Shown in pieces: positions 1-64,000 of a stretch of 64,000 nucleotides of DNA. Under the pieces are notes generated by a model. It saw only the letters and a list, made by a program, of their open reading frames with translations, did no database searches and was not told the origin of the DNA. Position 1 is the first letter of the stretch; every line of letters begins with the position of its first letter. Both the position numbers and the translations under genes were made by a program. Origin of the DNA: Pseudomonas bohemica (GTDB taxonomy: Bacteria > Pseudomonadota > Gammaproteobacteria > Pseudomonadales > Pseudomonadaceae); the NCBI RefSeq assembly GCF_002934685.1, contig NZ_NKHL01000115.1, positions 124,001 through 188,000 of the forward strand, read 5' to 3'.

Positions 1-1
1 G

Positions 2-733
2 CGCGCGGCGCTGATGGGCCTGTCGCCCTGGCGCAAAGGTCCGTTCGATGTGTTCGGCGTGCACATCGACACCGAATGGCGCTCGGACTGGAAATGGTCG
101 CGGGTATCAAAACATCTGAATCTGGTCGGCAAACGCGTGCTGGATGTCGGCTGCGGCAACGGGTATTACCAGTGGCGCATGCTGGGAGCCGGGGCCGACA
201 GCGTGATCGGCGTCGACCCGAACTGGCTGTTCTTCTGCCAGTTCCAGGCAATGCAGCGTTATCTGCCCGATCTGCCTGCCTGGCATCTGCCGTTCGCCCT
301 GGAGGATCTGCCTGCGCGGTTGGAAGGTTTTGATACGGTGTTTTCCATGGGTGTGTTGTATCACCGCAAATCGCCGATCGATCACTTGCTGGCGCTCAAA
401 GACTGTCTGGTGAAGGGCGGCGAGTTGGTGCTGGAGACCATGGTGGTCGAAGGCGATGTGCATCAGGTGCTGGTGCCCGAAGACCGTTATTCGCAGATGC
501 GCAATGTGTGGTTCCTGCCGTCAGTACCGGCGCTGGAACTATGGCTGCGCCGCGCCGGGTTCGTCGACGTACGTTGCGTAGATGTCAGCACCACCACGAT
601 CGAAGAACAACGCAGCACCGACTGGATGCGTTATCAGTCGCTGAGTGACTTCCTCGATCCCGAGGATCACAGCAGAACCGTGGAAGGCCTACCTGCGCCA
701 AGGCGCGCGGTCATTGTAGGTCGCAAGCCCTAA
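2..733 (+). CDS. cmoB: tRNA U34 carboxymethyltransferase CmoB, C-terminal part (5' end outside window)
   Basis: CmoB transfers a carboxymethyl group from carboxy-S-adenosylmethionine to 5-hydroxyuridine at tRNA position 34, giving cmo5U. The reading frame is open from the window edge, so the N-terminus is missing. The visible 239+ residues hold the Rossmann SAM-type motif [11 protein letters not shown], a downstream [14 protein letters not shown] segment and [12 protein letters not shown], all typical of CmoB rather than of generic methyltransferases. The protein ends [17 protein letters not shown] follows the stop codon. The family call is firm; only the start is unseen. Confidence 0.93.
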
Positions 734-760
734 ACCGATATTCGCCACACCGAAATCGAC

Positions 761-850
761 CGTAGGAACGCGCTTGCCCGCGATTTCGGTGTGTCAGGCT
801 AACTTTCATCAACTGACCGAATGCAATCGCGGGCAAGCACGCTCCTACAA
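761..850. repeat. REPIN (two inverted REP arms) between cmoB and pdxJ
   Basis: The left arm (GTAGGAACGCGCTTGCCCGCG, one base off the local consensus) and the right arm (ATCGCGGGCAAGCACGCTCC) are inverted copies separated by about 45 bp. This is the doublet form typical of Pseudomonas REP elements mobilised by RAYT transposases. It lies between two convergent 3' ends and may act as a bidirectional hairpin. No RAYT gene is present in the window. Confidence 0.85.
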
Positions 851-905
851 GGTATCGCGGTGTGTCAGACAATATCGGATAGCTGACCCACCGCGAGGGC
901 TGATA

Positions 906-1652
906 TCAGGGCTTTGCAGCCGCTGCCAGAATCAATGCCTTCATCTCCGACACCGCCGACTTGAAGCCCACGAACAAGGCATGCGCCACCAGCGCGTGGC
1001 CGATGTTCAGCTCATTGATGCCGTTGATCGCCGCGACCGCTTCGACGTTATGGTAATGCAGGCCATGACCGGCATTGACGATCAGGCCCCGGCCCAGACC
1101 GTAAGCGACACCATCGGCAATGCGCTTGAGTTCTTCGGCCACTTCGGTCGGTGTTTCGGCATCGGCATAACGCCCGGTGTGCAACTCGATGGCAGGCGCA
1201 CCGATGCGCGCCGACGCTTCGATCTGACGCTCGTCGGCATCGATGAACAGCGACACTTCGCTGCCGATCGCGGACAGACGCTCGACTGCAGCCTTGATCC
1301 GCGCTTCCTGCCCGGCGACATCTAGTCCGCCTTCGGTGGTCAGTTCCTGGCGAGTTTCCGGGACCAGGCAGATGTGCGCCGGACGAATACGCTCGGCGAA
1401 GGCCATCATCTCTTCGGTGACGCCCATTTCGAAGTTCATACGCGTTTGCAGCACATCCTTGAGCAGCAGCACATCGCGTTCCTGAATGTGACGGCGATCC
1501 TCACGCAGGTGCACGGTAATGCCATCGGCGCCCGCTTCTTCAGCGTCCAGCGCGGCCTTCACCGGATCGGGATAGCGGGTACCACGGGCCTGACGCAGCG
1601 TCGCCACGTGGTCGATGTTCACGCCGAGCAGAATACGGGGGCTGTGGGTCAC
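906..1652 (-). CDS. pdxJ: Pyridoxine 5'-phosphate synthase PdxJ
   Basis: PdxJ condenses 3-amino-2-oxopropyl phosphate with 1-deoxy-D-xylulose 5-phosphate, the ring-closing step of de novo vitamin B6 synthesis. The 248-residue length is normal. The N-terminal [24 protein letters not shown] and NFEMG segments and the C-terminal [12 protein letters not shown] are diagnostic. The start is GTG, with AGGAG seven bases upstream. It is the last gene of the rnc-era-recO-pdxJ block, 66 bp after recO, so it is probably cotranscribed with recO. Confidence 0.96.
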
Positions 1653-1718
1653 TTTGTTCTCCTGGATACTTGATCTGACCGGCGACGTGCGCCGGCGCTG
1701 ACTGACAAGGTTCTGCGA

Positions 1719-2408
1719 TTAAGGCTTGCGAAACAATTCCCGGCTCACCAGAGGACGGCCGCCCAGATGCACGGCCAGCGCCTGACGCATCAGCCGCTTG
1801 GCGGCCGACAGGGCGCCCGGCGCGCTCCAGTCCGCTTCGGACATGGCCAACAGCTCAGCGCCTTGAAACAGACCCGGTTGCAACAGATATACGCGCTCGA
1901 GCCCGGCGTCTACCTGCAAGCGATACATGCCGTCCGCCGCCAGCGGGTCGCTATTGATGTCGACATCGAGGGCGAAACCGTAACCCAGGTCATCCAGCAG
2001 GCGCCACTCGAAAGATCGCAATAACGGCTCCAGCGCACGCCCTTCGGCCAACGCCATCAGGGTCGCGGCGTAATGCTCGAATACACCGGGATGAGGATCT
2101 TCGGCGGGCAGCAGGCGAATCAGCAATTCATTGAGATACAGACCGCTGAACAACGCCTCGCCTTCGAGCCAGGCCGCGATGCCCGCGCTTTCCATCCGGC
2201 CAACATTCTTCAGCTCGCCCTTGCCACGAAACTCGACTTCCAGCGGCACGAACGGCCGTGCCAGCGAACCGGCCTTGCCACGAGCGCTGCGCAACACTGC
2301 CCGAAGCCTGCCTTGAGGCGTGATGAAATCGACCAGGGCGCTGTTCTCGCGGTAGGCCCGGGAGTGCAGGACATAGGCAAGTTGGGGTGTGGGGGGCGTC
2401 TGGGGCAT
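1719..2408 (-). CDS. recO: DNA repair protein RecO
   Basis: RecO loads RecA onto SSB-coated single-stranded DNA in the RecFOR gap-repair pathway and anneals strands. The N-terminal OB-fold region reads [23 protein letters not shown] and continues with [14 protein letters not shown]. The mainly helical C-terminal part includes [17 protein letters not shown] chose the internal ATG beginning MPQTPPTPQ because it gives the usual length of about 229 residues; an upstream in-frame start would add 12 residues. It sits between era and pdxJ and is separated from era by a REPIN of about 100 bp. Confidence 0.93.
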
Positions 2409-2454
2409 TTGAATCTCAATGGAAGAGCTCGATGTCAGACACAACCAAAGACCA

Positions 2455-2561
2455 CTGTGGGAGCGAGTTTACTGCGGGCCGCGACCGGACGAACGCGGTG
2501 TCACAGTCAACATCAATGCTGAATGCTAAACCCTCTTCGCGAGCAAGCTCGCTCCCACAGG
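2455..2561. repeat. REPIN of the TGTGGGAGCGAG type between recO and era
   Basis: The outer arms ACTGTGGGAGCGAG and GCGAGCAAGCTCGCTCCCACAG are inverted repeats flanking a spacer of about 70 bp. The arm sequence differs from the GTAGGAGCGCGCTTGCCCGCG type found elsewhere here, so at least two REP families are present. It lies inside an otherwise compact operon between the era stop and the recO start. Confidence 0.8.
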
Positions 2562-2579
2562 AATCAATGTACCAGCGTC

Positions 2580-3482
2580 TTAAAGGTCGCCGTAACCCAA
2601 CGAACGCAGGGCGCGCTCGTCATCGGACCAGCCGCCTTTGACCTTGACCCACAGATTGAGCATCACCTTGGAGTCGAACAGCACTTCCATGTCACGGCGG
2701 GCATCACTACCGATACGCTTGATGCGCTCACCCTTGTCCCCAATGATGATTTTCTTCTGCCCATCACGCTCGACCAGGATCAGCGCGTGAATGTGCAGGG
2801 TCTTGCCCTGCTGTTTGAATTCTTCGATCTCGACCGTGATCTGATACGGAAGCTCGGCGCCCAGCTGACGCATGATTTTCTCACGAACCAGCTCGGCGGC
2901 CAGGAACCGGCTGCTGCGGTCGGTGATCTGGTCTTCCGGGAAGAAATGATCGTTTTCCGGCAGGTGCTCGGCGATCACTTTCTCCAGCGCTTCGAGGTTG
3001 TGCCCCTGCTGCGCCGAGATCGGAATGATCTGCGCGTTTGGCAGTTGCTCCTGCAACCAGGACAGGTGCGGCATCAGCTCGGCCTTGTCCTCGATGCGGT
3101 CGGTCTTGTTCAACGCGACGATCAGTGGGCCGGTCACGTACTGCACGCGCTCCAGCACCATCTGGTCTTCTTCGGTCCACTTGGTGCGGTCCACGACGAA
3201 AATCACTACGTCGACGTCTTTCAACGCTGCCGAAGCGGTCTTGTTCATGTAGCGGTTCAGCGCCTTGTCACTGTTCTTGTGCATGCCGGGGGTGTCGACG
3301 TAGATCGCCTGCACGTCGCCCTCGGTCTTGATGCCCAGCATGTTGTGACGGGTGGTCTGCGGCTTGCGCGAAGTGATCGCCAGCTTCTGGCCAAGGATGT
3401 GGTTCAACAGCGTCGACTTGCCCACGTTTGGCCGGCCGACGATGGCGACATAGCCACAGCGTGTTGCAGTTGAATCAGTCAT
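2580..3482 (-). CDS. era: GTPase Era, 30S ribosome maturation factor
   Basis: Era binds the 3' end of 16S rRNA during 30S assembly. The TRAFAC GTPase motifs are visible: GRPNVGKST (P-loop), DTPGMH (G3) and NKTD (G4). A C-terminal KH domain includes [16 protein letters not shown]. The length is 300 residues. The ATG at 3480-3482 is preferred because it overlaps the rnc stop by 8 bp, which suggests translational coupling; upstream in-frame starts would lie deeper inside rnc. Confidence 0.97.
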
Positions 3483-4164
3483 TGCCATTCTCCACACCCA
3501 GGGCGATGAGGGCTGCGGCCGCGGCTACCTGTTCGGCAATGCGACGGCTGACACCTTGTCCCCGGCTTTTTTCGTTCAGTAAGGTGATCTCGCATTCAAC
3601 GAAAAACGTCCGGCAATGCGGCTCGCCCTGAATGTCCACCACTTCGTAGCGCGGCAACTCACAAGCGCGGGACTGAAGGAATTCCTGCAGTCGGGTTTTC
3701 GGATCCTTGTTGGTGTCGACCAGCGTCAGGCTGTCGAACTCGGTGGCCAGCCAGGACAACACGCGATCTCGGGCGACCTCCATGCCGGAATCCAGATAGA
3801 TCGCACCGATCAACGCTTCCAGGGCATCGGCCAGAATCGACTCGCGACGGAAACCGCCGCTTTTCAGTTCACCGGACCCCAGTCGCAGGTATTCACCCAG
3901 ATCGAAACCACGGGCCAATAGTGCCAGGGTTTCACCCTTCACCAGACGTGCGCGCAGGCGTGATAACTGGCCTTCGCGGGCCTGGGGAAAACGCTCGAAC
4001 AGCGCCTCTCCGGCCACAAAATTGAGGATGGCATCACCGAGAAATTCCAGACGCTCGTTATTGCGCCCGGCGAAACTGCGATGGGTCAAGGCCAGAACCA
4101 TCAGCTCCTGATCCTTGAAGGTATAGCCGAGCTGACGCTCCAGGCGACTCAATGACACGCTCAC
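3475..4164 (-). CDS. rnc: Ribonuclease III
   Basis: RNase III cleaves double-stranded RNA, including the rRNA precursor. The signature [13 protein letters not shown] lies near residue 35-47 with the catalytic acidic residues. A second acidic cluster is in [15 protein letters not shown]. The C-terminal half is a dsRNA-binding domain ([13 protein letters not shown] to the end). The length of 229 residues is standard. Its start overlaps the upstream DUF4845 gene by 4 bp (ATGA), and its end overlaps era by 8 bp. Confidence 0.97.
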
Positions 4165-4538
4165 GGTTTACCCACGCTGAATTCGCGGTCGAACTTGACC
4201 ACCAGATCGATGTTTTGGATCAGTGGCTCGCGTTGCTCGTATTTCAAATGAGCGAGGAACCTATCGTTCTCCGTCGTCACGCTTAACGCCTTGTTCAAAT
4301 CTACATCCCGAATGTTATTGACCTGCATGCCCTTGGCCACATAGTCATGAAACTCACTACTGTCGCTGATATTGGCGTTCCGGTCCGTACCGGCCGCCTC
4401 GATGATCTTCTTCAGCGACATGTAGTCGAGGTAATGCGGCACCACTTTGGCTGCGGTACTCACGATAAATGCAACGACGGCCAGCGCTACCAGCCATCCA
4501 ATGAACGACAAGCCTTTTTGCGAACCGGCAGATGTCAT
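4161..4538 (-). CDS. DUF4845 small membrane-anchored protein
   Basis: This is a 125-residue protein with one N-terminal transmembrane segment ([21 protein letters not shown]) followed by a polar domain of about 95 residues. It is found between lepB and rnc in many gamma-proteobacteria as DUF4845. The start MTSAGSQKG is preferred over one four codons upstream. The layout resembles a pilin-like stem ([17 protein letters not shown]), but no prepilin cleavage site is evident. No function is established. Confidence 0.85.
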
Positions 4539-4643
4539 GTGTGCCCTCAAGAATAGTCTTTCTCTGCTGCGTGCAAGGTCAGCCTTGCACCATAGCCCGC
4601 CGAAATGACATACGGCGCTGTATCAGACAGCGCCGCATTGGCG

Positions 4644-5498
4644 TTACTTGATCAGTCCGACTCGCGAGAAGTTCGGCAGATGACTCAGCTTCGGCTCCGG
4701 CCAGCTCATCCAGACCGCGAACGCCTTGCCGACGATGTTTCTGTCGGGGACCATGCCCAGCTCGTCCTTGGGAATATTGGGGTCATCCCAGTAACGGCTG
4801 TCGTTGGAATTGTCGCGGTTGTCACCCATCATGAAGTAGTGAGCGGCCGGGACCGTCCACTCATGGTCGGGCGGCGCGCGATAGCGGCTCATTTCCTGGC
4901 GGATCTGGTGCTCGACCTCACCCAACTTCTCGTCATACAACTCGGCGCTGCCAAGGGTACCCGGCTCCGAACCGATCAGTTGCCTGGCGACCAGTTGTCC
5001 ATTGATGAACAGCTGCTTGTCATTGGTGTAGCGAATGACGTCGCCCGGCAAGCCGATGACGCGCTTGATGTAGTTGACGTTTGGGTCGCTTGGGTAGCGA
5101 AACACCATCACATCACCGCGCTGCGGGTCACTGACCGGGATGACCTTGAGGTCGATCACCGGCAGGCGAATGCCGTAGGAGAACTTGTTGACCAGAATGA
5201 AATCGCCCACATCCAGCGTCGGCTTCATCGAACCCGACGGGATCTGGAATGGCTCGACCAGAAACGAGCGCAGCACCAATACGATGAACAGCACCGGAAA
5301 AAACGATTTGCCGTACTCGACGAGCAACGGCTCCTTGTTCAACTGCTCGACGACAGCGATATCAGGCTGGCTCACGCTGCCCTGATAATTCGCTATCGCG
5401 GTCCGCCGACGCGGCGCCAGTATGATCAGATCGAACAAGGCCAACAGACCGCATACGAATACGGCAATGACCAACAACAGCGGGAAATTTAGTGACAT
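4644..5498 (-). CDS. lepB: Signal peptidase I
   Basis: LepB cleaves signal peptides from Sec- and Tat-exported proteins at the outer face of the inner membrane. Two N-terminal transmembrane segments are visible (about residues 4-25 and 60-80). They are followed by box B IPSGSMKPTL with the catalytic Ser. The general-base Lys lies in NYIKRVIGLPGD, and box E reads MMGDNRDNSNDSRYW. The length of 284 residues is normal. It lies 9 bp downstream of lepA, the usual lepA-lepB operon. Confidence 0.97.
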   Translation of the reverse strand: MSLNFPLLLVIAVFVCGLLALFDLIILAPRRRTAIANYQGSVSQPDIAVVEQLNKEPLLVEYGKSFFPVLFIVLVLRSFLVEPFQIPSGSMKPTLDVGDFILVNKFSYGIRLPVIDLKVIPVSDPQRGDVMVFRYPSDPNVNYIKRVIGLPGDVIRYTNDKQLFINGQLVARQLIGSEPGTLGSAELYDEKLGEVEHQIRQEMSRYRAPPDHEWTVPAAHYFMMGDNRDNSNDSRYWDDPNIPKDELGMVPDRNIVGKAFAVWMSWPEPKLSHLPNFSRVGLIK

Positions 5499-5507
5499 AG
5501 GGCCTGA

Positions 5508-7304
5508 CTATTCCAACCTGAGCACTGCAAGGAAGGCTTCCTGTGGAATTTCCACGTTGCCGACCTGCTTCATGCGTTTCTTACCGGCCTTCTGCTTTTC
5601 AAGCAGTTTGCGTTTACGGCTGACGTCACCACCGTAACATTTGGCCAGTACGTTCTTTCTGAGCGCCTTGACGGTTGTACGCGCGATAATCTGGCCGCCG
5701 ATGGCGGCCTGAATTGCCACGTCGAACATCTGACGAGGAATCAGTTCTTTCATCTTTTCGGTCAACGCCCGGCCTTTGTAGGCCGCGTTGTCACGGTGCA
5801 CGATCAATGCCAGGGCGTCGACCTTGTCACCGTTGATCAGAACATCCAACTTCACCAGGTTCGCCGACTGGTAGCGATCGAAATGATAGTCCAGCGATGC
5901 ATAACCGCGACTGGTGGACTTCAGACGATCGAAGAAGTCCAGAACCACCTCGTTCATCGGCAGATCGTAGGTCACCTGGACCTGAGTGCCGAGGAACAGC
6001 ATGTCGTGCTGGATACCGCGCTTCTCGATGCACAGCGTAATGACGTTGCCCAGGTGCTCTTGAGGCACAAGGATGTTCGCCCGCACGATCGGCTCGCGCA
6101 TGTCCTCGATGGTCGAGAGGTCTGGCAGCTTCGACGGGTTGTCGACGTAAATGGTTTCACCAGTCTTGAGCAGCAGCTCGAAGATTACGGTTGGCGCCGT
6201 GGTGATCAGATCCAGGTCGTACTCACGCTCGAGGCGCTCCTGGATGATTTCCATATGCAGCATGCCGAGGAAGCCGCAACGGAAGCCGAAGCCCAGCGCG
6301 TCGGAGCTTTCCGGGGTGTACTGCAACGATGAGTCATTGAGGGTGAGCTTCTGCAACGCTTCGCGGAAATCTTCGAAGTCGTCGGAACTGACCGGGAACA
6401 GACCGGCGTAGACCTGCGGCTGAATGCGTTTGAAGCCGGGCAGCACCTCCACGTCCGGCGTCGAACTCAGGGTCAGGGTGTCACCCACCGGCGCACCGTG
6501 AATGTCCTTGATGCCAGCGATGATGAAGCCCACCTCGCCCGCTTTCAGGTCAGCTGTGGCGGTGTGCTTGGGGTTGAATACACCGACGCTGTCCACCAGG
6601 TGGATCTTGCCGGTGGACTTGACCAGGATCTTGTCGCCCTTCTTCACCCGACCGTGACGCACACGCACCAGGGAGACGACGCCCAGATAGTTGTCGAACC
6701 AGGAGTCGATGATCAGCGCTTGCAGCGGGTCCTCGATGTTGCCGGTTGGCGCCGGGATGGTCTTGACCAGACGCTCCAGCACCTCGTCGACGCCCATGCC
6801 GCTCTTGGCGCTACAAGCCACGGCGTCGGTGGCATCGATCCCGATGATCTTCTCGATCTCTTCCTTGACGCGGTCCGGATCGGCCTGCGGCAAGTCCATC
6901 TTGTTCAGGACCGGCATGACTTCCAGGCCCTGTTCGATGGCGGTGTAGCAGTTGGCGACCGACTGCGCTTCCACGCCCTGACCGGCATCGACCACCAGCA
7001 ACGCACCCTCACATGCGGCCAGCGAACGGCTGACCTCATAGGTGAAGTCGACGTGACCTGGGGTGTCGATGAAGTTCAGCTGATAGGTGATGCCGTCGTT
7101 CGCCTTGTAATAAAGGGTGACGCTGTGGGCCTTGATCGTGATCCCGCGCTCACGCTCCAGGTCCATGGAATCAAGTACCTGAGCCTCCATCTCACGCTCG
7201 GTCAGACCACCGCACATTTGAATGAAACGGTCAGCCAGCGTCGACTTGCCATGGTCAATGTGGGCGATGATGGAGAAATTGCGGATATGACTCAAATCAC
7301 TCAC
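5508..7304 (-). CDS. lepA: Elongation factor 4 (LepA), ribosome-associated GTPase
   Basis: LepA/EF4 is a translational GTPase linked to 30S biogenesis and fidelity. It has 598 residues, with AHIDHGKST (G1), DTPGHVDF (G3) and NKMDLPQAD (G4). Domains related to EF-G II, III and V follow, then the LepA-specific C-terminal domain ending [19 protein letters not shown]...KRMKQVGNV. It is first in the lepA-lepB-DUF4845-rnc-era unit and is separated from mucD by a clear terminator. Confidence 0.98.
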
Positions 7305-7428
7305 GGATCACACTCGAAAAAGGTTGCAGGCAGACTGCCCGCCGAAAAATAGCCGGGAATTGTACCTGAAGGAAGGCTGGGGCGTCACGTTCACGCGCGA
7401 GGACAGAGAGCCGACAGTCAATCGGATA

Positions 7429-7460
7429 CAAAAAAGGAGCGGCCTGGCCGCTCCTTTTCC
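7429..7460 (-). terminator. Rho-independent terminator after mucD
   Basis: Read on the minus strand, GGAGCGGCC and GGCCGCTCC form a near-perfect GC-rich hairpin followed by a run of six T. It lies 13 bp past the mucD stop and separates the algU-muc unit from lepA. Confidence 0.9.
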
Positions 7461-7472
7461 CTGTCTGGCTGA

Positions 7473-8915
7473 TTATTCCGCCAGTTTGAAGGTGATGAAC
7501 GTAGCACGTCCCTGACGCAGAACCCGCATCGATACCGAGCGATTCTTCGGCAGGCCCTTGGCCACTTCAGTGAACTGCTTGGCCGACGTGATCGGCTGGT
7601 TGTTCAGGTGAGTGATGACATCGCCGGTTTGCAGGCCGATCAACGATGCGGGACCGTCCTGGACGTCCTTGATGATCACGCCGCCTTTGAGGTCCAGCGA
7701 CTTCATCTGCTCGGCGGTCAGGTCAGTGACCGAAACGCCCAGACGATTGCTGTTGCGCTCGACACCGGCGTCGGCCGCGCCCATCTCCTCACCTTCAGCT
7801 GGCAACGCGCCAACCGTCACGGTCAGCTTCTGACGCTTGCCGTCGCGAATCACTTCCAGTTCAGCTTTGCTGCCATCTTTAAGGTTGCCAATAAGATGCG
7901 GCAGATCAGCAGACATGATGATTGGCGTGCCATTGGCGCTGAGAATCACGTCGCCGACCTGCAAACCGCCCTTGGCTGCCGGACCGTCGTCCAGAACCTG
8001 CGCCACCAGAGCACCGGCTGGCTTGTCCAGACCGAACGACTCGGCCAGGTCCTTGTTCACTTCCTGAATCACGACGCCCAGCCAGCCACGATTGACCTTG
8101 CCGTTAGCCTTCAGCTGATTGGCGACGTCCATCGCCACGTCGATCGGGATGGCGAACGACAGGCCCATGAAACCACCGGAGCGAGTGAAAATCTGCGAGT
8201 TGATACCCACGACTTCACCGGCCATGTTGAACAGCGGGCCACCGGAGTTGCCCGGGTTGATCGCGACGTCAGTCTGAATGAATGGCACATAAGTGTCGTT
8301 CGGCAGGCTGCGCCCCTTGGCGCTGACGATACCTTTGGTCACCGAGTGGTCGAAGCCGAAAGGCGAACCAATGGCCAGCACCCACTCGCCGACTTTCAGC
8401 TTGTCGGAGTTGCCCAGCTTGACCGTAGGCAGGTCCTTGCCGTCGATCTTTAGGACTGCCACGTCAGTGCGCGGGTCGGTGCCGATCAGCTTGGCTTTCA
8501 TTTCACTGCGATCGGAGAGTCGCACGAGGATCTCGTCTGCGCCGTCGATCACGTGGTTGTTGGTCAGGATGAAACCGTCGGCAGAGATGATGAAGCCCGA
8601 GCCCAGGGATTGCGCTTCACGCTGACGATCACCTTTGCCCGAACCCGAACCTGGCGGACGTGAGCCCGGCGGCGTGCTGCGTTCGAGGAATTCGCGCAGC
8701 ATAGGTGGCAGACCTTCGAGGTCGGGCATCTGTCCCTGAGCCACCGAACGATCCGGCAGTTTCTGGCGCGTACTGATGTTAACGACGGCGGGCGATGCCT
8801 GCTCCACCAACGACGTGAAGTCCGGCAGGGCTTCGGCCTGCGCAGTGAGGACCTGACCGAGCATCAGCACGGCGGCCATCCAGGACAGATAAGTTTTCAA
8901 GCGAGGTATCGACAT
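7473..8915 (-). CDS. mucD: Periplasmic serine protease MucD (DegP/HtrA family)
   Basis: MucD is a periplasmic protease/chaperone that removes misfolded envelope proteins and restrains AlgU activation. The chosen start MSIPRLKTYL gives 480 residues with a signal peptide ending near AQAEA. The catalytic triad residues lie in TNNHVIDGAD (His), DPRTDVAVLKI (Asp) and NPGNSGGPLF (Ser). Two PDZ domains follow (NRGWLGVVIQEVNKD and NRLGVSVTDLTAEQ). It lies 309 bp downstream of mucB with a possible terminator between, so it may have its own promoter. Confidence 0.95.
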   Translation of the reverse strand: MSIPRLKTYLSWMAAVLMLGQVLTAQAEALPDFTSLVEQASPAVVNISTRQKLPDRSVAQGQMPDLEGLPPMLREFLERSTPPGSRPPGSGSGKGDRQREAQSLGSGFIISADGFILTNNHVIDGADEILVRLSDRSEMKAKLIGTDPRTDVAVLKIDGKDLPTVKLGNSDKLKVGEWVLAIGSPFGFDHSVTKGIVSAKGRSLPNDTYVPFIQTDVAINPGNSGGPLFNMAGEVVGINSQIFTRSGGFMGLSFAIPIDVAMDVANQLKANGKVNRGWLGVVIQEVNKDLAESFGLDKPAGALVAQVLDDGPAAKGGLQVGDVILSANGTPIIMSADLPHLIGNLKDGSKAELEVIRDGKRQKLTVTVGALPAEGEEMGAADAGVERNSNRLGVSVTDLTAEQMKSLDLKGGVIIKDVQDGPASLIGLQTGDVITHLNNQPITSAKQFTEVAKGLPKNRSVSMRVLRQGRATFITFKLAE

Positions 8916-9224
8916 ACGGCTCCCGTTCACAACGAGCATGGTTAAGCGGTACGAACCCAGAGGTTCGAGGAGCATCTACACATTGCAGTCTTGCTCAGTG
9001 CGTCGCTCTGGGCCATTTTATTCTCTCCCAGCTTTCTGAAAGCTGAAACAAAAAAAGGCCAGAGCTGCGAAGCTGTGACCTATAGAAAAAAAAGAGGGTA
9101 TTTGCAACCTGCAAAGCTGACCAAACATTTCAGCATCTCGATCGAGGCCAGCATTTGCTTGGCCGGCGGGTGGAAACGCCCAATATGAAACCTTTTTCAT
9201 AGTGGGCATTCCCCGGTCGTCAGA
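8916..9224. other. 309-bp gap between mucB and mucD, at the mucC position
   Basis: In P. aeruginosa mucC lies between mucB and mucD. Here no MucC/RseC-like reading frame is present. The gap holds a possible minus-strand terminator (9048-9078) and a 17-bp palindrome CAGCTTTC-T-GAAAGCTG at 9029-9045. The rest is relatively AT-rich and may carry a mucD promoter. A 63-codon open frame on the minus strand shows no signal sequence or recognisable domain. Confidence 0.6.
9048..9078 (-). terminator. Possible Rho-independent terminator after mucB
   Basis: On the minus strand CACAGCT-TCGC-AGCTCTG forms a 7-bp stem with one mismatch, followed by GCC and seven T. It is weaker than the mucD terminator. 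If active it would end the algU-mucA-mucB transcript before mucD. Confidence 0.4.
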
Positions 9225-10214
9225 TTAGTTGTTGCTGGCCGCTGCGGGCGCTTTGCCGCCAGACGCCGGCGCTGCAGCATCGTCACGCATGGACAGCGCG
9301 ATGCGTTCGGCAGTCCCGATCGGGATTTCACCAACCACCGTCACCATCGCATCGCCCTTGGGCGTGTTGAGGCGGCGAGATACCGCAACCGTCGGTCCAA
9401 GCTGAGTCCGGATGTCAGTGACAGCGGCACCGCTCACGGGCTCGATGAACACCGAAAAACGCGCCAAGCCATCATCATACATAAGGCTGGTGACCAGAGC
9501 CCTGGAGTCCGGATCCTTGCGCGCCGCTGCGGTGCTAAGCTCAAAGCCCGCCGGTAACCAGTCGGAATGCCAGGAAACCTGCTGCTTCTGCGGCTCGGCC
9601 TTGCCCTTGACCACATCCACTGACTTGCAATCAGCGCTGGGTTGGAGCATCTGATCGGTCGGGTCGCTGGTATTGAGTTCAGTGAACTGGAAGCGTTCGA
9701 GCAACTGGCCTTTATCGCTAAGCAACAGCGACTTCAACGGCAGCCCGGTCTGATTGTCCAGGTGCAGTTCGATGCCATACCGATGCTGATCGCGTGGGGT
9801 CAGTGTCACCACCGTTGCCGGACGTCCAGCCACCCGTGAACTGCCCCCGACCTTCATGTCATACCACTTCGATAGCTTGGCAGCATCGAAGGCGTGTGCA
9901 GGAGAGTCTGGGATATTCGAGACACCGGCTTCAAGAGTACCGCTGACGCATTGGGTTAACCCATCGACACGCAGTACTTCCTGAGCGGAGCCATCAAGCT
10001 GAAGCAAATGCTCACGAACCTTGCCATCGACAACGCGATGCCAGATTCGATGAGTGGAAAAACTTCCGTTGCGTTCGTAGACGAAGGTGCCCTGGAAACT
10101 TTGCTGCTGTTCTGCCTGCGCAAGACGCTTCAACTGGTCTTGCGCATCATCGGCATGAACTGGAAGGACCAGCCATCCACCAAGCAGAAGCGGCACTAGA
10201 GGGATGGCGCGCAT
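9225..10214 (-). CDS. mucB: Sigma factor AlgU regulatory protein MucB
   Basis: MucB (RseB family) binds the periplasmic domain of the anti-sigma factor MucA and shields it from regulated proteolysis, keeping AlgU off. The 329-residue product has a signal peptide (MRAIPLVPLLLGGWLVLPVHA) and a LolA-like N-terminal domain (FQGTFVYERNGSFSTHRIWHR). A MucB/RseB C-terminal domain follows (VSWHSDWLPAGF, ALVTSLMYDDGLARFSVFIEP). It lies 8 bp after mucA, so the two are cotranscribed. Confidence 0.95.
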   Translation of the reverse strand: MRAIPLVPLLLGGWLVLPVHADDAQDQLKRLAQAEQQQSFQGTFVYERNGSFSTHRIWHRVVDGKVREHLLQLDGSAQEVLRVDGLTQCVSGTLEAGVSNIPDSPAHAFDAAKLSKWYDMKVGGSSRVAGRPATVVTLTPRDQHRYGIELHLDNQTGLPLKSLLLSDKGQLLERFQFTELNTSDPTDQMLQPSADCKSVDVVKGKAEPQKQQVSWHSDWLPAGFELSTAAARKDPDSRALVTSLMYDDGLARFSVFIEPVSGAAVTDIRTQLGPTVAVSRRLNTPKGDAMVTVVGEIPIGTAERIALSMRDDAAAPASGGKAPAAASNN

Positions 10215-10222
10215 GATCCTCC

Positions 10223-10813
10223 TTAACGGTTTTCCAGGCTGGCGGCGCGAGCATATGGCAACGCGCTTTCAGTACCTTTCAACGCAGCTTGCTGAGCATG
10301 TTGACGCAGGTAACCCGGCAGACGCTGATCGTGCCAGCCAGCCTGGTTCTGCAGTACGCCGCTGGCCATAGGGCCTGGCGCTTGCTCGCTTTCAGTGTAG
10401 CCGGCCAGAACCGCTGGGCCTTTAACCTGAGGCATGGCTACATTGGCAGGCTGTGCCGATTGCTGAGCCAGTTGGGCACCAGCGATTTCGTCCTGGTTGT
10501 ACAGGCGTACACCCGCTAGAACAGCCACCGTGACCGAGGCAGCCACGGCCAGACGCCCCAGCGTGCGCCAAGGACCGCGACCGGCCTTGAGCGGGCTGAC
10601 TTCGTCGGCGATCGCGGCAGATACGGCAGCCGAGATGTCCAGATGGGGCATCAGCAGTTCTTTATGCATTGCTGCACGAGCAATTTGATAACGCGACCAT
10701 GTGGCACGTGTATCCGCATCGTCGATTGCATTGAGCACTCGACGTAATTCCAATTCGTCCGCTTCGTTATCCATCACCGCGGACAGCGATTCCTGCAGGG
10801 CTTCACGACTCAT
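10223..10813 (-). CDS. mucA: Anti-sigma factor MucA
   Basis: MucA is the inner-membrane anti-sigma factor that holds AlgU inactive until AlgW/MucP proteolysis. The start MSREALQESL gives 196 residues, essentially full length. The cytoplasmic AlgU-binding part begins SREALQESLSAVMDNEADEL. One transmembrane segment lies around LGRLAVAASVTVAVLAGVRL, and the remainder is periplasmic. No truncation like those found in mucoid isolates is seen. It lies 33 bp after algU. Confidence 0.96.
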   Translation of the reverse strand: MSREALQESLSAVMDNEADELELRRVLNAIDDADTRATWSRYQIARAAMHKELLMPHLDISAAVSAAIADEVSPLKAGRGPWRTLGRLAVAASVTVAVLAGVRLYNQDEIAGAQLAQQSAQPANVAMPQVKGPAVLAGYTESEQAPGPMASGVLQNQAGWHDQRLPGYLRQHAQQAALKGTESALPYARAASLENR

Positions 10814-10846
10814 GGCGGTTCCTCTCATATGGCTATCGCCGCTGTC

Positions 10847-11428
10847 TCAGGTTTCCTGCAACAAAGGCTGCAGGGCTTTATCAATGGCTTCCCGAGCGCG
10901 GAAAATGCGAGAGCGCACGGTACCAACCGGACACTGCATAACGCTCGCAATGTCTTCGTAACTCAGACCGTCGAACTCGCGCAAAGTTAGAGCTGTGCGC
11001 AAATCTTCCGGCAGTAGCTGGATGGTCCGATGGACGGTGCCTTCGATCTCATCCCTTAACAATGCACGTTCCGGCGACTCGATGTCCTTGAGGCCATGAT
11101 CGCCGTCGTAGAACTCCGCGTCTTCAGACCTGACATCGCTGTCCGGCGGTCGCCGACCTCGCGACACCAGATAGTTTTTCGCCGTGTTGATGGCGATGCG
11201 GTAAAGCCACGTATAAAACGCGCTGTCGCCGCGGAAATTCCCAAGTGCACGGTAAGCCTTGATAAAAGCCTCTTGCGCGACATCCTGGGCTTCATGGGTG
11301 TCGTGGACGAATCTCACGATCAACCCAAGAATCTTGTGCTGATATTTCACCACTAGCAGATCAAAGGCTCGCTTGTCGCCGCGCTGTACGCGTTCGACCA
11401 GTTGCTGATCCTCTTCCTGGGTTAGCAT
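10847..11428 (-). CDS. algU: RNA polymerase ECF sigma factor AlgU (RpoE/sigma-22)
   Basis: AlgU controls the envelope-stress and alginate regulon. The 193-residue product starting MLTQEEDQQLVERVQRGDKRAFDLL is nearly identical to the P. aeruginosa protein as I recall it. Region 2 contains DVAQEAFIKAYRALGNFRGDSAFYTW across two blocks, and region 4 contains LSYEDIASVMQCPVGTVRSRIFRAREA. It heads the mucA-mucB unit. A long untranslated leader and a candidate AlgU-type promoter lie upstream. Confidence 0.98.
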   Translation of the reverse strand: MLTQEEDQQLVERVQRGDKRAFDLLVVKYQHKILGLIVRFVHDTHEAQDVAQEAFIKAYRALGNFRGDSAFYTWLYRIAINTAKNYLVSRGRRPPDSDVRSEDAEFYDGDHGLKDIESPERALLRDEIEGTVHRTIQLLPEDLRTALTLREFDGLSYEDIASVMQCPVGTVRSRIFRAREAIDKALQPLLQET

Positions 11429-11925
11429 GAACACTCCTCATAGAGCTCAAGGGAGTGTCGCAGAGGCTGCTTCACAGGCTTGCAAACATAGACTCGGGCT
11501 TTTCGCAAAAGTTCTCCCCCCTTCAAGCAAGTTTCCGGCGAGCGTCGCTGGCCCGCACGAAAAACGCAGCTCGAACCAGGTCGGCTGCGTGAATAATCTT
11601 GTCGTCGAAAGCGCTTGCGCGGATGTTTGAACCACCTTCGCACAGCGCCGACGCTGTCCCTTTATCGGCAACCCTCTATTGAACGTGGGGCTTTATGAAA
11701 AGTTCCCACATTTCGCTGGAGAGCGTAAGACACGCATCATGAGGTTTGTAGGATCCAATTCGAAGTGACTTCGACACGGGATTGCCTGCCAAACGGTATG
11801 CACGATGCCGCGGAGTAGCGCACAATCCGCCCCCGCCGTGATTCACAATTGCCATAAATCCCGGCCATTGTGCCGTTACCACTCCTTACATACTAGTGGC
11901 CATATAGAAGCCGAGATAACAAGCA
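11429..11925. other. 497-bp divergent intergenic region between algU and nadB
   Basis: No protein-coding frame here is convincing. The region contains the algU leader (about 250 nt if the AlgU-type promoter at 11678-11705 is used) and the nadB promoter region. Several short open frames lack ribosome sites and homology cues. Confidence 0.7.
11678..11705 (-). promoter_or_regulatory. Candidate AlgU-dependent promoter of algU
   Basis: On the minus strand GAACTT (11705-11700) is followed after 16-17 bp by TTCAAT/TCAAT. The AlgU/sigma-E consensus is GAACTT-N16/17-TCtgA. The -35 match is perfect and the -10 match is partial. It would give an algU mRNA with a leader of roughly 250 nt and autoregulation, as established for algU in P. 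aeruginosa. Confidence 0.55.
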
Positions 11926-13542
11926 ATGAGTCGACACATTCATCACGACGTTTTGGTGGTCGGCAGCGGTGCCGCCGGGTTGAGTCTGGCGTTGACGTTG
12001 CCCGACCATTTGCGCATTGCGGTCCTGAGCAAGGGCGATCTGGCCAACGGCTCGACGTTCTGGGCGCAGGGTGGCGTTGCAGCGGTACTGGATAACACCG
12101 ACACCGTTCAGTCTCACGTCGAAGACACGCTTAATGCCGGTGGCGGTTTGTGTAATGAAGAAGCGGTGCGCTTCACCGTCGAGCACAGCCGCGAAGCGAT
12201 TCAATGGCTGATCGACATGGGCGTGCCGTTTACCCGAGATGATCGCTCGATGGTCGAAGACGGCGGATTCGAATTTCATCTGACCCGCGAAGGCGGCCAC
12301 AGTCATCGGCGAATCATTCACGCTGCGGACGCAACCGGTGCGGCGATTTTTCGCACCTTGCTGGCCCAGGCCAGGGCCCGGCCGAACATCGAACTGCTGG
12401 AGCAACGCGTCGCGGTCGACCTGATCACCGAACGCCGACTGGGGCTGGGCGGTGAACGTTGCCTCGGCGCCTACGTGCTGGACCGCGCAACCGGCGAAGT
12501 CGACACCCACAGCGCGCGTTTCACCATTCTGGCTTCGGGCGGCGCGGCCAAGGTTTATCTCTACACCAGCAACCCCGACGGCGCGTGTGGCGACGGCATT
12601 GCCATGGCCTGGCGCTCGGGCTGTCGGGTCGGCAATCTGGAATTCAACCAGTTCCATCCCACCTGCCTGTACCACCCGCAAGCCAAGAGCTTCCTGGTGA
12701 CCGAAGCGCTGCGTGGCGAAGGTGCTTATCTAAAGCTGCCGAACGGCGAGCGCTTCATGCAACGCTTCGATGAGCGGGCAGAACTTGCTCCTCGGGATAT
12801 CGTGGCTAGGGCAATCGACCATGAAATGAAGCGCCTGGGGGTCGATTGCGTTTATCTGGACATCAGCCACAAGCCTGAAGCGTTCGTCAAAACCCATTTT
12901 CCGACGGTGTATGAGCGCTGCCTTGAGTTCGGCATCGACATCACTCGCCAGCCGATCCCTGTGGTTCCCGCCGCGCATTACACCTGTGGTGGCGTGGTCG
13001 TCGATCAGCATGGCCGCACCGATGTGCCGGGGCTGTATGCCATCGGCGAAACCAGTTTTACCGGGCTGCACGGCGCGAACCGCATGGCCAGCAACTCGCT
13101 GCTTGAATGCTTCGTCTATGCCCGCTCGGCCGCTGCCGATATCGTCTCGCAACTGTCCGAAATCTCTCAGCCCAGGGATCTGCCATTCTGGGACGCCAGC
13201 CAGGTGACCGATTCGGACGAAGACGTGATCATCGCTCATAACTGGGACGAACTGCGGCGTTTCATGTGGGACTACGTCGGGATCGTGCGCACCAACAAGC
13301 GCTTGCAGCGTGCTCAGCATCGAGTGCGACTGTTGCTGGATGAGATCGACGAGTTCTACAGCAACTATAAGGTCAGTCGCGATCTGATCGAGCTGCGCAA
13401 TCTGGCCCAGGTCGCTGAGTTGATGATTGCCTCGGCCATGGCGCGAAAGGAAAGCCGCGGGCTGCATTACACGCTGGATTACCCCGAAATGCTGCCTGAC
13501 GCCATCGATACTATTCTGGAGCCGCCCACCTACGTCGGCTGA
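11926..13542 (+). CDS. nadB: L-aspartate oxidase NadB
   Basis: NadB oxidises L-aspartate to iminoaspartate with FAD, the first step of de novo NAD synthesis. The 538-residue product begins with the FAD dinucleotide fold ([13 protein letters not shown]). It continues with [13 protein letters not shown], the substrate region [13 protein letters not shown] and [11 protein letters not shown], and the C-terminal flavoprotein part [13 protein letters not shown]. Its 3' end overlaps the convergent ygfX gene by 32 bp. Confidence 0.97.
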
Positions 13543-13978
13543 ACTTCAGGCGTAAACGCAAGCGTCGGTGCAGGTCCGGCGTCATGGCGTCGCCTGGAAT
13601 GCAGGCGCTTCTGACCCAGCACCGACTCAGCCAACTGCCGCTCGTCAGCCGGAACCTGAGCACCACGATGCGCGGCAGCGCCATGCTGTCGGGGCGCAGT
13701 TGCACAGGCTGCCAGCCGACACGTCGGCTCCACAACTGCCAGCCGGAGCCGTCTCGCCGCAGGCCGGTAAAGGCATCATCGTGACTCAACAAAATTGACC
13801 GGGGCAGCGAGTGCAAGCCATGAAGCAGGCACAACAACACGCCGACCGCTTTGGCCCAGAGGGGAATTTCAAGGAGGACAAGCGAGATCAGAGCCAGCGC
13901 CTGGGCGCCGACATATGCCGTCAGCAGGGCGCGGGAGCGCTGCCAACGGCATTCGAAACGATCATTTCGGCTGGACAC
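13511..13978 (-). CDS. ygfX: YgfX family membrane protein (CptA-like)
   Basis: This 155-residue protein has two adjacent hydrophobic segments ([20 protein letters not shown] and [17 protein letters not shown]) and a basic C-terminal part rich in Trp and Arg. That is the YgfX layout. In E. coli the gene is paired with ygfY/sdhE, as here, where it starts inside the sdhE 3' end (17-bp overlap). Its role is uncertain; effects on cell shape or as a toxin have been proposed for the E. coli protein. Confidence 0.8.
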
Positions 13979-14216
13979 GATCCAGGATCATGCGAACCAT
14001 GCGCTGAAGCTCGGGATCTTCCGACTCGCCGCGCTGCATGAACCAGACGAACATGTCCTGGTCTTCGCAGGTCAGCAGACGAACGTACAGCGCGCGGTCA
14101 ACGTCGTTGAGCGATGGATAGACCTCTCTGACAAACGGCACCAGCAGAACATCCAGCTCGAGCATGCCGCGACGGCTGTGCCAAAAGAGGCGGTTGAGTT
14201 CAATTTCTTCGACCAT
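13962..14216 (-). CDS. sdhE: Succinate dehydrogenase flavinylation factor SdhE
   Basis: SdhE (YgfY) promotes covalent FAD attachment to SdhA/FrdA. The 84-residue protein contains the family motif RRGMLELD, which carries the conserved RGxxE, and the acidic segment [13 protein letters not shown]. Both are hallmarks of the family. It precedes and overlaps ygfX and is divergent from ygfZ across a 166-bp gap. Confidence 0.93.
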
Positions 14217-14297
14217 GGAGCGCTCCTCGAATTTGGCGGCGAGTATACAGGGGCATCGCCATCGGGCGTACCCGCACTTAGTCGCAGGCTTTTACGC

Positions 14298-14322
14298 ATA
14301 TCCATTATCGAGACGTGGATAT
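14298..14322. promoter_or_regulatory. Inverted repeat in the sdhE-ygfZ divergent promoter region
   Basis: ATATCCA and TGGATAT are perfect 7-bp inverted repeats separated by 11 bp. They lie midway between the divergent sdhE and ygfZ starts. This could be a regulator site or part of a promoter; no regulator is identified. Confidence 0.3.
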
Positions 14323-14382
14323 ACCCATAACCCAAGCTGGGCACTATGATGGTGCCCCAGACTTTTACCCCTGCGATGACCC

Positions 14383-15324
14383 ATGGCCGATTCAGCTTTC
14401 TTCTGCCCGCTCTCTCACGAAGGTGTGCTTGCCGTTCGCGGCGTGGACGCCAGCAAATTCCTGCAAGGCCAACTGACCTGCCACATGGATTATCTGAGCG
14501 ACGCCAAGGCCACGCTCGGCGCCCGTTGCACCCAGAAAGGCCGCATGCAGTCCAGCTTTCGCATTCTGCTGGAAGGCGACGGCGTGCTGCTGGCGATGGC
14601 CCATGAGCTGATCGAGCCACAGTTGCTGGACCTGAAAAAGTACGCCGTCTTCTCCAAATCCAAATTGACCGACGAAAGTGCGTCCTGGGTGCGCTTTGGC
14701 CTGAACAACGCCGATAGCACGTTGCTCGGCCTGGGACTGGACCTGCCACAGGAAACGGATTCGGTGGTCCGCGCCAACGACCTGATCGCGGTCCGCGTCT
14801 CCCCTGCCCGCACCGAAGTCTGGGTTCGCGTCGCTCAGGCGGCGGACGTGCAAAGCCGTTTGGCCGCGCAGTTACCGCAAGGCTCGCTCAACGACTGGCT
14901 GCTGGGACAGATCCGAGCCGGGATCGGTCAGGTCTTCGCGCAAACCCGCGAGGAATTCATTCCGCAGATGATCAACTTGCAGGCCGTGGGCGGCGTCAGT
15001 TTCAAGAAAGGCTGCTACACCGGCCAGGAAATCGTCGCGCGCATGCAGTATCTGGGCAAGCTCAAGCGCCGCCAGTATCGCCTTTCTCTGGAAGGCAGTG
15101 ACGTCCCGGAGCCCGGCGTAGCGCTGTTCTCCCCGGTCCACGCCAGCGCTGTCGGCAACGTGGTGGTGGCCGCCCGTGGCGATTCAGGCGTCGAGTTGCT
15201 GGCCGTGTTGCAGGCCGACGCAGTCGAAGACGGCAACATTCATCAGGGCACGGCAGATGGCCCGGCCTTGAAACTGCTCGAACTACCGTACACTTTGGAT
15301 GCCAAACTCGAGACACAGCGTTGA
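14383..15324 (+). CDS. ygfZ: YgfZ/GcvT domain folate-binding protein
   Basis: YgfZ is a tetrahydrofolate-dependent protein needed for some iron-sulfur enzymes and for tRNA thiolation by MiaB. The 313-residue product has the GcvT-like fold with VRGVDASKFLQGQLT near the N-terminus. The signature KKGCYTGQEIVARMQYLGK, with the conserved Cys, lies at about residues 207-225. It is divergent from sdhE. Confidence 0.94.
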   Translation: MADSAFFCPLSHEGVLAVRGVDASKFLQGQLTCHMDYLSDAKATLGARCTQKGRMQSSFRILLEGDGVLLAMAHELIEPQLLDLKKYAVFSKSKLTDESASWVRFGLNNADSTLLGLGLDLPQETDSVVRANDLIAVRVSPARTEVWVRVAQAADVQSRLAAQLPQGSLNDWLLGQIRAGIGQVFAQTREEFIPQMINLQAVGGVSFKKGCYTGQEIVARMQYLGKLKRRQYRLSLEGSDVPEPGVALFSPVHASAVGNVVVAARGDSGVELLAVLQADAVEDGNIHQGTADGPALKLLELPYTLDAKLETQR

Positions 15325-15396
15325 GCCTTCGTTGCCTGCCCCCTGCCGCCGCGCGGCCGGGGGTGCTGATCGGAATGCACTATCCAGAGATTCGAT

Positions 15397-16218
15397 ATGA
15401 GTAGTATGGCTGATGAGGTGCAGAGGGATCTGATCAAGGCGATCGACAAGGACGCCCTGTTTCTGCCGACACTGCCTGAAGTTGCGATGAAAATTCGTCT
15501 GGCCGCCGAAGACTCGGAAATCAGCATCATTGCCCTGAGCAAAGTCATCGGTAGCGATACCGCCCTTTCGGCTCGCCTGATCAAAGTGGTGAACAGCCCG
15601 CTGTTACGGCCCAATTTCGAGGTCAGCGATGTGCTGACTGCGGTTCGCCGGCTGGGGGTGAATTACACCTGCAACCTGGCGATTGGCCTGGTGGTGGAGC
15701 AGATGTTTCACGCCAAATCATATGTGATCGAAACCAAGATGCGCGACATCTGGAAGCTCAGTCTGCAAGTGGCGGGCGTGAGCAATCTGCTCAGCTATCA
15801 GCGCGGCCACCTCAAAGGCGACAAGGCGACACTGGCGGGTTTGATTCACCTTATCGGCGTGCTGCCGATCCTGACCTACGCCGAGGACAATTTCGAGTTG
15901 CTGGCTGACGCCGTGAGCCTCAATCACGTGATCGATCGCATTCATCCGATCATCGGCGAACGACTGCTGCGTTCATGGGATTTTCCGGATGCGCTTGCGA
16001 TCGTGCCGCGACAGTTCCAGAACTTCGACCGAGTTTCCGAACAGGCCGATTATGTGGATCTGGTGCAGGTCGCGACCGTGCATGTGCATGAAGCTACCGG
16101 CCGGCCTTATCCAAACCTCGACGTGCAGGGGATGCCAGCGGTCAGGCAGTTGGGGTTGAACATGGCCAATGGCGAGTTGATCGGGAAGATGAATGAGGCG
16201 ATGACGCTGTTGTATTGA
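15397..16218 (+). CDS. HDOD domain protein
   Basis: The 273-residue protein is an HDOD domain (a degenerate HD phosphohydrolase fold). It opens with LFLPTLPEVAMKIRLAAED and continues with SDTALSARLIKVVNSPL. HDOD proteins of Pseudomonas usually act in signalling and motility without nuclease or phosphodiesterase activity. There is no attached GGDEF, EAL or receiver domain. It follows ygfZ by 72 bp on the same strand and may share its transcript. Confidence 0.88.
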   Translation: MSSMADEVQRDLIKAIDKDALFLPTLPEVAMKIRLAAEDSEISIIALSKVIGSDTALSARLIKVVNSPLLRPNFEVSDVLTAVRRLGVNYTCNLAIGLVVEQMFHAKSYVIETKMRDIWKLSLQVAGVSNLLSYQRGHLKGDKATLAGLIHLIGVLPILTYAEDNFELLADAVSLNHVIDRIHPIIGERLLRSWDFPDALAIVPRQFQNFDRVSEQADYVDLVQVATVHVHEATGRPYPNLDVQGMPAVRQLGLNMANGELIGKMNEAMTLLY

Positions 16219-16269
16219 AAACCGAGACTACGACCTGGCCGTGCAGCTACCGGCCTGGCGTTGAATACG

Positions 16270-17685
16270 TCAAACGCTTTCGCCCTGCCCCGCAATGAAA
16301 CTGACACGGACCATAAGGCCACGCTCGGCTCCATCGTGCAGCGTAATTCGCGCCAGATGCGCCCTGCAGATTTCCCCAACGATCGCCAGCCCCAACCCCG
16401 CCCCTGAGCTCTGCTGATGGCGTCGGTAGAATCGCTCGAACACCCGGTCACGCTCATGCAGCGGAATGCCAGGGCCGTCGTCCTCGACCTCCAGCACACA
16501 AGGCGAATGCACCCGCAGCACGACATTGCCACCGGGCGGCGTGTGCGCCAGTGCGTTATCGACAAGATTGCTCAGCAGCTCATTGAGCAAGGTCGGCTCG
16601 CCGCGCATCCATATCGGTTCGTCCGCCTCCAGCGCCAATGCCACACCCCTTGCATGCGCCAACGGTGCCATCGCCATGCCCAGTTCCCGGGCGAGTTGGC
16701 TGAGGTCCAGTGACTGCGCACCGCCCTCGGCAATCGCACGCGCGCCGTTTTCAATACGCGCCAGCGACAGCAACTGGTTGGCCAGATGGGTCAGTTTATC
16801 GGTGCCGACTGCTGCGCTTTCCAGCGTGCTGCGCCAGGCTGCAGGGTCCTGATCGCGCAGCCCCAGCTCCAGCCGCGCTTTTAATGCCGCCAGCGGTGTG
16901 CGCAGTTCGTGGGACGCGTCGGCGATGAACTGGGCCTGACGCTCGAACTGCATGCGAAGGCGCTCGGTGAAGTGGTTCAGCGAACTCACCAACGGACGCA
17001 ATTCATGCTGAACCTCCACCAGCGGCAGCGAACGCAGGTCATCGGGTTGGCGCTCTTCGACGGCGGTGCGCAGACGATCCAGCGGACGCAAAGCGGCACT
17101 GACGGTAAACCACACCAGCAGCAACGCCCCGCTGCCAAGCATGCCCAGACGCAGCAAGGTGTCGGCCATCAGCCCACGGGCCATGTTCACCCGTTGCTCC
17201 TCGGTTTCAGCCACGCGAATTTCGGCGATGCCGTTCATGTTCGGCTCGCTGACCGCCTTGAGCAGGCTCACCACACGCACATCCTGGCCCTGATAGCGGG
17301 CGCTGTAGAACTTGGCCAGCGCCGGGTAATCGTCGGTGCGTGGGGTTCCTGGCGGCGGTGCTGGCAAATTTTCATAGCCGGAAATCAGCTTTTGATTGAT
17401 GTCGTTGACCTGGTAGTAAATGCGCCCGGCGCTGTCGTAGGCGAAGGTGTCGAGGGCGACATAGGGCACATCCGCGCTAAGGGTGCCGTCTCGTTCGGAC
17501 AAGCCTGCGGCAATGGTCCGCGCCGAGGCCAGCAGGGTTCGGTCGTAAGCAGTGTCGGCGGCTTCCCGGCCGTTCCAGTACGCGCTCATGCCGCTGGCGA
17601 TCATCAGCACCACCAGCAGCAAACCCAGGTTCCACAGCAGCCGCCAGCGCAGGCTGTTTTCCGCTGAGGGGAACGGGTTAAGCAT
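16270..17685 (-). CDS. tctE: Sensor histidine kinase of the TctE type
   Basis: This 471-residue membrane kinase probably senses external tricarboxylates. It has transmembrane segments at about 15-33 and 182-198 flanking a periplasmic domain of roughly 145 residues (2CSK_N type). The H-box FIADASHELRTPLAALKAR has His about 259. The N-box reads LLSNLVDNALAHTPPGG, and the G-boxes read DDGPGIP and GAGLGLAI. It overlaps tctD by 8 bp and lies divergent from tctCBA, the standard arrangement of the tricarboxylate regulatory pair. Confidence 0.9.
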   Translation of the reverse strand: MLNPFPSAENSLRWRLLWNLGLLLVVLMIASGMSAYWNGREAADTAYDRTLLASARTIAAGLSERDGTLSADVPYVALDTFAYDSAGRIYYQVNDINQKLISGYENLPAPPPGTPRTDDYPALAKFYSARYQGQDVRVVSLLKAVSEPNMNGIAEIRVAETEEQRVNMARGLMADTLLRLGMLGSGALLLVWFTVSAALRPLDRLRTAVEERQPDDLRSLPLVEVQHELRPLVSSLNHFTERLRMQFERQAQFIADASHELRTPLAALKARLELGLRDQDPAAWRSTLESAAVGTDKLTHLANQLLSLARIENGARAIAEGGAQSLDLSQLARELGMAMAPLAHARGVALALEADEPIWMRGEPTLLNELLSNLVDNALAHTPPGGNVVLRVHSPCVLEVEDDGPGIPLHERDRVFERFYRRHQQSSGAGLGLAIVGEICRAHLARITLHDGAERGLMVRVSFIAGQGESV

Positions 17686-18349
17686 CCCGGCTTTCCAGCA
17701 GGTAACCCAGCCCCCGGAACGTCACGATGGCGATGGGATGTCCGTCGAGTTTCTTGCGCAGGCGATGCACGTAGATTTCGATGGCATCGGCGCTGGCTTC
17801 CTCGTCCAGGCCAAAGACCTGCGCCGCCAGTTGTTCCTTGCTCATGACCCGGCCAGGGCGAGCGATCAGCGCTTCGAGCACCGATTGCTCGCGAGAAGTC
17901 AGGATCAACGCCTCGTCGCCAAGAGTGAAACGACGCGTGTCCAGATCGTAGACCAGCGCCCCACAACGCTGTTGACGTTCGCCGCCCAGCACGCTGCGGC
18001 GCAACAGCGCCTTGACCCGCGCTTCTAGTTCGGACAACTCGAAAGGTTTTGCCAGGTAATCGTCGGCCCCCAGATTCAGGCCATGAACGCGATCCTTGAC
18101 GTCACTGCGCGCGGTCAGCATCAGCACAGGTATGTTCTTGCCCCGCGTACGCAGTTTGGCCAACACCTCGAAACCGTCCATGCGCGGCAGGCCGACATCG
18201 AGAATCGCCACGGCATATTCTTCGCTGCTCAGGGCCAGGTCAGCGGCCACGCCATCATGCAGAATATCCACGGTCAGCCCGCTGCCCTTGAGCGCCAGCG
18301 CGACGCTTTCAGCCAGTTGCAGATGATCTTCGACAAGCAGGACACGCAT
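17678..18349 (-). CDS. tctD: Response regulator TctD (OmpR family)
   Basis: This 223-residue regulator has a receiver domain with the phospho-acceptor Asp51 in AILDVGLPRMDG and the conserved Lys in YLAKPFELSELEARV. The C-terminal winged helix includes LTSREQSVLEALIARPGRVMSKEQL and AIEIYVHRLRKKL. It is translationally coupled to tctE and probably activates the divergent tctCBA genes. Four evenly spaced TGAAAG boxes about 110-150 bp upstream of its start are plausible binding sites. Confidence 0.92.
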   Translation of the reverse strand: MRVLLVEDHLQLAESVALALKGSGLTVDILHDGVAADLALSSEEYAVAILDVGLPRMDGFEVLAKLRTRGKNIPVLMLTARSDVKDRVHGLNLGADDYLAKPFELSELEARVKALLRRSVLGGERQQRCGALVYDLDTRRFTLGDEALILTSREQSVLEALIARPGRVMSKEQLAAQVFGLDEEASADAIEIYVHRLRKKLDGHPIAIVTFRGLGYLLESRDA

Positions 18350-18829
18350 CGGATTCTCCCGATTGAGGCGTTGGGTGGACGCGGAGTTTACAGGCGCGAC
18401 GCCGCCTGTGAAGGCTGAAACAGCTGAAAACCCGCCGTTAAACTTCGAAAGTCCTCATTGAAAGCTTGATGAAAGGTAGTTGAAAGGTTGATGAAAGCTT
18501 CGCTGATTAGGATCCGGGCACGACTGGTTACGATTGCCCACCGTGTGGCATCCGTGACGTTTAGGATCGTGACGAAAAACGCCTCGATGCGTTTTCAACA
18601 ATAAAAACAATATCGGAGTCATCGGTGATGCCATCACTGCAAATCCCGGCCATAGCGCCGCCTGAATCCCATCCTGTTTTGAGTACACTTCGCCCCGCAG
18701 CGCAGTGCATCGTCACGTCCCGTTTTTCTGTAATGGAAATGCTCACCCCGGGCTTGCAACGCCGTGGAGCCACAGCCTGATCCATACCCCAAACGCATCC
18801 AAAAACAACAACTCCATCGGAGACCGACC
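18350..18829. other. 480-bp divergent regulatory region between tctD and tctC
   Basis: The region contains the TGAAAG box array (18459-18497) but no supported gene. Short minus-strand open frames near 18455-18885 overlap the tctC start and have no ribosome sites, so they are not called. A long tctC leader or a second promoter nearer tctC is likely. Confidence 0.6.
18458..18501. promoter_or_regulatory. Four TGAAAG boxes at exact 11-bp spacing (candidate TctD operator)
   Basis: TGAAAG occurs at 18459, 18470, 18481 and 18492, exactly 11 bp apart, so all four face the same side of the helix. The array is also two 22-bp direct repeats (18458-18479 and 18480-18501) matching at 18 of 22 positions. 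OmpR-family regulators bind direct repeats at 10-11-bp spacing, and a tctD-type gene starts 109 bp away. Confidence 0.65.
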
Positions 18830-19810
18830 ATGAATCTATCGTTGCGCCGTATCAGCGTTGCTGCCAGCTGCATGTTGGTGGCCACTCAATTGTGGGCGGC
18901 CGAGCCCAACCGCCCTGAATGCATCGCGCCGGCCTCTCCAGGTGGTGGCTTCGACCTGACCTGCAAACTGGCGCAAAGCGCGCTGGTCAACGAGAAGCTG
19001 CTGAGCAAGCCGATGCGCGTGACCTACATGCCTGGCGGCGTAGGCGCGGTGGCGTACAACGCGGTGGTGGCTCAGCGTCCTGCCGATGCGGGCACGCTGG
19101 TCGCCTGGTCCAGCGGTTCGCTGCTCAACCTGGCCCAAGGCAAGTTCGGTAAATTCGACGAAAACGCCGTACGCTGGCTGGCGGCCGTTGGCACCAGTTA
19201 TGGCGCCATCGCAGTCAAAGCCGACTCGCCCTACAAGAACCTGGACGATCTGGTCAAAGCCCTGAAAGCCGACCCGAGCAAAGTGGTCATCGGCTCCGGC
19301 GGCACCGTCGGTAGCCAGGATTGGATGCAGACCGCGCTGGTTGCCAAAGCGGCGGGTATCAACCCGCGCGACCTGCGTTACGTAGCACTGGAAGGCGGCG
19401 GTGAAATCGCCACGGCGCTGCTGGGCGGTCACATTCAAGTCGGCTCAACCGACATCGCCGACTCCATGCCGCATATCCTCAGCGGCGACATGCGCCTGCT
19501 GGCCGTGTTCTCCGACAAGCGTCTGGACGAGCCGGAAATGAAGAACATCCCAACCGCCAAAGAGCAAGGCTACGACATTGTCTGGCCGGTGGTGCGCGGC
19601 TTCTATCTCGGCCCGAAAGTCACCGACGAGCAATACAACTGGTGGAAAGACGCCTTCGACAAGCTGCTGGCGTCGGAAGACTTCGCCAAGTTGCGCGATC
19701 AGCGTGAGCTGTTCCCGTTCGCCATGACCGGCCCGGAGTTGGACACATACGTGAAGAAACAGGTTGCCGAATACAAAACGCTGGCCAAGGAATTCGGCCT
19801 GATTCAGTGA
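18830..19810 (+). CDS. tctC: Tripartite tricarboxylate transporter substrate-binding protein TctC
   Basis: TctC is the periplasmic binding protein of a TTT-family carrier for citrate-like acids. The start MNLSLRRISV is placed after a purine-rich GGAGACC site and gives 326 residues with a signal peptide ending near LWAAEP. The segment ECIAPASPGGGFDLTCKLAQ is the ligand loop of the Bug/TctC family. It is followed by GGVGAVAYN and VIGSGGTVGSQDW. It is first in tctCBA and divergent from tctDE. Confidence 0.94.
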   Translation: MNLSLRRISVAASCMLVATQLWAAEPNRPECIAPASPGGGFDLTCKLAQSALVNEKLLSKPMRVTYMPGGVGAVAYNAVVAQRPADAGTLVAWSSGSLLNLAQGKFGKFDENAVRWLAAVGTSYGAIAVKADSPYKNLDDLVKALKADPSKVVIGSGGTVGSQDWMQTALVAKAAGINPRDLRYVALEGGGEIATALLGGHIQVGSTDIADSMPHILSGDMRLLAVFSDKRLDEPEMKNIPTAKEQGYDIVWPVVRGFYLGPKVTDEQYNWWKDAFDKLLASEDFAKLRDQRELFPFAMTGPELDTYVKKQVAEYKTLAKEFGLIQ

Positions 19811-19890
19811 ATGATCTCGATTGACTGGCTCTCGATTGATTGACTAAGGGTTGCGCCACCTGCGCGGTGGCGTGACCCTAGGAGCTTTCC

Positions 19891-20349
19891 ATGGTCTTGC
19901 AACGACTTTTCGCCTTCGTGCTGCTGCTGGCCTGTATTGGCCTTGCGCTGATGGCGTGGCCTTATCAGGCCCCCTTTTCCTACGAACCCGTCGGCCCGCG
20001 CGCCTTTCCGCTGCTGATGCTGGCGCTGATGGGTATTTCACTGCTGTACATGATGCTTCGCCCGACGCCGATCAAGCACTCCGAAGACGAGCCGCCGCTG
20101 GATCGCCCAACCCTGATCAAGATCGGCACCTGCATCCTGTTGTTGCTGGTGTTCGCCGGCTTGTTCGAGCCGCTGGGCTTCGTACTCAGCAGCATCCTGA
20201 TCGGCATTCCCATGGCCCGGCTGTATGGCGGCCGGTGGCTGCCGAGCATCGTCATCACCACCGTGATGAGCATCCTGCTGTACGTGCTCTTCGACAAAGT
20301 GATGGATGTGCCTTTGCCCCTCGGCCTGCTCGACGTTCTGGAGAACTGA
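19891..20349 (+). CDS. tctB: Tripartite tricarboxylate transporter small subunit TctB
   Basis: This is the four-transmembrane small subunit of the TTT carrier (152 residues). The hydrophobic segments are about LFAFVLLLACIGLALMAW, AFPLLMLALMGISLLYMML, ILLLLVFAGLFEPLGFVLSS and IVITTVMSILLYVLF. The sequence EPVGPRAFPLLM is typical of TctB. The stop is 1 bp before the tctA ATG. Confidence 0.9.
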   Translation: MVLQRLFAFVLLLACIGLALMAWPYQAPFSYEPVGPRAFPLLMLALMGISLLYMMLRPTPIKHSEDEPPLDRPTLIKIGTCILLLLVFAGLFEPLGFVLSSILIGIPMARLYGGRWLPSIVITTVMSILLYVLFDKVMDVPLPLGLLDVLEN

Positions 20350-20350
20350 T

Positions 20351-21865
20351 ATGGACACTCTCGGCTATCTCGGCCAGGGCTTTGGCGTCGCGCTGACCCC
20401 ATACAACCTGGTCACTGCCCTTTCCGGCACTTTGATCGGCACCGTCGTCGGCCTGCTGCCGGGCCTGGGCCCGATCAACGGCGTGGCGCTGCTGATCCCG
20501 ATCGCCTTTGCCCTCGGCCTGCCGCCAGAGTCGGCGCTGATTCTGTTGGCGGCGGTGTACCTGGGGTGCGAATACGGCGGACGCATCAGCTCGATCCTGC
20601 TCAACATTCCGGGCGAAGCGTCCACTGTGATGACCGCGCTGGATGGCTACCCGATGGCCCGCCAGGGCCTGGCCGGCGTGGCATTGTCGCTGTCGGCGTG
20701 GAGTTCGTTCATCGGTGCGTTCATCGCCACCTGCGGCATGGTGATGTTCGCCCCGCTGCTGGCCAAATGGGCGATTGCCTTCGGACCTGCGGAATATTTC
20801 GTGTTGATGGTTTTCGCGATCGTCTGCCTCGGCGGCATGGCCGGTGATCGACCGTTGAAGACATTTGTGGCGGCACTGATCGGCCTGTTCCTGTCGAGCA
20901 TCGGTATCGACGCCAACAGCGGGGTGTATCGTTTCACCGGCGACAACATCCATCTGGCCGATGGCATTCAGTTCGTGGTGCTGGTGCTGGGTCTGTTCTC
21001 CATCAGCGAGATTCTGCTGTTGCTGGAGAAAACCCACCGTGGCCAGGAAGCAGTCAAGGCCACCGGCCGCATGATGTTCAACTTCAAGGAAGCCAGCTCG
21101 GTGTTCCTGGTCAACATTCGCTGCGGGCTGATGGGCTTCATCATGGGTGTGTTGCCGGGCGCCGGTGCGACGTTGGCGAGCGCCGTGACCTACATGACCG
21201 AGAAGCGTATCGCAGGGGCGAGCGGTAAATTCGGACAAGGCGACATGCGTGGTCTGGCAGCCCCGGAAACCGCCATCGGCGCGACTGCCTGCGGCGCGTT
21301 GGTGCCTATGCTGACGCTGGGGGTTCCGGGTTCGGGCACCACCGCGGTAATGATCGGCGCCTTGTCGCTGTACAACATCACCCCCGGTCCGCTGCTGTTC
21401 CAACAGCAACCGGACATCGTCTGGGGCCTGATCGCCTCGTTATTCATCGCCAACATCATGCTGGTGATCCTCAACATCCCGATGATCCGCATCTTCACCC
21501 GCATTCTGGCGGTGCCGAACTGGGCGTTGGTGCCGGTGATCGCGATCATTACCGGGATCGGTGTCTACGCAGTGCACGCCACCACTTTCGACCTGTTCCT
21601 GATGGTCGGCATCGGCATCTTCGGCTACATCCTGCGCAAGCTGGACTTCCCGCTGTCGCCGATTCTGCTGGGCTTCATCCTCGGCGGGTTGATGGAGCAG
21701 AACCTGCGTCGCGCGCTGTCGATCTCCAACGGCTCGATGGACATCCTCTGGTCCAGCCCGATTACCCTCGGCGTCTGGGTGGTGACCGCGCTCATGTTGG
21801 TGCTGCCGCTGATCCGCATCTGGCGCAAGCGTTCGGTCCAGCGCCGCGCACTGGCCGATGTCTGA
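20351..21865 (+). CDS. tctA: Tripartite tricarboxylate transporter large permease TctA
   Basis: TctA is the 504-residue membrane channel of the TTT system, with about 12 transmembrane segments. Family motifs are GLLPGLGPINGVALLIPI near the N-terminus and GVLPGAGATLASAVTY near the middle, two copies of the GxLPGxG signature. LTLGVPGSGTTAVMIGAL follows. The ATG at 20351 directly follows the tctB stop. An 8-bp overlap with the next gene suggests an operon of four genes. Confidence 0.94.
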   Translation: MDTLGYLGQGFGVALTPYNLVTALSGTLIGTVVGLLPGLGPINGVALLIPIAFALGLPPESALILLAAVYLGCEYGGRISSILLNIPGEASTVMTALDGYPMARQGLAGVALSLSAWSSFIGAFIATCGMVMFAPLLAKWAIAFGPAEYFVLMVFAIVCLGGMAGDRPLKTFVAALIGLFLSSIGIDANSGVYRFTGDNIHLADGIQFVVLVLGLFSISEILLLLEKTHRGQEAVKATGRMMFNFKEASSVFLVNIRCGLMGFIMGVLPGAGATLASAVTYMTEKRIAGASGKFGQGDMRGLAAPETAIGATACGALVPMLTLGVPGSGTTAVMIGALSLYNITPGPLLFQQQPDIVWGLIASLFIANIMLVILNIPMIRIFTRILAVPNWALVPVIAIITGIGVYAVHATTFDLFLMVGIGIFGYILRKLDFPLSPILLGFILGGLMEQNLRRALSISNGSMDILWSSPITLGVWVVTALMLVLPLIRIWRKRSVQRRALADV

Positions 21866-22904
21866 CCGGCCCTTCAAAACATGGTGGGGAACACCGCTGG
21901 TCGGTCTGCTGGGAGGCTACCTCGCCAGTCAGGTGGGCTGGCCCCTGCCCTGGATGGTCGGCTCATTGCTGGCGATCATCCTGGTCCGCTGCCTGACCCC
22001 GTGGCAGCTGGCTGAAATCCCCGGCGGCCGCAAATGCGGCCAATGGGTAATCGGCATCGGTATCGGCCTGCACTTCACCCCGGTTGTCATCGAACAAGTG
22101 CTCTCGCATTTCGGCCTGATCTTCATCGGCGCGCTGGTGACCAGCGTCTCCAGCGTTGTCGGCGTGTGGCTGATGCTGCGTACCGGCGAGGACCGCGCCA
22201 CGGCGTTCTTCTCCAGCATGCCGGGCGGGTCGGGAGAGATGGTCAATCTAGGCGCGCGCAATGGCGCAATTCTCAGCAACGTCGCGGCGGGTCAAAGCCT
22301 GCGCGTGCTGGCAGTGGTGCTGTGCGTGCCGGCGATCTTCAAGTACCTGATGGGCAGTGGCGGCGCGCCTGTACACGGGACGGTCGTAGACTGGTGGTGG
22401 CTGATGCTGTTATTTCCAGTTGGGGCGTTGGTCGCCTGGGGCTGGCAGCGATTTAAGCAACCCAATCCGTGGCTGTTCGGACCTTTGCTGGTCAGTGCGG
22501 TGATCAGCATCAGCTTCGATTTGCACATCGGTTTGCCCAACGGCGGCAGTCAGATGGGGCAATGGTTGATTGGCAGTGCGCTGGGGTGTCACTTCAATCG
22601 CGCCTTCTTCCGTCGCGCGCCTTCCTTTATAGGGCGTACGCTGGTCGGGACGGCATTGACCATGAGCATCGCGGCACTGTGCGCGCTGGCCTTGAGTACC
22701 GCGACTCATCTGGATCTGCGTTCATTGACGCTGGGGATGATGCCCGGTGGCATCGCCGAAATGAGCCTGACTGCGGAAGTCCTGCAACTGTCGGTGCCAC
22801 TGGTGACGGCGATGCAGGTGATGCGGCTGTTGTTTGTGTTGTTTCTGGCCGAGCCGTTGTTTCGGTACTGGAATCGGCAACCTCCTGGCAATACGAACCG
22901 GTAG
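21858..22904 (+). CDS. AbrB family membrane protein
   Basis: This 348-residue integral membrane protein has two repeated AbrB-duplication modules. The first includes LVGLLGGYLASQVGWPLPWMVG, SSMPGGSGEMVNLGARNG and FKYLMG. The second includes GSQMGQWLIGSALGCHFN and LGMMPGGIAEMSLTAEVLQ. The repeated MPGG-EM motif marks the internal duplication. The E. coli homologue is called AbrB; family members are also labelled ammonia monooxygenase, without support. It overlaps tctA by 8 bp. Its TAG stop lies inside the following REPIN. Confidence 0.85.
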   Translation: MSDRPFKTWWGTPLVGLLGGYLASQVGWPLPWMVGSLLAIILVRCLTPWQLAEIPGGRKCGQWVIGIGIGLHFTPVVIEQVLSHFGLIFIGALVTSVSSVVGVWLMLRTGEDRATAFFSSMPGGSGEMVNLGARNGAILSNVAAGQSLRVLAVVLCVPAIFKYLMGSGGAPVHGTVVDWWWLMLLFPVGALVAWGWQRFKQPNPWLFGPLLVSAVISISFDLHIGLPNGGSQMGQWLIGSALGCHFNRAFFRRAPSFIGRTLVGTALTMSIAALCALALSTATHLDLRSLTLGMMPGGIAEMSLTAEVLQLSVPLVTAMQVMRLLFVLFLAEPLFRYWNRQPPGNTNR

Positions 22905-22987
22905 CAGCGAGCTTGCCCGCGATGGCGCTGTGTCAGTCACGTGAATGGCACAGATCCACCGCAATCGCGGACAAGCGCTCCTGCAAG
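22901..22987. repeat. REPIN overlapping the stop codon of the AbrB-family gene
   Basis: The arms GTAGCAGCGAGCTTGCCCGCGAT and GCAATCGCGGACAAGCGCTCCTGCA are inverted. The TAG stop of the preceding gene (22902-22904) is bases 2-4 of the left arm. The element ends 26 bp before the ung stop of the opposite strand. Confidence 0.8.
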
Positions 22988-23013
22988 GGTCCCGTTCCAG
23001 CTGCAACCCTATG

Positions 23014-23709
23014 TCAGACGCTGGCTGGCAACTGCCAATCGATCGGCTTCAACCCGTTCTGCTGCAGATACTTGTTCGCAAGGCCGAAATGCCCACAACC
23101 CAAAAAGCCTTTATAGGCCGACAGTGGCGAGGGGTGGACGGAAGTCAGAATCAGGTGCTTGGAAGCATCGATCAGCTTCTTCTTGCTCTGGGCGTGCGAA
23201 CCCCACAGCAGGAACACCAGATGCGGCTGATGGGCGCTGACGGTTTCGATGATCTTGTCGGTGAAATGCTGCCAGCCCTTGCCGGCGTGAGACGCCGCGT
23301 TGGCCCGTTCGACGGTCAGGGTGGTGTTGAGCATTAGCACGCCCTGATCGGCCCACGACTGCAGATAGCCGTGATTGGGGATGTCGATGTTCAGGTCGCG
23401 CTTGAGTTCTTTATAGATGTTGACCAGGGACGGTGGCGCCGGTATGCCCGGCTGCACCGAAAAGCACAGGCCGTGGGCCTGATTCGGGCCGTGGTAGGGA
23501 TCCTGGCCGAGAATGACGACTTTCACGTTATCCAGCGGCGTCGAATTCAGCGCATTGAAAATCAGCGGGCCCGGCGGGTAGATCTCCTTGCCTGCCGCAT
23601 GTTCCTGGCGCAAGAACTGGCGCAGCTCACCCATGTAAGGCTTTTCAAACTCCTCGCGAAGGGCCTGTTTCCAACTGGGCTCAAGTTTGATGCGATTGTC
23701 GTCAGTCAT
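23014..23709 (-). CDS. ung: Uracil-DNA glycosylase
   Basis: Ung removes uracil from DNA. The 231-residue family-1 enzyme carries [22 protein letters not shown] with the catalytic Asp, the Phe stacking motif and [15 protein letters not shown] with the catalytic His. I chose the second in-frame ATG (MTDDNRIKL), which matches the usual N-terminus; a start two codons upstream is possible. Confidence 0.96.
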
Positions 23710-23878
23710 GGTCATATCCGGAAAAACAATGCGCGGACTTTAGGGGCTGTGGCCAATTATTTCCAGCGCAGCACGTTGTGGTCTTCCTACACTCCTGTGC
23801 AACAGCCGTTTGCAACTTCCCGGCATTCAGGGGACTCACACCCTTGATAGATGCCTGTCCCACGCACACGAGGTCACG

Positions 23879-24991
23879 ATGAATCTGCAATTCGAAGAGC
23901 TCACAGGAACCGACGGTGCCCGCCTGGGCATTGCTACGCTGGACGCCGAAAAATCCCTGAATGCGTTATCCCTGCCAATGATTCTGGCGCTGCAGGATCG
24001 CCTCGAGGCCTGGGCCGGCGATCCGCAGATCGTCTGCGTGCTGCTGCGGGGCAAGGGCGAGAAAGCGTTTTGTGCAGGCCGCGACGTGCGAGCGCTGGTA
24101 GAGGCCGGGCGCAGCAAACCTGGAACCGTACCCCCGCTGGCGGCGCAGTTCTTCGCCGCCGAATACCGCCTCGACTACACGTTGCACACTTACCCCAAAC
24201 CGCTGATCTGCTGGGGCCAGGGTTATGTGCTCGGCGGCGGAATGGGACTGCTGCAAGCCGCAGGCATCCGCGTGGTCACGCCGAGCAGTCGGCTGGCGAT
24301 GCCTGAAATCAGTATCGGCTTGTACCCGGATGTCGGTGCCAGCTGGTTTCTTTCGCGCTTGCCAGGCAAGTTGGGGTTATTCCTTGGCTTGACCGGATCT
24401 CACATCAACGGCCGTGACGCGCTTGACCTGAATCTGGCCGATCGCTTCTTGCGCGACGATCAGCAGGAAGAGCTGATCGACCGCCTCCTGCAACTCAACT
24501 GGCAGGAACAGACCGCCGTCCAGCTAAACAGCCTGTTCAAGGCGTTGCAGCAGGAAGCGCTCGAACAAATGCCGCCAGCGCAGTGGCTGCCCCGCCGTCA
24601 GCAGATCGATGAGTTGTTGGATGTCGCCGATGCAGCCTGCGCGTGGAATGCCCTCAAACATCAACTGCATTCGCAGGACCCATTGCTGGCCAAGGCCGCG
24701 AAAACTCTCACCGAGGGCTGCCCGCTGACCGCGTTGCTGGTCTGGGAGCAGATCACTCGCGCGCGGCACATGTCGCTGGCCGAAGTGTTCCAGATGGAAT
24801 ACAGCATGAGCCTCAATTGCTGCCGTCATCCCGAGTTCAGTGAAGGCGTTCGCGCGCGGCTCATCGACAAGGATCACACCCCGCACTGGCACTGGCAGGA
24901 CATCGCGGCGATTCCGCTCGCAGTGGTGGATGCGCATTTCGAGAAGGCCTGGGAAGGACGGCATCCGTTGGCCGATTTGTCAGAGTACTGA
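23879..24991 (+). CDS. Enoyl-CoA hydratase/isomerase family protein, 3-hydroxyisobutyryl-CoA hydrolase type
   Basis: This is a 370-residue crotonase-fold protein. The oxyanion-hole region is RGKGEKAFCAGRDVRAL, and a second conserved region is GGGMGLLQAAGIRVVTP then RLAMPEISIGLYPDVGAS. The MPE...GLYPDVG motif, the C-terminal ECH_2 extension and the length above 340 residues point to 3-hydroxyisobutyryl-CoA hydrolase of valine breakdown, not enoyl-CoA hydratase. It stands alone with no valine genes nearby. The start has weak GAGG spacing. Confidence 0.85.
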   Translation: MNLQFEELTGTDGARLGIATLDAEKSLNALSLPMILALQDRLEAWAGDPQIVCVLLRGKGEKAFCAGRDVRALVEAGRSKPGTVPPLAAQFFAAEYRLDYTLHTYPKPLICWGQGYVLGGGMGLLQAAGIRVVTPSSRLAMPEISIGLYPDVGASWFLSRLPGKLGLFLGLTGSHINGRDALDLNLADRFLRDDQQEELIDRLLQLNWQEQTAVQLNSLFKALQQEALEQMPPAQWLPRRQQIDELLDVADAACAWNALKHQLHSQDPLLAKAAKTLTEGCPLTALLVWEQITRARHMSLAEVFQMEYSMSLNCCRHPEFSEGVRARLIDKDHTPHWHWQDIAAIPLAVVDAHFEKAWEGRHPLADLSEY

Positions 24992-25090
24992 CATGAAGCA
25001 GCGCCAAGCTCCGAGTTTCAAGCTGCAAGAGAAAGCAGGGTGAACTCCATACCGAGCCTGACGCTTACACTGGCCACTTATGGCCGGTTC

Positions 25091-25618
25091 TCAGCGATTG
25101 CCGCCGCTTTGGCTGTCGTGGCCGCCGCGACCGAAGCCGCCGCCGCGCTGGAAGTTGCCTCCCGATGGCCTGCCCGGGCCGGGGCCACCCCCTCCGTGAT
25201 TACCATTCCAGCCCGGCCTCGGCCCGCCGCCGCCAGGTCCAGGGCCGGGAGGTGGCGGACGATAGCCATTGCCGCCCCCGTGATAGCCACCTGCGCCGCC
25301 ATTCCAGTGGCCGCCGCCGTAACCGGGGCGTCCGCCGTAACCCGGACCCGGACCGTAATAACGAGGGGGCGGTGCGTAATACCGAGGTGGTGAGTAATAG
25401 CGTGGCGCCGGGTAATAGCCGGGCGATGAGTAATAACGCGGCGATGAGTAGTAAACCGATGAGCCATAGACCGCTGCCGGCGCGTAAGGGCGATAGCCGT
25501 CATCCACGTAGCCGCCACTGTAAATCGGCTGCGTGTAGGTCTCTTGTTCGTAATAGCCTCCATAGCAACCTGCCAGAGACAACGTCATCAGAAGGGTAAG
25601 CAAGCTTCGTCGATACAT
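25091..25618 (-). CDS. Gly/Tyr/Pro-rich lipoprotein
   Basis: The start MYRRSLLTLLMTLSLAGC gives a 175-residue protein with a lipobox (SLAGC), so it should be lipidated at Cys18. The mature part is low-complexity: a Tyr-Pro-Ser segment (YYSSPRYYSSPGYYPAPRYY) and then a Gly-rich tail with HGGG, PGPGPGG and GRGG blocks. Such sequences are probably unstructured and surface- or envelope-facing. It is divergent from the guanidine riboswitch locus with about 280 bp between. Function is unknown. Confidence 0.75.
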   Translation of the reverse strand: MYRRSLLTLLMTLSLAGCYGGYYEQETYTQPIYSGGYVDDGYRPYAPAAVYGSSVYYSSPRYYSSPGYYPAPRYYSPPRYYAPPPRYYGPGPGYGGRPGYGGGHWNGGAGGYHGGGNGYRPPPPGPGPGGGGPRPGWNGNHGGGGPGPGRPSGGNFQRGGGFGRGGHDSQSGGNR

Positions 25619-25896
25619 GGCGGCCTCCTGGACCGCGATAGAGCTCGAACCAGCGGCGCTGGTCGGCGTTCCCGTAACTGCCGAGAACATAAGGTCAGAC
25701 TGCAAGATGCTCGACCAGTGCCCCAAGCCAAGCCTCAACCGCCGGACGGCGCCCCCCAAAGGTGCACGCGCCTCGCCTTTCAAAACCGGTATTTACGTTC
25801 GCGCGCCGACGATACAAGGCCCCAGCCGACTTGGCACAACTCTGGCTAGACAAACCTGGTGCAGGAGTCAACTCAGGTTCGCGGCACCACAATTTG

Positions 25897-26040
25897 CAAT
25901 AGCTGACTAGGGTTCCGGCTCGCGTGAAAGCGAGTGGCTGGTCCGAGAGTCGGCGACCTCCAGTAGAGGTTACACGGCGGGATAAAAGCCCGGGAGACAG
26001 GACACCAGTGGTGTCGCCGTACTCCTGACCGCCTTTTTTC
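25897..26040 (+). ncRNA. Guanidine-I riboswitch (ykkC class) with transcription-termination platform
   Basis: The conserved ykkC aptamer segments occur in order: CTAGGGTTCCGG, TGGTCCGAGAG, ACACGGCGGGATAAAAGCCC and GGGAGA. A variable hairpin (GGCTCGCGTGAAAGCGAGT) lies between the first two. Downstream come GACACCAGTGGTGTC and CCGCC with six T, consistent with a terminator that guanidine binding would disrupt. The first downstream start codon is at 26060. The class is known to switch on guanidine transport and breakdown genes, which are exactly the genes that follow. Confidence 0.95.
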
Positions 26041-26059
26041 GCTACTGGAGGTTTTATCC

Positions 26060-27127
26060 ATGCAGAAGTCCCGTCTTTGCGCCCTGTTCGCCGCAAGCCT
26101 CATCGCCGCCCTCAGCCTCTCGGCCACCGCCGCCCCGAAGAAAGACTTCAACGTCTGCTGGACGATCTACGCCGGCTGGATGCCGTGGGAATACGCCGGC
26201 ACCCAGGGCATCGTCGACAAGTGGGCCAAGAAGTACGGCATCGACATCAAGGTCACCCAGCTCAACGACTACGTTGAATCGATCAACCAGTACACCGCTG
26301 GCCAGTTCGACGGCTGCACCATGACCAACATGGACGCCCTGACCATCCCCGCAGCCGGCGGCGTGGAAAGCACCGCGCTCGTTGTCAGTGACTTCTCCAA
26401 CGGCAACGACGGCATCGTCATCAAGGGCGACGGCAAGAAAGTCACGGACCTGAAAGGCATGGACGTCAACCTGGTCGAGTTGTCGGTTTCCCACTATCTG
26501 CTGGCCCGTGCGCTGGACTCCGTTGATCTGACCGAGAAGGACTTGAAAGTCGTCAACACCTCCGATGCCGACATCGCAGCGGCCTTCAACACCAGTGAGG
26601 TCAAGGCCGTCACCACCTGGAACCCGATGCTCTCGGAAATCAAGGCCAAGCCCGGCGTTACTGAAGTGTTCGACTCCAGCAAGATCCCCGGCGAGATCAT
26701 GGACATGATGGTGGTCAACACCCAAACCCTCAAAGACAATCCGGCGCTCGGCAAAGCACTGACCGGCGCCTGGTTCGAAGTCGTGGCGCTGATGAACGCC
26801 AAGTCCGCCGAATCGACCAAGGCCCTGGAACACATGGCCAAGGCCTCGGGCACGGATTTGCCGGGTTTTCAGTCGCAACTCGACACCACCAAGCTGTTCG
26901 CCACGCCCAAGGAAGCGCTGGATTTCGCTACCAGCAAACAACTGCCAACCACCATGCGCAAGGTCGCCGGCTTCTCGTTCGAGCACGGGCTGCTTGGTGA
27001 AGGCGCCAAAGACGCCAGCGCCGTGGGCATGAGCTTTGCCAACAGCGTGACCGAAGGCGACAAAGGCAACCTCAAGCTGCACTTCGACCCGAGCTACGTG
27101 CAAATGGCTGCCGACGGCAAGTTGTAA
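26060..27127 (+). CDS. ABC transporter substrate-binding protein, guanidine/urea-carboxylase associated
   Basis: This 355-residue periplasmic protein has a signal peptide (MQKSRLCALFAASLIAALSLSATA). It belongs to the taurine/nitrate (NMT1-like) class. Ligand-lobe motifs include CWTIYAGWMPWEYAGTQGI, QYTAGQFDGCTMTNMDAL and NGNDGIVIKGDGK. It is first in the riboswitch-controlled operon, 20 bp after the terminator T-run. The probable ligand is guanidine or a guanidine-derived compound; the sequence does not prove the ligand. Confidence 0.88.
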   Translation: MQKSRLCALFAASLIAALSLSATAAPKKDFNVCWTIYAGWMPWEYAGTQGIVDKWAKKYGIDIKVTQLNDYVESINQYTAGQFDGCTMTNMDALTIPAAGGVESTALVVSDFSNGNDGIVIKGDGKKVTDLKGMDVNLVELSVSHYLLARALDSVDLTEKDLKVVNTSDADIAAAFNTSEVKAVTTWNPMLSEIKAKPGVTEVFDSSKIPGEIMDMMVVNTQTLKDNPALGKALTGAWFEVVALMNAKSAESTKALEHMAKASGTDLPGFQSQLDTTKLFATPKEALDFATSKQLPTTMRKVAGFSFEHGLLGEGAKDASAVGMSFANSVTEGDKGNLKLHFDPSYVQMAADGKL

Positions 27128-27155
27128 ATCACGCTTCGCTACAAGGGTTCTAGCT

Positions 27156-27971
27156 ATGCGCTTGATTAACCGCCGCCCGGATCGCGCCAGTCGTTTGATT
27201 CTGGTGATCCTGCCGTTCGCCCTGTTGCTGTTTGCCTATTTCACAGGCTCGGCCACGCGGCTGACGGAAAACCCCAACGACAAGCTGCTGCCCAGCGCGG
27301 TGCAGATGACCGATGCGATCAAACGTGTGGCGATCATTCCCGATCAACGCACCGGCGAATACCTGCTCTGGCAGGACACCGCGTCGAGTCTGCAACGCCT
27401 GGCCATGGGTCTTGCGATCAGCGCGGTGGTCGGCCTGTGCGTGGGCATCGCCTCGGGCGTGCTGCCGCTGTTCGGTGCGCCGTTGTCGCCACTGCTGACG
27501 GTACTGTCGATGGTGCCGCCGCTGGCGGTTCTGCCGATTCTGTTCATCGTCTTCGGTCTGGGCGAGCTGTCGAAGGTGATGCTGATCGTGATCGGCATCA
27601 CCCCGGTGCTGGCCCGTGATCTGGAACAGCGCGCTCGGGAAATCCCCGTGGAGCTGCTGATCAAGGCGCAGACGCTGGGCGCCTCGACCTGGACGCTGAT
27701 CCTGCGCGTGGTATTGCCGCAACTGCTGCCGCGCCTGTTGATCTCGCTGCGGCTGGTGCTGGGGTCGGCGTGGCTGTTCCTGATCGCAGCCGAAGCCATC
27801 GCCTCCACGGACGGGCTGGGCTACCGGATTTTCCTGGTGCGACGTTACCTGGCGATGGACATGATCCTGCCCTACGTGGCGTGGATCACCCTGCTCGCCT
27901 GGCTGATGGACTGGGGCCTCAAGGCGCTGACCCGCAAAGCCTTTCCCTGGTACGAGGGAGTGCGCCCATGA
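27156..27971 (+). CDS. ABC transporter permease of the guanidine locus
   Basis: The 271-residue inner-membrane permease (BPD_transp_1 family) has about six hydrophobic segments. The cytoplasmic EAA-like loop is RAREIPVELLIKAQTLGASTWTL followed by ILRVVLPQLLPRLL. It is the SsuC/NrtB type. It overlaps the ATPase gene by 4 bp (ATGA), so translation is coupled. It forms one importer with its two neighbours. Confidence 0.9.
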   Translation: MRLINRRPDRASRLILVILPFALLLFAYFTGSATRLTENPNDKLLPSAVQMTDAIKRVAIIPDQRTGEYLLWQDTASSLQRLAMGLAISAVVGLCVGIASGVLPLFGAPLSPLLTVLSMVPPLAVLPILFIVFGLGELSKVMLIVIGITPVLARDLEQRAREIPVELLIKAQTLGASTWTLILRVVLPQLLPRLLISLRLVLGSAWLFLIAAEAIASTDGLGYRIFLVRRYLAMDMILPYVAWITLLAWLMDWGLKALTRKAFPWYEGVRP

Positions 27972-28732
27972 GCTTCATTTCGGTGAATAACGTCTGGCAG
28001 CAATACGACGATCAAGTGGTGCTCGAAGGCTTGAACCTGAGCATCGCCGAGGGCGAGTTCTGCACCCTGGTCGGCGCGTCCGGCTGCGGCAAATCGACCT
28101 TTCTGCGCCTGTTGCTCGGCCAGGAGGTGCCAAGCAAAGGTGTGATTCTGCTCGACGAACAGCCCATCGCCAACGAACCGGATGCCAGCCGTGGCGTGGT
28201 GTTTCAACGTTATTCGGTGTTCCCGCACCTGTCGGTGCTGGACAACGTCGCGCTGGGCCTTGAACTGCCGCGTTCGGCCTTGCTCGGTCGTCTGTTCGGC
28301 AAGGCGAAACGCGAGGCACGTGAGCAGGCGTCGGCGCTGTTGCACAAGGTCGGGCTGGGTCACGCGCTGGACAAGTACCCGACGCAACTGTCCGGCGGCA
28401 TGCAACAACGTCTGGCCATCGCCCAAGCGCTGATCATGAAACCCCGCGTGCTGCTGCTCGACGAACCCTTCGGTGCGCTGGATCCCGGCATCCGCAAGGA
28501 CATGCACGTCCTGCTGCTTGAACTGTGGCGCGAGACGAAACTCACGGTGTTCATGGTCACTCATGACCTCTGCGAAGGCTTCAACCTCGGCACGCGCCTG
28601 CTGGTGTTCGACAAGGTTCGCCTCGACCCGCACGCCCCCGGTGCCTATGGCGCCCGCATCACTTACGACATTCCCCTGAACAGTGATCGTCGCGCCGCAC
28701 GCGCGGCCATTGAATCGCTGCAAACGGCTTGA
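27968..28732 (+). CDS. ABC transporter ATP-binding protein of the guanidine locus
   Basis: This 254-residue ATPase has Walker A GASGCGKST, a Q-loop VFQRYSVFP, the signature LSGGMQQRLAIAQAL, Walker B VLLLDEPFGALD and the switch His in VTHDL. It energises the import system encoded by the two preceding genes. The ATG overlaps the permease stop. Confidence 0.93.
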   Translation: MSFISVNNVWQQYDDQVVLEGLNLSIAEGEFCTLVGASGCGKSTFLRLLLGQEVPSKGVILLDEQPIANEPDASRGVVFQRYSVFPHLSVLDNVALGLELPRSALLGRLFGKAKREAREQASALLHKVGLGHALDKYPTQLSGGMQQRLAIAQALIMKPRVLLLDEPFGALDPGIRKDMHVLLLELWRETKLTVFMVTHDLCEGFNLGTRLLVFDKVRLDPHAPGAYGARITYDIPLNSDRRAARAAIESLQTA

Positions 28733-28744
28733 AGGATTTTCCCC

Positions 28745-29470
28745 ATGACTGATTCAACCTTTGTATTTCCGGTATTCGCCGAAGAACTGCTGCCCGGCGG
28801 CGGCCACTTGTCGTTCGTGCTCAAGCGCGGCGAACTGCTGCGCCTGACCGACCTCAACGGCAATGCCAACGTCAGCCTGACGCTGTTCAACGCCCACGAG
28901 AAAACCGAGCGCCTGAACCTGCCCGACAGCCTCAAATGCCAACACACGGCCAAGCTCACCAGCGGCCATTGCCTGTACTCGGACATGGGTCGTGTGCTGG
29001 CGGCGATCACCGCCGACACCTGCGGCTGGAGCGACAGCATCGGCGGCGTGTTGTGTGCCGAAGAGGTCAGCGAAAAATATGGCCAGGGCCGCTATCAGGA
29101 ATTGCGCAACGGTTTCTTCCGCAACGGTGCCGACAACCTGTTGGTAGAAATGGGCAAATGGGGGCTGGGGTTGTCTGATTTACTGATGACTTTGAACCTG
29201 TTCAGCCGGGTCAACGTCGACGACCACGGCGCGCTGGGCTTCGTCGCCCACAACTCCAAAGCCGGCGACTACATCGAGCTGTACGCACCGATGGACACGC
29301 TGGTAGTGCTGACCGCGCTGCAACATCCGATGGACCCCAATCCCGAGTATGCGCCGCAGCCGGTGAAACTGAGCTGGATGAAGGCCGACCCCAGCGTTGC
29401 CGAACACTGCCGCACGTCCCGCGAAGAAAACGTGCGCGGCTTCATCAACACCGATCGCCTGTTCGCTTGA
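28745..29470 (+). CDS. DUF1989 protein, carboxyguanidine deiminase subunit (UAAP1 type)
   Basis: This 241-residue protein is of the urea-carboxylase-associated type with a DUF1989 fold. The conserved Cys/His-containing segments are [25 protein letters not shown] (in two blocks) and [17 protein letters not shown]. In guanidine-degrading bacteria a pair of such proteins (CgdA and CgdB) deiminates carboxyguanidine to allophanate. The locus and riboswitch support that role. Which of the two names applies cannot be settled from sequence alone. Confidence 0.85.
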
Positions 29471-29480
29471 GGATGCCTTT

Positions 29481-30104
29481 ATGAGCACTGTAGAAATGAA
29501 CGCTCCCGTTTCCATCACCCACATACCGGCAGGCGAGCCGTCCCTGACCGAACTCAAAGCCGGGCAAACCCTGCGTCTGCTCGATCTGCAAGGCAATCAG
29601 GCGGTCGACACGCTGTTCTACAGCCTGGCCAACCCGCGTGAGCGCTACGACGTGCAACGCACCCTGCGGCGCCAGAACAACGTCTATCTGAGCAAAGGCA
29701 GCGTGCTGTATTCCAACCTCGGCAAGCTGATGCTGACCATCGTCGAAGACACCTGCGGGCGTCACGACACTCTCGGCGGCGCCTGCGCCCAAGAGAGCAA
29801 CACCGTGCGCTACGCCCTTGAAAATCGCCACATGCACAGCTGCCGCGACAACTATCTGCGCGCCTGCGTGCACGATGGTCGGCTGGGCAAGCGCGACATC
29901 AGCCCGAACATCAACTTCTTCATGAACGTGCCGGTGACGGCAGACGGTGGTCTGACCTTCGAAGACGGCATTTCCGGGGCCGGGAAATACGTCGAACTGC
30001 GCGCGGAAATGGACGTGATCGTGCTGATCTCCAACTGCCCGCAACTGAACAATCCGTGCAACGGCTATAACCCGACCCCGGCAGAATTGCGGGTTTGGGA
30101 CTGA
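29481..30104 (+). CDS. DUF1989 protein, carboxyguanidine deiminase subunit (UAAP2 type)
   Basis: The 207-residue partner of the preceding protein. It shares the DUF1989 pattern: [41 protein letters not shown] and [13 protein letters not shown]. The conserved Cys in DTCGRHD and [13 protein letters not shown] are family hallmarks. The start MSTVEMNAP lies 10 bp after the previous stop. Together the two are expected to form a heteromeric deiminase acting on the product of the carboxylase encoded next. Confidence 0.85.
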
Positions 30105-30225
30105 GCGCCACTTCTTACTGAATTGATGTTTGGCGCGCAGGACGGCCTACGCGCAACGCGTACAACAGCGGGACGGCCCGCTACCCGGTTCGGGATCGAT
30201 GAACGTCGATCCCTGGGGTAAAAAC

Positions 30226-33200
30226 ATGTTCGACACACTGCTGATCGCCAACCGCGGCGCCATCGCCTGCCGCATCCTGCGCACCTTGCGCGCGTTGAAC
30301 GTGCAAGGCGTGGCGGTCTACTCCGAAGCTGATGCCGCCAGCCTGCACATCCTCGAAGCCGATCAGGCCCACAGCCTCGGTGAAGGTGGCGCGGCCGGCA
30401 CCTATCTGGCGGTGGACAAGATGCTTGCCATCGCCCGGTCCACAGGTGCGAAGGCCATTCATCCTGGCTACGGATTTCTCTCCGAAAACGCAGCGTTCGC
30501 CCAGGCCTGCGAAGATGCAGACATCGCCTTTGTGGGGCCGACGCCTGCGCAACTGCGGGTCTTCGGCCTCAAGCATACGGCCCGCGCACTGGCCAAACAG
30601 CATGGCGTGCCGATGCTCGAAGGCACCGAACTGCTCGACAGCGTTGAAGCGGCGCTGACCGCTGCCCAATCCATCGGCTACCCAGTGATGCTGAAAAGCA
30701 CCGCAGGCGGCGGCGGGATCGGCATGCGCGTGTGCCGCAGCGCCAGCGAACTGAGCGAATCATTCGAAGCGGTGAAGCGCCTGGGACAGAACAATTTCAG
30801 CGACGCTGGTGTGTTCATCGAGAAGTACATCCAGCGCGCTCGGCATCTGGAAGTACAGGTGTTTGGCGATGGTCGTGGCGACGTCATCGCTCTGGGCGTT
30901 CGCGACTGCTCGGTACAGCGTCGCAACCAGAAAGTCATCGAGGAAACCCCTGCGCCAAATTTGCCCCAGGGCATGGCCGATGAGTTGTGCGCAGCGGCGA
31001 TCAAGCTGGCCAAGGCCGTCAGCTATCGAAGTGCGGGAACAGTGGAGTTCGTATTCGACAGCGACGATCAGCGCTTCTATTTCCTGGAAGTGAACACACG
31101 CCTGCAGGTCGAGCACGGCGTAACCGAGCAGGTCTGGGGCGTGGATCTGGTGAGCTGGATGGTGCAGCTGGCTGCAGGTGATCTGCCGCCGTTGCATGAG
31201 CTTGAGGCGGACCTGAAGCCCGAGGGCCATGCGATTCAGGCGCGCTTGTATGCGGAGGATCCGGGCCGGGATTTCCAGCCAAGTCCGGGATTGCTGACCT
31301 CGGTGCACTTCCCTGCTGCCGACGACAGACACCTGCGCATCGACACTTGGGTGGAGGCGGGTTGCGAAATTGCGCCGTTCTTCGACCCGATGATTGCCAA
31401 GGTGATCAGCTGGGCGCCGGACCGAACGTCTGCTGCTCGACGGCTGGAGCAGGCGCTGGGCCAAACCCGTTTGTACGGGGTGGAAACCAATCGCGATTAC
31501 TTGCGGCAGATCATCAAAGATGTACCGTTCGCCAGCGGCCAGCCGTGGACGCGCTGCCTGGAGGGCCTGGTGTACCGCGCCGACACCTTCGAAGTGCTGA
31601 GCGGCGGCACACAGACCAGCGTGCAGGATTATCCGGGCCGTCTGGGTTATTGGGCTGTGGGCGTGCCGCCTTCCGGGCCGATGGACAGTCGCTCGTTGCG
31701 AGTGGGTAATCGGTTGCTGGGCAATCCGGAAGGTTGCGCCGCGCTGGAAATCACCATGAGCGGGCCAACGCTGCGCTTCAATACCGATGCAGTGATCGCG
31801 GTGACCGGGGCAGTCATTCCGGTGACGCTGGACGGCAAGGCGCAGCCGATGAATCAGGCGCTGTTGGTGCTCGCCGGTTCGACCCTGACGCTTGGCACCC
31901 TCGTCGGGGCGGGTGCGCGCAGTTACCTGTGCCTGCGCGGCGGGCTGGATGTGCCGGATTACCTGGGCAGCAAAAGTACGTTCACGCTGGGACAGTTTGG
32001 CGGTCATGGCGGGCGGGCATTGCGCGCCGGGGATGTGTTGCACATGGCAGCATTGACCGATCGAAGCGCTGGTCGGCAAGTGCCGGTCGAACAGCTTGCG
32101 GCGTTGACTGAAGTGCGTGATATCCGCGTGATCTACGGTCCCCACGGCGCCCCGGAATACTTCACGGAACACTACATCGAAACCTTCTTCGCCACTGACT
32201 GGGAAGTGCATTTCAACTCCAGCCGCACAGGCGTGCGCCTGATCGGGCCGAAGCCGGAATGGGCGCGGGCTGACGGGGGCGAGGCCGGGCTGCATCCTTC
32301 GAACATTCACGACAATCCGTATGCGATCGGCGCTGTGGATTTCACCGGCGATATGCCCGTGATCCTCGGGCCGGATGGGCCGAGTCTGGGCGGATTCGTG
32401 TGCCCGGTGACAATCATCGAGGCGGACCTGTGGCAACTGGGGCAGCTCAAGGCAGGGGATAAAGTGCGGTTTCGGCCGGTCAGCCTCGAAACCGCCCGCA
32501 GCGCGTTTTGCAGGAGCGCGCTGGCCCGCGATGAGGTCGGTACGCCCGCTGCATCTTCACCGCCCGAAACACCGCCCTCGCAGGCAAGCGCGCTCGTGAA
32601 GTCGCCCATCGTTCTTGATATCGGGGAAAACCGCACCCGCCTTGTCGCCCGCCTGTCCGGCGACACCCATCTGCTTCTGGAAATCGGCGCCCCTGAACTG
32701 GATCTGGTGCTGCGCTTTCGCGGTCACGCCCTGATGCAGGCGCTGGAAAGCAAACAGCTGCAAGGCGTGATCGACCTCACTCCCGGCATTCGTTCTCTGC
32801 AAGTGCACTACCAGCCGGAACGACTACCGCTGGCTGATCTGTTGCAGATCGTCTCTGGTGAATGGGATGAAGTTTGCGCCCGCAAGAACCTTGAAGTGCC
32901 GTCGCGCATCGTCCATCTGCCGCTGTCCTGGGACGACCCGGCCTGTCAGCTGGCGATCGAAAAATACATGACCACCGTGCGCAAGGACGCGCCCTGGTGC
33001 CCGAGCAATCTGGAGTTCATCCGGCGCATAAACGACCTGCCGAACCTGGAGCAAGTGCAGCGCACGGTATTCGACGCCAGCTACCTGGTGATGGGCCTGG
33101 GAGATGTCTACCTCGGCGCGCCAGTCGCCACGCCGCTGGACCCGCGCCATCGTCTGGTCACCACCAAATACAACCCGGCGCGCACCTGGACCGCGGAAAA

Positions 33201-33861
33201 CTCGGTGGGCATCGGCGGCGCCTATATGTGCGTCTACGGCATGGAAGGCCCCGGCGGCTATCAGTTCGTGGGGCGCACCTTGCAGATGTGGAACCGCTAC
33301 CGCGCCGTCGAGGCTTTCGACGGCAAACCGTGGCTGCTGCGGTTTTTCGACCAGATCCGTTTCCACGCGGTCAGCGCTGACGAACTGCTGAAGATCCGTC
33401 GCGATTTTCCCCTCGGGCGTTACACGCTGCAGATCGAACACAGCACGCTGAACCTCGCCGATTACCAGACCTTCCTGGCGAACGAGGCCCAGAGCATCGC
33501 CGCCTTTCGTGCCCAGCAACAGGGCGCGTTCAACGCCGAGCGCGAACGCTGGATTGCCAGCGGTCAGGCGACGTTCGAGAGCGATGAGGCCGTCGTCGAA
33601 GCCTCTGAAGAGTCCGCCCTGCAAAGTGGCCAGACCAGCGTTGACAGCCACATTGCCGGGAACCTCTGGCAAGTGCAGGTCAGCGTCGGTCAACAGGTCG
33701 AGGCCGGCGAGACGCTGGTGATTCTGGAGTCGATGAAAATGGAAATCCCAGTGCTTGCGCCCATGGCAGGTGTTGTCCGCGAAGTTCGCGTGCAACCGGG
33801 TTCGGCAGTACGCGCGGGACAAAGAGTGGTGGTACTGCAGGCGTTGGACGTGTCTGGTTGA
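30226..33861 (+). CDS. Biotin-dependent guanidine/urea carboxylase with an in-frame REPIN-like linker
   Basis: This 1211-residue multidomain enzyme probably carboxylates guanidine to carboxyguanidine (urea as a side substrate). Order: biotin carboxylase (MFDTLLIANRGAIACRIL onward, MLKSTAGGGGIGMRV, EVNTRLQVEHGVTEQ), about 1-450; carboxyltransferase AHS2-type half (GGTQTSVQDYPGRLGYW), about 460-755; AHS1-type half, about 790-1010; C-terminal biotin carrier with LESMKMEIP, biotin Lys about 1171. The start follows GGGGTAAAAAC. Residues about 760-790 lie between the carboxyltransferase halves and are REP-derived sequence read in frame (CRSALARDE). No allophanate hydrolase gene follows. Confidence 0.9.
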   Translation: MFDTLLIANRGAIACRILRTLRALNVQGVAVYSEADAASLHILEADQAHSLGEGGAAGTYLAVDKMLAIARSTGAKAIHPGYGFLSENAAFAQACEDADIAFVGPTPAQLRVFGLKHTARALAKQHGVPMLEGTELLDSVEAALTAAQSIGYPVMLKSTAGGGGIGMRVCRSASELSESFEAVKRLGQNNFSDAGVFIEKYIQRARHLEVQVFGDGRGDVIALGVRDCSVQRRNQKVIEETPAPNLPQGMADELCAAAIKLAKAVSYRSAGTVEFVFDSDDQRFYFLEVNTRLQVEHGVTEQVWGVDLVSWMVQLAAGDLPPLHELEADLKPEGHAIQARLYAEDPGRDFQPSPGLLTSVHFPAADDRHLRIDTWVEAGCEIAPFFDPMIAKVISWAPDRTSAARRLEQALGQTRLYGVETNRDYLRQIIKDVPFASGQPWTRCLEGLVYRADTFEVLSGGTQTSVQDYPGRLGYWAVGVPPSGPMDSRSLRVGNRLLGNPEGCAALEITMSGPTLRFNTDAVIAVTGAVIPVTLDGKAQPMNQALLVLAGSTLTLGTLVGAGARSYLCLRGGLDVPDYLGSKSTFTLGQFGGHGGRALRAGDVLHMAALTDRSAGRQVPVEQLAALTEVRDIRVIYGPHGAPEYFTEHYIETFFATDWEVHFNSSRTGVRLIGPKPEWARADGGEAGLHPSNIHDNPYAIGAVDFTGDMPVILGPDGPSLGGFVCPVTIIEADLWQLGQLKAGDKVRFRPVSLETARSAFCRSALARDEVGTPAASSPPETPPSQASALVKSPIVLDIGENRTRLVARLSGDTHLLLEIGAPELDLVLRFRGHALMQALESKQLQGVIDLTPGIRSLQVHYQPERLPLADLLQIVSGEWDEVCARKNLEVPSRIVHLPLSWDDPACQLAIEKYMTTVRKDAPWCPSNLEFIRRINDLPNLEQVQRTVFDASYLVMGLGDVYLGAPVATPLDPRHRLVTTKYNPARTWTAENSVGIGGAYMCVYGMEGPGGYQFVGRTLQMWNRYRAVEAFDGKPWLLRFFDQIRFHAVSADELLKIRRDFPLGRYTLQIEHSTLNLADYQTFLANEAQSIAAFRAQQQGAFNAERERWIASGQATFESDEAVVEASEESALQSGQTSVDSHIAGNLWQVQVSVGQQVEAGETLVILESMKMEIPVLAPMAGVVREVRVQPGSAVRAGQRVVVLQALDVSG
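32506..32596. repeat. REPIN-like element inside the guanidine carboxylase reading frame
   Basis: GCAGGAGCGCGCTGGCCCGCGAT (32510-32532) matches the local REP arm in 21 of 23 positions, and CGCAGGCAAGCGCGCTC (32579-32595) resembles the inverted arm. The spacing is like that of the intergenic REPINs in this window. The frame stays open and encodes about 30 extra residues rich in Ala, Pro and Ser between two carboxyltransferase segments. Confidence 0.75.
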
Positions 33862-34014
33862 CGCAACTGACCGCGAGGGCGATGTGTGCGCAAGCCGTCG
33901 CCCTCGGATTTGCGCTGACCGGTCAGCCGCAAACTGCAGACGCTCATGGCGCAACTGGGTGGCATCAGGCTAGCATGTCTCGATCAATGGATTATTCATT
34001 CAAGCGGACTGGTC

Positions 34015-35496
34015 ATGCTCCTTCGTTCCACGCTCCATTCACAACGCTCCCTGCTGTTGACGTTGGTGATTCTCCTGGGGAGCGGCTTTCTTGCGACATC
34101 CTTGCTCAGCTATTTCGCTTCGCGCAATGCCATTCGCGACAGCATCGTCAACACCGAACTGCCGCTGACGTCGGACACGGTCTATTCGGAAATCCAGAAA
34201 GACCTGGTCCGCCCGGTGCTGATCGCCTCGATGATGGCCCGCGACACCTTCGTGCGCGACTGGGTGGTGGCCGGCGAAAACGATCCACAGCAGATGACCC
34301 GCTACCTCAAGGAGGTCATGGATCATTACGGGACCTACACCTCGTTCTTCGTGTCCAACCACAGCCTGACCTATTACCAGGCCAAAGGCGTGCTGAAAAA
34401 GATCCGCCCGGATGAGCCGCGCGATACCTGGTATTACCGCGTGCGCGACATGACCGTCCCGTACGAAATCAACGTCGATCCGGATCTGGCGAACAAGGAC
34501 AAACTGACCTTCTTCATCAACTACAAGGTTTTCGATTACGACGACAACTTCATCGGTGCGTCGGGTGTCGGGCTGACCGTCAACGCCGTCATCAAACTGA
34601 TGGACCGCTATCAGGAACGCTACCAACGCAGCGTGTATTTCGTCGATGGATTCGGGCGACTGGTGCTGACCGGTGCCGGTGGCGGCCCGGAAGGCGCAAA
34701 GATTGGCCAAGTGTTGCGCGAGCTACCCGACCTCAAAGACCTGCAAGCGCAGATGCCCAAACCGCAGAGTGGCAGCTATCAATACGAGTCCTTGGGCAAC
34801 GCGCACTTTCTCAACGTACGCTACATCCCGGAGCTGAACTGGTACCTGTTCGTCGACAAGCGCGAAGACGGAGCCCTGAGCGAGATTCGTCAATCGTTGT
34901 ACGTCAACCTGTCGATCTGCCTGGCGGTAATGGTGCTGGTGTTGGTTCTGCTCCACCGGGTGATCCGGCGCTTCCAGCTGCGCATCGAAACCCAGGCGAT
35001 GGTCGACAGCCTGACCGGTCTGCCCAATCGTCGCGGCTTCGACCGGATCGCGATGAACGCCATCGTCGAGTCACGTCGCGACCACAAGGCGTTATCGGCG
35101 ATGCTGCTTGACCTGGATCATTTCAAGCGCCTGAACGATACCTACGGCCACCTCGCGGGCGATCAAGTGCTCACGGGGTTTGCCGACGATGTCAGGCGCT
35201 GTCTGCGGGAAAGCGACATCATTTGCCGGTGGGGCGGAGAGGAGTTCATCATCCTGCTCAAGGACACCAACAGCAGCGGTGCCCGACGCGTCGCCGAGAA
35301 GATTCGCCTGCTGGCCGAGCAGCACACCTACGTGTTCACAGGCTCTGCCCTACAGGTAACTGTCAGCCTGGGCTTGACCGAGCTGCACCCCGGCGACACC
35401 CTGCAAAGCCTGATTGCCCGTGCCGACCAGGCGCTCTATAGCGCCAAGCAGAACGGCCGCAATCGGGTCTGTACGGAAATGGCAGAACCTGCATGA
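34015..35496 (+). CDS. Membrane sensor diguanylate cyclase (Cache-like plus GGDEF)
   Basis: The 493-residue protein starts at MLLRSTLHSQ. It has a transmembrane segment at about 15-35, a periplasmic Cache-like sensor of roughly 270 residues (VYSEIQKDLVRPVLIASMMA, TDYNA-like loops) and a second membrane segment (SICLAVMVLVLVLLHRV). A GGDEF domain follows with an intact GGEEF active site (CRWGGEEFIILL) and the inhibitory I-site RESD five residues before it. It should make cyclic-di-GMP in response to an external signal and be subject to product inhibition. It overlaps the next gene by 4 bp. Confidence 0.92.
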   Translation: MLLRSTLHSQRSLLLTLVILLGSGFLATSLLSYFASRNAIRDSIVNTELPLTSDTVYSEIQKDLVRPVLIASMMARDTFVRDWVVAGENDPQQMTRYLKEVMDHYGTYTSFFVSNHSLTYYQAKGVLKKIRPDEPRDTWYYRVRDMTVPYEINVDPDLANKDKLTFFINYKVFDYDDNFIGASGVGLTVNAVIKLMDRYQERYQRSVYFVDGFGRLVLTGAGGGPEGAKIGQVLRELPDLKDLQAQMPKPQSGSYQYESLGNAHFLNVRYIPELNWYLFVDKREDGALSEIRQSLYVNLSICLAVMVLVLVLLHRVIRRFQLRIETQAMVDSLTGLPNRRGFDRIAMNAIVESRRDHKALSAMLLDLDHFKRLNDTYGHLAGDQVLTGFADDVRRCLRESDIICRWGGEEFIILLKDTNSSGARRVAEKIRLLAEQHTYVFTGSALQVTVSLGLTELHPGDTLQSLIARADQALYSAKQNGRNRVCTEMAEPA

Positions 35497-35726
35497 CGAC
35501 TTCCTCGAACGGCCCCGACATCTGCCCCGTCTGCGGCCAGAGCAACCGCTGCACATTGGCCGATCCACGTACTGTCGATCGGCCTTGCTGGTGCTTCACT
35601 GAAACCATTGACCCTGCCGTGCTTGCCACATTGCCAGAAGCGTTGCGCGATAAAGCCTGTCTGTGCCCGCGATGTGCGGGGCTGGTGGACCACGCCGAAA
35701 TAACGTCCAACCAGCGTCCAGGCTGA
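35493..35726 (+). CDS. Cysteine-rich CWC family protein
   Basis: This 77-residue protein has a zinc-ribbon-like Cys pattern: CPVCGQSNRC near the N-terminus, CWCF in the middle and CLCPRCAG near the end. That is the Cys-rich CWC family, whose function is unknown. The ATGA overlap with the diguanylate cyclase and the 6-bp gap to rsuA suggest one transcript. Confidence 0.88.
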   Translation: MTTSSNGPDICPVCGQSNRCTLADPRTVDRPCWCFTETIDPAVLATLPEALRDKACLCPRCAGLVDHAEITSNQRPG

Positions 35727-35732
35727 CCTGCC

Positions 35733-36425
35733 ATGCGCCTGGACCGCTTCCTCAGTAATCTGCCGCGCTTCAGCCGCAAGGACGTGCGTCTGGCCCTGCT
35801 CGCGGGTCGTGTCAGCGTCGATGGTCAGACGCTCAAAGACCCGCTGCATGAAGTCCGTGAGTTCAGCCAAATCATGGTCGACAACGAGATCCTGCAAACC
35901 GGCAAACCCGCCCGATACTTCATGTTGCACAAGCCGCCCGGCTGCGTCAGCGCAACAACCGACCCGCAACACCCGACCGTTCTCGATCTATTGCAGGAGC
36001 CAGACAAGCACGAACTGCACATCGCCGGACGCCTGGACTTCAACACCTCGGGCCTGATGCTGATCACCAACGACGGCCAGTGGTCGCGCCGCCTGACTCA
36101 GCCGACCACCAAACTGCCCAAGGTCTACCACGTCGAAACCGAGCAGGAAATCGGCGAGCATTACCTCGAGAAATTCACCGAAGGCTTCTACTTCGCCTTC
36201 GAAGAGCTCACCACCCTGCCCGCACAACTGACTATCCTCGACAGCCATCACGCGCGCCTGAGCATCGTCGAAGGTCGCTACCACCAGGTCAAACGCATGT
36301 TCGGCTTCTTCGACAACAAAGTACTGCGCCTGCATCGCGAAAGCATGGGTCCGCTGGTGCTGGATCCTGCGCTTGAACCGGGTCAATACCGTCCGCTGAC
36401 GCCTGAAGAAATCCACCGCATCTGA
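35733..36425 (+). CDS. rsuA: 16S rRNA pseudouridine(516) synthase RsuA-type
   Basis: RsuA forms pseudouridine 516 in 16S rRNA. The 230-residue protein begins with an S4 RNA-binding domain (MRLDRFLSNLPRFSRKDVRL). The catalytic block is IAGRLDFNTSGLMLITNDG, with the active-site Asp in GRLD. EGRYHQVKRMFG is the second family motif. RsuA versus a close paralogue is inferred from length and the S4 start. Confidence 0.9.
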   Translation: MRLDRFLSNLPRFSRKDVRLALLAGRVSVDGQTLKDPLHEVREFSQIMVDNEILQTGKPARYFMLHKPPGCVSATTDPQHPTVLDLLQEPDKHELHIAGRLDFNTSGLMLITNDGQWSRRLTQPTTKLPKVYHVETEQEIGEHYLEKFTEGFYFAFEELTTLPAQLTILDSHHARLSIVEGRYHQVKRMFGFFDNKVLRLHRESMGPLVLDPALEPGQYRPLTPEEIHRI

Positions 36426-36734
36426 CGTCGTCCGACCGCCCGGCAGATCATCCAGGCAATTCACGAATGGCACTTGCGGGTTCCCGGATCGCCTGCTTGA
36501 ATCCAAACGTCGGTCCACAAGTGACCGGAAAGTCACGCTCGCATTTCAAGAAATTTTCTGTCGCTCCCAGGCGCCTCTGGCGGTGGGGCGGTAGAGCGCC
36601 CGCCAATAACAACACCTGTCGGACAGATCGTCCCGGACCGACATGGGCCCCCTTCTCAGGCATTGCCTACCTGTCACGAAACTCGTGCAACGTGGTTGTG
36701 CGCACACCTGTTTTAACGTCAGGAGACATGGAAT
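36426..36734. other. 309-bp gap upstream of phaG
   Basis: No reading frame is convincing. GTGAC-CGGAAA-GTCAC and GGCGC/GCGCC dyads are present but short. No GG-N10-GC sigma-54 element was found. AGGAG lies ten bases before the phaG ATG. An out-of-frame ATG (36728) opens an 11-codon frame overlapping the start. Confidence 0.5.
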
Positions 36735-37619
36735 ATGAGGCCAGAAATAGCTGTGCTTGATATACAGGGTCAGTTTCGGGTTTACACGGAGTTCTATCGC
36801 GCAGATGCCGCAGAAAAGACCATCGTCCTGGTCAACGGCTCACTGGCCACGACAGCATCTTTCGCCCAGACCGTCCGCAACCTGCACCCCAAATTCAACG
36901 TAGTGCTCTACGACCAACCCTACGCGGGTAAATCCAAGCCGCACAACGTTCACGAAAAACCGCTGACCAAGGAAGTCGAAGGCCAGATCCTGCTGGAGCT
37001 GATCGACCACTTCAACGCCGAACACATCATGTCGTTTTCATGGGGTGGCGCGGCGGCGCTGGTCGCGCTGGCACACAGGCCAAAGCGTATCGAGAAAGCC
37101 GTGATCAGCTCGTTCTCCCCCGTCATCAACGAGCACATGCACGACTACCTCGTCCAAGGTCAGCGGCACCTTGGGGCGTTCGATCGGTACGAAGTGGGCA
37201 CGCTGATCAACAACACCATCGGCAAACACCTGCCGTCGCTGTTCAAGCGCTTCAACTACAAACACGTCAGCTCCCTGGACCTGCACGAATACGCGCAGAT
37301 GCACCACCACATCAACCATGTGCTGGACATCACCACGCAGAACCAGTTGAAGGCCGCCAAACGCATCAACGTGCCGGTGCTATTCATGAACGGCGAATGG
37401 GATGAATACACCGCCGCCCCCGACGCCCGGCTGTTCAGCAACCACATCCGTGATTGCCGCTTCACCACCATCAAAAGCGCCGGACACTTCCTGGACATGG
37501 AACACAAGACCGCATGCCTGGACTCGCGCAACGCCCTGATGAACTTCCTTACCCCCACGCCCGAACCCAGCCGAACCCGCTATCGACAGGTACAGACGCA
37601 CCATGCATTTGCAATCTGA
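36735..37619 (+). CDS. phaG: 3-hydroxyacyl-ACP:CoA acyltransferase/thioesterase PhaG
   Basis: PhaG diverts (R)-3-hydroxyacyl-ACP from fatty-acid synthesis towards medium-chain polyhydroxyalkanoate. The 294-residue alpha/beta hydrolase-fold protein begins MRPEIAVLDIQGQFRVYTEF and ends QTHHAFAI, both very close to the P. putida PhaG as recalled. The nucleophile elbow is SFSWGGAAAL, and the catalytic Asp and His lie in GEWDEYTAAPDARLF and SAGHFLDME. It is related to RhlA, but the N- and C-termini are PhaG-like. It stands alone. Confidence 0.9.
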   Translation: MRPEIAVLDIQGQFRVYTEFYRADAAEKTIVLVNGSLATTASFAQTVRNLHPKFNVVLYDQPYAGKSKPHNVHEKPLTKEVEGQILLELIDHFNAEHIMSFSWGGAAALVALAHRPKRIEKAVISSFSPVINEHMHDYLVQGQRHLGAFDRYEVGTLINNTIGKHLPSLFKRFNYKHVSSLDLHEYAQMHHHINHVLDITTQNQLKAAKRINVPVLFMNGEWDEYTAAPDARLFSNHIRDCRFTTIKSAGHFLDMEHKTACLDSRNALMNFLTPTPEPSRTRYRQVQTHHAFAI

Positions 37620-37639
37620 CCGTGATGGTCTCAAGGAAC

Positions 37640-37686
37640 GGATTCATTCGCCCTCGGGCCGCCCAAAGCCACCGGCGAATGAATCC
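37640..37686. repeat. Long inverted repeat between phaG and tRNA-Gly
   Basis: GGATTCATTCGCC (37640-37652) and GGCGAATGAATCC (37674-37686) are perfect 13-bp inverted repeats around a 21-bp loop, starting 20 bp past the phaG stop. It could be a phaG terminator-like hairpin or another REP family. There is no T-run of terminator quality directly after it. Confidence 0.7.
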
Positions 37687-37784
37687 CAAGCCTTTCTGTA
37701 ACCCTCGAATTCCCCCGCGCGACATTTAACGCTTCAATTCACCGCCCGCATCTGGTACAACGTCAGCCGCTGAAAGCGTCAAAA

Positions 37785-37858
37785 GCGGGTGTCGTATAAT
37801 GGCATTACTCCAGCTTCCCAAGCTGATAACGAGGGTTCGATTCCCTTCACCCGCTCCA
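37785..37858 (+). tRNA. tRNA-Gly, anticodon CCC
   Basis: A full cloverleaf reads GCGGGTG acceptor paired with CACCCGC. The D-arm region is GTATAATGGCATTAC. The anticodon arm CCAGC-TTCCCAA-GCTGA (anticodon CCC) tolerates one non-Watson-Crick pair. The T-arm is AGGGTTCGATTCCCT, then a T discriminator and an encoded CCA. It decodes GGG. No integrase or duplicated 3' end lies downstream, so there is no sign of island insertion. Confidence 0.96.
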
Positions 37859-37989
37859 GCCCCTCCCTTCTGAACAAATCCCTTCCCGATCGATAAACGC
37901 CAGGCCTGTTGCGTGCATGGATTTGTCTCGGGCGTTTTCCGCTCATTTATCTTCTTTCATTCAATCGACAAATGCGGCCGCCACGTCCT

Positions 37990-38133
37990 TCATGGGCAGT
38001 CAGGCTGGTTGGGTGGGTCCATCGAGCAGTTGAAATCCGGCCCGGTTTTTACCGGTCGATAGGGGCCGGGCTGCGAATAGGCGCTGCAGCCGACGAGGCA
38101 GAGTATCCCTACAAGTGCGATGAGTTTAATGAT
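37990..38133 (-). CDS. Small lipoprotein, apparent ATC start codon
   Basis: The minus-strand frame encodes 47 residues beginning (M/I)IKLIALVGILCLVGC, a lipoprotein signal with lipobox LVGC, then SAYSQPGPYRPVKTGPDF and NCSMDPPNQPDCP. AGGGAG lies eight bases before the first codon, ideal for initiation, but that codon is ATC. No ATG, GTG or TTG is in frame upstream before the ribosome site. It is either translated from a rare AUC start or has recently lost its start. The lipobox and the short mature chain argue that the frame is or was real. Confidence 0.5.
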   Translation of the reverse strand: MIKLIALVGILCLVGCSAYSQPGPYRPVKTGPDFNCSMDPPNQPDCP

Positions 38134-38212
38134 CGGTAATGCTCCCTGAGCATAATTCGGCGATGTATACCGTGACCGAAAGACTGGCTTTTGACCAGCA
38201 CCAGAAATCAGA

Positions 38213-38249
38213 TCGATAACGAGCTACCAGCCCTGCTAGCTTTTATCGA
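38213..38249. promoter_or_regulatory. Imperfect dyad upstream of the MFS gene
   Basis: TCGATA-acg-AGCTA and TAGCT-tt-TATCGA pair around a 10-bp loop. It lies between the small lipoprotein and the MFS gene and may be an operator or a hairpin. The flanking sequence otherwise shows no gene. Confidence 0.3.
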
Positions 38250-38328
38250 GATACCCCCGATCACTTCTTTTCGCTTCTTCAGATATCCCATACGCGCGTA
38301 GCGTAGACCCACCTGAAATCACTCGGCG

Positions 38329-39552
38329 ATGAAGATGGAAAAGGCCCACTCAACCACTCACCACCCCGCACCTCAAATCCAATCCCACAACACCAGATGG
38401 GGCATCGTGTCAGGGTTTTCCGCGAGTCTTGTCGGCATTGGGCTGGCGCGGTTTGCATATACACCGTTGCTGCCGGCGATCGTCGATGCAGACTGGTTCG
38501 ATTCGTCGAAAGCGGCGTATCTGGGCGCAGCGAATCTGGCGGGGTATCTGGTGGGTGCCTTGGCGGGTCAGGTAATGGCTCAGAAGTCGTCTACGGCGTT
38601 GACGTTGAGAGCCATGATGCTGCTGGCGAGCGTGGCATTTCTGGCCTGTGCTTTTCCGGTCTCCTACCTGTGGTTCTTTTTCTGGCGTCTGCTCTCGGGG
38701 ATTTCGGGAGGCGCTTTGATGGTGCTCGCCGCGCCTGCGGTGTTGGCGTACGTCTCGCCGTCGAAAAGAGGCTTGGCGGGTGGGGTGATTTTTATGGGTG
38801 TGGGGGTCGGTATCGCGGCGTCGGGCACGCTGGTCCCGCTGTTGTTGCAACAGGGTCTGCGGCAGACGTGGCTGGGCCTGGGTGTGATTTCCCTATTGTT
38901 TACCGCGATTGCCTGGAAGGGTTGGCCGAAGCAGGCGGCCGCGCCAGCGCAGGCGAGCCAGCATCCGCGCAAATCGAAGAATCACACGCTAAAAGCCCTG
39001 TATGCCGAGTACGCGCTGAACGCGGCGGGCTGGGTGCCGCACATGATTTTTCTTGTGGCGTTCGTTGCTCATGGATTGGGCAAAGGGCTTGAGGTTGGGG
39101 CACAGTATTGGGTGCTGTTCGGCGTCGGGGCGACCTTGGGACCGTTGCTGGCCGGGGTGCTGGCGGATCGGGTAGGTTTCGGGCTCGCACTGCGCCTATC
39201 GTTCATTCTGGAGGGAATGTGCGTGTGCATTCCGGCGCTCGGTGTTGGCACCCCATGGTTGATAATGTCGAGCATTGTGGTCGGCGCGTTCGTGACCGGG
39301 ACGGTGCCATTGGTGCTCGGCCGGGTTCAGGAATTACTGGCGCATCACCCGGTTCAGCAAAGCGCCGCATGGCGCAAGGCAACGGTTGGTTTTGCGCTGT
39401 TCCAGGCGACGGCGGCGTACGGGTTTTCGTATCTGTTTTCGTTCAGTGGCGGCAATTATGGGCTGCTGTTCATGATCGGCACCGGGGCAATCGCGTTGGC
39501 TTTTCTGATCGACCTGGTTGCAGCAAAGCATTCGGACAAGTCCGCCGCCTGA
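38329..39552 (+). CDS. MFS transporter of the YbfB/YjiJ family
   Basis: This 407-residue protein has about 12 transmembrane segments. The YbfB family start (WGIVSGFSASLVGIGLARFAYTPLLPAIV) is clear, and a charged loop occurs near the middle (RKSKNHTLKALYAEYALNAAG). The substrate is unknown. It ends 1 bp before the stop of a convergent LysR gene, which may or may not regulate it. A second start two codons later is possible. Confidence 0.85.
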   Translation: MKMEKAHSTTHHPAPQIQSHNTRWGIVSGFSASLVGIGLARFAYTPLLPAIVDADWFDSSKAAYLGAANLAGYLVGALAGQVMAQKSSTALTLRAMMLLASVAFLACAFPVSYLWFFFWRLLSGISGGALMVLAAPAVLAYVSPSKRGLAGGVIFMGVGVGIAASGTLVPLLLQQGLRQTWLGLGVISLLFTAIAWKGWPKQAAAPAQASQHPRKSKNHTLKALYAEYALNAAGWVPHMIFLVAFVAHGLGKGLEVGAQYWVLFGVGATLGPLLAGVLADRVGFGLALRLSFILEGMCVCIPALGVGTPWLIMSSIVVGAFVTGTVPLVLGRVQELLAHHPVQQSAAWRKATVGFALFQATAAYGFSYLFSFSGGNYGLLFMIGTGAIALAFLIDLVAAKHSDKSAA

Positions 39553-39553
39553 C

Positions 39554-40453
39554 TCAAGCCAGCTGCCTGACGTTAAGGGACCGGGCCTCGCTTTCTGCAT
39601 GCACGCTGTCGAGAAAGGTCGCCAGGGCACTGGAGAAATGGCCATCGATGCGTCGCACGAAAACCGTTTCGACCTGGGCAAACACCGACGGGATTTCGTG
39701 AACGGCGATCAGTCCTTCCCGCCAGGCAGTGGCGACGACGCCTCTGGGCAGCAGCGTGACGCCGACACCCGCCGAGACACAGGCGATGATTGCATCGATA
39801 GATCCGAACTCCAGCGGCTCGGGTGCGAGCATACCCAAGCTCGCCAACAGCGCATCCAGACGCTGACGATAAGAACAGCCCACGCGAAACACCACAGTCT
39901 TCAGCTGAGTAATCGCCTTTACCGCTTCCAGCGCGCGAACGGCGCGGGAGGTCACCAGGACCAGTTCTTCATGGAACACGGTTTCGACTTGCAACTCGGG
40001 ATGGCTGACGGGCCCGGCGACGAACGCGCCTTCGAGCTTACACTCGACAACCCCCTGAATCAGGCTGCTGGTGGTGCCGGTGCGTACCAGGGGGCGAACG
40101 TCGGGGTATGCTTGGGCGAAGCGCGCGATCAGCAGCGGCAGGCGAAGTGCGAGCGTGGTTTCCAAGGTGCCGATTTCCAGCACGCCAGAGGGTTTCCCAT
40201 CATCGCGGGCAGCGGCCGATGCGTCTGAAAGGAGTTTGGAGAGCCTTGCGGCGTAAGGCAGGACGCGTCTGCCGGCCGGGGTGATCTGCACGCCCTTTGC
40301 GCTGCGCTGAAACAATGAAACACCGAGTTCGTCTTCCAGCGAGCGGATCCTCGAGGAGACATTGGACTGCACCGTATTAAGCTCAACGGCGGCTTTGTTC
40401 ATGCTGCCGTGCCGGGCTACGGCGTCGATGACTTTGAGATCGATCACGTCCAT
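39554..40453 (-). CDS. LysR family transcriptional regulator
   Basis: This 299-residue regulator has an N-terminal helix-turn-helix (MNKAAVELNTVQSNVSSRIR) and LGVSLFQRSAKGVQITPAGRR. A periplasmic-binding-like ligand domain follows (GVLEIGTLETTLALRLP). The chosen start MDVIDLKVIDAV is conserved for the family; an upstream frame would add 24 residues across two palindromes. It converges with the MFS gene. Confidence 0.92.
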   Translation of the reverse strand: MDVIDLKVIDAVARHGSMNKAAVELNTVQSNVSSRIRSLEDELGVSLFQRSAKGVQITPAGRRVLPYAARLSKLLSDASAAARDDGKPSGVLEIGTLETTLALRLPLLIARFAQAYPDVRPLVRTGTTSSLIQGVVECKLEGAFVAGPVSHPELQVETVFHEELVLVTSRAVRALEAVKAITQLKTVVFRVGCSYRQRLDALLASLGMLAPEPLEFGSIDAIIACVSAGVGVTLLPRGVVATAWREGLIAVHEIPSVFAQVETVFVRRIDGHFSSALATFLDSVHAESEARSLNVRQLA

Positions 40454-40464
40454 TGCTATACCTG

Positions 40465-40500
40465 CTATTTCAAATAGTGATGACCAGCCTGGCTGGTCAT
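40465..40500. promoter_or_regulatory. Two adjacent palindromes directly before the LysR start
   Basis: CTATTT-C-AAATAG (40465-40477) and ATGACCAGCC-T-GGCTGGTCAT (40480-40500) are perfect palindromes 12 and 27 bp from the LysR start codon. The second is followed on the plus strand by TTCTTTTTG, so it could also be a terminator in that direction, although no plus-strand gene precedes it. An autoregulatory operator is the simplest reading. Confidence 0.5.
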
Positions 40501-40709
40501 TTCTTTTTGAGATTAAGCCTGGCAATGATCAATCACAAGACTACGCGTGCGCCTGGCATTTGGGCCGGACGCACGCGCATTCGTTTTGCAGGCATCAGAT
40601 CAGAACAGGTAAAGGCAGGTGACAACCCAGGCGCTGCGCTTGGCGCGCCGTCATCAGTATCGCTCTTCACGGCAACCGACAGCGGCAAGGCCTGCGTGGC
40701 GTCTGTGGC

Positions 40710-40952
40710 TCAATGCCTGGTTTTCGCGTTCACATCAGGCACGTTCTTCTGCGCCGATGTGTCACCACCTGCCGCTCTCATCGCCGTACGCTCCTTATAA
40801 GCAGGAAGTGACGCAGCAAATGCCATGGCCTCCTCGCGCGTCTGGAACGAACCAAGTCGGTCGTGATGGGTACAGACCCGCCATGGGCCGTTGTTGACGT
40901 TGATCACGTCGTAGCCATTGAGATGCGTTTTGCTGAGCATCGCGTTGTGCAT
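40710..40952 (-). CDS. Small hypothetical protein (DUF2188-like)
   Basis: This is an 80-residue product starting MHNAMLSKTH behind a strong GGGGAGG site. The core NGYDVINVNNGPWRVCTHHDRLGSFQTREEA and AFAASLPAYKE pattern resembles DUF2188-type small beta-alpha proteins (a strand, then Trp-rich, then AA...A). Function is unknown. It may share a transcript with the LysR gene, but a 256-bp gap separates them. Confidence 0.65.
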   Translation of the reverse strand: MHNAMLSKTHLNGYDVINVNNGPWRVCTHHDRLGSFQTREEAMAFAASLPAYKERTAMRAAGGDTSAQKNVPDVNAKTRH

Positions 40953-41051
40953 GGGTACCTCCCCTCTCATTAAAGAGAGTGTTATGGGTTGTTTCCTCGA
41001 AAACCTTACACCCGATAACGGTCATGTGAATGACCGGTGGACAGAAGGTAC

Positions 41052-41279
41052 TCAAGGTTTCAGAGGTATTTCTTCGTCTTTCTCGGACAGGCTTTTGCCG
41101 TCGTCCGGGTGTTTCCAGGTCTGGGGCGGCGGGGTTTCGGGATCCTCGTCCGCAGAGTTTTCGACCCGCTGGAACTCTTGCGCCTGACGCTCGGCAACGC
41201 GGCCGCGCGTGGTTTCCATGGGATTTGGATTGGGGCCGGGGCTTTGCGCGGCGGGGGTATTCACTGGCTCGGTTGTCAT
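41052..41279 (-). CDS. Small hydrophilic hypothetical protein
   Basis: The 75-residue frame starts MTTEPVNTPAAQS after GAGAGG. It is rich in Pro, Glu and Lys and probably unstructured (EDPETPPPQTWKHPDDGKSLSEKDEEIPLKP). No family is recognised. Coding is supported only by the ribosome site and frame length. An in-frame GTG two codons upstream is possible. Confidence 0.5.
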   Translation of the reverse strand: MTTEPVNTPAAQSPGPNPNPMETTRGRVAERQAQEFQRVENSADEDPETPPPQTWKHPDDGKSLSEKDEEIPLKP

Positions 41280-41460
41280 ATGCACCTCTCAGCGAACCGG
41301 ATTTTAGGGTTCATGGATTAGAGAAGGAGGTGTCCCACGGGTTCGAAATATCTGCCGGGCGGTGGATCGCAGGACGTGTCGTTGACAAGCCCAGCCCGTG
41401 TTTCTATAAGTCCACTGCGTTCTGGCCTCGGTCAGTACCTTCACCTGAAAGCGAAGCGAG

Positions 41461-42495
41461 ATGATGGAATTCACTGACTTTGATACCGAACTTGCCGACT
41501 GGAACCTGCTGCAGACGACCCACCCCTGCTCCGGGTTGCTGTTGGGCAATGGCGCAAGCCTGGCGGTTTGGAAAAACTTCGCCTACGACTCGCTGTTCGA
41601 ACTGGCGCAAACCACTCGCAACAAGCCGCTGAGCCCGACCGAGCTTGCGCTGTTCAAGTCGATGGACACCGAGAACTTCGAGCCGGTGCTCAGCGGCTTG
41701 AAGGTTGCGATGCGGGTGAATGCAGCATTGACCATCAGTTCCTCGTCGCCGCGCAATCGCTATTTCGCCATCAAGGAAGCCTTGATTCATGGCATCCGCT
41801 CGGCGCACATTCCCTGGCGATTGATGGAGGCGTCGAGCATCGCCCACATCAGCAAAGCGCTGAGCCAGTACGCGACGGTCTATTCGACCAATTACGATCT
41901 GCTTGCCTACTGGGCCGTGATGCACGGTGCGCAGCCGTTCGACGATCTGTTCGACGAAGATGCTGAATTCAACCTGCATCGCACCGCTAGTCACGCGACG
42001 CGCATCCTTTATCTGCACGGCGGCATGCATCTGGTGAAAAACTTCGACGGTACTGCGCGCAAGCTGCAGTCATCGGCAAGCACTCTGCTGGGCAGTTTCG
42101 CCGTCAACGCGCTGGAAGATGTTCCGCTGTTCGTCTGCGAAGGCCGCAGCGAGGACAAGATGAAGATCATCCGCAGCTCGGACTACTTGTCGTTCTGCCA
42201 TGCGCAGCTGGCACAGCACCAGGGTGCCCTGTGTGTCTTTGGCCACGGGCTGGGTAAACAGGATCGACATATTCTGAACGCCGTGCTCCAGGCGCGACCG
42301 AAGACGCTGGCCATCTCCGTTCTGCCCCGTAGCGAAGCGTTCATTCAGCACCGCAAGCGACATTACAGCGCGCTGTTCGAGGGGCAGAATATCGAGCTGA
42401 AGTTCTTCGATGCTACGACCCATCCGCTCGGGGATCCGACGTTGTCAGTATCGGTGGCGCGATTGAAGGAGACGGTGGAGCAGAAGAAGGGTTGA
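41461..42495 (+). CDS. DUF4917 protein with SIR2-like motifs
   Basis: The 344-residue cytoplasmic protein contains LLLGNGASLAVW near residue 27, VYSTNYDLLAYWAVMHG in the middle, ILYLHGGMHLV further on and LCVFGHGLGKQDRHIL near the end. The order GNGAS ... STNYD ... LHGG ... FGHG resembles SIR2/NADase-like folds. No transmembrane, helicase or partner gene is adjacent. It could be an NAD-binding or defence protein, but that is inference; the family function is undefined. Confidence 0.75.
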   Translation: MMEFTDFDTELADWNLLQTTHPCSGLLLGNGASLAVWKNFAYDSLFELAQTTRNKPLSPTELALFKSMDTENFEPVLSGLKVAMRVNAALTISSSSPRNRYFAIKEALIHGIRSAHIPWRLMEASSIAHISKALSQYATVYSTNYDLLAYWAVMHGAQPFDDLFDEDAEFNLHRTASHATRILYLHGGMHLVKNFDGTARKLQSSASTLLGSFAVNALEDVPLFVCEGRSEDKMKIIRSSDYLSFCHAQLAQHQGALCVFGHGLGKQDRHILNAVLQARPKTLAISVLPRSEAFIQHRKRHYSALFEGQNIELKFFDATTHPLGDPTLSVSVARLKETVEQKKG

Positions 42496-42511
42496 GCCCT
42501 CCACTTATAGC

Positions 42512-42534
42512 AAAGCCGCGTGAAGGCGGCTTTT
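42512..42534 (+). terminator. Terminator-like hairpin after the DUF4917 gene
   Basis: AAAGCCGC and GCGGCTTT form an 8-bp stem around a six-base loop followed by TTTAT, 16 bp past the stop. Confidence 0.7.
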
Positions 42535-42648
42535 ATCGGCAACTGGCAGAACTTGCATCGCCCGGCTGCGCTGCCGGATCAACCTCAATCGAAGAACCCA
42601 GACTCCTTTCAGCTTTCTGACGCTTCCAATCTTCCCAACCCACCGTTT

Positions 42649-42879
42649 TTACTCGTTACTTTCCGCCAACGCCCCCACCACGACCTTGTCGCGCCCCGCT
42701 GTCTTGCTGACGTCGGAAGTCGCCGATTCAGTCGACAGCCGGACGCTGCTGAGGGAAGCAAGACGCTCGCTGCTGGTCGATCTGACCACGCTCGTCGACC
42801 ACTGAGCCGCTACGGTCGCCAGCCACGCGAAAACGAACACAACGACACCTTGCAACGCCCACTTTCCAATGACCGACAT
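42649..42879 (-). CDS. Small single-pass membrane protein
   Basis: This is a 76-residue product starting MSVIGKWALQGVVVFVFAW after an AGGAG site. It has one N-terminal transmembrane segment and a Ser/Thr-rich basic tail (STSVVRSTSSERLASLSSVRL). No family is recognised. It converges with the DUF4917 gene and is divergent from the exporter gene. Confidence 0.6.
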   Translation of the reverse strand: MSVIGKWALQGVVVFVFAWLATVAAQWSTSVVRSTSSERLASLSSVRLSTESATSDVSKTAGRDKVVVGALAESNE

Positions 42880-43129
42880 GATAGTTCTCCTGGCTGAATG
42901 CGATGGCAGCAATTTGACCTTCAAACTGTTGCAGGAAGATGGCATTCAAGTTCCGCACCAACATCTGTGAGCAAATCACGCGTTGCAAAAAAATCCTCGG
43001 AAACGGCGTTTCCCCCCTGAAAGCAAAGTGTACGGTTGATTCTATCGGTAGCTGTTAAGGGGCATGTCCAGCAATCTGTGGCTGAATGAATGCCCTCTTT
43101 CCATCCATAACAACAAGGCACGATTGAAC

Positions 43130-44029
43130 ATGGCCTCTCGCGAAAATACCGGCATGGCCCTCGGACTGATCGGGGTGGTGATCTTCAGCCTGACCCTGCC
43201 CATGACCCGCATCGTCGTTCAGGAGATCCACCCACTGCTCAACGGTCTGGGCCGGGCGTTGTTCGCGGCGATTCCTGCGGCAGCGCTGTTGCTGTGGCGT
43301 CGCGAGAAGCGGCCAACCCGGGCGCAGTTCAAGGCGCTGATGGTCGTGGCACTGGGCGTGATCATCGGCTTTCCGGTGCTCTCAGCCTGGGCAATGAAAA
43401 CCCTGCCGGCTTCCCACGGCGCACTGGTCAACGGGCTGCAACCTTTGCTAGTGGCGATCTATGCGGCATGGTTGTCCCACGAACGTCCTTCCAGGGCATT
43501 CTGGCTATGTGCGGCAATGGGCAGCGTGTTGGTCCTTGGGTACGCACTGATCAGCGGCGCGGGCAATCTGCAGGCCGGTGACCTGCTGATGGTCGGTGCA
43601 GTGGCGGTGGGCGGACTGGGCTATGCCGAGGGCGGCAGGCTGGCGAAGCTGATGGGTGGCTGGCAGGTGATCTGCTGGGCACTGGTGCTTTCGGCTCCGG
43701 TGCTGATCATCCCGGTCGTTTATCTGGCCTCCCAGCACCAAGGGCCGATTTCCGCGAGCGCCTGGTGGGCGTTCGCATATGTCTCGCTGTTTTCCCAGTT
43801 CATCGGCTTCTTCGCCTGGTATGCAGGGCTGGCGTTGGGCGGGATCGCGCGGGTCAGTCAAATCCAGTTGGTGCAGTTGTTCTTCACCATGGCGTTTTCG
43901 GCGCTGTTCTTCGGCGAACATATCGACCCGATCACCTGGATCTTTGCCGCAGCGGTCGTGGTGACGCTGGCCATCGGCCGCAAGACTGCAGTCATCGCCC
44001 CCAAGCCCGTCGTGGCAACGCGGACCTAA
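43130..44029 (+). CDS. DMT family (EamA) transporter
   Basis: This 299-residue protein has about ten transmembrane segments in two EamA halves (ALGLIGVVIFSLTLPMTRIVV and ISASAWWAFAYVSLFSQFIGFFAWY with FFGEHIDPITW). Such proteins export metabolites or amino acids. The substrate is unknown. The start MASRENTGMA is preferred because upstream codons are not hydrophobic. It ends overlapping a convergent gene by 4 bp. Confidence 0.88.
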   Translation: MASRENTGMALGLIGVVIFSLTLPMTRIVVQEIHPLLNGLGRALFAAIPAAALLLWRREKRPTRAQFKALMVVALGVIIGFPVLSAWAMKTLPASHGALVNGLQPLLVAIYAAWLSHERPSRAFWLCAAMGSVLVLGYALISGAGNLQAGDLLMVGAVAVGGLGYAEGGRLAKLMGGWQVICWALVLSAPVLIIPVVYLASQHQGPISASAWWAFAYVSLFSQFIGFFAWYAGLALGGIARVSQIQLVQLFFTMAFSALFFGEHIDPITWIFAAAVVVTLAIGRKTAVIAPKPVVATRT

Positions 44030-45243
44030 CCGAGAAGCCCATCTGCCTGAAGCAACGTCTCCAGGCACTGTTCCTGAATGTTGTAGAAGACTTTCAGTTC
44101 CTGGATCTTCGCCAGCAACTCGGCAGGATCGGCTGGTGTTGCACGTTTCACCGCCAGGATCATCTTGTTCTTGTTGGTGTGCTCCAACGAAATGAACTCG
44201 AACACCTTGGTCTCGTAACCGCAGGCTTCCAGCAGCAGCGCGCGCAAGGCATCGGTGACCATTTCCGCCTGCTGGCCCATGTGCAGACCATATTGCAGCA
44301 TCGGCTTGAGCAGCGTCGGGCTCTGGATCTGCAAACGTATCTGTTTGTGGCAGCACGGCGAGCACATGATGATCGAGGCCCCGGAACGAATACCGGTATG
44401 AATGGCGTAGTCCGTGGCGATATCGCATGCATGAAGCGCGATCATCACGTCAAGTTCACTGGGCGCCACCGAACGCACATCGCCGCATTTGAACACCAGC
44501 CCCGGATGCTCCAGCCGCCCCGCCGCGCTGTTGCACAGGGTGACCATGTCCTCACGCAGTTCGACGCCGGTCACATTGCCCTCGGCCTGCAGGGTGTTGC
44601 GCAGGTAGTCGTGAATGGCGAAAGTCAGATAGCCCTTGCCCGAGCCAAAGTCTGCGACGGTCACTGGCTTGTCGAGCTTGATGGGCGAAGTCGCCAGGGC
44701 GTGCGAAAACACTTCAATGAATTTATTGATCTGCTTCCACTTGCGCGACATGGCCGGAATCAGCTCATGCTGCTGGTTGGTCACGCCCAGATCGGTGAGG
44801 AATGGGCGGCTCAACTCCAGATAGCGTTTTTTCTCTCGATCATGCCCGGCCGAGGGCGCTTCACGCTCCTGCTGTGATTTATTGCGGAACAGCGTGCTTT
44901 TGCCCTTCTTGCCGAACTCCAGCTGCACTTCGTCGGTGAGCGAGAGCAAATGGGCGTTCTTGAAGGATTCGGGCAACAGACTGGCGATCAGCTCCTGTGC
45001 CTGGGCGAGGGGATGATTCTTGGTGATGTCGCGCGTCTTGTAGCGGTACACGAAGGACAGGCACGGCTGGTTCTTGATCGTGGTGGGCTTGATGATGATC
45101 CGCTGCAGCTCCGCTTCGCTGCCGACATATTTGGCCAGTACCAGCTTGATCAGCGAGTTCTGCGTCAGGCAGGTGTCGAGCAGGCTCAGGAACTGGGCGC
45201 GGTGATCCTGCGCTGACGGGGCGGCGGGTGCAGTGGCGGACAT
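44026..45243 (-). CDS. SAM-dependent methyltransferase (Methyltransf_32-like)
   Basis: This 405-residue protein has an N-terminal RNA-binding-like region and a C-terminal Rossmann methyltransferase. The SAM motif is VADFGSGKGYLTFAIHDYL, followed by VTGVELREDMV and ALHACDIATDYAIHTGIRSGA with a conserved MCSPCCHKQI segment. The Cys/His cluster and ALHACD...SPCCHK arrangement are known in Methyltransf_32 proteins. The substrate is not known; an RNA target is likely. Confidence 0.85.
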   Translation of the reverse strand: MSATAPAAPSAQDHRAQFLSLLDTCLTQNSLIKLVLAKYVGSEAELQRIIIKPTTIKNQPCLSFVYRYKTRDITKNHPLAQAQELIASLLPESFKNAHLLSLTDEVQLEFGKKGKSTLFRNKSQQEREAPSAGHDREKKRYLELSRPFLTDLGVTNQQHELIPAMSRKWKQINKFIEVFSHALATSPIKLDKPVTVADFGSGKGYLTFAIHDYLRNTLQAEGNVTGVELREDMVTLCNSAAGRLEHPGLVFKCGDVRSVAPSELDVMIALHACDIATDYAIHTGIRSGASIIMCSPCCHKQIRLQIQSPTLLKPMLQYGLHMGQQAEMVTDALRALLLEACGYETKVFEFISLEHTNKNKMILAVKRATPADPAELLAKIQELKVFYNIQEQCLETLLQADGLLG

Positions 45244-45351
45244 CGGGTGAAGCCTCGGGCAGCGGAAAATGCGAGGGCGATATTTTAGGCGGGTTGCGGG
45301 GTTGAGGTGGACATAAATATTTACTACCACAATCCCGTAGATCGGATTCCT

Positions 45352-45969
45352 TTACTCCAACACCACCAACCGATTCGGCAACTCATTGCGCGGCTGCGTC
45401 AGGGGTACCTGATTGCTCAGCACCTCGCCGCACGACCGGATGCAACCGAGAAACCCTTCGAGAATCCTGCCCTCGCTGACTTGTCGGGTGAACACGTCGA
45501 CCATTGATCGCCACACCATGTCGTCCACGTTACGGGCGATGCCGTCGTCGACGATGATTTCGACGTAGCGCTCGGCCTCGCTGACAAAGATCAACACACC
45601 AGTGCCGTTTACCGTCGCGTGGAGGTTCTGCTCCAGAAACTGCCGTCGCGCCAGGCTCCCGGCTCGCCAGTGCCGAACCGAAGCCGGGACCAGGCGCGTA
45701 CTGATCGCAGGGAGCCTGCACAACAGCGCCACCGCAATGAACGTCGCGATCTGGGTCAGCAGCAATTCATTGGCGTTGAGCCAGCCAGGATAAAAATTGA
45801 TCAGCCCCGGCATTAACAGCGCCACCAAGCCGGCCCAGATCAACGGCGCGTAAGCGTAGTCATCGGCGCTGGCCGCCAGCACTGTCACCAGTTCGGCGTC
45901 GGTACTACGCTCGACGGCTTCGATGGCCTGGGCCACCTGTCGCTGTTCGTCTTCAGTGAGTAATGCCAT
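45352..45969 (-). CDS. TPM domain protein, second TPM gene
   Basis: This 205-residue protein has a TPM-type fold (TDAELVTVLAASADDYAYAPLIW at the start, then FVSEAERYVEIIVDDGIARNV and MVDVFTRQVSEGRILEGFLGCI). Two hydrophobic stretches (LIWAGLVALLMPGLI, IATFIAVALLCRL) indicate membrane location. It lies 27 bp after another TPM gene and is probably cotranscribed in a lemA-TPM-TPM unit. Function is unknown. Confidence 0.85.
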   Translation of the reverse strand: MALLTEDEQRQVAQAIEAVERSTDAELVTVLAASADDYAYAPLIWAGLVALLMPGLINFYPGWLNANELLLTQIATFIAVALLCRLPAISTRLVPASVRHWRAGSLARRQFLEQNLHATVNGTGVLIFVSEAERYVEIIVDDGIARNVDDMVWRSMVDVFTRQVSEGRILEGFLGCIRSCGEVLSNQVPLTQPRNELPNRLVVLE

Positions 45970-45996
45970 TGTTACATCCCTTATTGAGCCATCGAC

Positions 45997-46749
45997 TTAC
46001 CAGCCACCAGAGGCACCGCCGCCGCCAAAACTGCCACCGCCACCGCTCATGCCGCCTGAACGCGACCCGCCCGAGCCAAAGCCGCCCGAGCTTCCGACGC
46101 CTCCAGAACCTCCCGAGCCGATGAAGCCGATGCCGCCGCCCCAGCGCACGCTGATGTATGCAGCGACAACGAACAGCACGAGAAACAGCAGGCTCATCCG
46201 CCAGTCAGTGACATCATCCCCTCCCGACGCCCCGATCACTGGCTCGGCCAACGGATCGCCACCAAGCACCTGCACAATCGCCTCGGTGCCTTTATTAATG
46301 CCGCCGACGAAATCGCCCTGCTTGAATGACGGGATGATGATCTGATTGACGATCACCGAAGACTGCGCATCCGTGAGGCGATCTTCCAGGCCGTAGCCCA
46401 CTTCGATGCGTACCTTGCGCTCTTCCCTGGCGATGATCAGCAGCGCGCCGTTGTCCTTGCCCTGCTGACCGATGCCCCAAAAGCGCCCGAGCTGGTAGCC
46501 ATAGTCCTCGATCGTGCTGCCTTGCAGATTGGGCACGGTGACCACCACGACCTGCTCGGTAGTCAGCTCCTCGTGAGCCCGAAGCATCTGCGCCAGATGC
46601 TCCCGGCTCGGGTTGTCGATCATATCGGCGGTATCGACCACCCGGCCGCTCAACGCCGGAAACTTAAGCTCGGCGTAGGCCATCTGCGAGAACACAGCGA
46701 CCCACATCGCCAGAAACGCGACTATCGCTCCCCGCCGCGCGCCGGTCAT
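45997..46749 (-). CDS. TPM domain protein with Gly-rich tail
   Basis: This 250-residue protein has a signal peptide (MTGARRGAIVAFLAMWVAVFSQMAYA). A TPM domain follows (LKFPALSGRVVDTADMIDN, QVVVVTVPNLQGSTIEDYGYQLGRFWGIGQQGKDNGALLIIA in successive blocks). Next are a transmembrane segment (LLFLVLFVVAAYISVRW) and a Gly-Ser-rich tail (GGSGGVGSSGGFGSGGS). It abuts lemA by one shared base and probably works with it at the membrane. Confidence 0.88.
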   Translation of the reverse strand: MTGARRGAIVAFLAMWVAVFSQMAYAELKFPALSGRVVDTADMIDNPSREHLAQMLRAHEELTTEQVVVVTVPNLQGSTIEDYGYQLGRFWGIGQQGKDNGALLIIAREERKVRIEVGYGLEDRLTDAQSSVIVNQIIIPSFKQGDFVGGINKGTEAIVQVLGGDPLAEPVIGASGGDDVTDWRMSLLFLVLFVVAAYISVRWGGGIGFIGSGGSGGVGSSGGFGSGGSRSGGMSGGGGSFGGGGASGGW

Positions 46750-47372
46750 CAGAACTTCACTTCCGGAGCCTTGTCGGCGCCAGCGGCGGTGGCTTCGAAG
46801 TTAGGGCGAATCGGCAGATCGCTGTACATCACCGAATGCCAGAGGCGACCGGGGAACGTGCGTATTTCCGTGTTGTATTTCTCCACCGCGGCGATGAAGT
46901 CACGACGGGCGACGGCGATCCGGTTTTCCGTGCCCTCGAGCTGCGACTGCAATGAAAGGAAATTCTGGTTGGATTTCAAATCCGGGTAGCGCTCTGATAC
47001 CACCATCAAGCGGCTCAAGGCGCCGGTAAGCTGGCCTTGTGCATCCTGGAACTGCTTGAGCTTGGCCGCATCGTTCAAGGTGCTGGCATCGACCTGAATC
47101 GACGTGGCCTTGGCGCGCGCCTCGATGACTGCAGTCAGGGTCTCCTGCTCCTGTTTGGCGTAGCCCTTCACGGTTTCCACCAGATTGGGAATAAGGTCTG
47201 CCCGACGCTGATACTGGTTCTGCACCTGTGCCCAGGCCGCTTTGACCTGCTCGTCGTAGGTAGGGATATTGTTGATGCCGCAACCGGACAACAACGTGCT
47301 CAGCAGCATCAGCAGTGTCAGTGACAAATTGTAACGACTGCCCCGAATGTGCCCGTAACGCTCTATTTGCAT
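46749..47372 (-). CDS. LemA family lipoprotein
   Basis: This 207-residue LemA protein has an N-terminal lipoprotein signal (LTLLMLLSTLLSGC) and the family helices (YDEQVKAAWAQVQNQYQRRADLIPNLVETVKGYA, in two blocks). It is the first gene of the lemA-TPM-TPM unit. The role is unclear; LemA is a helical, membrane-linked protein. Confidence 0.9.
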   Translation of the reverse strand: MQIERYGHIRGSRYNLSLTLLMLLSTLLSGCGINNIPTYDEQVKAAWAQVQNQYQRRADLIPNLVETVKGYAKQEQETLTAVIEARAKATSIQVDASTLNDAAKLKQFQDAQGQLTGALSRLMVVSERYPDLKSNQNFLSLQSQLEGTENRIAVARRDFIAAVEKYNTEIRTFPGRLWHSVMYSDLPIRPNFEATAAGADKAPEVKF

Positions 47373-47654
47373 GGCCTGCGCACTCCTTTGTGTTCTTTAG
47401 TGGTCGTCCCGTCAGACATGACTTTAGCCAAATTGGACGATCCCCGGCATAATCTCGGCCCATTACGTCGCCAGGCTCTGGATTGCCCAGCCGCAATCGG
47501 ATAAAACTCGCTGCGCTACTGATGCCCGAAAGCGTCGGGAGTTCAGCGACCACCTCGTCCTGGTGACAATAAAAACCAAAGGTTTCACACCAAAAAACAA
47601 AGGCCGCCCGGTATTTCGCGCGAGTTGCCGGCCAACGCCTTGAGAAAATCATTC

Positions 47655-49955
47655 ATGAATAAGCTGTGTTTGCTGAGTCTTGTCATCGGATTAGCCAGTC
47701 AGTCCGCCTGGGCTGAAACCGCCGCCAACCCCGCCAGTAATGTCTCCACGCTACAAGCCAAGAATGCATTCATCTCCAACCTGATGAAGCAGATGACCCT
47801 CGACGAGAAGATCGGGCAACTGCGCCTCATCAGCATCGGGCCGGAGATGCCGAAGTCGGAAATCCTCAAGGAAATCGCCGCTGGCCGGATCGGCGGCACC
47901 TTCAACTCTGTCCTGTTGCCCGACAACCGCGCCATGCAGGACGCCGCCGTTGCCCACAGCCGCACGAAGATCCCGATGTTCTTCGCCTACGACGTGGTCC
48001 ACGGCCAACGCACCATTTTCCCGATCAGCCTGGGCCTGGCATCGACCTGGGACATGGACGCCGTCACCCGCGCGGGCCGCGTTTCGGCGATCGAAGCCGC
48101 TGCCGACGGCGTGGACATGACGTTCGCACCGATGGTCGATATCACGCGCGATGCCCGCTGGGGCCGCAGCTCCGAGGGCTTCGGCGAAGACACCTATCTG
48201 GTTTCGAGGCTCTCGGCCACCATGACCCACGCCTTCCAGGGCTCCAGCACCCAGGCGCCGAACAGCATCATGGCGGCGGTCAAACACTTTGCGCTGTATG
48301 GCGCGGTCGAAGGCGGTCGGGACTACAACACTGTGGACATGAGTCCGGTCCGTATGCGGCAGGACTACCTGCCGCCGTACCGTGCCGCAATCGATGCAGG
48401 CGCTGGCGGTGTGATGATTGCGTTGAACTCGATCAACGGCGTTCCCTCGACCTCCAATGCGTGGCTGCTGCAGGATGTGCTGCGCAAGGACTGGGGCTTT
48501 AAAGGCGTCACCATCAGCGACCACGGCGCGATCAAGGAACTGATAGACCACGGCGTCGCCAAGGACTTCCGCGAAGCGGCGAAGCTGGCGATCAAGGCTG
48601 GCGTCGATCTGAGCATGAACGACAAGGCTTACGGCCAAGAACTCCCTGCGCTGGTCGAGAGCGGCGAAGTCTCGGTCAAGGAAGTGGACAATGCCGTGCG
48701 TGAAGTGCTCGGCGCCAAGTGGGACATGGGCCTGTTCGCCAACCCATACCTGCGCATCGGCGCGGCAGTGGACGACCCGGCCGATCGCGATGCAGAAAAC
48801 CGCCTGCACCGCGCCGAGGCCCGGGATGTCGCACGACGCAGCGTGGTGCTGCTGAAGAACGAAAACGACACCCTGCCGTTGAAAAAACAAGGCACCATCG
48901 CCGTGATCGGTCCGCTGGCGAAAAGCTCGCTGGACATGATGGGAAGCTGGTCCGGGGCCGGGCTGGCGCGTCAGACCGTCAGCGCTTACGACGGCCTGGC
49001 CAACGCGGTCGGTGACAAGGCGAAAATCCTTTATGCCGCAGGCTCCAACATCACCGATAACCAGCAAGCCATCGCTTATCTGGACAAGATGGACGATCAG
49101 CTCCACATCGATGGACGTCCAGAGCAGGAAATGATCGACGAAGCGGTCAAGGTCGCTCAGCAGTCGGACGTGGTCGTTGCGTTCGTTGGTGAGTCACGCA
49201 ATATGTCCCACGAAGCGGCAAGCCGTGTCGATCTGGTCATTCCAGGCCGTCAGCGCGATCTGATCAAGGCGCTCAAGGCCACTGGCAAGCCGCTGGTCAT
49301 CGTGCTGATGAATGGCCGGCCGCTGGCGCTGGTTGAAGAAAACAAACAGGCCGATGCGATGCTCGAAAGCTGGTTCCTCGGCACCGAGGGCGGTAACGCG
49401 CTGGCTGACGTGCTGTTCGGCGATTACAACCCGTCGGGCAAACTGCCGATGACCTTCCCGCGCTCGGTAGGTCAGGTGCCGGCGTACTACAACCACCTGA
49501 ACACTGGTCGCCCGTATCGTCCGGACGATTCGAACTACACCTCGAACTACTTCGAAGAGCAGACCAGCCCGCTGTTCCCGTTCGGTTATGGCCTGAGCTA
49601 TACGCAATTCAGCGTCTCGGACATCGTGCTCTCGATCAACAAGATGACCCGCAAGGACAAACTGACCGCCACGGTTCAAGTCAAGAACATCGGCAAGGTC
49701 GCTGGTGAAACCGTGGTTCAGCTGTATCTGCGCGACGTGGCGGCTTCGCTGAGTCGTCCGGTGAAAGAGCTGAAGAACTTTCAGAAAATCATGTTGAAGC
49801 CAGGCGAAGAGAAGTCCGTGACCTTTACTGTGACCGAAGAAGACCTGAAGTTCTTCAACCCGTCACTCAAGTACGCCGCTGAAGCGGGCGAGTTCAAGCT
49901 GATGATCGGCCTGGATTCCGAGGATGTGAAAGAGGCGACGTTCAACTTGTTGTAA
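47655..49955 (+). CDS. bglX: Periplasmic beta-glucosidase BglX (GH3)
   Basis: BglX cleaves terminal beta-glucosides in the periplasm. The 766-residue protein has a signal peptide (MNKLCLLSLVIGLASQSAWA), the GH3 N-terminal barrel and the nucleophile Asp in GVTISDHGAIKEL. The GH3 C-terminal sandwich includes LKNENDTLPLKKQGTIAVIG, and a fibronectin-III-like tail (KVAGETVVQLYLRDV) follows. The start MNKLCLLSL gives the signal sequence; an upstream frame would not. Confidence 0.95.
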   Translation: MNKLCLLSLVIGLASQSAWAETAANPASNVSTLQAKNAFISNLMKQMTLDEKIGQLRLISIGPEMPKSEILKEIAAGRIGGTFNSVLLPDNRAMQDAAVAHSRTKIPMFFAYDVVHGQRTIFPISLGLASTWDMDAVTRAGRVSAIEAAADGVDMTFAPMVDITRDARWGRSSEGFGEDTYLVSRLSATMTHAFQGSSTQAPNSIMAAVKHFALYGAVEGGRDYNTVDMSPVRMRQDYLPPYRAAIDAGAGGVMIALNSINGVPSTSNAWLLQDVLRKDWGFKGVTISDHGAIKELIDHGVAKDFREAAKLAIKAGVDLSMNDKAYGQELPALVESGEVSVKEVDNAVREVLGAKWDMGLFANPYLRIGAAVDDPADRDAENRLHRAEARDVARRSVVLLKNENDTLPLKKQGTIAVIGPLAKSSLDMMGSWSGAGLARQTVSAYDGLANAVGDKAKILYAAGSNITDNQQAIAYLDKMDDQLHIDGRPEQEMIDEAVKVAQQSDVVVAFVGESRNMSHEAASRVDLVIPGRQRDLIKALKATGKPLVIVLMNGRPLALVEENKQADAMLESWFLGTEGGNALADVLFGDYNPSGKLPMTFPRSVGQVPAYYNHLNTGRPYRPDDSNYTSNYFEEQTSPLFPFGYGLSYTQFSVSDIVLSINKMTRKDKLTATVQVKNIGKVAGETVVQLYLRDVAASLSRPVKELKNFQKIMLKPGEEKSVTFTVTEEDLKFFNPSLKYAAEAGEFKLMIGLDSEDVKEATFNLL

Positions 49956-50006
49956 AACTGCAGGTAGCACGGCCTGAACCTCGACCGCGCTACACATGGA
50001 GTATTT

Positions 50007-50093
50007 GTAGGAGCGCGCTTGCCCGCGTTGGTTTTTTTCAGGCCCTGCAAAGGTGACCGACATACCGCCTCGCCGACAAGCGCGCTCCTACAG
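50007..50093. repeat. REPIN between bglX and the sensor kinase
   Basis: GTAGGAGCGCGCTTGCCCGCG and GACAAGCGCGCTCCTACAG are inverted arms with about 46 bp between. It may insulate the two genes. Confidence 0.85.
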
Positions 50094-50116
50094 GTCCAGC
50101 CCCACAGGTTTTCGCC

Positions 50117-51874
50117 ATGCCCCGCTTTGCCCGCCTTCTTTTATACATACTGCTGATCCTCGCCGGCGCGGTCATTGTCGCCACGCTGGCGATGCATCAG
50201 GCGCAGCGACATTCGCTGGAAGACGATGCAGCGCGTGCGCAGGCCCAACTTTCGCTTTACGCCAACACCTTGCAAACCCTCATCGAACGCTATCGCGCGC
50301 TGCCCGCCGTGCTGGCGCTGGATCCGCAGCTACGGGATGCACTCAAAGGCCCGGTCAGCCTCGAGACCACCCAGGCCCTCAACCTGAAGCTGGAGCAGAT
50401 CAACGGCGCTGCGCAGTCCTCGACATTAGAGTTGCTCGACCGCAACGGTCTGGCCATCGGTGCCAGTAACTGGCGACTGCCCAGCAGTTACGTCGGTCAC
50501 AATTATGGCTTTCGGCCCTATTTCACTCAGACCAAGGCCAACGGCGTCGGACGTTTCTATGCGGTCGGCGTGACCAGTGGCATCCCTGGTTATTTCCTGT
50601 CCAACGCCGTGCACGACGATGCGGGGCAGTTCATCGGCGCGATGGTAGTCAAGCTCGAATTTCCCGACCTGGAGCACACCTGGGCGCAGGGCGACGACCT
50701 GCTGTTGGTCAGCGACGCCAAAGGCATCGTGTTCATCGCCAATCAGCCCGGCTGGCGCTATCGCGCGTTGCGGCCGCTGTCCGAAAAGGACCGGGCGGAG
50801 CTGAGCAGCACGCGCCAATACGACAAACAGTCGCTAACGCCGCTGGTCCATCAGCCGCTGCGCACGTTCAACGACGCCAGTCACCTGAGCCAGGTGCTCG
50901 CGCCCGAGGGCACGGCTGAATACCTTTGGCAGTCGCTGCCGCTGCAACCGGAAGGCTGGAGATTGCACCTGTTGCGCAGACCCCAGCCCGCCGCTGAAGA
51001 CCTGCGCAATGCCGCGCTGGCTGCCGCAGGCATCTGGCTGGCACTGGTATTTCTCGGACTGTTTCTCTACCAACGCTGGCGTCTGGCGCGTTTGCGTCAG
51101 CGCAGCCGCGTAGAGCTGGAGCAATTGGTGGAAGAGCGCACCCGCGACCTACAGACAGCCCAGGACGGTTTGGTGCAATCGACCAAACTGGCGGCATTGG
51201 GGCAGATGTCAGCCGCGCTGGCTCACGAAATCAACCAGCCACTGACCGCTCAACGCATGCAGTTGGCGACCCTGCGTCTGCTGCTCGATCACGGCCGCGT
51301 CGACGATGCATACAAGGCCCTGACCTTGCTCGACCAGCAACTGACCCGCATGGCCGCCCTCACCGGCCATCTCAAGACCTTCGCCCGAAAAAGCCCCAGC
51401 GGCCTGCGCGAAAGACTGGACCTGGCCTGCGTCGTCGATCAGGCATTGCTGTTGCTGGACGCGCGTATTCGCGAAGAGCGGGTCAGCTGCGTGCTCGACC
51501 TGACGCGGCCGGCCTGGGTGCGCGGCGATGCGATTCGTCTGGAACAGGTGCTGATCAACCTTCTGCGCAATGCCCTGGATGCGATGAGCGATAAATCGCT
51601 CAAGCGCCTGGAAATCCGCATCGAAGACACAAATGACCAGTGGCGTCTGTCAGTGACGGACAGCGGCGGCGGAATTGCCGAGGGCCATCTGGCGAATGTC
51701 TTCGATCCGTTTTTCACCACCAAACCGGTCGGGGACGGCCTCGGATTGGGGCTGGCGGTGTCCTACGCCATCGTTCATGAACTGGGCGGTCGCCTGAGCG
51801 CGAAAAATCTGAACAATGGCGCTCAGTTCTTCTTTTCTCTGACCCAGGCTCCGGAGGCCGATACCCCATGCTGA
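50117..51874 (+). CDS. Sensor histidine kinase of the DctB/MifS type
   Basis: The 585-residue membrane kinase has transmembrane segments at about 7-26 and 298-318. They flank a double-Cache-like sensor with the DctB-family motifs [13 protein letters not shown] and [14 protein letters not shown] coiled coil leads to the H-box [14 protein letters not shown] (His about 370), the N-box [12 protein letters not shown] and G-boxes DSGGGIAEG and GLGLGLAVS. It overlaps the next gene by 7 bp. In P. aeruginosa MifS/MifR control an alpha-ketoglutarate carrier, and an alpha-ketoglutarate permease gene follows here, so MifS is as likely as DctB. Confidence 0.9.
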
Positions 51875-53214
51875 ACTCGGTCATCCTGGTCGACGACGAG
51901 GCTCCCATCCGCGAGGCAGTGGAGCAGTGGCTCTCACTGTCCGGCTTTGTCGTGCACCTCTACAGCCGCGCCGAGGACTGCCTGGCGAAACTGCCAGAGC
52001 ACTTTGCCGGCGTGGTGCTCACGGACGTGCGCATGCCGGGTATGAGCGGCCTGGAGCTGCTTGCCGAGCTGCAGACCCGCGATGCCGATCTGCCGGTCAT
52101 TCTGCTCACCGGCCATGGCGACGTGCCGATGGCAGTCGAAGCCATGCGTGACGGCGCCTATGACTTTCTGGAAAAACCCTTTACTCCAGAGACCTTGCTG
52201 AACAGCCTGCGCCGCGCCCTGGAGAAACGTGCACTGGTTTTGGAAAACCGTCGGCTGCACCAACAGACCGACAGCCGAGCTCGTCTTGATACGACGTTGC
52301 TGGGGCTGTCGCCTGCGATGCAAACCTTGCGAAGTCAGGTGCTGGACCTGGCGCAATTGCCGGTCAACGTGCTGATTCGCGGCGAAACCGGCAGCGGCAA
52401 GGAAATGGTCGCTCGCTGCCTGCACGACTTCGGTCCTCGGGTAAAAAAACCGTTCGTGGCGGTCAACTGTGCGGCCATCCCGGAGCAACTGTTCGAGGCG
52501 GAATTGTTCGGCCATGAAAGCGGCGCATTTACAGGCGCTCAGGGCAAACGCATCGGCAAGCTCGAATTCGCTGACGGCGGCACGCTGTTTCTCGACGAGA
52601 TCGAAAGCATGCCCCTGGCCCAACAAGTGAAGCTGCTGCGCGTGATTCAGGAGCGGCGTCTGGAGCGACTGGGTTCGAACCAAAGCATCGAGGTCGACTT
52701 GCGGATCATTGCCGCCACTAAACCGGATCTGCTGGACGAGGCTCGCGCAGGACGCTTTCGCGAAGACTTGGCCTATCGCCTGAACATCGCTGAACTGCGC
52801 CTTCCACCGTTGCGTGAACGACGCGAAGATATCCCGTTGTTGTTCGCGCATTTCTCGCACCTGGCCGCAGGACGCCTGGCCCGCAAGGCACCGGTCCTTA
52901 GCGGCGGGCAGCTGGGTCAATTGTTGAGTCAGGACTGGCCTGGGAACGTGCGCGAGCTGGCCAATGCGGCTGAGCGGCAGGTACTCGGACTTGAGAGTCC
53001 TGCCTGCATCGAGATGCCAGCCGGCCAGTCACTGGTCGCGCAGCAGGAAGCGTTCGAGGCCCATTGCCTGCGTTCGGCGCTGAGTCGGCACAGGGGGGAG
53101 ATCAAGGCGGTTTTGCAGGAGCTACAGTTGCCGCGCCGTACCTTGAACGAGAAAATGCAGCGTCATGGGTTGGTGCGGGAGGATTTCGTTGCTCCAAACG
53201 ACACATCACCGTAG
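51868..53214 (+). CDS. Sigma-54 response regulator of the DctD/MifR type
   Basis: This 448-residue activator has a receiver domain (Asp53 in GVVLTDVRMPGMSG), an AAA+ domain with Walker A GETGSGKE (about 172-179) and the sigma-54 contact motif GAFTGA (about 219-224). A C-terminal Fis-type HTH follows (GEIKAVLQELQLPRRTLNEKM). It should activate a sigma-54 promoter, and such a promoter lies before the permease gene downstream. Its TAG stop lies inside the following REPIN. Confidence 0.92.
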   Translation: MLNSVILVDDEAPIREAVEQWLSLSGFVVHLYSRAEDCLAKLPEHFAGVVLTDVRMPGMSGLELLAELQTRDADLPVILLTGHGDVPMAVEAMRDGAYDFLEKPFTPETLLNSLRRALEKRALVLENRRLHQQTDSRARLDTTLLGLSPAMQTLRSQVLDLAQLPVNVLIRGETGSGKEMVARCLHDFGPRVKKPFVAVNCAAIPEQLFEAELFGHESGAFTGAQGKRIGKLEFADGGTLFLDEIESMPLAQQVKLLRVIQERRLERLGSNQSIEVDLRIIAATKPDLLDEARAGRFREDLAYRLNIAELRLPPLRERREDIPLLFAHFSHLAAGRLARKAPVLSGGQLGQLLSQDWPGNVRELANAAERQVLGLESPACIEMPAGQSLVAQQEAFEAHCLRSALSRHRGEIKAVLQELQLPRRTLNEKMQRHGLVREDFVAPNDTSP

Positions 53215-53297
53215 GAGCGCGCTTGCCCGCGATTGGGCTATTTTTGAAAAATATTCAGTCGGACCCCCTGCCATCGCGGGCAAGCACGCCCCTACAG
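53211..53297. repeat. REPIN overlapping the stop codon of the sigma-54 activator gene
   Basis: GTAGGAGCGCGCTTGCCCGCGAT and ATCGCGGGCAAGCACGCCCCTAC form the doublet. The TAG stop (53212-53214) is bases 2-4 of the left arm. Confidence 0.85.
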
Positions 53298-53316
53298 ATA
53301 AACCGCGATCAGCAAT

Positions 53317-53361
53317 TTCCCGCTCACCTCAGAAAGGCCCATAAGCGGATTCCCGCTCACC
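53317..53361. promoter_or_regulatory. Candidate activator-binding direct repeats upstream of the alpha-ketoglutarate permease gene
   Basis: TTCCCGCTCACC occurs twice, at 53317-53328 and 53350-53361, 33 bp apart (about three helical turns). The copies are about 40-75 bp upstream of the -24 element of the sigma-54 promoter, the usual position for enhancer-binding sites. Binding by the adjacent activator is inferred. Confidence 0.5.
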
Positions 53362-53400
53362 GATACGCGGCAAACCCTTGTAAACCGGGCCTTTAAAGCC

Positions 53401-53418
53401 TTGGCACAGCTCCTGCTA
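53401..53418 (+). promoter_or_regulatory. Sigma-54 promoter of the alpha-ketoglutarate permease gene
   Basis: TTGGCACAGCTCCTGCTA matches the TGGCAC-N5-TTGC consensus with one change (CTGC), with GG and GC exactly ten bases apart. It lies 62 bp before the start codon. No other element of this quality was found in this gap. Confidence 0.85.
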
Positions 53419-53479
53419 TCACTGTCGGCAGATCGCATCGATGCGCTCTTTCTAACAACAATGACTTGCAGGAAAACCA

Positions 53480-54802
53480 ATGGCTATCCCCAACCCTGTG
53501 TCAAACGGATCGACTGCCACGCCTGTCGCCGAAAAAACCACCGGAAGTCGCCTGAAATCCATTTTCAGCGGTTCGGTCGGCAACATGGTCGAGTGGTATG
53601 ACTGGTACGTCTACGCCGCCTTCTCCCTCTACTTCGCCAAAGTCTTCTTCCCCAAAGGGGATACCACCGCACAACTGCTGAATACGGCTGCGATCTTCGC
53701 CGTAGGCTTCCTGATGCGCCCGATCGGCGGCTGGCTGATGGGCTTGTACGCTGACCGCAGAGGCCGCAAGGCCGCGCTGATGGCATCGGTTCTGCTTATG
53801 TGCTTCGGTTCGCTGATCATCGCCCTGACGCCAGGCTATGAAACCATCGGCGTTGGCGCTCCGATCCTCCTGGTACTTGCGCGTCTGCTGCAAGGTCTGT
53901 CCGTAGGCGGCGAATACGGCACTTCAGCGACCTATCTGAGCGAAATGGCGACCAAGAAGAGTCGTGGCTTCTACTCCAGCTTCCAATACGTGACCTTGAT
54001 TTCCGGCCAGCTCATCGCGCTGGGCGTGCTCATTGTGCTGCAACAGACCCTCACCACCGAACAGTTGAATGCATGGGGCTGGCGCATCCCGTTCGCTATT
54101 GGCGCGCTGTGTGCCGTGGTCGCGCTGTTTCTGCGTCGCGGTATGGAAGAAACCGAGTCGTTCACAAAGAAAAAGGAAGCGCCGAAAGAAAGCCTGATGC
54201 GCACCCTGATGCGTCACCCCAGGGAACTGATGACCGTCGTCGGCCTGACCATGGGCGGCACCCTGGCGTTTTATACCTACACCACTTACATGCAGAAATA
54301 CCTGGTTAACACCGTCGGCATGAGTATCACCGACTCCACCACCATTTCTGCTGCCACGCTCTTCTTGTTCATGGTTCTGCAGCCAGTGGTCGGCGCGCTC
54401 TCGGACAAAATCGGTCGTCGCCCGATCCTGATCGCTTTCGGCGTACTGGGTACGCTGTGCACCGTGCCAATCCTGACCGCGCTGCACACCATTCAGACGT
54501 GGTGGGGCGCGTTCTTCCTGATCATGGCGGCGCTGATCATCGTCAGCGGCTACACCTCGATCAACGCAGTGGTGAAGGCCGAACTGTTCCCGACTGAAAT
54601 CCGCGCGCTGGGTGTCGGCCTGCCCTACGCGCTGACGGTTTCTATCTTCGGCGGTACGGCCGAGTACATCGCACTGTGGTTCAAGAGCATCGGCATGGAG
54701 ACCGGCTACTACTGGTACGTCACGGCATGTATCGCCTGCTCGCTGTTGGTCTACGTGTTCATGAAGGACACCCGCAAGCACTCGCGGATCGAGACTGACT
54801 GA
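53480..54802 (+). CDS. kgtP: MFS alpha-ketoglutarate permease (KgtP family)
   Basis: The 440-residue proton symporter has 12 transmembrane segments. The metabolite:H+ symporter motifs are GNMVEWYDWYVYAAFSLYF and GFLMRPIGGWLMGLYADRRGRK, then GLSVGGEYGTSATYLSEMA. It imports alpha-ketoglutarate or a related dicarboxylate. The sigma-54 promoter and the DctD/MifR-type genes just upstream support substrate-induced control by that pair. Confidence 0.88.
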   Translation: MAIPNPVSNGSTATPVAEKTTGSRLKSIFSGSVGNMVEWYDWYVYAAFSLYFAKVFFPKGDTTAQLLNTAAIFAVGFLMRPIGGWLMGLYADRRGRKAALMASVLLMCFGSLIIALTPGYETIGVGAPILLVLARLLQGLSVGGEYGTSATYLSEMATKKSRGFYSSFQYVTLISGQLIALGVLIVLQQTLTTEQLNAWGWRIPFAIGALCAVVALFLRRGMEETESFTKKKEAPKESLMRTLMRHPRELMTVVGLTMGGTLAFYTYTTYMQKYLVNTVGMSITDSTTISAATLFLFMVLQPVVGALSDKIGRRPILIAFGVLGTLCTVPILTALHTIQTWWGAFFLIMAALIIVSGYTSINAVVKAELFPTEIRALGVGLPYALTVSIFGGTAEYIALWFKSIGMETGYYWYVTACIACSLLVYVFMKDTRKHSRIETD

Positions 54803-54838
54803 TCGTATCAGCAGGGCGAATCTGCATATTCGATCCGC

Positions 54839-54879
54839 AAAACAGGGGGACAATCGCGCAAGTGACTGCCCCCGTTTTT
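54839..54879 (+). terminator. Terminator after the alpha-ketoglutarate permease gene
   Basis: AACAGGGGG and CCCCCGTT pair around an 18-20-base loop followed by TTTT, about 40 bp past the stop. Confidence 0.65.
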
Positions 54880-54934
54880 CACTCTCATGGCAGCTAAGTG
54901 GCTGAATCACCGGTAGCTTTTCGTAATATCAATT

Positions 54935-55042
54935 TCAACGATGATCGCTACCAATGCGATTGACTTCTTAATGAACCAGAGTCGAGTAAAGTTAACTCCA
55001 TACCGAGTTACCAACTAACTGAATCGATCTGGAGCAACTGTC
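54935..55042 (+). promoter_or_regulatory. Promoter region of repeat-protein gene 1, duplicated before gene 2
   Basis: Blocks GATGATCG (54940-54947), ACTTCT, TAAT, GTAAA and CTCCATACC (54996-55004) recur in the same order before gene 2. The distance from GATGATCG to CTCCATACC is 56 bp in both. TGGAG lies eight bases before each ATG. The blocks are the likely shared promoter and regulatory sequence. Confidence 0.7.
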
Positions 55043-55480
55043 ATGAAACGCAACATGAAAACTAACAAACTCATCTTCGGCCTCGCTTTCTCCATCCTGG
55101 CAACTAGCGCTTTCGCACTTCCAGCGGTGGACGCACACCAACAAGTGAATGCATCCGTAGTTGCCGAAAATGGTTCTTCCCATACCAACATCGGCCGCCT
55201 CGCTACTGACGGCGCGGACCATGTAGGCGCCAACCGGGTTGCTGCTGACGGCTCGGATCACGTAGGCGCTAACCGCGTTGCTGCTGATGGTTCGGACCAC
55301 GTGGGCGCTAACCGCGTCGCTGCTGACGGCTCTGATCATGTGGGTGCAAATCGCGTTGCCGCTGATGGTTCTGACCATGTCGGTGCAAATCGTGTAGCTG
55401 CTGATGGCGCTGACCATGTTGGTGCAAATCGTCTCGCTGCTGATGGCGCTGATCACGTGGGTGCAAATCGCCTGAGCTGA
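55043..55480 (+). CDS. Exported 13-residue tandem-repeat protein 1
   Basis: This is a 145-residue protein. A signal peptide (KLIFGLAFSILATSAFA) ends near FALPA. A 25-residue linker (VDAHQQVNASVVAENGSSHTN) leads to seven perfect-length 13-residue repeats from residue 53. The consensus is (L/V)A(A/T)DG(A/S)DHVGANR, and the protein ends LS. Repeats stay constant in protein while codons vary between copies, so the peptide seems selected. No Cys or transmembrane anchor follows, so it should be periplasmic or secreted. I do not recognise a family. A terminator follows. Confidence 0.85.
   Translation: MKRNMKTNKLIFGLAFSILATSAFALPAVDAHQQVNASVVAENGSSHTNIGRLATDGADHVGANRVAADGSDHVGANRVAADGSDHVGANRVAADGSDHVGANRVAADGSDHVGANRVAADGADHVGANRLAADGADHVGANRLS
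55199..55471 (+). repeat. Seven 39-bp tandem repeats encoding DGxDHVGANR units
   Basis: Seven in-frame 39-bp units run without interruption through the 3' two thirds of gene 1. They differ mainly at third codon positions. The pattern is coding, with no spacers, so it is not a CRISPR array. Confidence 0.9.
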
Positions 55481-55500
55481 TTTTTCTGGCGGTTCTCTCC

Positions 55501-55530
55501 AGCCCGGCTTATGCCGGGCTTAGTTTTTTC
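55501..55530 (+). terminator. Rho-independent terminator of repeat-protein gene 1
   Basis: AGCCCGGC-TTAT-GCCGGGCT is a perfect 8-bp stem followed by TAG and six T, 21 bp after the stop. Confidence 0.92.
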
Positions 55531-55795
55531 TGCCGCCACATATCGTTACAAGCGCAGTGGCTTATGGGCTTCTCATTGAGGCCAGCAATTTAATGCCCGT
55601 GAACAGCAAATTTCAGCATGATTGCAGCGTATCCCGTGGCATCAAGCAAGCTGATCGCAAAAAAATTCAAAACCACATAACTTCAAATCTGTCAATAGCA
55701 TGCTTTGCCATTTTTGACAAAAATCGCCCCATTTCGAATCAAAATCCGCTGGAGCGCTTTAAAAACGGGCGCTGCGGCCAACTATCATTTTCGCC
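55531..55795. other. AT-rich gap between the two repeat-protein genes
   Basis: The DNA is visibly lower in GC than the chromosome around it. A 107-codon open frame crosses it but runs into the duplicated promoter and lacks a ribosome site, so it is not called. Nothing else is supported. Confidence 0.5.
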
Positions 55796-55900
55796 GATGA
55801 TCGTTAGCAACCTTGTTAACTTCTACTTAATCCATGCGCGCGTAAACTTAGCTCCATACCCAAGTGAAGAAAATTATTGAACTTCTGTGGAGCTAACATC
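55796..55900 (+). promoter_or_regulatory. Promoter region of repeat-protein gene 2 (copy of that of gene 1)
   Basis: GATGATCG (55796-55803) and CTCCATACC (55852-55860) lie 56 bp apart, as before gene 1, with the same intermediate blocks (AACTTCT, TTAAT, GTAAA). TGGAG is eight bases before the ATG. Confidence 0.7.
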
Positions 55901-56302
55901 ATGAAAACTTCGAACCTGGTATTTGCTTTTAGTCTGTCGATTCTGGCGTCGAGCGCATTCGCTCTGCCTGTTTCGGATACTCACGCTGTATTGAACGGCA
56001 ATGTTGTAGCCGAGGGCGGTTCTTCTCACACCAATGCCTCTCACACTGGCAGCTATCGTCAGGCTTCTGATGGTTCCGATCACGTTGGTGCCAACCGCTT
56101 GGCCTCTGACGGCGCTGACCGCGTAGGCAACAACCGTCAGGCTGCCGATGGCGCTGACCATGTCGGCGCCAACCGCCTGGCCTCCGATGGCGCCGACCGC
56201 GTAGGCAACAACCGTCAGGCTGCCGATGGCGCTGACCACGTCGGTGCCAACCGCCTGGCCTCTGACGGCGCCGACCGCGTAGGCAATAACCGCGTCAGCT
56301 GA
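55901..56302 (+). CDS. Exported 13-residue tandem-repeat protein 2
   Basis: This 133-residue paralogue of the previous protein has a signal peptide (MKTSNLVFAFSLSILASSAFA) and the linker VVAEGGSSHTN, which matches gene 1. Six 13-residue repeats alternate between two kinds: (Q)A(A/S)DG(A/S)DHVGANR and LASDGADRVGNNR, so the true unit is 26 residues (three copies). It ends VS. Gene 1 has only the first kind. Within each pair the His becomes Arg and Ala becomes Asn. The DNA of the 78-bp units is nearly identical, suggesting recent internal duplication. Confidence 0.85.
   Translation: MKTSNLVFAFSLSILASSAFALPVSDTHAVLNGNVVAEGGSSHTNASHTGSYRQASDGSDHVGANRLASDGADRVGNNRQAADGADHVGANRLASDGADRVGNNRQAADGADHVGANRLASDGADRVGNNRVS
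56060..56293 (+). repeat. Three 78-bp alternating repeats in gene 2
   Basis: Six 39-bp units run as A-B-A-B-A-B (residues 54-131). The second and third 78-bp units differ by only a few bases, mostly silent. Confidence 0.85.
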
Positions 56303-56341
56303 TTCCCGCTTTACACGTTCCACCTCCCGAAACTCCCTTTG

Positions 56342-56369
56342 TAGCCCGACTGATGTCGGGCTTTTTTTG
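56342..56369 (+). terminator. Rho-independent terminator of repeat-protein gene 2
   Basis: AGCCCGAC-TGAT-GTCGGGCT is a perfect stem followed by seven T, about 40 bp after the stop. Confidence 0.92.
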
Positions 56370-56508
56370 GCATTTTTTCAGGCTCCGCCTTTTTTACCCA
56401 CCAATCCCTGCAAGCTCTGGCATCCCGTTCCAATGCCTTGCACTATGGTCAGCTCGACAACCGACAGGCAGTCATCCCTGTCGGCTCAACCGCTCAGGAA
56501 CCGCCGCC

Positions 56509-57132
56509 ATGTCAGACGATATCCATTTCTACGAACCTTCCAAGGGGCACGGTTTGCCCCACGACCCATTCAACGCCATCGTCGGCCCGCGCCCCATCGG
56601 CTGGATCTCCTCCCACGACGCACAGGGCAAGCTCAATCTCGCGCCCTACAGCTTCTTCAACGCCTTCAACTATGTTCCGCCGATCATTGGCTTCTGCAGC
56701 ATCGGTCGAAAAGACAGCCTGAACAACATCGAACAGACCGGCGAATTCGTCTGGAACCTGGCTACCCGCCCGCTCGCCGAACAAATGAACATGAGCTGTG
56801 CCGCAGTGGCGGCCGACGTCAACGAGTTCGAACTGGCCAATCTCACAGCCGAACCCTCGCGTATCGTCTCGGTTCCACGAGTGAAGGAAACGCCGGTGGC
56901 GTTCGAATGCAAAGTGACGCAAATCGTCCAGTTGCAACGCGCCGATAAAGAGGTCGTGCCGAGCTGGTTGATTCTGGGAGAAGTGGTGGCGATTCATATC
57001 GCCAAACGGCTTCTCAAGGATGGCATCTATGACACCGCAGCCGGGGAGCCAATCCTGCGGGGTGGCGGCCCGGCAGATTATTTCCAGCTGAGCCCCGAAT
57101 CGCTGTTCAAAATGTACCGGCCAAAAGCCTGA
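56509..57132 (+). CDS. Flavin reductase family protein
   Basis: This 207-residue protein has an FMN-binding split-barrel fold (NAIVGPRPIGWISSHDAQGKLNLAPYSFFNAF, in successive blocks, then GEFVWNLATRPLAEQMN). It probably reduces flavin with NAD(P)H or binds FMN for a partner oxygenase; no partner is adjacent. The start MSDDIHFYEPS is used because upstream codons look like non-coding sequence. Confidence 0.88.
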   Translation: MSDDIHFYEPSKGHGLPHDPFNAIVGPRPIGWISSHDAQGKLNLAPYSFFNAFNYVPPIIGFCSIGRKDSLNNIEQTGEFVWNLATRPLAEQMNMSCAAVAADVNEFELANLTAEPSRIVSVPRVKETPVAFECKVTQIVQLQRADKEVVPSWLILGEVVAIHIAKRLLKDGIYDTAAGEPILRGGGPADYFQLSPESLFKMYRPKA

Positions 57133-57372
57133 TCAATCCTGAGCGAACATCAGCTCGCCTTCAGACGTCACGTCGATCAAGCGCTCCAGTTCCTCGACAG
57201 CGGCTTGATCGGCGGCCAGCGCGGTCTTGAACTTCTGATCCTGAAGCACCCGATGGAAAGTAGGCGCGCCTCCTGCGTCCAGGCCCTTGACCGCGATCGC
57301 TGCGCTGTAGCCTCCATCACCGGGAACGGCGGCGGAAACGGCTTCGTAATGCTGGAATTCTTTGCGTGCCAT
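57133..57372 (-). CDS. Small hypothetical protein
   Basis: This 79-residue protein starts MARKEFQHYEAVSAAVPGDGG and is acidic at its C-terminus (AVEELERLIDVTSEGELMFAQD). No family is recognised. The stop abuts that of the flavin reductase gene on the other strand. The clean frame and its length support coding. Confidence 0.65.
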   Translation of the reverse strand: MARKEFQHYEAVSAAVPGDGGYSAAIAVKGLDAGGAPTFHRVLQDQKFKTALAADQAAVEELERLIDVTSEGELMFAQD

Positions 57373-57496
57373 GTAAGGAACATCCTGCCTGAAAAGGGAA
57401 AGGCGCGGATTTTAAACCGTCGATCATGGTTTGGGGCCAGTGGTGCCTGATTCTGATTCTGGCCCAAGGGCGTAGCGGTCCGCAGCGAGAAAGCGC

Positions 57497-57850
57497 TCAG
57501 CCCGCCATCCGCGCGCTTGCAGCCTCAATCGCCGCCTCGCCTTGGGCTATTGTCACGTTGGCGAACGTCTGAAAATCCAGGTGGCTCACCAACCCCTCGG
57601 TAACAAGCTCTGAAAAGATATTCAGCTCCGGCGCAGCGAACCAGTCGCTCATCGCCGATTTATCTGCCCACAGCCCGCTGATCACCCACACATCGTCTTC
57701 GGTCATGGATTTCTGCAAAGCAAAGTGCAGGCACCCGGCGGCCCTGGCGGACGTGCTGCTCAGCGTGTTCAGACGCGCGCCTAATTGCGCACTGTTTCCA
57801 ACGCTGGCGCGAAGGGTTACCAGGTGGGTCACGAAGGGAGTGCTATGCAT
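57497..57850 (-). CDS. Antibiotic biosynthesis monooxygenase (ABM) domain protein
   Basis: This 117-residue dimeric ferredoxin-like ABM protein has the pattern VTLRASVGNSAQLGARL, then ARAAGCLHFALQKS and VWVISGLWADKSAMSDWF. ABM proteins act as small oxygenases or quinone-handling enzymes. The substrate is unknown. It is probably not cotranscribed with the upstream small gene, because a 124-bp gap lies between. Confidence 0.85.
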   Translation of the reverse strand: MHSTPFVTHLVTLRASVGNSAQLGARLNTLSSTSARAAGCLHFALQKSMTEDDVWVISGLWADKSAMSDWFAAPELNIFSELVTEGLVSHLDFQTFANVTIAQGEAAIEAASARMAG

Positions 57851-58182
57851 GATCTGGGCTCCTTTTGATCAGCCGCAATCAAAGAACACGCTGCGGCCAG
57901 GAGTGAAGATTAGAGGCCAGGGCGCAATGCCCGATAGCCAATTACTGCCCGGTTATTGCCTCATTCTGCGCAAGTGTCGTGCAATAACGAGCCCTCACGG
58001 CTAAGACCTGAGGGCTCGCAGTCGGGACTTTCAAGCAATCGGCCCTGCTGGGCAGCGCGTTTCATCGGTCAATAGATGACCATGCTGCAGAATCAGGCAA
58101 TCATCCGACAGGATTCGCATAACGCATGCGCTTGCACAAAAATAAGCTGTATCGCATCAATGCTTCGCCAGAGGAGTTCTCC
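57851..58182. other. 332-bp divergent region before the AraC gene
   Basis: GAGCCCTCA (57989-57997) and TGAGGGCTC (58009-58017) form a perfect 9-bp inverted repeat. No gene is supported. The region probably holds the promoters of the divergent ABM and AraC genes. Confidence 0.55.
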
Positions 58183-59148
58183 ATGTTGCCAACTGCTGCG
58201 GCTGCCGCCATGCCGGACGCCATGCCAGGCACGTTGCCTATCCCCGAACTGAGCGCTCACATGGAGCAACAGCGTGCCGAACTCGCGGAGCTGATCCGCC
58301 GCCACGCGCCCACCGATGGCAGCTTCCAAACCGTGATCAAGTCGTTGTTCATGGTTCGTCATGATCGCCCGTTGCAGTCGGTGCCAGGTCTTGTGCAGCC
58401 AGCGCTGTGCATCATGGCCCAAGGCCGCAAGGACGTGACGCTGGGTGGCGAACTGTTCACCTACGACCCGCTGAACTATCTGGTGCTGTCGGTGGCGCTG
58501 CCCATCAGCGGCAAGGTCATCCATGCCACGCCCGAAGATCCGCATCTGGCCATGCGCCTGGACATCGATCCAGCTGACATCAATGCGCTGATCGCGGAAG
58601 CCGGTCCCATGAGCGTGCCAACGCGCCCCAGCGGTCGCGGGATGTATGTCGAGCGAATCGACTCGCAGTTGCTGGATGCGGTGATTCGCCTGATTCGCCT
58701 GCTGGACAGTCCAAAAGACATCCCGATGCTGGCGCCGCTGATCACCCGCGAAATCCTTTACCGCCTGCTGCGCGGCAGTGAGGGCTATCGGCTGTACGAA
58801 ATTGCAATCGCCAATTGTCAAACCCATCGCGTGACCCAAGCGATCAAGTGGCTGAACGACAATTTCCAGCAACCGTTGCGCATCGAGGAACTCGCTCGGG
58901 AGGTAAACCTCAGCGTCTCTACGCTGCACCACCGTTTCAAGGCCGTGACGGCCATGAGCCCGTTGCAGTATCAGAAACAGCTGAGATTGCAGGAAGCCCG
59001 GCGCCTGATGCTGGCCGACGGGCTCGAGGCGTCGGCAGCCGGTTACCGGGTGGGCTACGAGAGCCCGTCTCAGTTCAGCCGCGAATACAGTCGTCTGTTC
59101 GGCGCGCCCCCCTTGCGGGACTTGGCGCGCTTGCGCAAAACCATCTGA
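58183..59148 (+). CDS. AraC family transcriptional regulator
   Basis: This 321-residue regulator has an N-terminal AraC_N-type domain (QSVPGLVQPALCIMAQGRKDVTLGG, in two blocks). Its two C-terminal HTH motifs are LRIEELAREVNLSVSTLHHRFKAVT and RLMLADGLEASAAGYRVGYESPSQFSREYSRLFG, each read in parts. The start MLPTAAAAAM follows a strong AGAGGAG site. It converges on the aldehyde dehydrogenase gene with adjacent stops. Confidence 0.9.
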   Translation: MLPTAAAAAMPDAMPGTLPIPELSAHMEQQRAELAELIRRHAPTDGSFQTVIKSLFMVRHDRPLQSVPGLVQPALCIMAQGRKDVTLGGELFTYDPLNYLVLSVALPISGKVIHATPEDPHLAMRLDIDPADINALIAEAGPMSVPTRPSGRGMYVERIDSQLLDAVIRLIRLLDSPKDIPMLAPLITREILYRLLRGSEGYRLYEIAIANCQTHRVTQAIKWLNDNFQQPLRIEELAREVNLSVSTLHHRFKAVTAMSPLQYQKQLRLQEARRLMLADGLEASAAGYRVGYESPSQFSREYSRLFGAPPLRDLARLRKTI

Positions 59149-60609
59149 TCAGAGCGCACGCACCACGTGCTTGATCTCCTGAAACGCCTGCATGCCCCAC
59201 GGCCCCAGCTCGCGACCCAGGCTGCTCTGCTTGTAACCACCCCAAGCGGTCTGCGGGAAGATCACCTGCGGCGCGTTGATCCAGACCAGCCCGGCCTGTA
59301 ACGCATTCGCGACGCGATCGGCTGTTTCACTGTCGCCGCTGACCACGCTGGCCACAAGCCCGAACCGGGTGTCGTTGGCCAGCGCGATCGCCTCGGCCTC
59401 GCTGCTGAAGCCGCGCACACAAAGCACCGGACCGAAGATCTCGTCGCGCCACAGCGCGCTGTCCAGAGGGACTTCAGTGAACACGGCAGGCTCCAGGAAG
59501 TAACCGCGAGGTTGTGCGGCCGGACGTTTGCCACCGCACAGAAGATACGCGCCAGCCTCCCTCCCGGCTTCGATGTGGTCGATCACTCGCTGATACTGCG
59601 CCTGATTGACCAACGGCCCCATCTCGGTGTCGTCTTCCAGAGGTCCGGCAACCTTGATCGACCGAGCCTTGGCGACAATGCGCTGCAGAAACGGCTCCAA
59701 TAGCTCCTGCGCCACCAGTACCCGACTGGTGGCCGAGCACATTTGGCCGGCGTTAAAATAACCGCCACCACTGGCCAGCTCCACCGCCAGATCCAGGTCG
59801 GCGTCAGCCATGACCAGCAACGACGATTTACCACCCAGTTCCAGACTCACACCTTTCACCGTTTCCGCCGCGCGCTGCATTACTTGCACGCCAACCGCAT
59901 TGCTGCCAGTGAAGGAGACCTTGGCGATACCGGGGTGTGCGGACATCGGCGCGCCGACCGCCAGACCGGTGCCGCAGATTACGTTGAATACCCCCGTCGG
60001 CAAGCCGCTGGCGGCAATGATCTGCGCCAGTTCCAGCTCTGCCAACGGGGTGACTTCCGAGGGCTTGAGCAGCACGCAGCAACCGGCTGCCAGCGCTGGG
60101 GCCAGCTTCCATGCGGTGGTGACCATCGGGAAGTTCCACGGCACGATCAAACCGACCACACCACAAGGCTCTCGACGCAGGCGGGCGTCGAAGGCTTCGC
60201 TCGGCAGTTCGACCGCGCGATTCTGCTGGCCATCGGCAGCTTCGGCCAGATCGGCGTAATAGCTGAACGTGGCGATCACATCATCGACATCGATACCCGC
60301 CTCGAAAGTTGGCTTGCCGTTATTGCTCGACTGCAGCGCCATCAGGCGCTCGCGACGTGCGGCAACGCCGCTGGCGATCCGGCGCAAGATCAACGCCCGT
60401 GTTGCACCCGTGGTTTTCGACCAGGCGTCGAACGCCGCCTGCGCGGCGTGCACTGCCTCATCCACCGCCCGCGCATCGCCGCCCGTGACGATCGCCAACC
60501 GCTCTTCAGTGCAAGGATTGGTCACCGTCAATTGCTCGCCACCCGAGCACCATTGCCCGTCGATGTACAGACCTGCCAAAACCGGACTCGACACTGTCGC
60601 CTCACTCAT
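59149..60609 (-). CDS. Aldehyde dehydrogenase, probable 4-guanidinobutyraldehyde dehydrogenase
   Basis: This 486-residue NAD(P)-dependent aldehyde dehydrogenase has PWNFPMVTTAWKLAPALAAG, the catalytic Glu in VSLELGGKSSLLV and the catalytic Cys in FNAGQMCSATSRV. It overlaps the upstream aruI-like gene by 4 bp (ATGA). The expected substrate is 4-guanidinobutyraldehyde, the product of that enzyme. The sequence alone cannot exclude other aldehydes. Confidence 0.82.
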   Translation of the reverse strand: MSEATVSSPVLAGLYIDGQWCSGGEQLTVTNPCTEERLAIVTGGDARAVDEAVHAAQAAFDAWSKTTGATRALILRRIASGVAARRERLMALQSSNNGKPTFEAGIDVDDVIATFSYYADLAEAADGQQNRAVELPSEAFDARLRREPCGVVGLIVPWNFPMVTTAWKLAPALAAGCCVLLKPSEVTPLAELELAQIIAASGLPTGVFNVICGTGLAVGAPMSAHPGIAKVSFTGSNAVGVQVMQRAAETVKGVSLELGGKSSLLVMADADLDLAVELASGGGYFNAGQMCSATSRVLVAQELLEPFLQRIVAKARSIKVAGPLEDDTEMGPLVNQAQYQRVIDHIEAGREAGAYLLCGGKRPAAQPRGYFLEPAVFTEVPLDSALWRDEIFGPVLCVRGFSSEAEAIALANDTRFGLVASVVSGDSETADRVANALQAGLVWINAPQVIFPQTAWGGYKQSSLGRELGPWGMQAFQEIKHVVRAL

Positions 60610-62243
60610 GATGCTTTCAATCCATTCATCCAGCCGCGCTGGTCGATTTCGATGACGCTCGGCCCCTGACGATCTTTCGCTGAATTCAGGGCGGCTTTCA
60701 ATTGCTCCACGCCACTGACCGCTGCGGCGGCGCAGCCCAGCGCCTTGGCAACGCCGATGAAATCGGGGGTGTAGATGTCTACACCGACCGGCTCGATGGC
60801 CCGGTTGAGCATGTATTTCTTGATCTCCTCGTAACCCTGGTTATTCCACAGCAGGACGATGATGGGCGTGCGCGCCTCGACCGCGCTGGCCAGTTCCGAC
60901 AGGGTGAATTGCAGACCGCCATCACCGATCAGGCAGGCCACGGGGTTGCGCTCGCCAGCGTCCTGACTGCCGAGCCAGGCACCGATCGCAGCCGGCAAGG
61001 CGTAGCCGAGGGTGCCGTAGCCGGTGGACGAGTTGAACCAGCGCCGCGGCTTGTCCAGATCGAGCGTCAGATTGCCGGTGTAGACAGGCTGGGTCGAGTC
61101 GCCAACGATGACCAACTCGGGAAGAATTTCCAGCACGGTTTGCAGGAAAAGGGTCTGCCCGCGCGTTGCTTCATCCCATGAGGCGTGCAGAGTGGCTTTC
61201 AGCGCGGCGGCGCGTTTGCGACCCCAGTCTGCTTCGCGTTCGGCCAGGTCGTGCTCGTCCAATGCCGCCAGTAGGGCTTCAGCGGCCATTTTCGAATCGG
61301 ACACCAGCGCCACCTTCGGCGGGAAATTGCGCACTGTCTGGTCAGGGTCGATATCGATGCGCAGCAATGTGCCAGGAATCTTGAAGTGGCCCTGGAACGT
61401 GATGTCGTAATCGGTTTCCGCCAATTCAGTGCCAATCGCCAGCACTGCATCGGCGCCTTCGATGATTTCGCGGGTGGGGTCGAGGGACTGCGTCGAACCG
61501 ATCAAGAGCGGGTGGCTGGATGGCAGCATGCCCTTGGCATTGATGGTCAGCGCGACAGGCGCGTCCAGTTTCTCGGCCAGTTGCGTCAGCGCCGCAGCGG
61601 CATCGATGGCGCCGCCACCGGCCAGGATCAAGGGACGTTTGGCGCTGGCCAAAAGCGTAGCCATCTGTTTGATCGCGCAAGGCGCAGGCCCGGCGCGGGT
61701 AATCGACACCGGCTGGCTATCGAGCAGGTCGTCGGCGTTTTCCACCAGCACGTCCAAAGGGATTTCAATGTGCACGGGGCGCGGACGGCCGGCCTGAAAC
61801 AGCGCGAAAGCGCGGCCCAGGACCGATGGCAATTCCGCAGCGGACATCAAGGTATGCGAAAACGCGGCGACCCCTGCGATCAGTGCCCCTTGCGATGGCA
61901 ATTCATGCAGCTTGCCGCGACCGCCGCCCAGTTGACTGCGCGACTGCACGCTGGAAATCACCAGCATCGGAATCGAATCGGCGTAAGCCTGACCCATTGC
62001 GGTGGTGATGTTGGTCATGCCGGGACCGGTAATGATGAAGCACACGCCCGGCTTGCCGCTGGTGCGTGCATAGCCATCGGCCATGAAACCGGCGCCCTGC
62101 TCGTGGCGCGGGGTGACGTGATTGATCGAAGAGCTGGCCAGCCCGCGGTACAGCTCCACGGTATGCACACCGGGTATGCCGAAGACCTGCTCAACGCCAT
62201 ACCCCTCAAGTAACCTGACCAATACTTCGCCGCATGTTGCCAT
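60606..62243 (-). CDS. aruI: Thiamine-diphosphate decarboxylase, 5-guanidino-2-oxopentanoate decarboxylase type
   Basis: This 545-residue acetolactate-synthase-like enzyme has the activator Glu in TPRHEQGAGFMADGYART and the ThDP motif VACLIGDGGLQFTLSELASAVE ending LLWNNQGYEE. Its N-terminus MATCGEVLVRLLEGYGVEQVFG matches the arginine-transaminase-pathway decarboxylase that turns 2-ketoarginine into 4-guanidinobutyraldehyde. It is translationally coupled to the dehydrogenase. No aruH transaminase gene is in the window. A generic benzoylformate/ALS paralogue is less likely. Confidence 0.78.
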   Translation of the reverse strand: MATCGEVLVRLLEGYGVEQVFGIPGVHTVELYRGLASSSINHVTPRHEQGAGFMADGYARTSGKPGVCFIITGPGMTNITTAMGQAYADSIPMLVISSVQSRSQLGGGRGKLHELPSQGALIAGVAAFSHTLMSAAELPSVLGRAFALFQAGRPRPVHIEIPLDVLVENADDLLDSQPVSITRAGPAPCAIKQMATLLASAKRPLILAGGGAIDAAAALTQLAEKLDAPVALTINAKGMLPSSHPLLIGSTQSLDPTREIIEGADAVLAIGTELAETDYDITFQGHFKIPGTLLRIDIDPDQTVRNFPPKVALVSDSKMAAEALLAALDEHDLAEREADWGRKRAAALKATLHASWDEATRGQTLFLQTVLEILPELVIVGDSTQPVYTGNLTLDLDKPRRWFNSSTGYGTLGYALPAAIGAWLGSQDAGERNPVACLIGDGGLQFTLSELASAVEARTPIIVLLWNNQGYEEIKKYMLNRAIEPVGVDIYTPDFIGVAKALGCAAAAVSGVEQLKAALNSAKDRQGPSVIEIDQRGWMNGLKAS

Positions 62244-62255
62244 GTCTGGACCTTC

Positions 62256-62270
62256 ATTCGTTCGTGGAAT
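62256..62270. promoter_or_regulatory. Possible LysR-type box in the aruI-like/LysR divergent region
   Basis: ATTC-N7-GAAT gives a T-N11-A dyad 13 bp from the aruI-like start. LysR regulators often bind such sites. One match of this simplicity is weak evidence. Confidence 0.3.
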
Positions 62271-62402
62271 CGCTTTCGAAGGCGCCCGCCGGGCTACGCC
62301 TGGAGCGCTGCATGGCGATCATTGGAACCGCGTGGCGATACCGGTGACAACGCAAAAAATGTCATGCTTAGCCATGTTCTCAGATCATGCCTGCGCCTAC
62401 CC

Positions 62403-63290
62403 ATGAAACGCCTGCCGCCCCTGCCCGCTCTACACACCTTTCTGATCACGGCGCGATGCTGCAATTTCACGCGGGCGGCGCAATTGCTGCACATCACCCA
62501 AGGCGCTGTCAGTCGACAGATTTCCGGCCTGGAAAGCCACTTGGGGTATCGGCTGTTCCATCGCCAGGCGCGGGGGTTGAGTCTGACTGCACAGGGCCGT
62601 GAGTTTTTTCCGCGTATCGAGCATGTCTTTGGCCTGATTGAAGAAGCGGTGGATCACCTGGAAACCGGCCAGCAAACCTTGCAACTCAAGGCGCCCACCT
62701 GCATTACGCGCTGGCTTTTGCCGCGCTTGTTGCAATGGCAGAAAGAGCGCCCCGATGTGCCGGTCGAATTGACCACTACTATTGCCCACGACGTGGATTT
62801 CCGGCGCGAACGGTTTGACGCGGCTGTCGTTTATGGTGGATATCCCGACGATTCGCCGCACGTTCACCACCTGTTTGACGAACAGCTGACACCGGTCTGC
62901 GCACCGTCGCTGCTCGCGGGCGCTCAGCCGCTGGAACGATTCGAGGATCTGGACCAGCACATGCTGCTGCATCCCACGCTCGATGAGCAGGATTGGGCGC
63001 ACTGGTTGAAGGCAGCGGGGACCCGCCTGGGTAATGTCGGCAAAGGTCAGCACTTCGACACCATGGACCTGGCGATGACCGTTGCCTCTCAAGGGTCAGG
63101 CATTGCCATGGGCGACTGGTCGCTGATCGGCGAGGACCTGCGCGCGGGGCGCTTGATTACCCCGTTCGATCTCAGGGTGAAGACAGGCGCAGGGTATTAC
63201 TTTGTCTATCCCACGCGCACGGAATCGACGCCACAGCTGCGCGAGTTGCTGGACTGGCTGCTGGCAGAAGCCGCCGCGCGTAACCGATAG
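62403..63290 (+). CDS. LysR family regulator divergent from the aruI-like operon
   Basis: This 295-residue regulator has HTH residues FTRAAQLLHITQGAVSRQISGLE, LGYRLFHRQARGLSLTAQG and a GcvA-like ligand domain (PTCITRWLLPRLLQWQKERP). Its position, divergent from the decarboxylase-dehydrogenase pair, suggests it controls them in response to 2-ketoarginine or arginine. The start MKRLPPLPALHTFL is the family start. Confidence 0.9.
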   Translation: MKRLPPLPALHTFLITARCCNFTRAAQLLHITQGAVSRQISGLESHLGYRLFHRQARGLSLTAQGREFFPRIEHVFGLIEEAVDHLETGQQTLQLKAPTCITRWLLPRLLQWQKERPDVPVELTTTIAHDVDFRRERFDAAVVYGGYPDDSPHVHHLFDEQLTPVCAPSLLAGAQPLERFEDLDQHMLLHPTLDEQDWAHWLKAAGTRLGNVGKGQHFDTMDLAMTVASQGSGIAMGDWSLIGEDLRAGRLITPFDLRVKTGAGYYFVYPTRTESTPQLRELLDWLLAEAAARNR

Positions 63291-63446
63291 CGGTGGCGCG
63301 CCGACCCGGCCTGATCACCAAATCGTCGCCCCGTCCGGCCGCCGATAAAAACATTCAATGCCTGTCGTTAGGCCAGGACCGGAATAGCGACCTACACTCA
63401 CCTCATCCGCAAAAAAATAATTTTTAACCGGATCGAGGTACGCGTC

Positions 63447-63623
63447 ATGAGAACCACAATAAAAAGACAATGCGTTTATGTCGTTGCTGTCGTTACGGTG
63501 CTGAGCATCTATGCGGCGGGTGCCTACAGAATCGAGCAACTTCGCCAATCACCGCGCATGGCGGTGGTGTGCACCATCGGCCACTGCGTGCCTGCGGATG
63601 CCAGCTTCAGCGCACTGCGATGA
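63447..63623 (+). CDS. Small single-pass membrane protein
   Basis: GAGG eight bases upstream of an ATG opens a 58-residue frame: MRTTIKRQCVYVVAVVTVLS then a short tail with CTIGHC. One transmembrane segment (VYVVAVVTVLSIYAAGAY) is followed by a small periplasmic part with two Cys four residues apart. No family is recognised. Confidence 0.6.
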   Translation: MRTTIKRQCVYVVAVVTVLSIYAAGAYRIEQLRQSPRMAVVCTIGHCVPADASFSALR

Positions 63624-63747
63624 TCGCTATTCAGGCTGGATGAATCGATTGAGCCAGCTATCGAATAGCAAACTAACGGATTAGACTGGACGCACTTTTT
63701 CCCGCAGAAAGTTTGGCGGGTCGACCTGTCAGTTCGAGTTCTTGTTC

Positions 63748-64000
63748 GTGACCAGCCTCAATCAAACCCGCCCGGACATCCGCAGCATTCTCTTTGCGCT
63801 GATGATGGCCGTCTTTTTGAGCGCGCTGGACCAAACCATTGTTGCGGTCTCGATGCCCGCCATTTCTGCTCAATTCCAGGATTTCGACCTGCTGGCCTGG
63901 GTCATTTCTGCCTACATGGTGGCGCTGACTGTCGCCGTACCGATTTACGGCAAGCTGGGCGACCTTTATGGGCGACGCCGTCTCATGCTGCTCGGATTGG
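63748..64000 (+). CDS. MFS exporter of the DHA2 (EmrB/QacA) type, 5' end only
   Basis: The frame opens at a GTG and runs to the window end (84 codons visible). It encodes SILFALMMAVFLSALDQTIVAVSMP and YGKLGDLYGRRRLMLLG. The first-helix LDQTIV motif and GDLYGRRR between helices 2 and 3 are those of DHA2 multidrug exporters. An in-frame TTG two codons upstream is an alternative start. Confidence 0.85.
   Translation, partial: MTSLNQTRPDIRSILFALMMAVFLSALDQTIVAVSMPAISAQFQDFDLLAWVISAYMVALTVAVPIYGKLGDLYGRRRLMLLGL

Follow-up and report, generated by a model that had tools for sequence, protein, structure and literature searches.

MexT, a LysR-type regulator that responds to redox state, has at least 40 further targets; footprinting gave its consensus ATCA(N)7CGAT, and its pump is induced by aldehydes in P. 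aeruginosa (PMC11144800). The MexT regulon is known chiefly for the efflux pump mexEF-oprN, and exported repeat proteins are not mentioned as targets in the passages of the source drawn on here. In P. fluorescens In5 facing Rhizoctonia, RNA-seq showed induction of an azoreductase (142-fold), a pirin (43-fold) and the YqjG hydroquinone reductase (23.5-fold), alongside a phage infection protein (32-fold) and a number of small proteins, almost all with predicted secretion; for these small secreted proteins the authors suggest antimicrobial peptides (PMC5557065). Among the genes up-regulated by InvF, one encodes a phage infection protein that carries a Sec/SPI signal (PMC8490769). PtrA (PA2808), which carries the N-terminal domain NF041599, is described as a periplasmic protein that has a part in copper tolerance and whose expression rises strongly with zinc (PMC7744410, PMC8531726, PMC8872213). 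The RTX/MARTX repeats (PF07634) and the beta-solenoid proteins are two further points of comparison. The locus described here has the footprinted MexT motif in both of its promoters, and detoxifying enzymes are found behind the same promoter profile as its family genes; its products are apparently exported repeat proteins.

The locus lies within a window of 64,000 nucleotides from Pseudomonas bohemica, the whole stretch of DNA that was analysed, and consists of two adjacent genes, the second being a paralogue of the first (70% identity over the match; Table 1). The original prediction, made from the letters of the sequence, described a signal peptide, a linker VVAE(N/G)GSSHTN and seven or six 13-residue repeats, and this is what the open reading frames, the tandem arrays of period 39 and the 7 and 6 units in register display (the signal peptides of both genes were assigned by eye). 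In gene 2, the units DHVGANRLAS (H-type) and DRVGNNRQAA (R-type) alternate and form a 26-residue super-repeat. The start of gene 1 is most likely 55043, because the spacing to GGAGC there matches the spacing in relatives; an ATG at 55055, four codons further on, aligns with the start of the relatives. Each gene would be its own transcription unit. For the separate terminators that had been proposed, there are terminator-like hairpins with GC-rich stems of 8 pairs (7 and 6 G-C pairs, respectively) followed by T runs, while the hairpin scan alone is weak, with 5 terminator-like sites against 2.1 (sd 1.8) in shuffled sequences. The identical distance of 56 bp between GATGATCG and CTCCATACC upstream of the two genes was also found again. 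The conserved block begins at about 54925, slightly ahead of the start first given for the feature (54935), and the low G+C content described for this DNA applies to the intergenic parts (0.46 and 0.45) but not to the genes (0.57 and 0.60, against 0.60 for the window).

Table 1. Features of the two repeat genes and their promoters (positions in the window)
Feature	Position	Strand	Remark
Promoter block of gene 1	54925..55015	+	R1 profile 67.3 bits
Gene 1 block: ATCA-N7-CGAT	54928-54942	+	published MexT consensus; candidate site
Gene 1 block: GATGATCG	54940	+	
Gene 1 block: ATTGACTTCTTAAT	54959-54972	+	
Gene 1 block: GTAAAGT, -10-like element	54986-54992	+	
Gene 1 block: CTCCATACC	54996-55004	+	probably at the transcription start
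Gene 1 Shine-Dalgarno-like GGAGC	55031..55035	+	
Gene 1, 145-aa apparently exported repeat protein	55043..55480	+	
Gene 1 signal peptide, Sec/SPI type	55043..55117	+	by eye; conserved in alignment A1
Gene 1 linker VVAENGSSHTN	55157..55189	+	sequence
Gene 1 repeats: seven 13-residue DG(A/S)DHVGANR(V/L)AA	55208..55471	+	
Gene 1 terminator-like hairpin, then TAGTTTTTT	55501..55520	+	
Promoter block of gene 2	55779..55866	+	R1 profile 64.7 bits
Gene 2 block: ATCA-N7-CGAT	55784-55798	+	published MexT consensus; candidate site
Gene 2 block: GATGATCG	55796	+	
Gene 2 block: GTTAACTTCTACTTAAT	55815-55831	+	
Gene 2 block: GTAAACT	55842-55848	+	
Gene 2 block: CTCCATACC	55852-55860	+	
Gene 2 Shine-Dalgarno-like GGAGC	55889..55893	+	
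Gene 2, 133-aa apparently exported repeat protein	55901..56302	+	
Gene 2 signal peptide	55901..55963	+	by eye
Gene 2 linker VVAEGGSSHTN	56003..56035	+	sequence
Gene 2 repeats: six 13-residue units	56069..56293	+	H-type/R-type alternating
Gene 2 terminator-like hairpin, then TTTTTT	56343..56362	+	

The two proteins had been put forward as a local twin and an undescribed system. Relatives are encoded in 363 of the 398 sampled genomes of this well-studied genus, yet a Pfam or NCBIfam model fitting the window proteins is absent (nothing above chance was obtained with either protein), so that the absence of a name stands, while the pair is one case of a lineage-specific, Pseudomonadaceae-wide family. 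Among at least 141 confirmed matches, 77 loci were kept, all titled Pseudomonas, and some species have several family proteins per genome. In the family sample (59 genomes), relatives were found in 6 of the 19 genera, counting one genus with just one weak match, and in the order sample they were found in 2 of 115 genomes, both of the same genus as the window. The alignment of the family gave scattered weak matches in PHROGs, Pfam and NCBIfam, of which only PtrA, in distant members, was over the curated cut-off. No match was obtained among PDB sequences at E up to 1, Rfam gave sub-threshold matches only, and the phage records gave three matches for gene 1 (E 0.2 to 0.9) and none for a divergent relative. 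In the literature searched, six family peptide strings and the PtrA domain names did not occur and 13-residue repeats led to unrelated work only; for motif strings, the titles among the matches listed looked unrelated. A clear relative is carried by a P. asturiensis plasmid, the other 54 plasmid records being judged composition-driven.

In the 6.49-Mb genome of P. bohemica itself, the protein search gives two clear copies, which are genes 1 and 2. A third member, a 73-aa exported-type protein that has two units, is encoded on contig C40, where its gene is divergent from an asmA-like gene; it has an E of 0.14 in the protein search, beneath any threshold, and was recovered by means of the promoter profile described below. 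The surroundings of the window pair, with genes for an MFS transporter and a flavin reductase, recur around the family gene or pair in 31 of the 77 loci, and the position of the family genes in the window is old. Some lineages have one family gene at this position and others have two, which suggests a tandem duplication of the whole transcription unit.

A promoter block of about 85 bp is conserved across the family, which is a new finding here. The 77 upstream regions (two N-masked regions, from L044, and six of a long subfamily were set aside) share ACTATCAnTTtcagCgATgnTcgnTAgcAatcnnaTTnACTTCttaatAA...cGcGTAncaTtnnCTCCATaCC, many of them being close relatives, and the block averages 1.33 bits per column, compared with 0.45 for the DNA upstream and 0.91 for the stretch from the block to the start codon. 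TATCA and CTCCATACC have a spacing of 69 in 62 of the 77. The left-hand pattern of the promoter is found twice in the genome, both times at the window pair, and not at all in the reversed control; since the pattern occurs only here in the genome and relatives exist in hundreds of genomes, chance is excluded. The promoter similarity pointed out in the original prediction is meaningful. The left part of the block is present in 18 of 20 selected genomes (0 control matches), and each of the 30 loci read has a family gene behind it. The promoters had been described as duplicated, and their match is confirmed, but they represent a shared promoter class rather than a feature of a local twin. The block was not picked by a sigma-70 scan, and other sigma factors and PhoB were dropped after comparison. 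For PprAB, the literature drawn on gave no motif to compare.

Thirty promoters from divergent subfamilies, picked by eye among those showing the block, could be aligned nearly gap-free (alignment A4; 12 loci were left out, L052, L055, L166-L168, L174, L177-L179, L181, L184 and L185), and were used to build the profile R1. At E up to 0.01, R1 matches in all 25 same-genus genomes, P. bohemica included, and in none of the 13 genomes from other families. In the family sample, matches occur in 15 of 59 genomes and 7 of 19 genera, some of which are training sources. A repeat gene was found in 25 of 27 loci read, L244 having another repeat and L235 and L236 none; excluding the seven training loci (L228, L229, L232, L240, L246, L248 and L249), this is the case for 18 of the 20 independent loci. 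The profile also finds members missed by the sequence search, and two genera with no protein match yielded exported repeat proteins by this route (L230, L237 and L244). The block is not universal: R1 was run on 97 loci, and 45 of the 77 in the family list reach at least 44 bits (training loci counted), with two subfamilies lacking the block.

The three best R1 matches in the P. bohemica genome precede family genes. Its 24 relatives have 98 matches, of which 96 are readable (L253 and L320 are at contig ends), and 67 of these 96 stand before family genes; every one of the 61 matches with E below 1e-5 is among them. The other 29 all have an E of 1e-5 or more and are mostly non-random. Seven of them precede azoreductase-like genes, in seven genomes, two precede GST/hydroquinone-reductase-like genes and one a pirin-like gene, so the shared promoter class also marks detoxifying genes. 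Fifteen fall into six further groups, sorted by eye like the others: one exported type (6), a 60-residue exported type (3), another short type (3), a DUF2790 gene (1) and two single types (1 each). The last 4 are other genes. Pfam assigned Flavodoxin_2, GST, Pirin and DUF2790 to representatives of the groups, and nothing to the remaining ones. Four of the six further groups recur in the P. bohemica genome, where both single types are also matched by R1 and 4 of the 7 weaker matches belong to groups found behind the non-family matches of the relatives.

It is these matches before detoxifying genes that lead to MexT. The motif ATCA-N7-CGAT, the short consensus taken from one paper (PMC11144800), is located at the start of both window blocks, where the block is most conserved. 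It occurs in 60 of the 77 family upstream regions, whereas 0.26% of shuffles contain it. In its strict form it is found in 20 of the 30 promoters of A4 and, in the last batch, in 13 of 40 family loci and 8 of 28 other loci. The MexT consensus also has a longer form, ATCA-N5-GTCGAT-N4-ACYAT. The window has no such site, either exact or with up to one mismatch, and the genome has one exact site, before the family member on C40. Allowing up to one mismatch, 57 sites were found in 20 selected genomes, against 3 in the reversed control, and of the 16 exact ones, eight are before family genes, two before recurrent short-type genes, four before other genes and one was not read. The sixteenth precedes the gene for a 219-aa protein from genus g9 (L338), which is, like the window proteins, of exported type and has tandem units, these beginning with VAENGSS, a word of the gene 1 linker; unlike the window proteins, it has 18-residue units and otherwise little sequence similarity. 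We take it to be the counterpart of P. aeruginosa PA4881, reported as a MexT target.

A MexT-type regulator and electrophile/redox stress are thus probable for the family on the basis of promoter sequence, and the promoter points to a stress that the original prediction did not consider. We give about an even chance to the candidate reading in which a MexT-type regulon for electrophile stress has the exported repeat proteins as an output at the envelope, with higher confidence in the shared regulation than in the molecular role. The window genes are tandem paralogues of a family of apparently exported tandem-repeat proteins that extends across the Pseudomonadaceae, and the promoter of each contains a LysR-type site compatible with MexT. 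Upon the arrival of aldehydes, quinones or similar toxic compounds, the MexT-type regulator would become active and turn on the family together with enzymes of the azoreductase, pirin/quercetinase and hydroquinone-reductase types. The product would be a multivalent repeat chain outside the cytoplasm, protecting or remodelling the envelope. We infer that MexT itself may bind in this genome and that such compounds may be the inducing signal there, and the export and envelope-protecting role are likewise putative; a function as an envelope matrix protein had been among the roles first suggested. The promoter supplies the family with a probable regulator and inducing stress, and the MexT reading would add exported repeat proteins as an effector class to the efflux/detoxification response. 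The induction of the same kinds of enzymes in In5 together with small secreted proteins agrees with this reading independently (PMC5557065). The label "phage infection protein" is presumably used for this repeat family, and the small secreted proteins of In5 are likely candidate members of it.

The regulator might be a different one. LysR sites have ATC-N9-GAT in common, so another LysR regulator could possibly act here instead of MexT, and it is conceivable, if improbable, that another regulator or signal owns the promoter class and that the proteins are constitutive or growth-phase components of a matrix with no electrophile link. The strict MexT consensus is missing from 10 of the 30 promoters in A4, and the block is mostly conserved beyond the LysR-like site too, both of which fit such an explanation. 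It does not, however, account for a profile built on family promoters only recurring before azoreductase, pirin and hydroquinone-reductase-like genes, the kinds of genes co-induced in In5 (PMC5557065).

The unit itself was studied in 133 proteins with 990 units, weighted per protein. It is best conserved at G2 (1.0), D4 (0.98), A12 (0.97) and D1 (0.93). At position 5, H is found in 0.55, R in 0.42 and K in 0.02 of the units (0.99 together), and position 10 is R in 0.80 and A in 0.12. Wider relatives have the unit forms AEGGSDRLIENR, AEDGFDRTNINR, AEDGSDRTPGIR and DSGFERTGGK, and unit number ranges from 6 to 9 among the relatives of gene 1, the units matching little by position between species. 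Within the window, the repeat peptide is under purifying selection. With the last unit of each gene excluded, pS is 0.71 and pN 0.03 between units of gene 1 (pN/pS 0.043, six of seven units), and pS is 0.56 and pN 0.12 in gene 2 (pN/pS 0.22, five of six units). The codons of gene 1 vary around a constant peptide, as had been noticed, and the bias towards synonymous change, whose absence had been named as grounds for rejecting the idea, is present in both genes. Under the MexT reading, the number of units and their general chemistry (A-x-[DEG]-G-x-D with a single basic side chain) would seemingly outweigh their exact sequence. A bolder version, which we regard as rather unlikely, is that the multi-repeat proteins are a major hidden MexT-type output in the Pseudomonadaceae and act as a sponge or shield in the envelope, catching aldehydes or quinones outside the cytoplasm. 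Each unit would offer one basic, nucleophilic side chain, at position 5, beside acidic turns; if true, this would account for the unit number and chemistry being kept despite sequence drift.

The unbroken run of units with Arg in a set position, the basic residue that both window proteins carry at the unit end, and the strong conservation of the peptide relative to its codons could also be expected of precursors from which a protease, cutting after the Arg of each unit, frees many 13-residue signal or antimicrobial peptides, and antimicrobial peptides are what was proposed for the small secreted proteins of In5 (PMC5557065). As a general role, which had been among those suggested, this fails for the 21 of the 133 proteins in which fewer than 30% of the units have Arg or Lys at that position. 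Unit-end Arg/Lys is absent even in members that share the promoter (L080, L202, L204, L211, L222 and L241), the unit length differs in L150, L230, L237 and L338, and no protease was found as a recurrent neighbour in the 77 loci, in contrast with the transporter and flavin reductase mentioned above. Cleavage into peptides is therefore a doubtful explanation.

Slightly more doubtful still is a periplasmic metal or calcium buffer similar to PtrA. The mature start of PtrA, AEGG(A/S/G)DR, is similar to a single unit of the AEGGSDRLIENR subfamily, and three proteins of L070 and L078 score 35.4 to 36.6 bits with NF041599, above its cut-off of 31 bits, through AEGGSDR after the signal peptide; the stretch matched is in part signal peptide. 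PtrA differs in having a single copy of this motif and a different tail, the window proteins have no match to NF041599, and the promoter block was found in 0 of 15 PtrA-type loci. Binding of metal through repeated Asp-His, as first suggested, does not hold as a general role with Arg replacing His in 0.42 of the units, and Cys is missing from the window proteins. No metal genes were found among the commonest recurrent neighbours of the family loci.

The asmA-like gene is divergent from a family gene in the P. bohemica genome and in seven relatives (68-73% identical to the P. bohemica copy). At this locus the promoter DNA has a mean pairwise identity of 0.76, the signal peptide of 0.69 and the mature protein of 0.48, a contrast that is indicative only because the control stretch gave a poor alignment (0.72 when counted over aligned columns, but 0.39 over the shorter length). 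Mature parts that differ so strongly between species at a conserved place would be in agreement with a surface or secreted recognition protein in antagonistic coevolution with a phage, bacteriocin, predator or host, as would the label "phage infection protein", which is used in two RNA studies of Pseudomonas, assuming that it denotes this family. We consider this quite improbable, as amino-acid change between repeats is low within close species and the detoxifying co-targets point to another role. Repeat expansion without function, which the variation in unit number might suggest, is in the main refuted by the selection on gene 1, and the conserved promoter and the presence of relatives in most genomes of the genus leave it a negligible probability.

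As for structure, AlphaFold2 gave a mean pLDDT of 62.6 for gene 1, with one of the five models being a beta-solenoid (about 80 over the repeats, against 32 to 44 in the others), and 48.1 with a pTM of 0.13 for gene 2. AlphaFold2 has been reported to yield confident but unrealistic solenoids for perfect repeats (PMC11795689), and the predicted fold of neither protein is regarded as trustworthy. The gene 1 model was most similar in VIA-align to an insect antifreeze protein (Z 9.4, rmsd 8.5 over 90 residues), and the best E in Foldseek was 0.54. The RTX/MARTX repeats are matched by 3 of 30 family members (best E 9.7e-5) but not by the window protein, which has a 13-residue unit and no toxin context that could be seen. 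Hydrophilins, or LEA-like proteins, are defined by strong hydrophilicity and more than 6% Gly; the window proteins contain 13-14% Gly and have GRAVY values of -0.36 and -0.77, the definition using another scale.

A third member of the repeat-protein family in the P. bohemica genome (L188, on contig C40) comprises 73 aa with two repeats and is oriented divergently to an asmA-like gene. The only exact match in this genome to the longer MexT-like box (ATCA-N5-GTCGAT-N4-ACYAT) lies upstream of this gene. At locus L338, from another genus (g9), the exact box also precedes the gene for a predicted exported protein with about eight units of 18 residues, each beginning VAENGSS; this protein may correspond to PA4881 of P. 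aeruginosa. A plasmid of Pseudomonas asturiensis carries a family member (L008) with the same promoter (68.7 bits with the promoter profile R1, built from 30 family promoters), which indicates that the family unit is able to move as a cassette. A longer subfamily of 313–392 aa (L043, L047-L049, L051, L066) lacks the promoter block and has an additional C-terminal segment.

The promoter profile is also found upstream of other recurrent genes (L288, L291, L294-L316, L318; in the P. bohemica genome, L189-L191 and L194), several of which encode small, predicted exported proteins that match no Pfam family. These non-family genes are possible further targets of the regulator proposed for the family.

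The arrangement of genes beside the pair (listed below) is reminiscent of P. aeruginosa electrophile-response genes. Each repeat gene is overlain by a long reverse-strand open frame, probably a side effect of codon periodicity. Elsewhere in the window, a Tyr-, Gly-, Ser- and Pro-rich lipoprotein-like ORF contains tandem repeats of about 18 bp, and a short 11-bp tandem array lies between two ORFs.

Coordinates of the features discussed (window positions unless a locus or contig is named)
Feature	Position	Strand	Length
Third family member (L188), outside the window	G000:C40:259193-259265	-	
Exported repeat protein, predicted (genus g9)	L338:1611-2267		219 aa
Flavin reductase, adjoining the pair	56509-57129	+	
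Antibiotic-biosynthesis-monooxygenase-type protein, near the pair	57497-57850	-	
AraC_N regulator, near the pair	58126-59145	+	
Reverse-strand open frame over gene 1	54992-55456	-	154 codons
Reverse-strand open frame over gene 2	55874-56323	-	149 codons
Lipoprotein-like ORF	25091-25690	-	199 aa
Array of about 18 bp	25367-25450		
Response-regulator-like ORF, one flank of 11-bp array	17678-18349	-	
11-bp array	18459-18500		
Exported-protein-like ORF, other flank of 11-bp array	18830-19810	+
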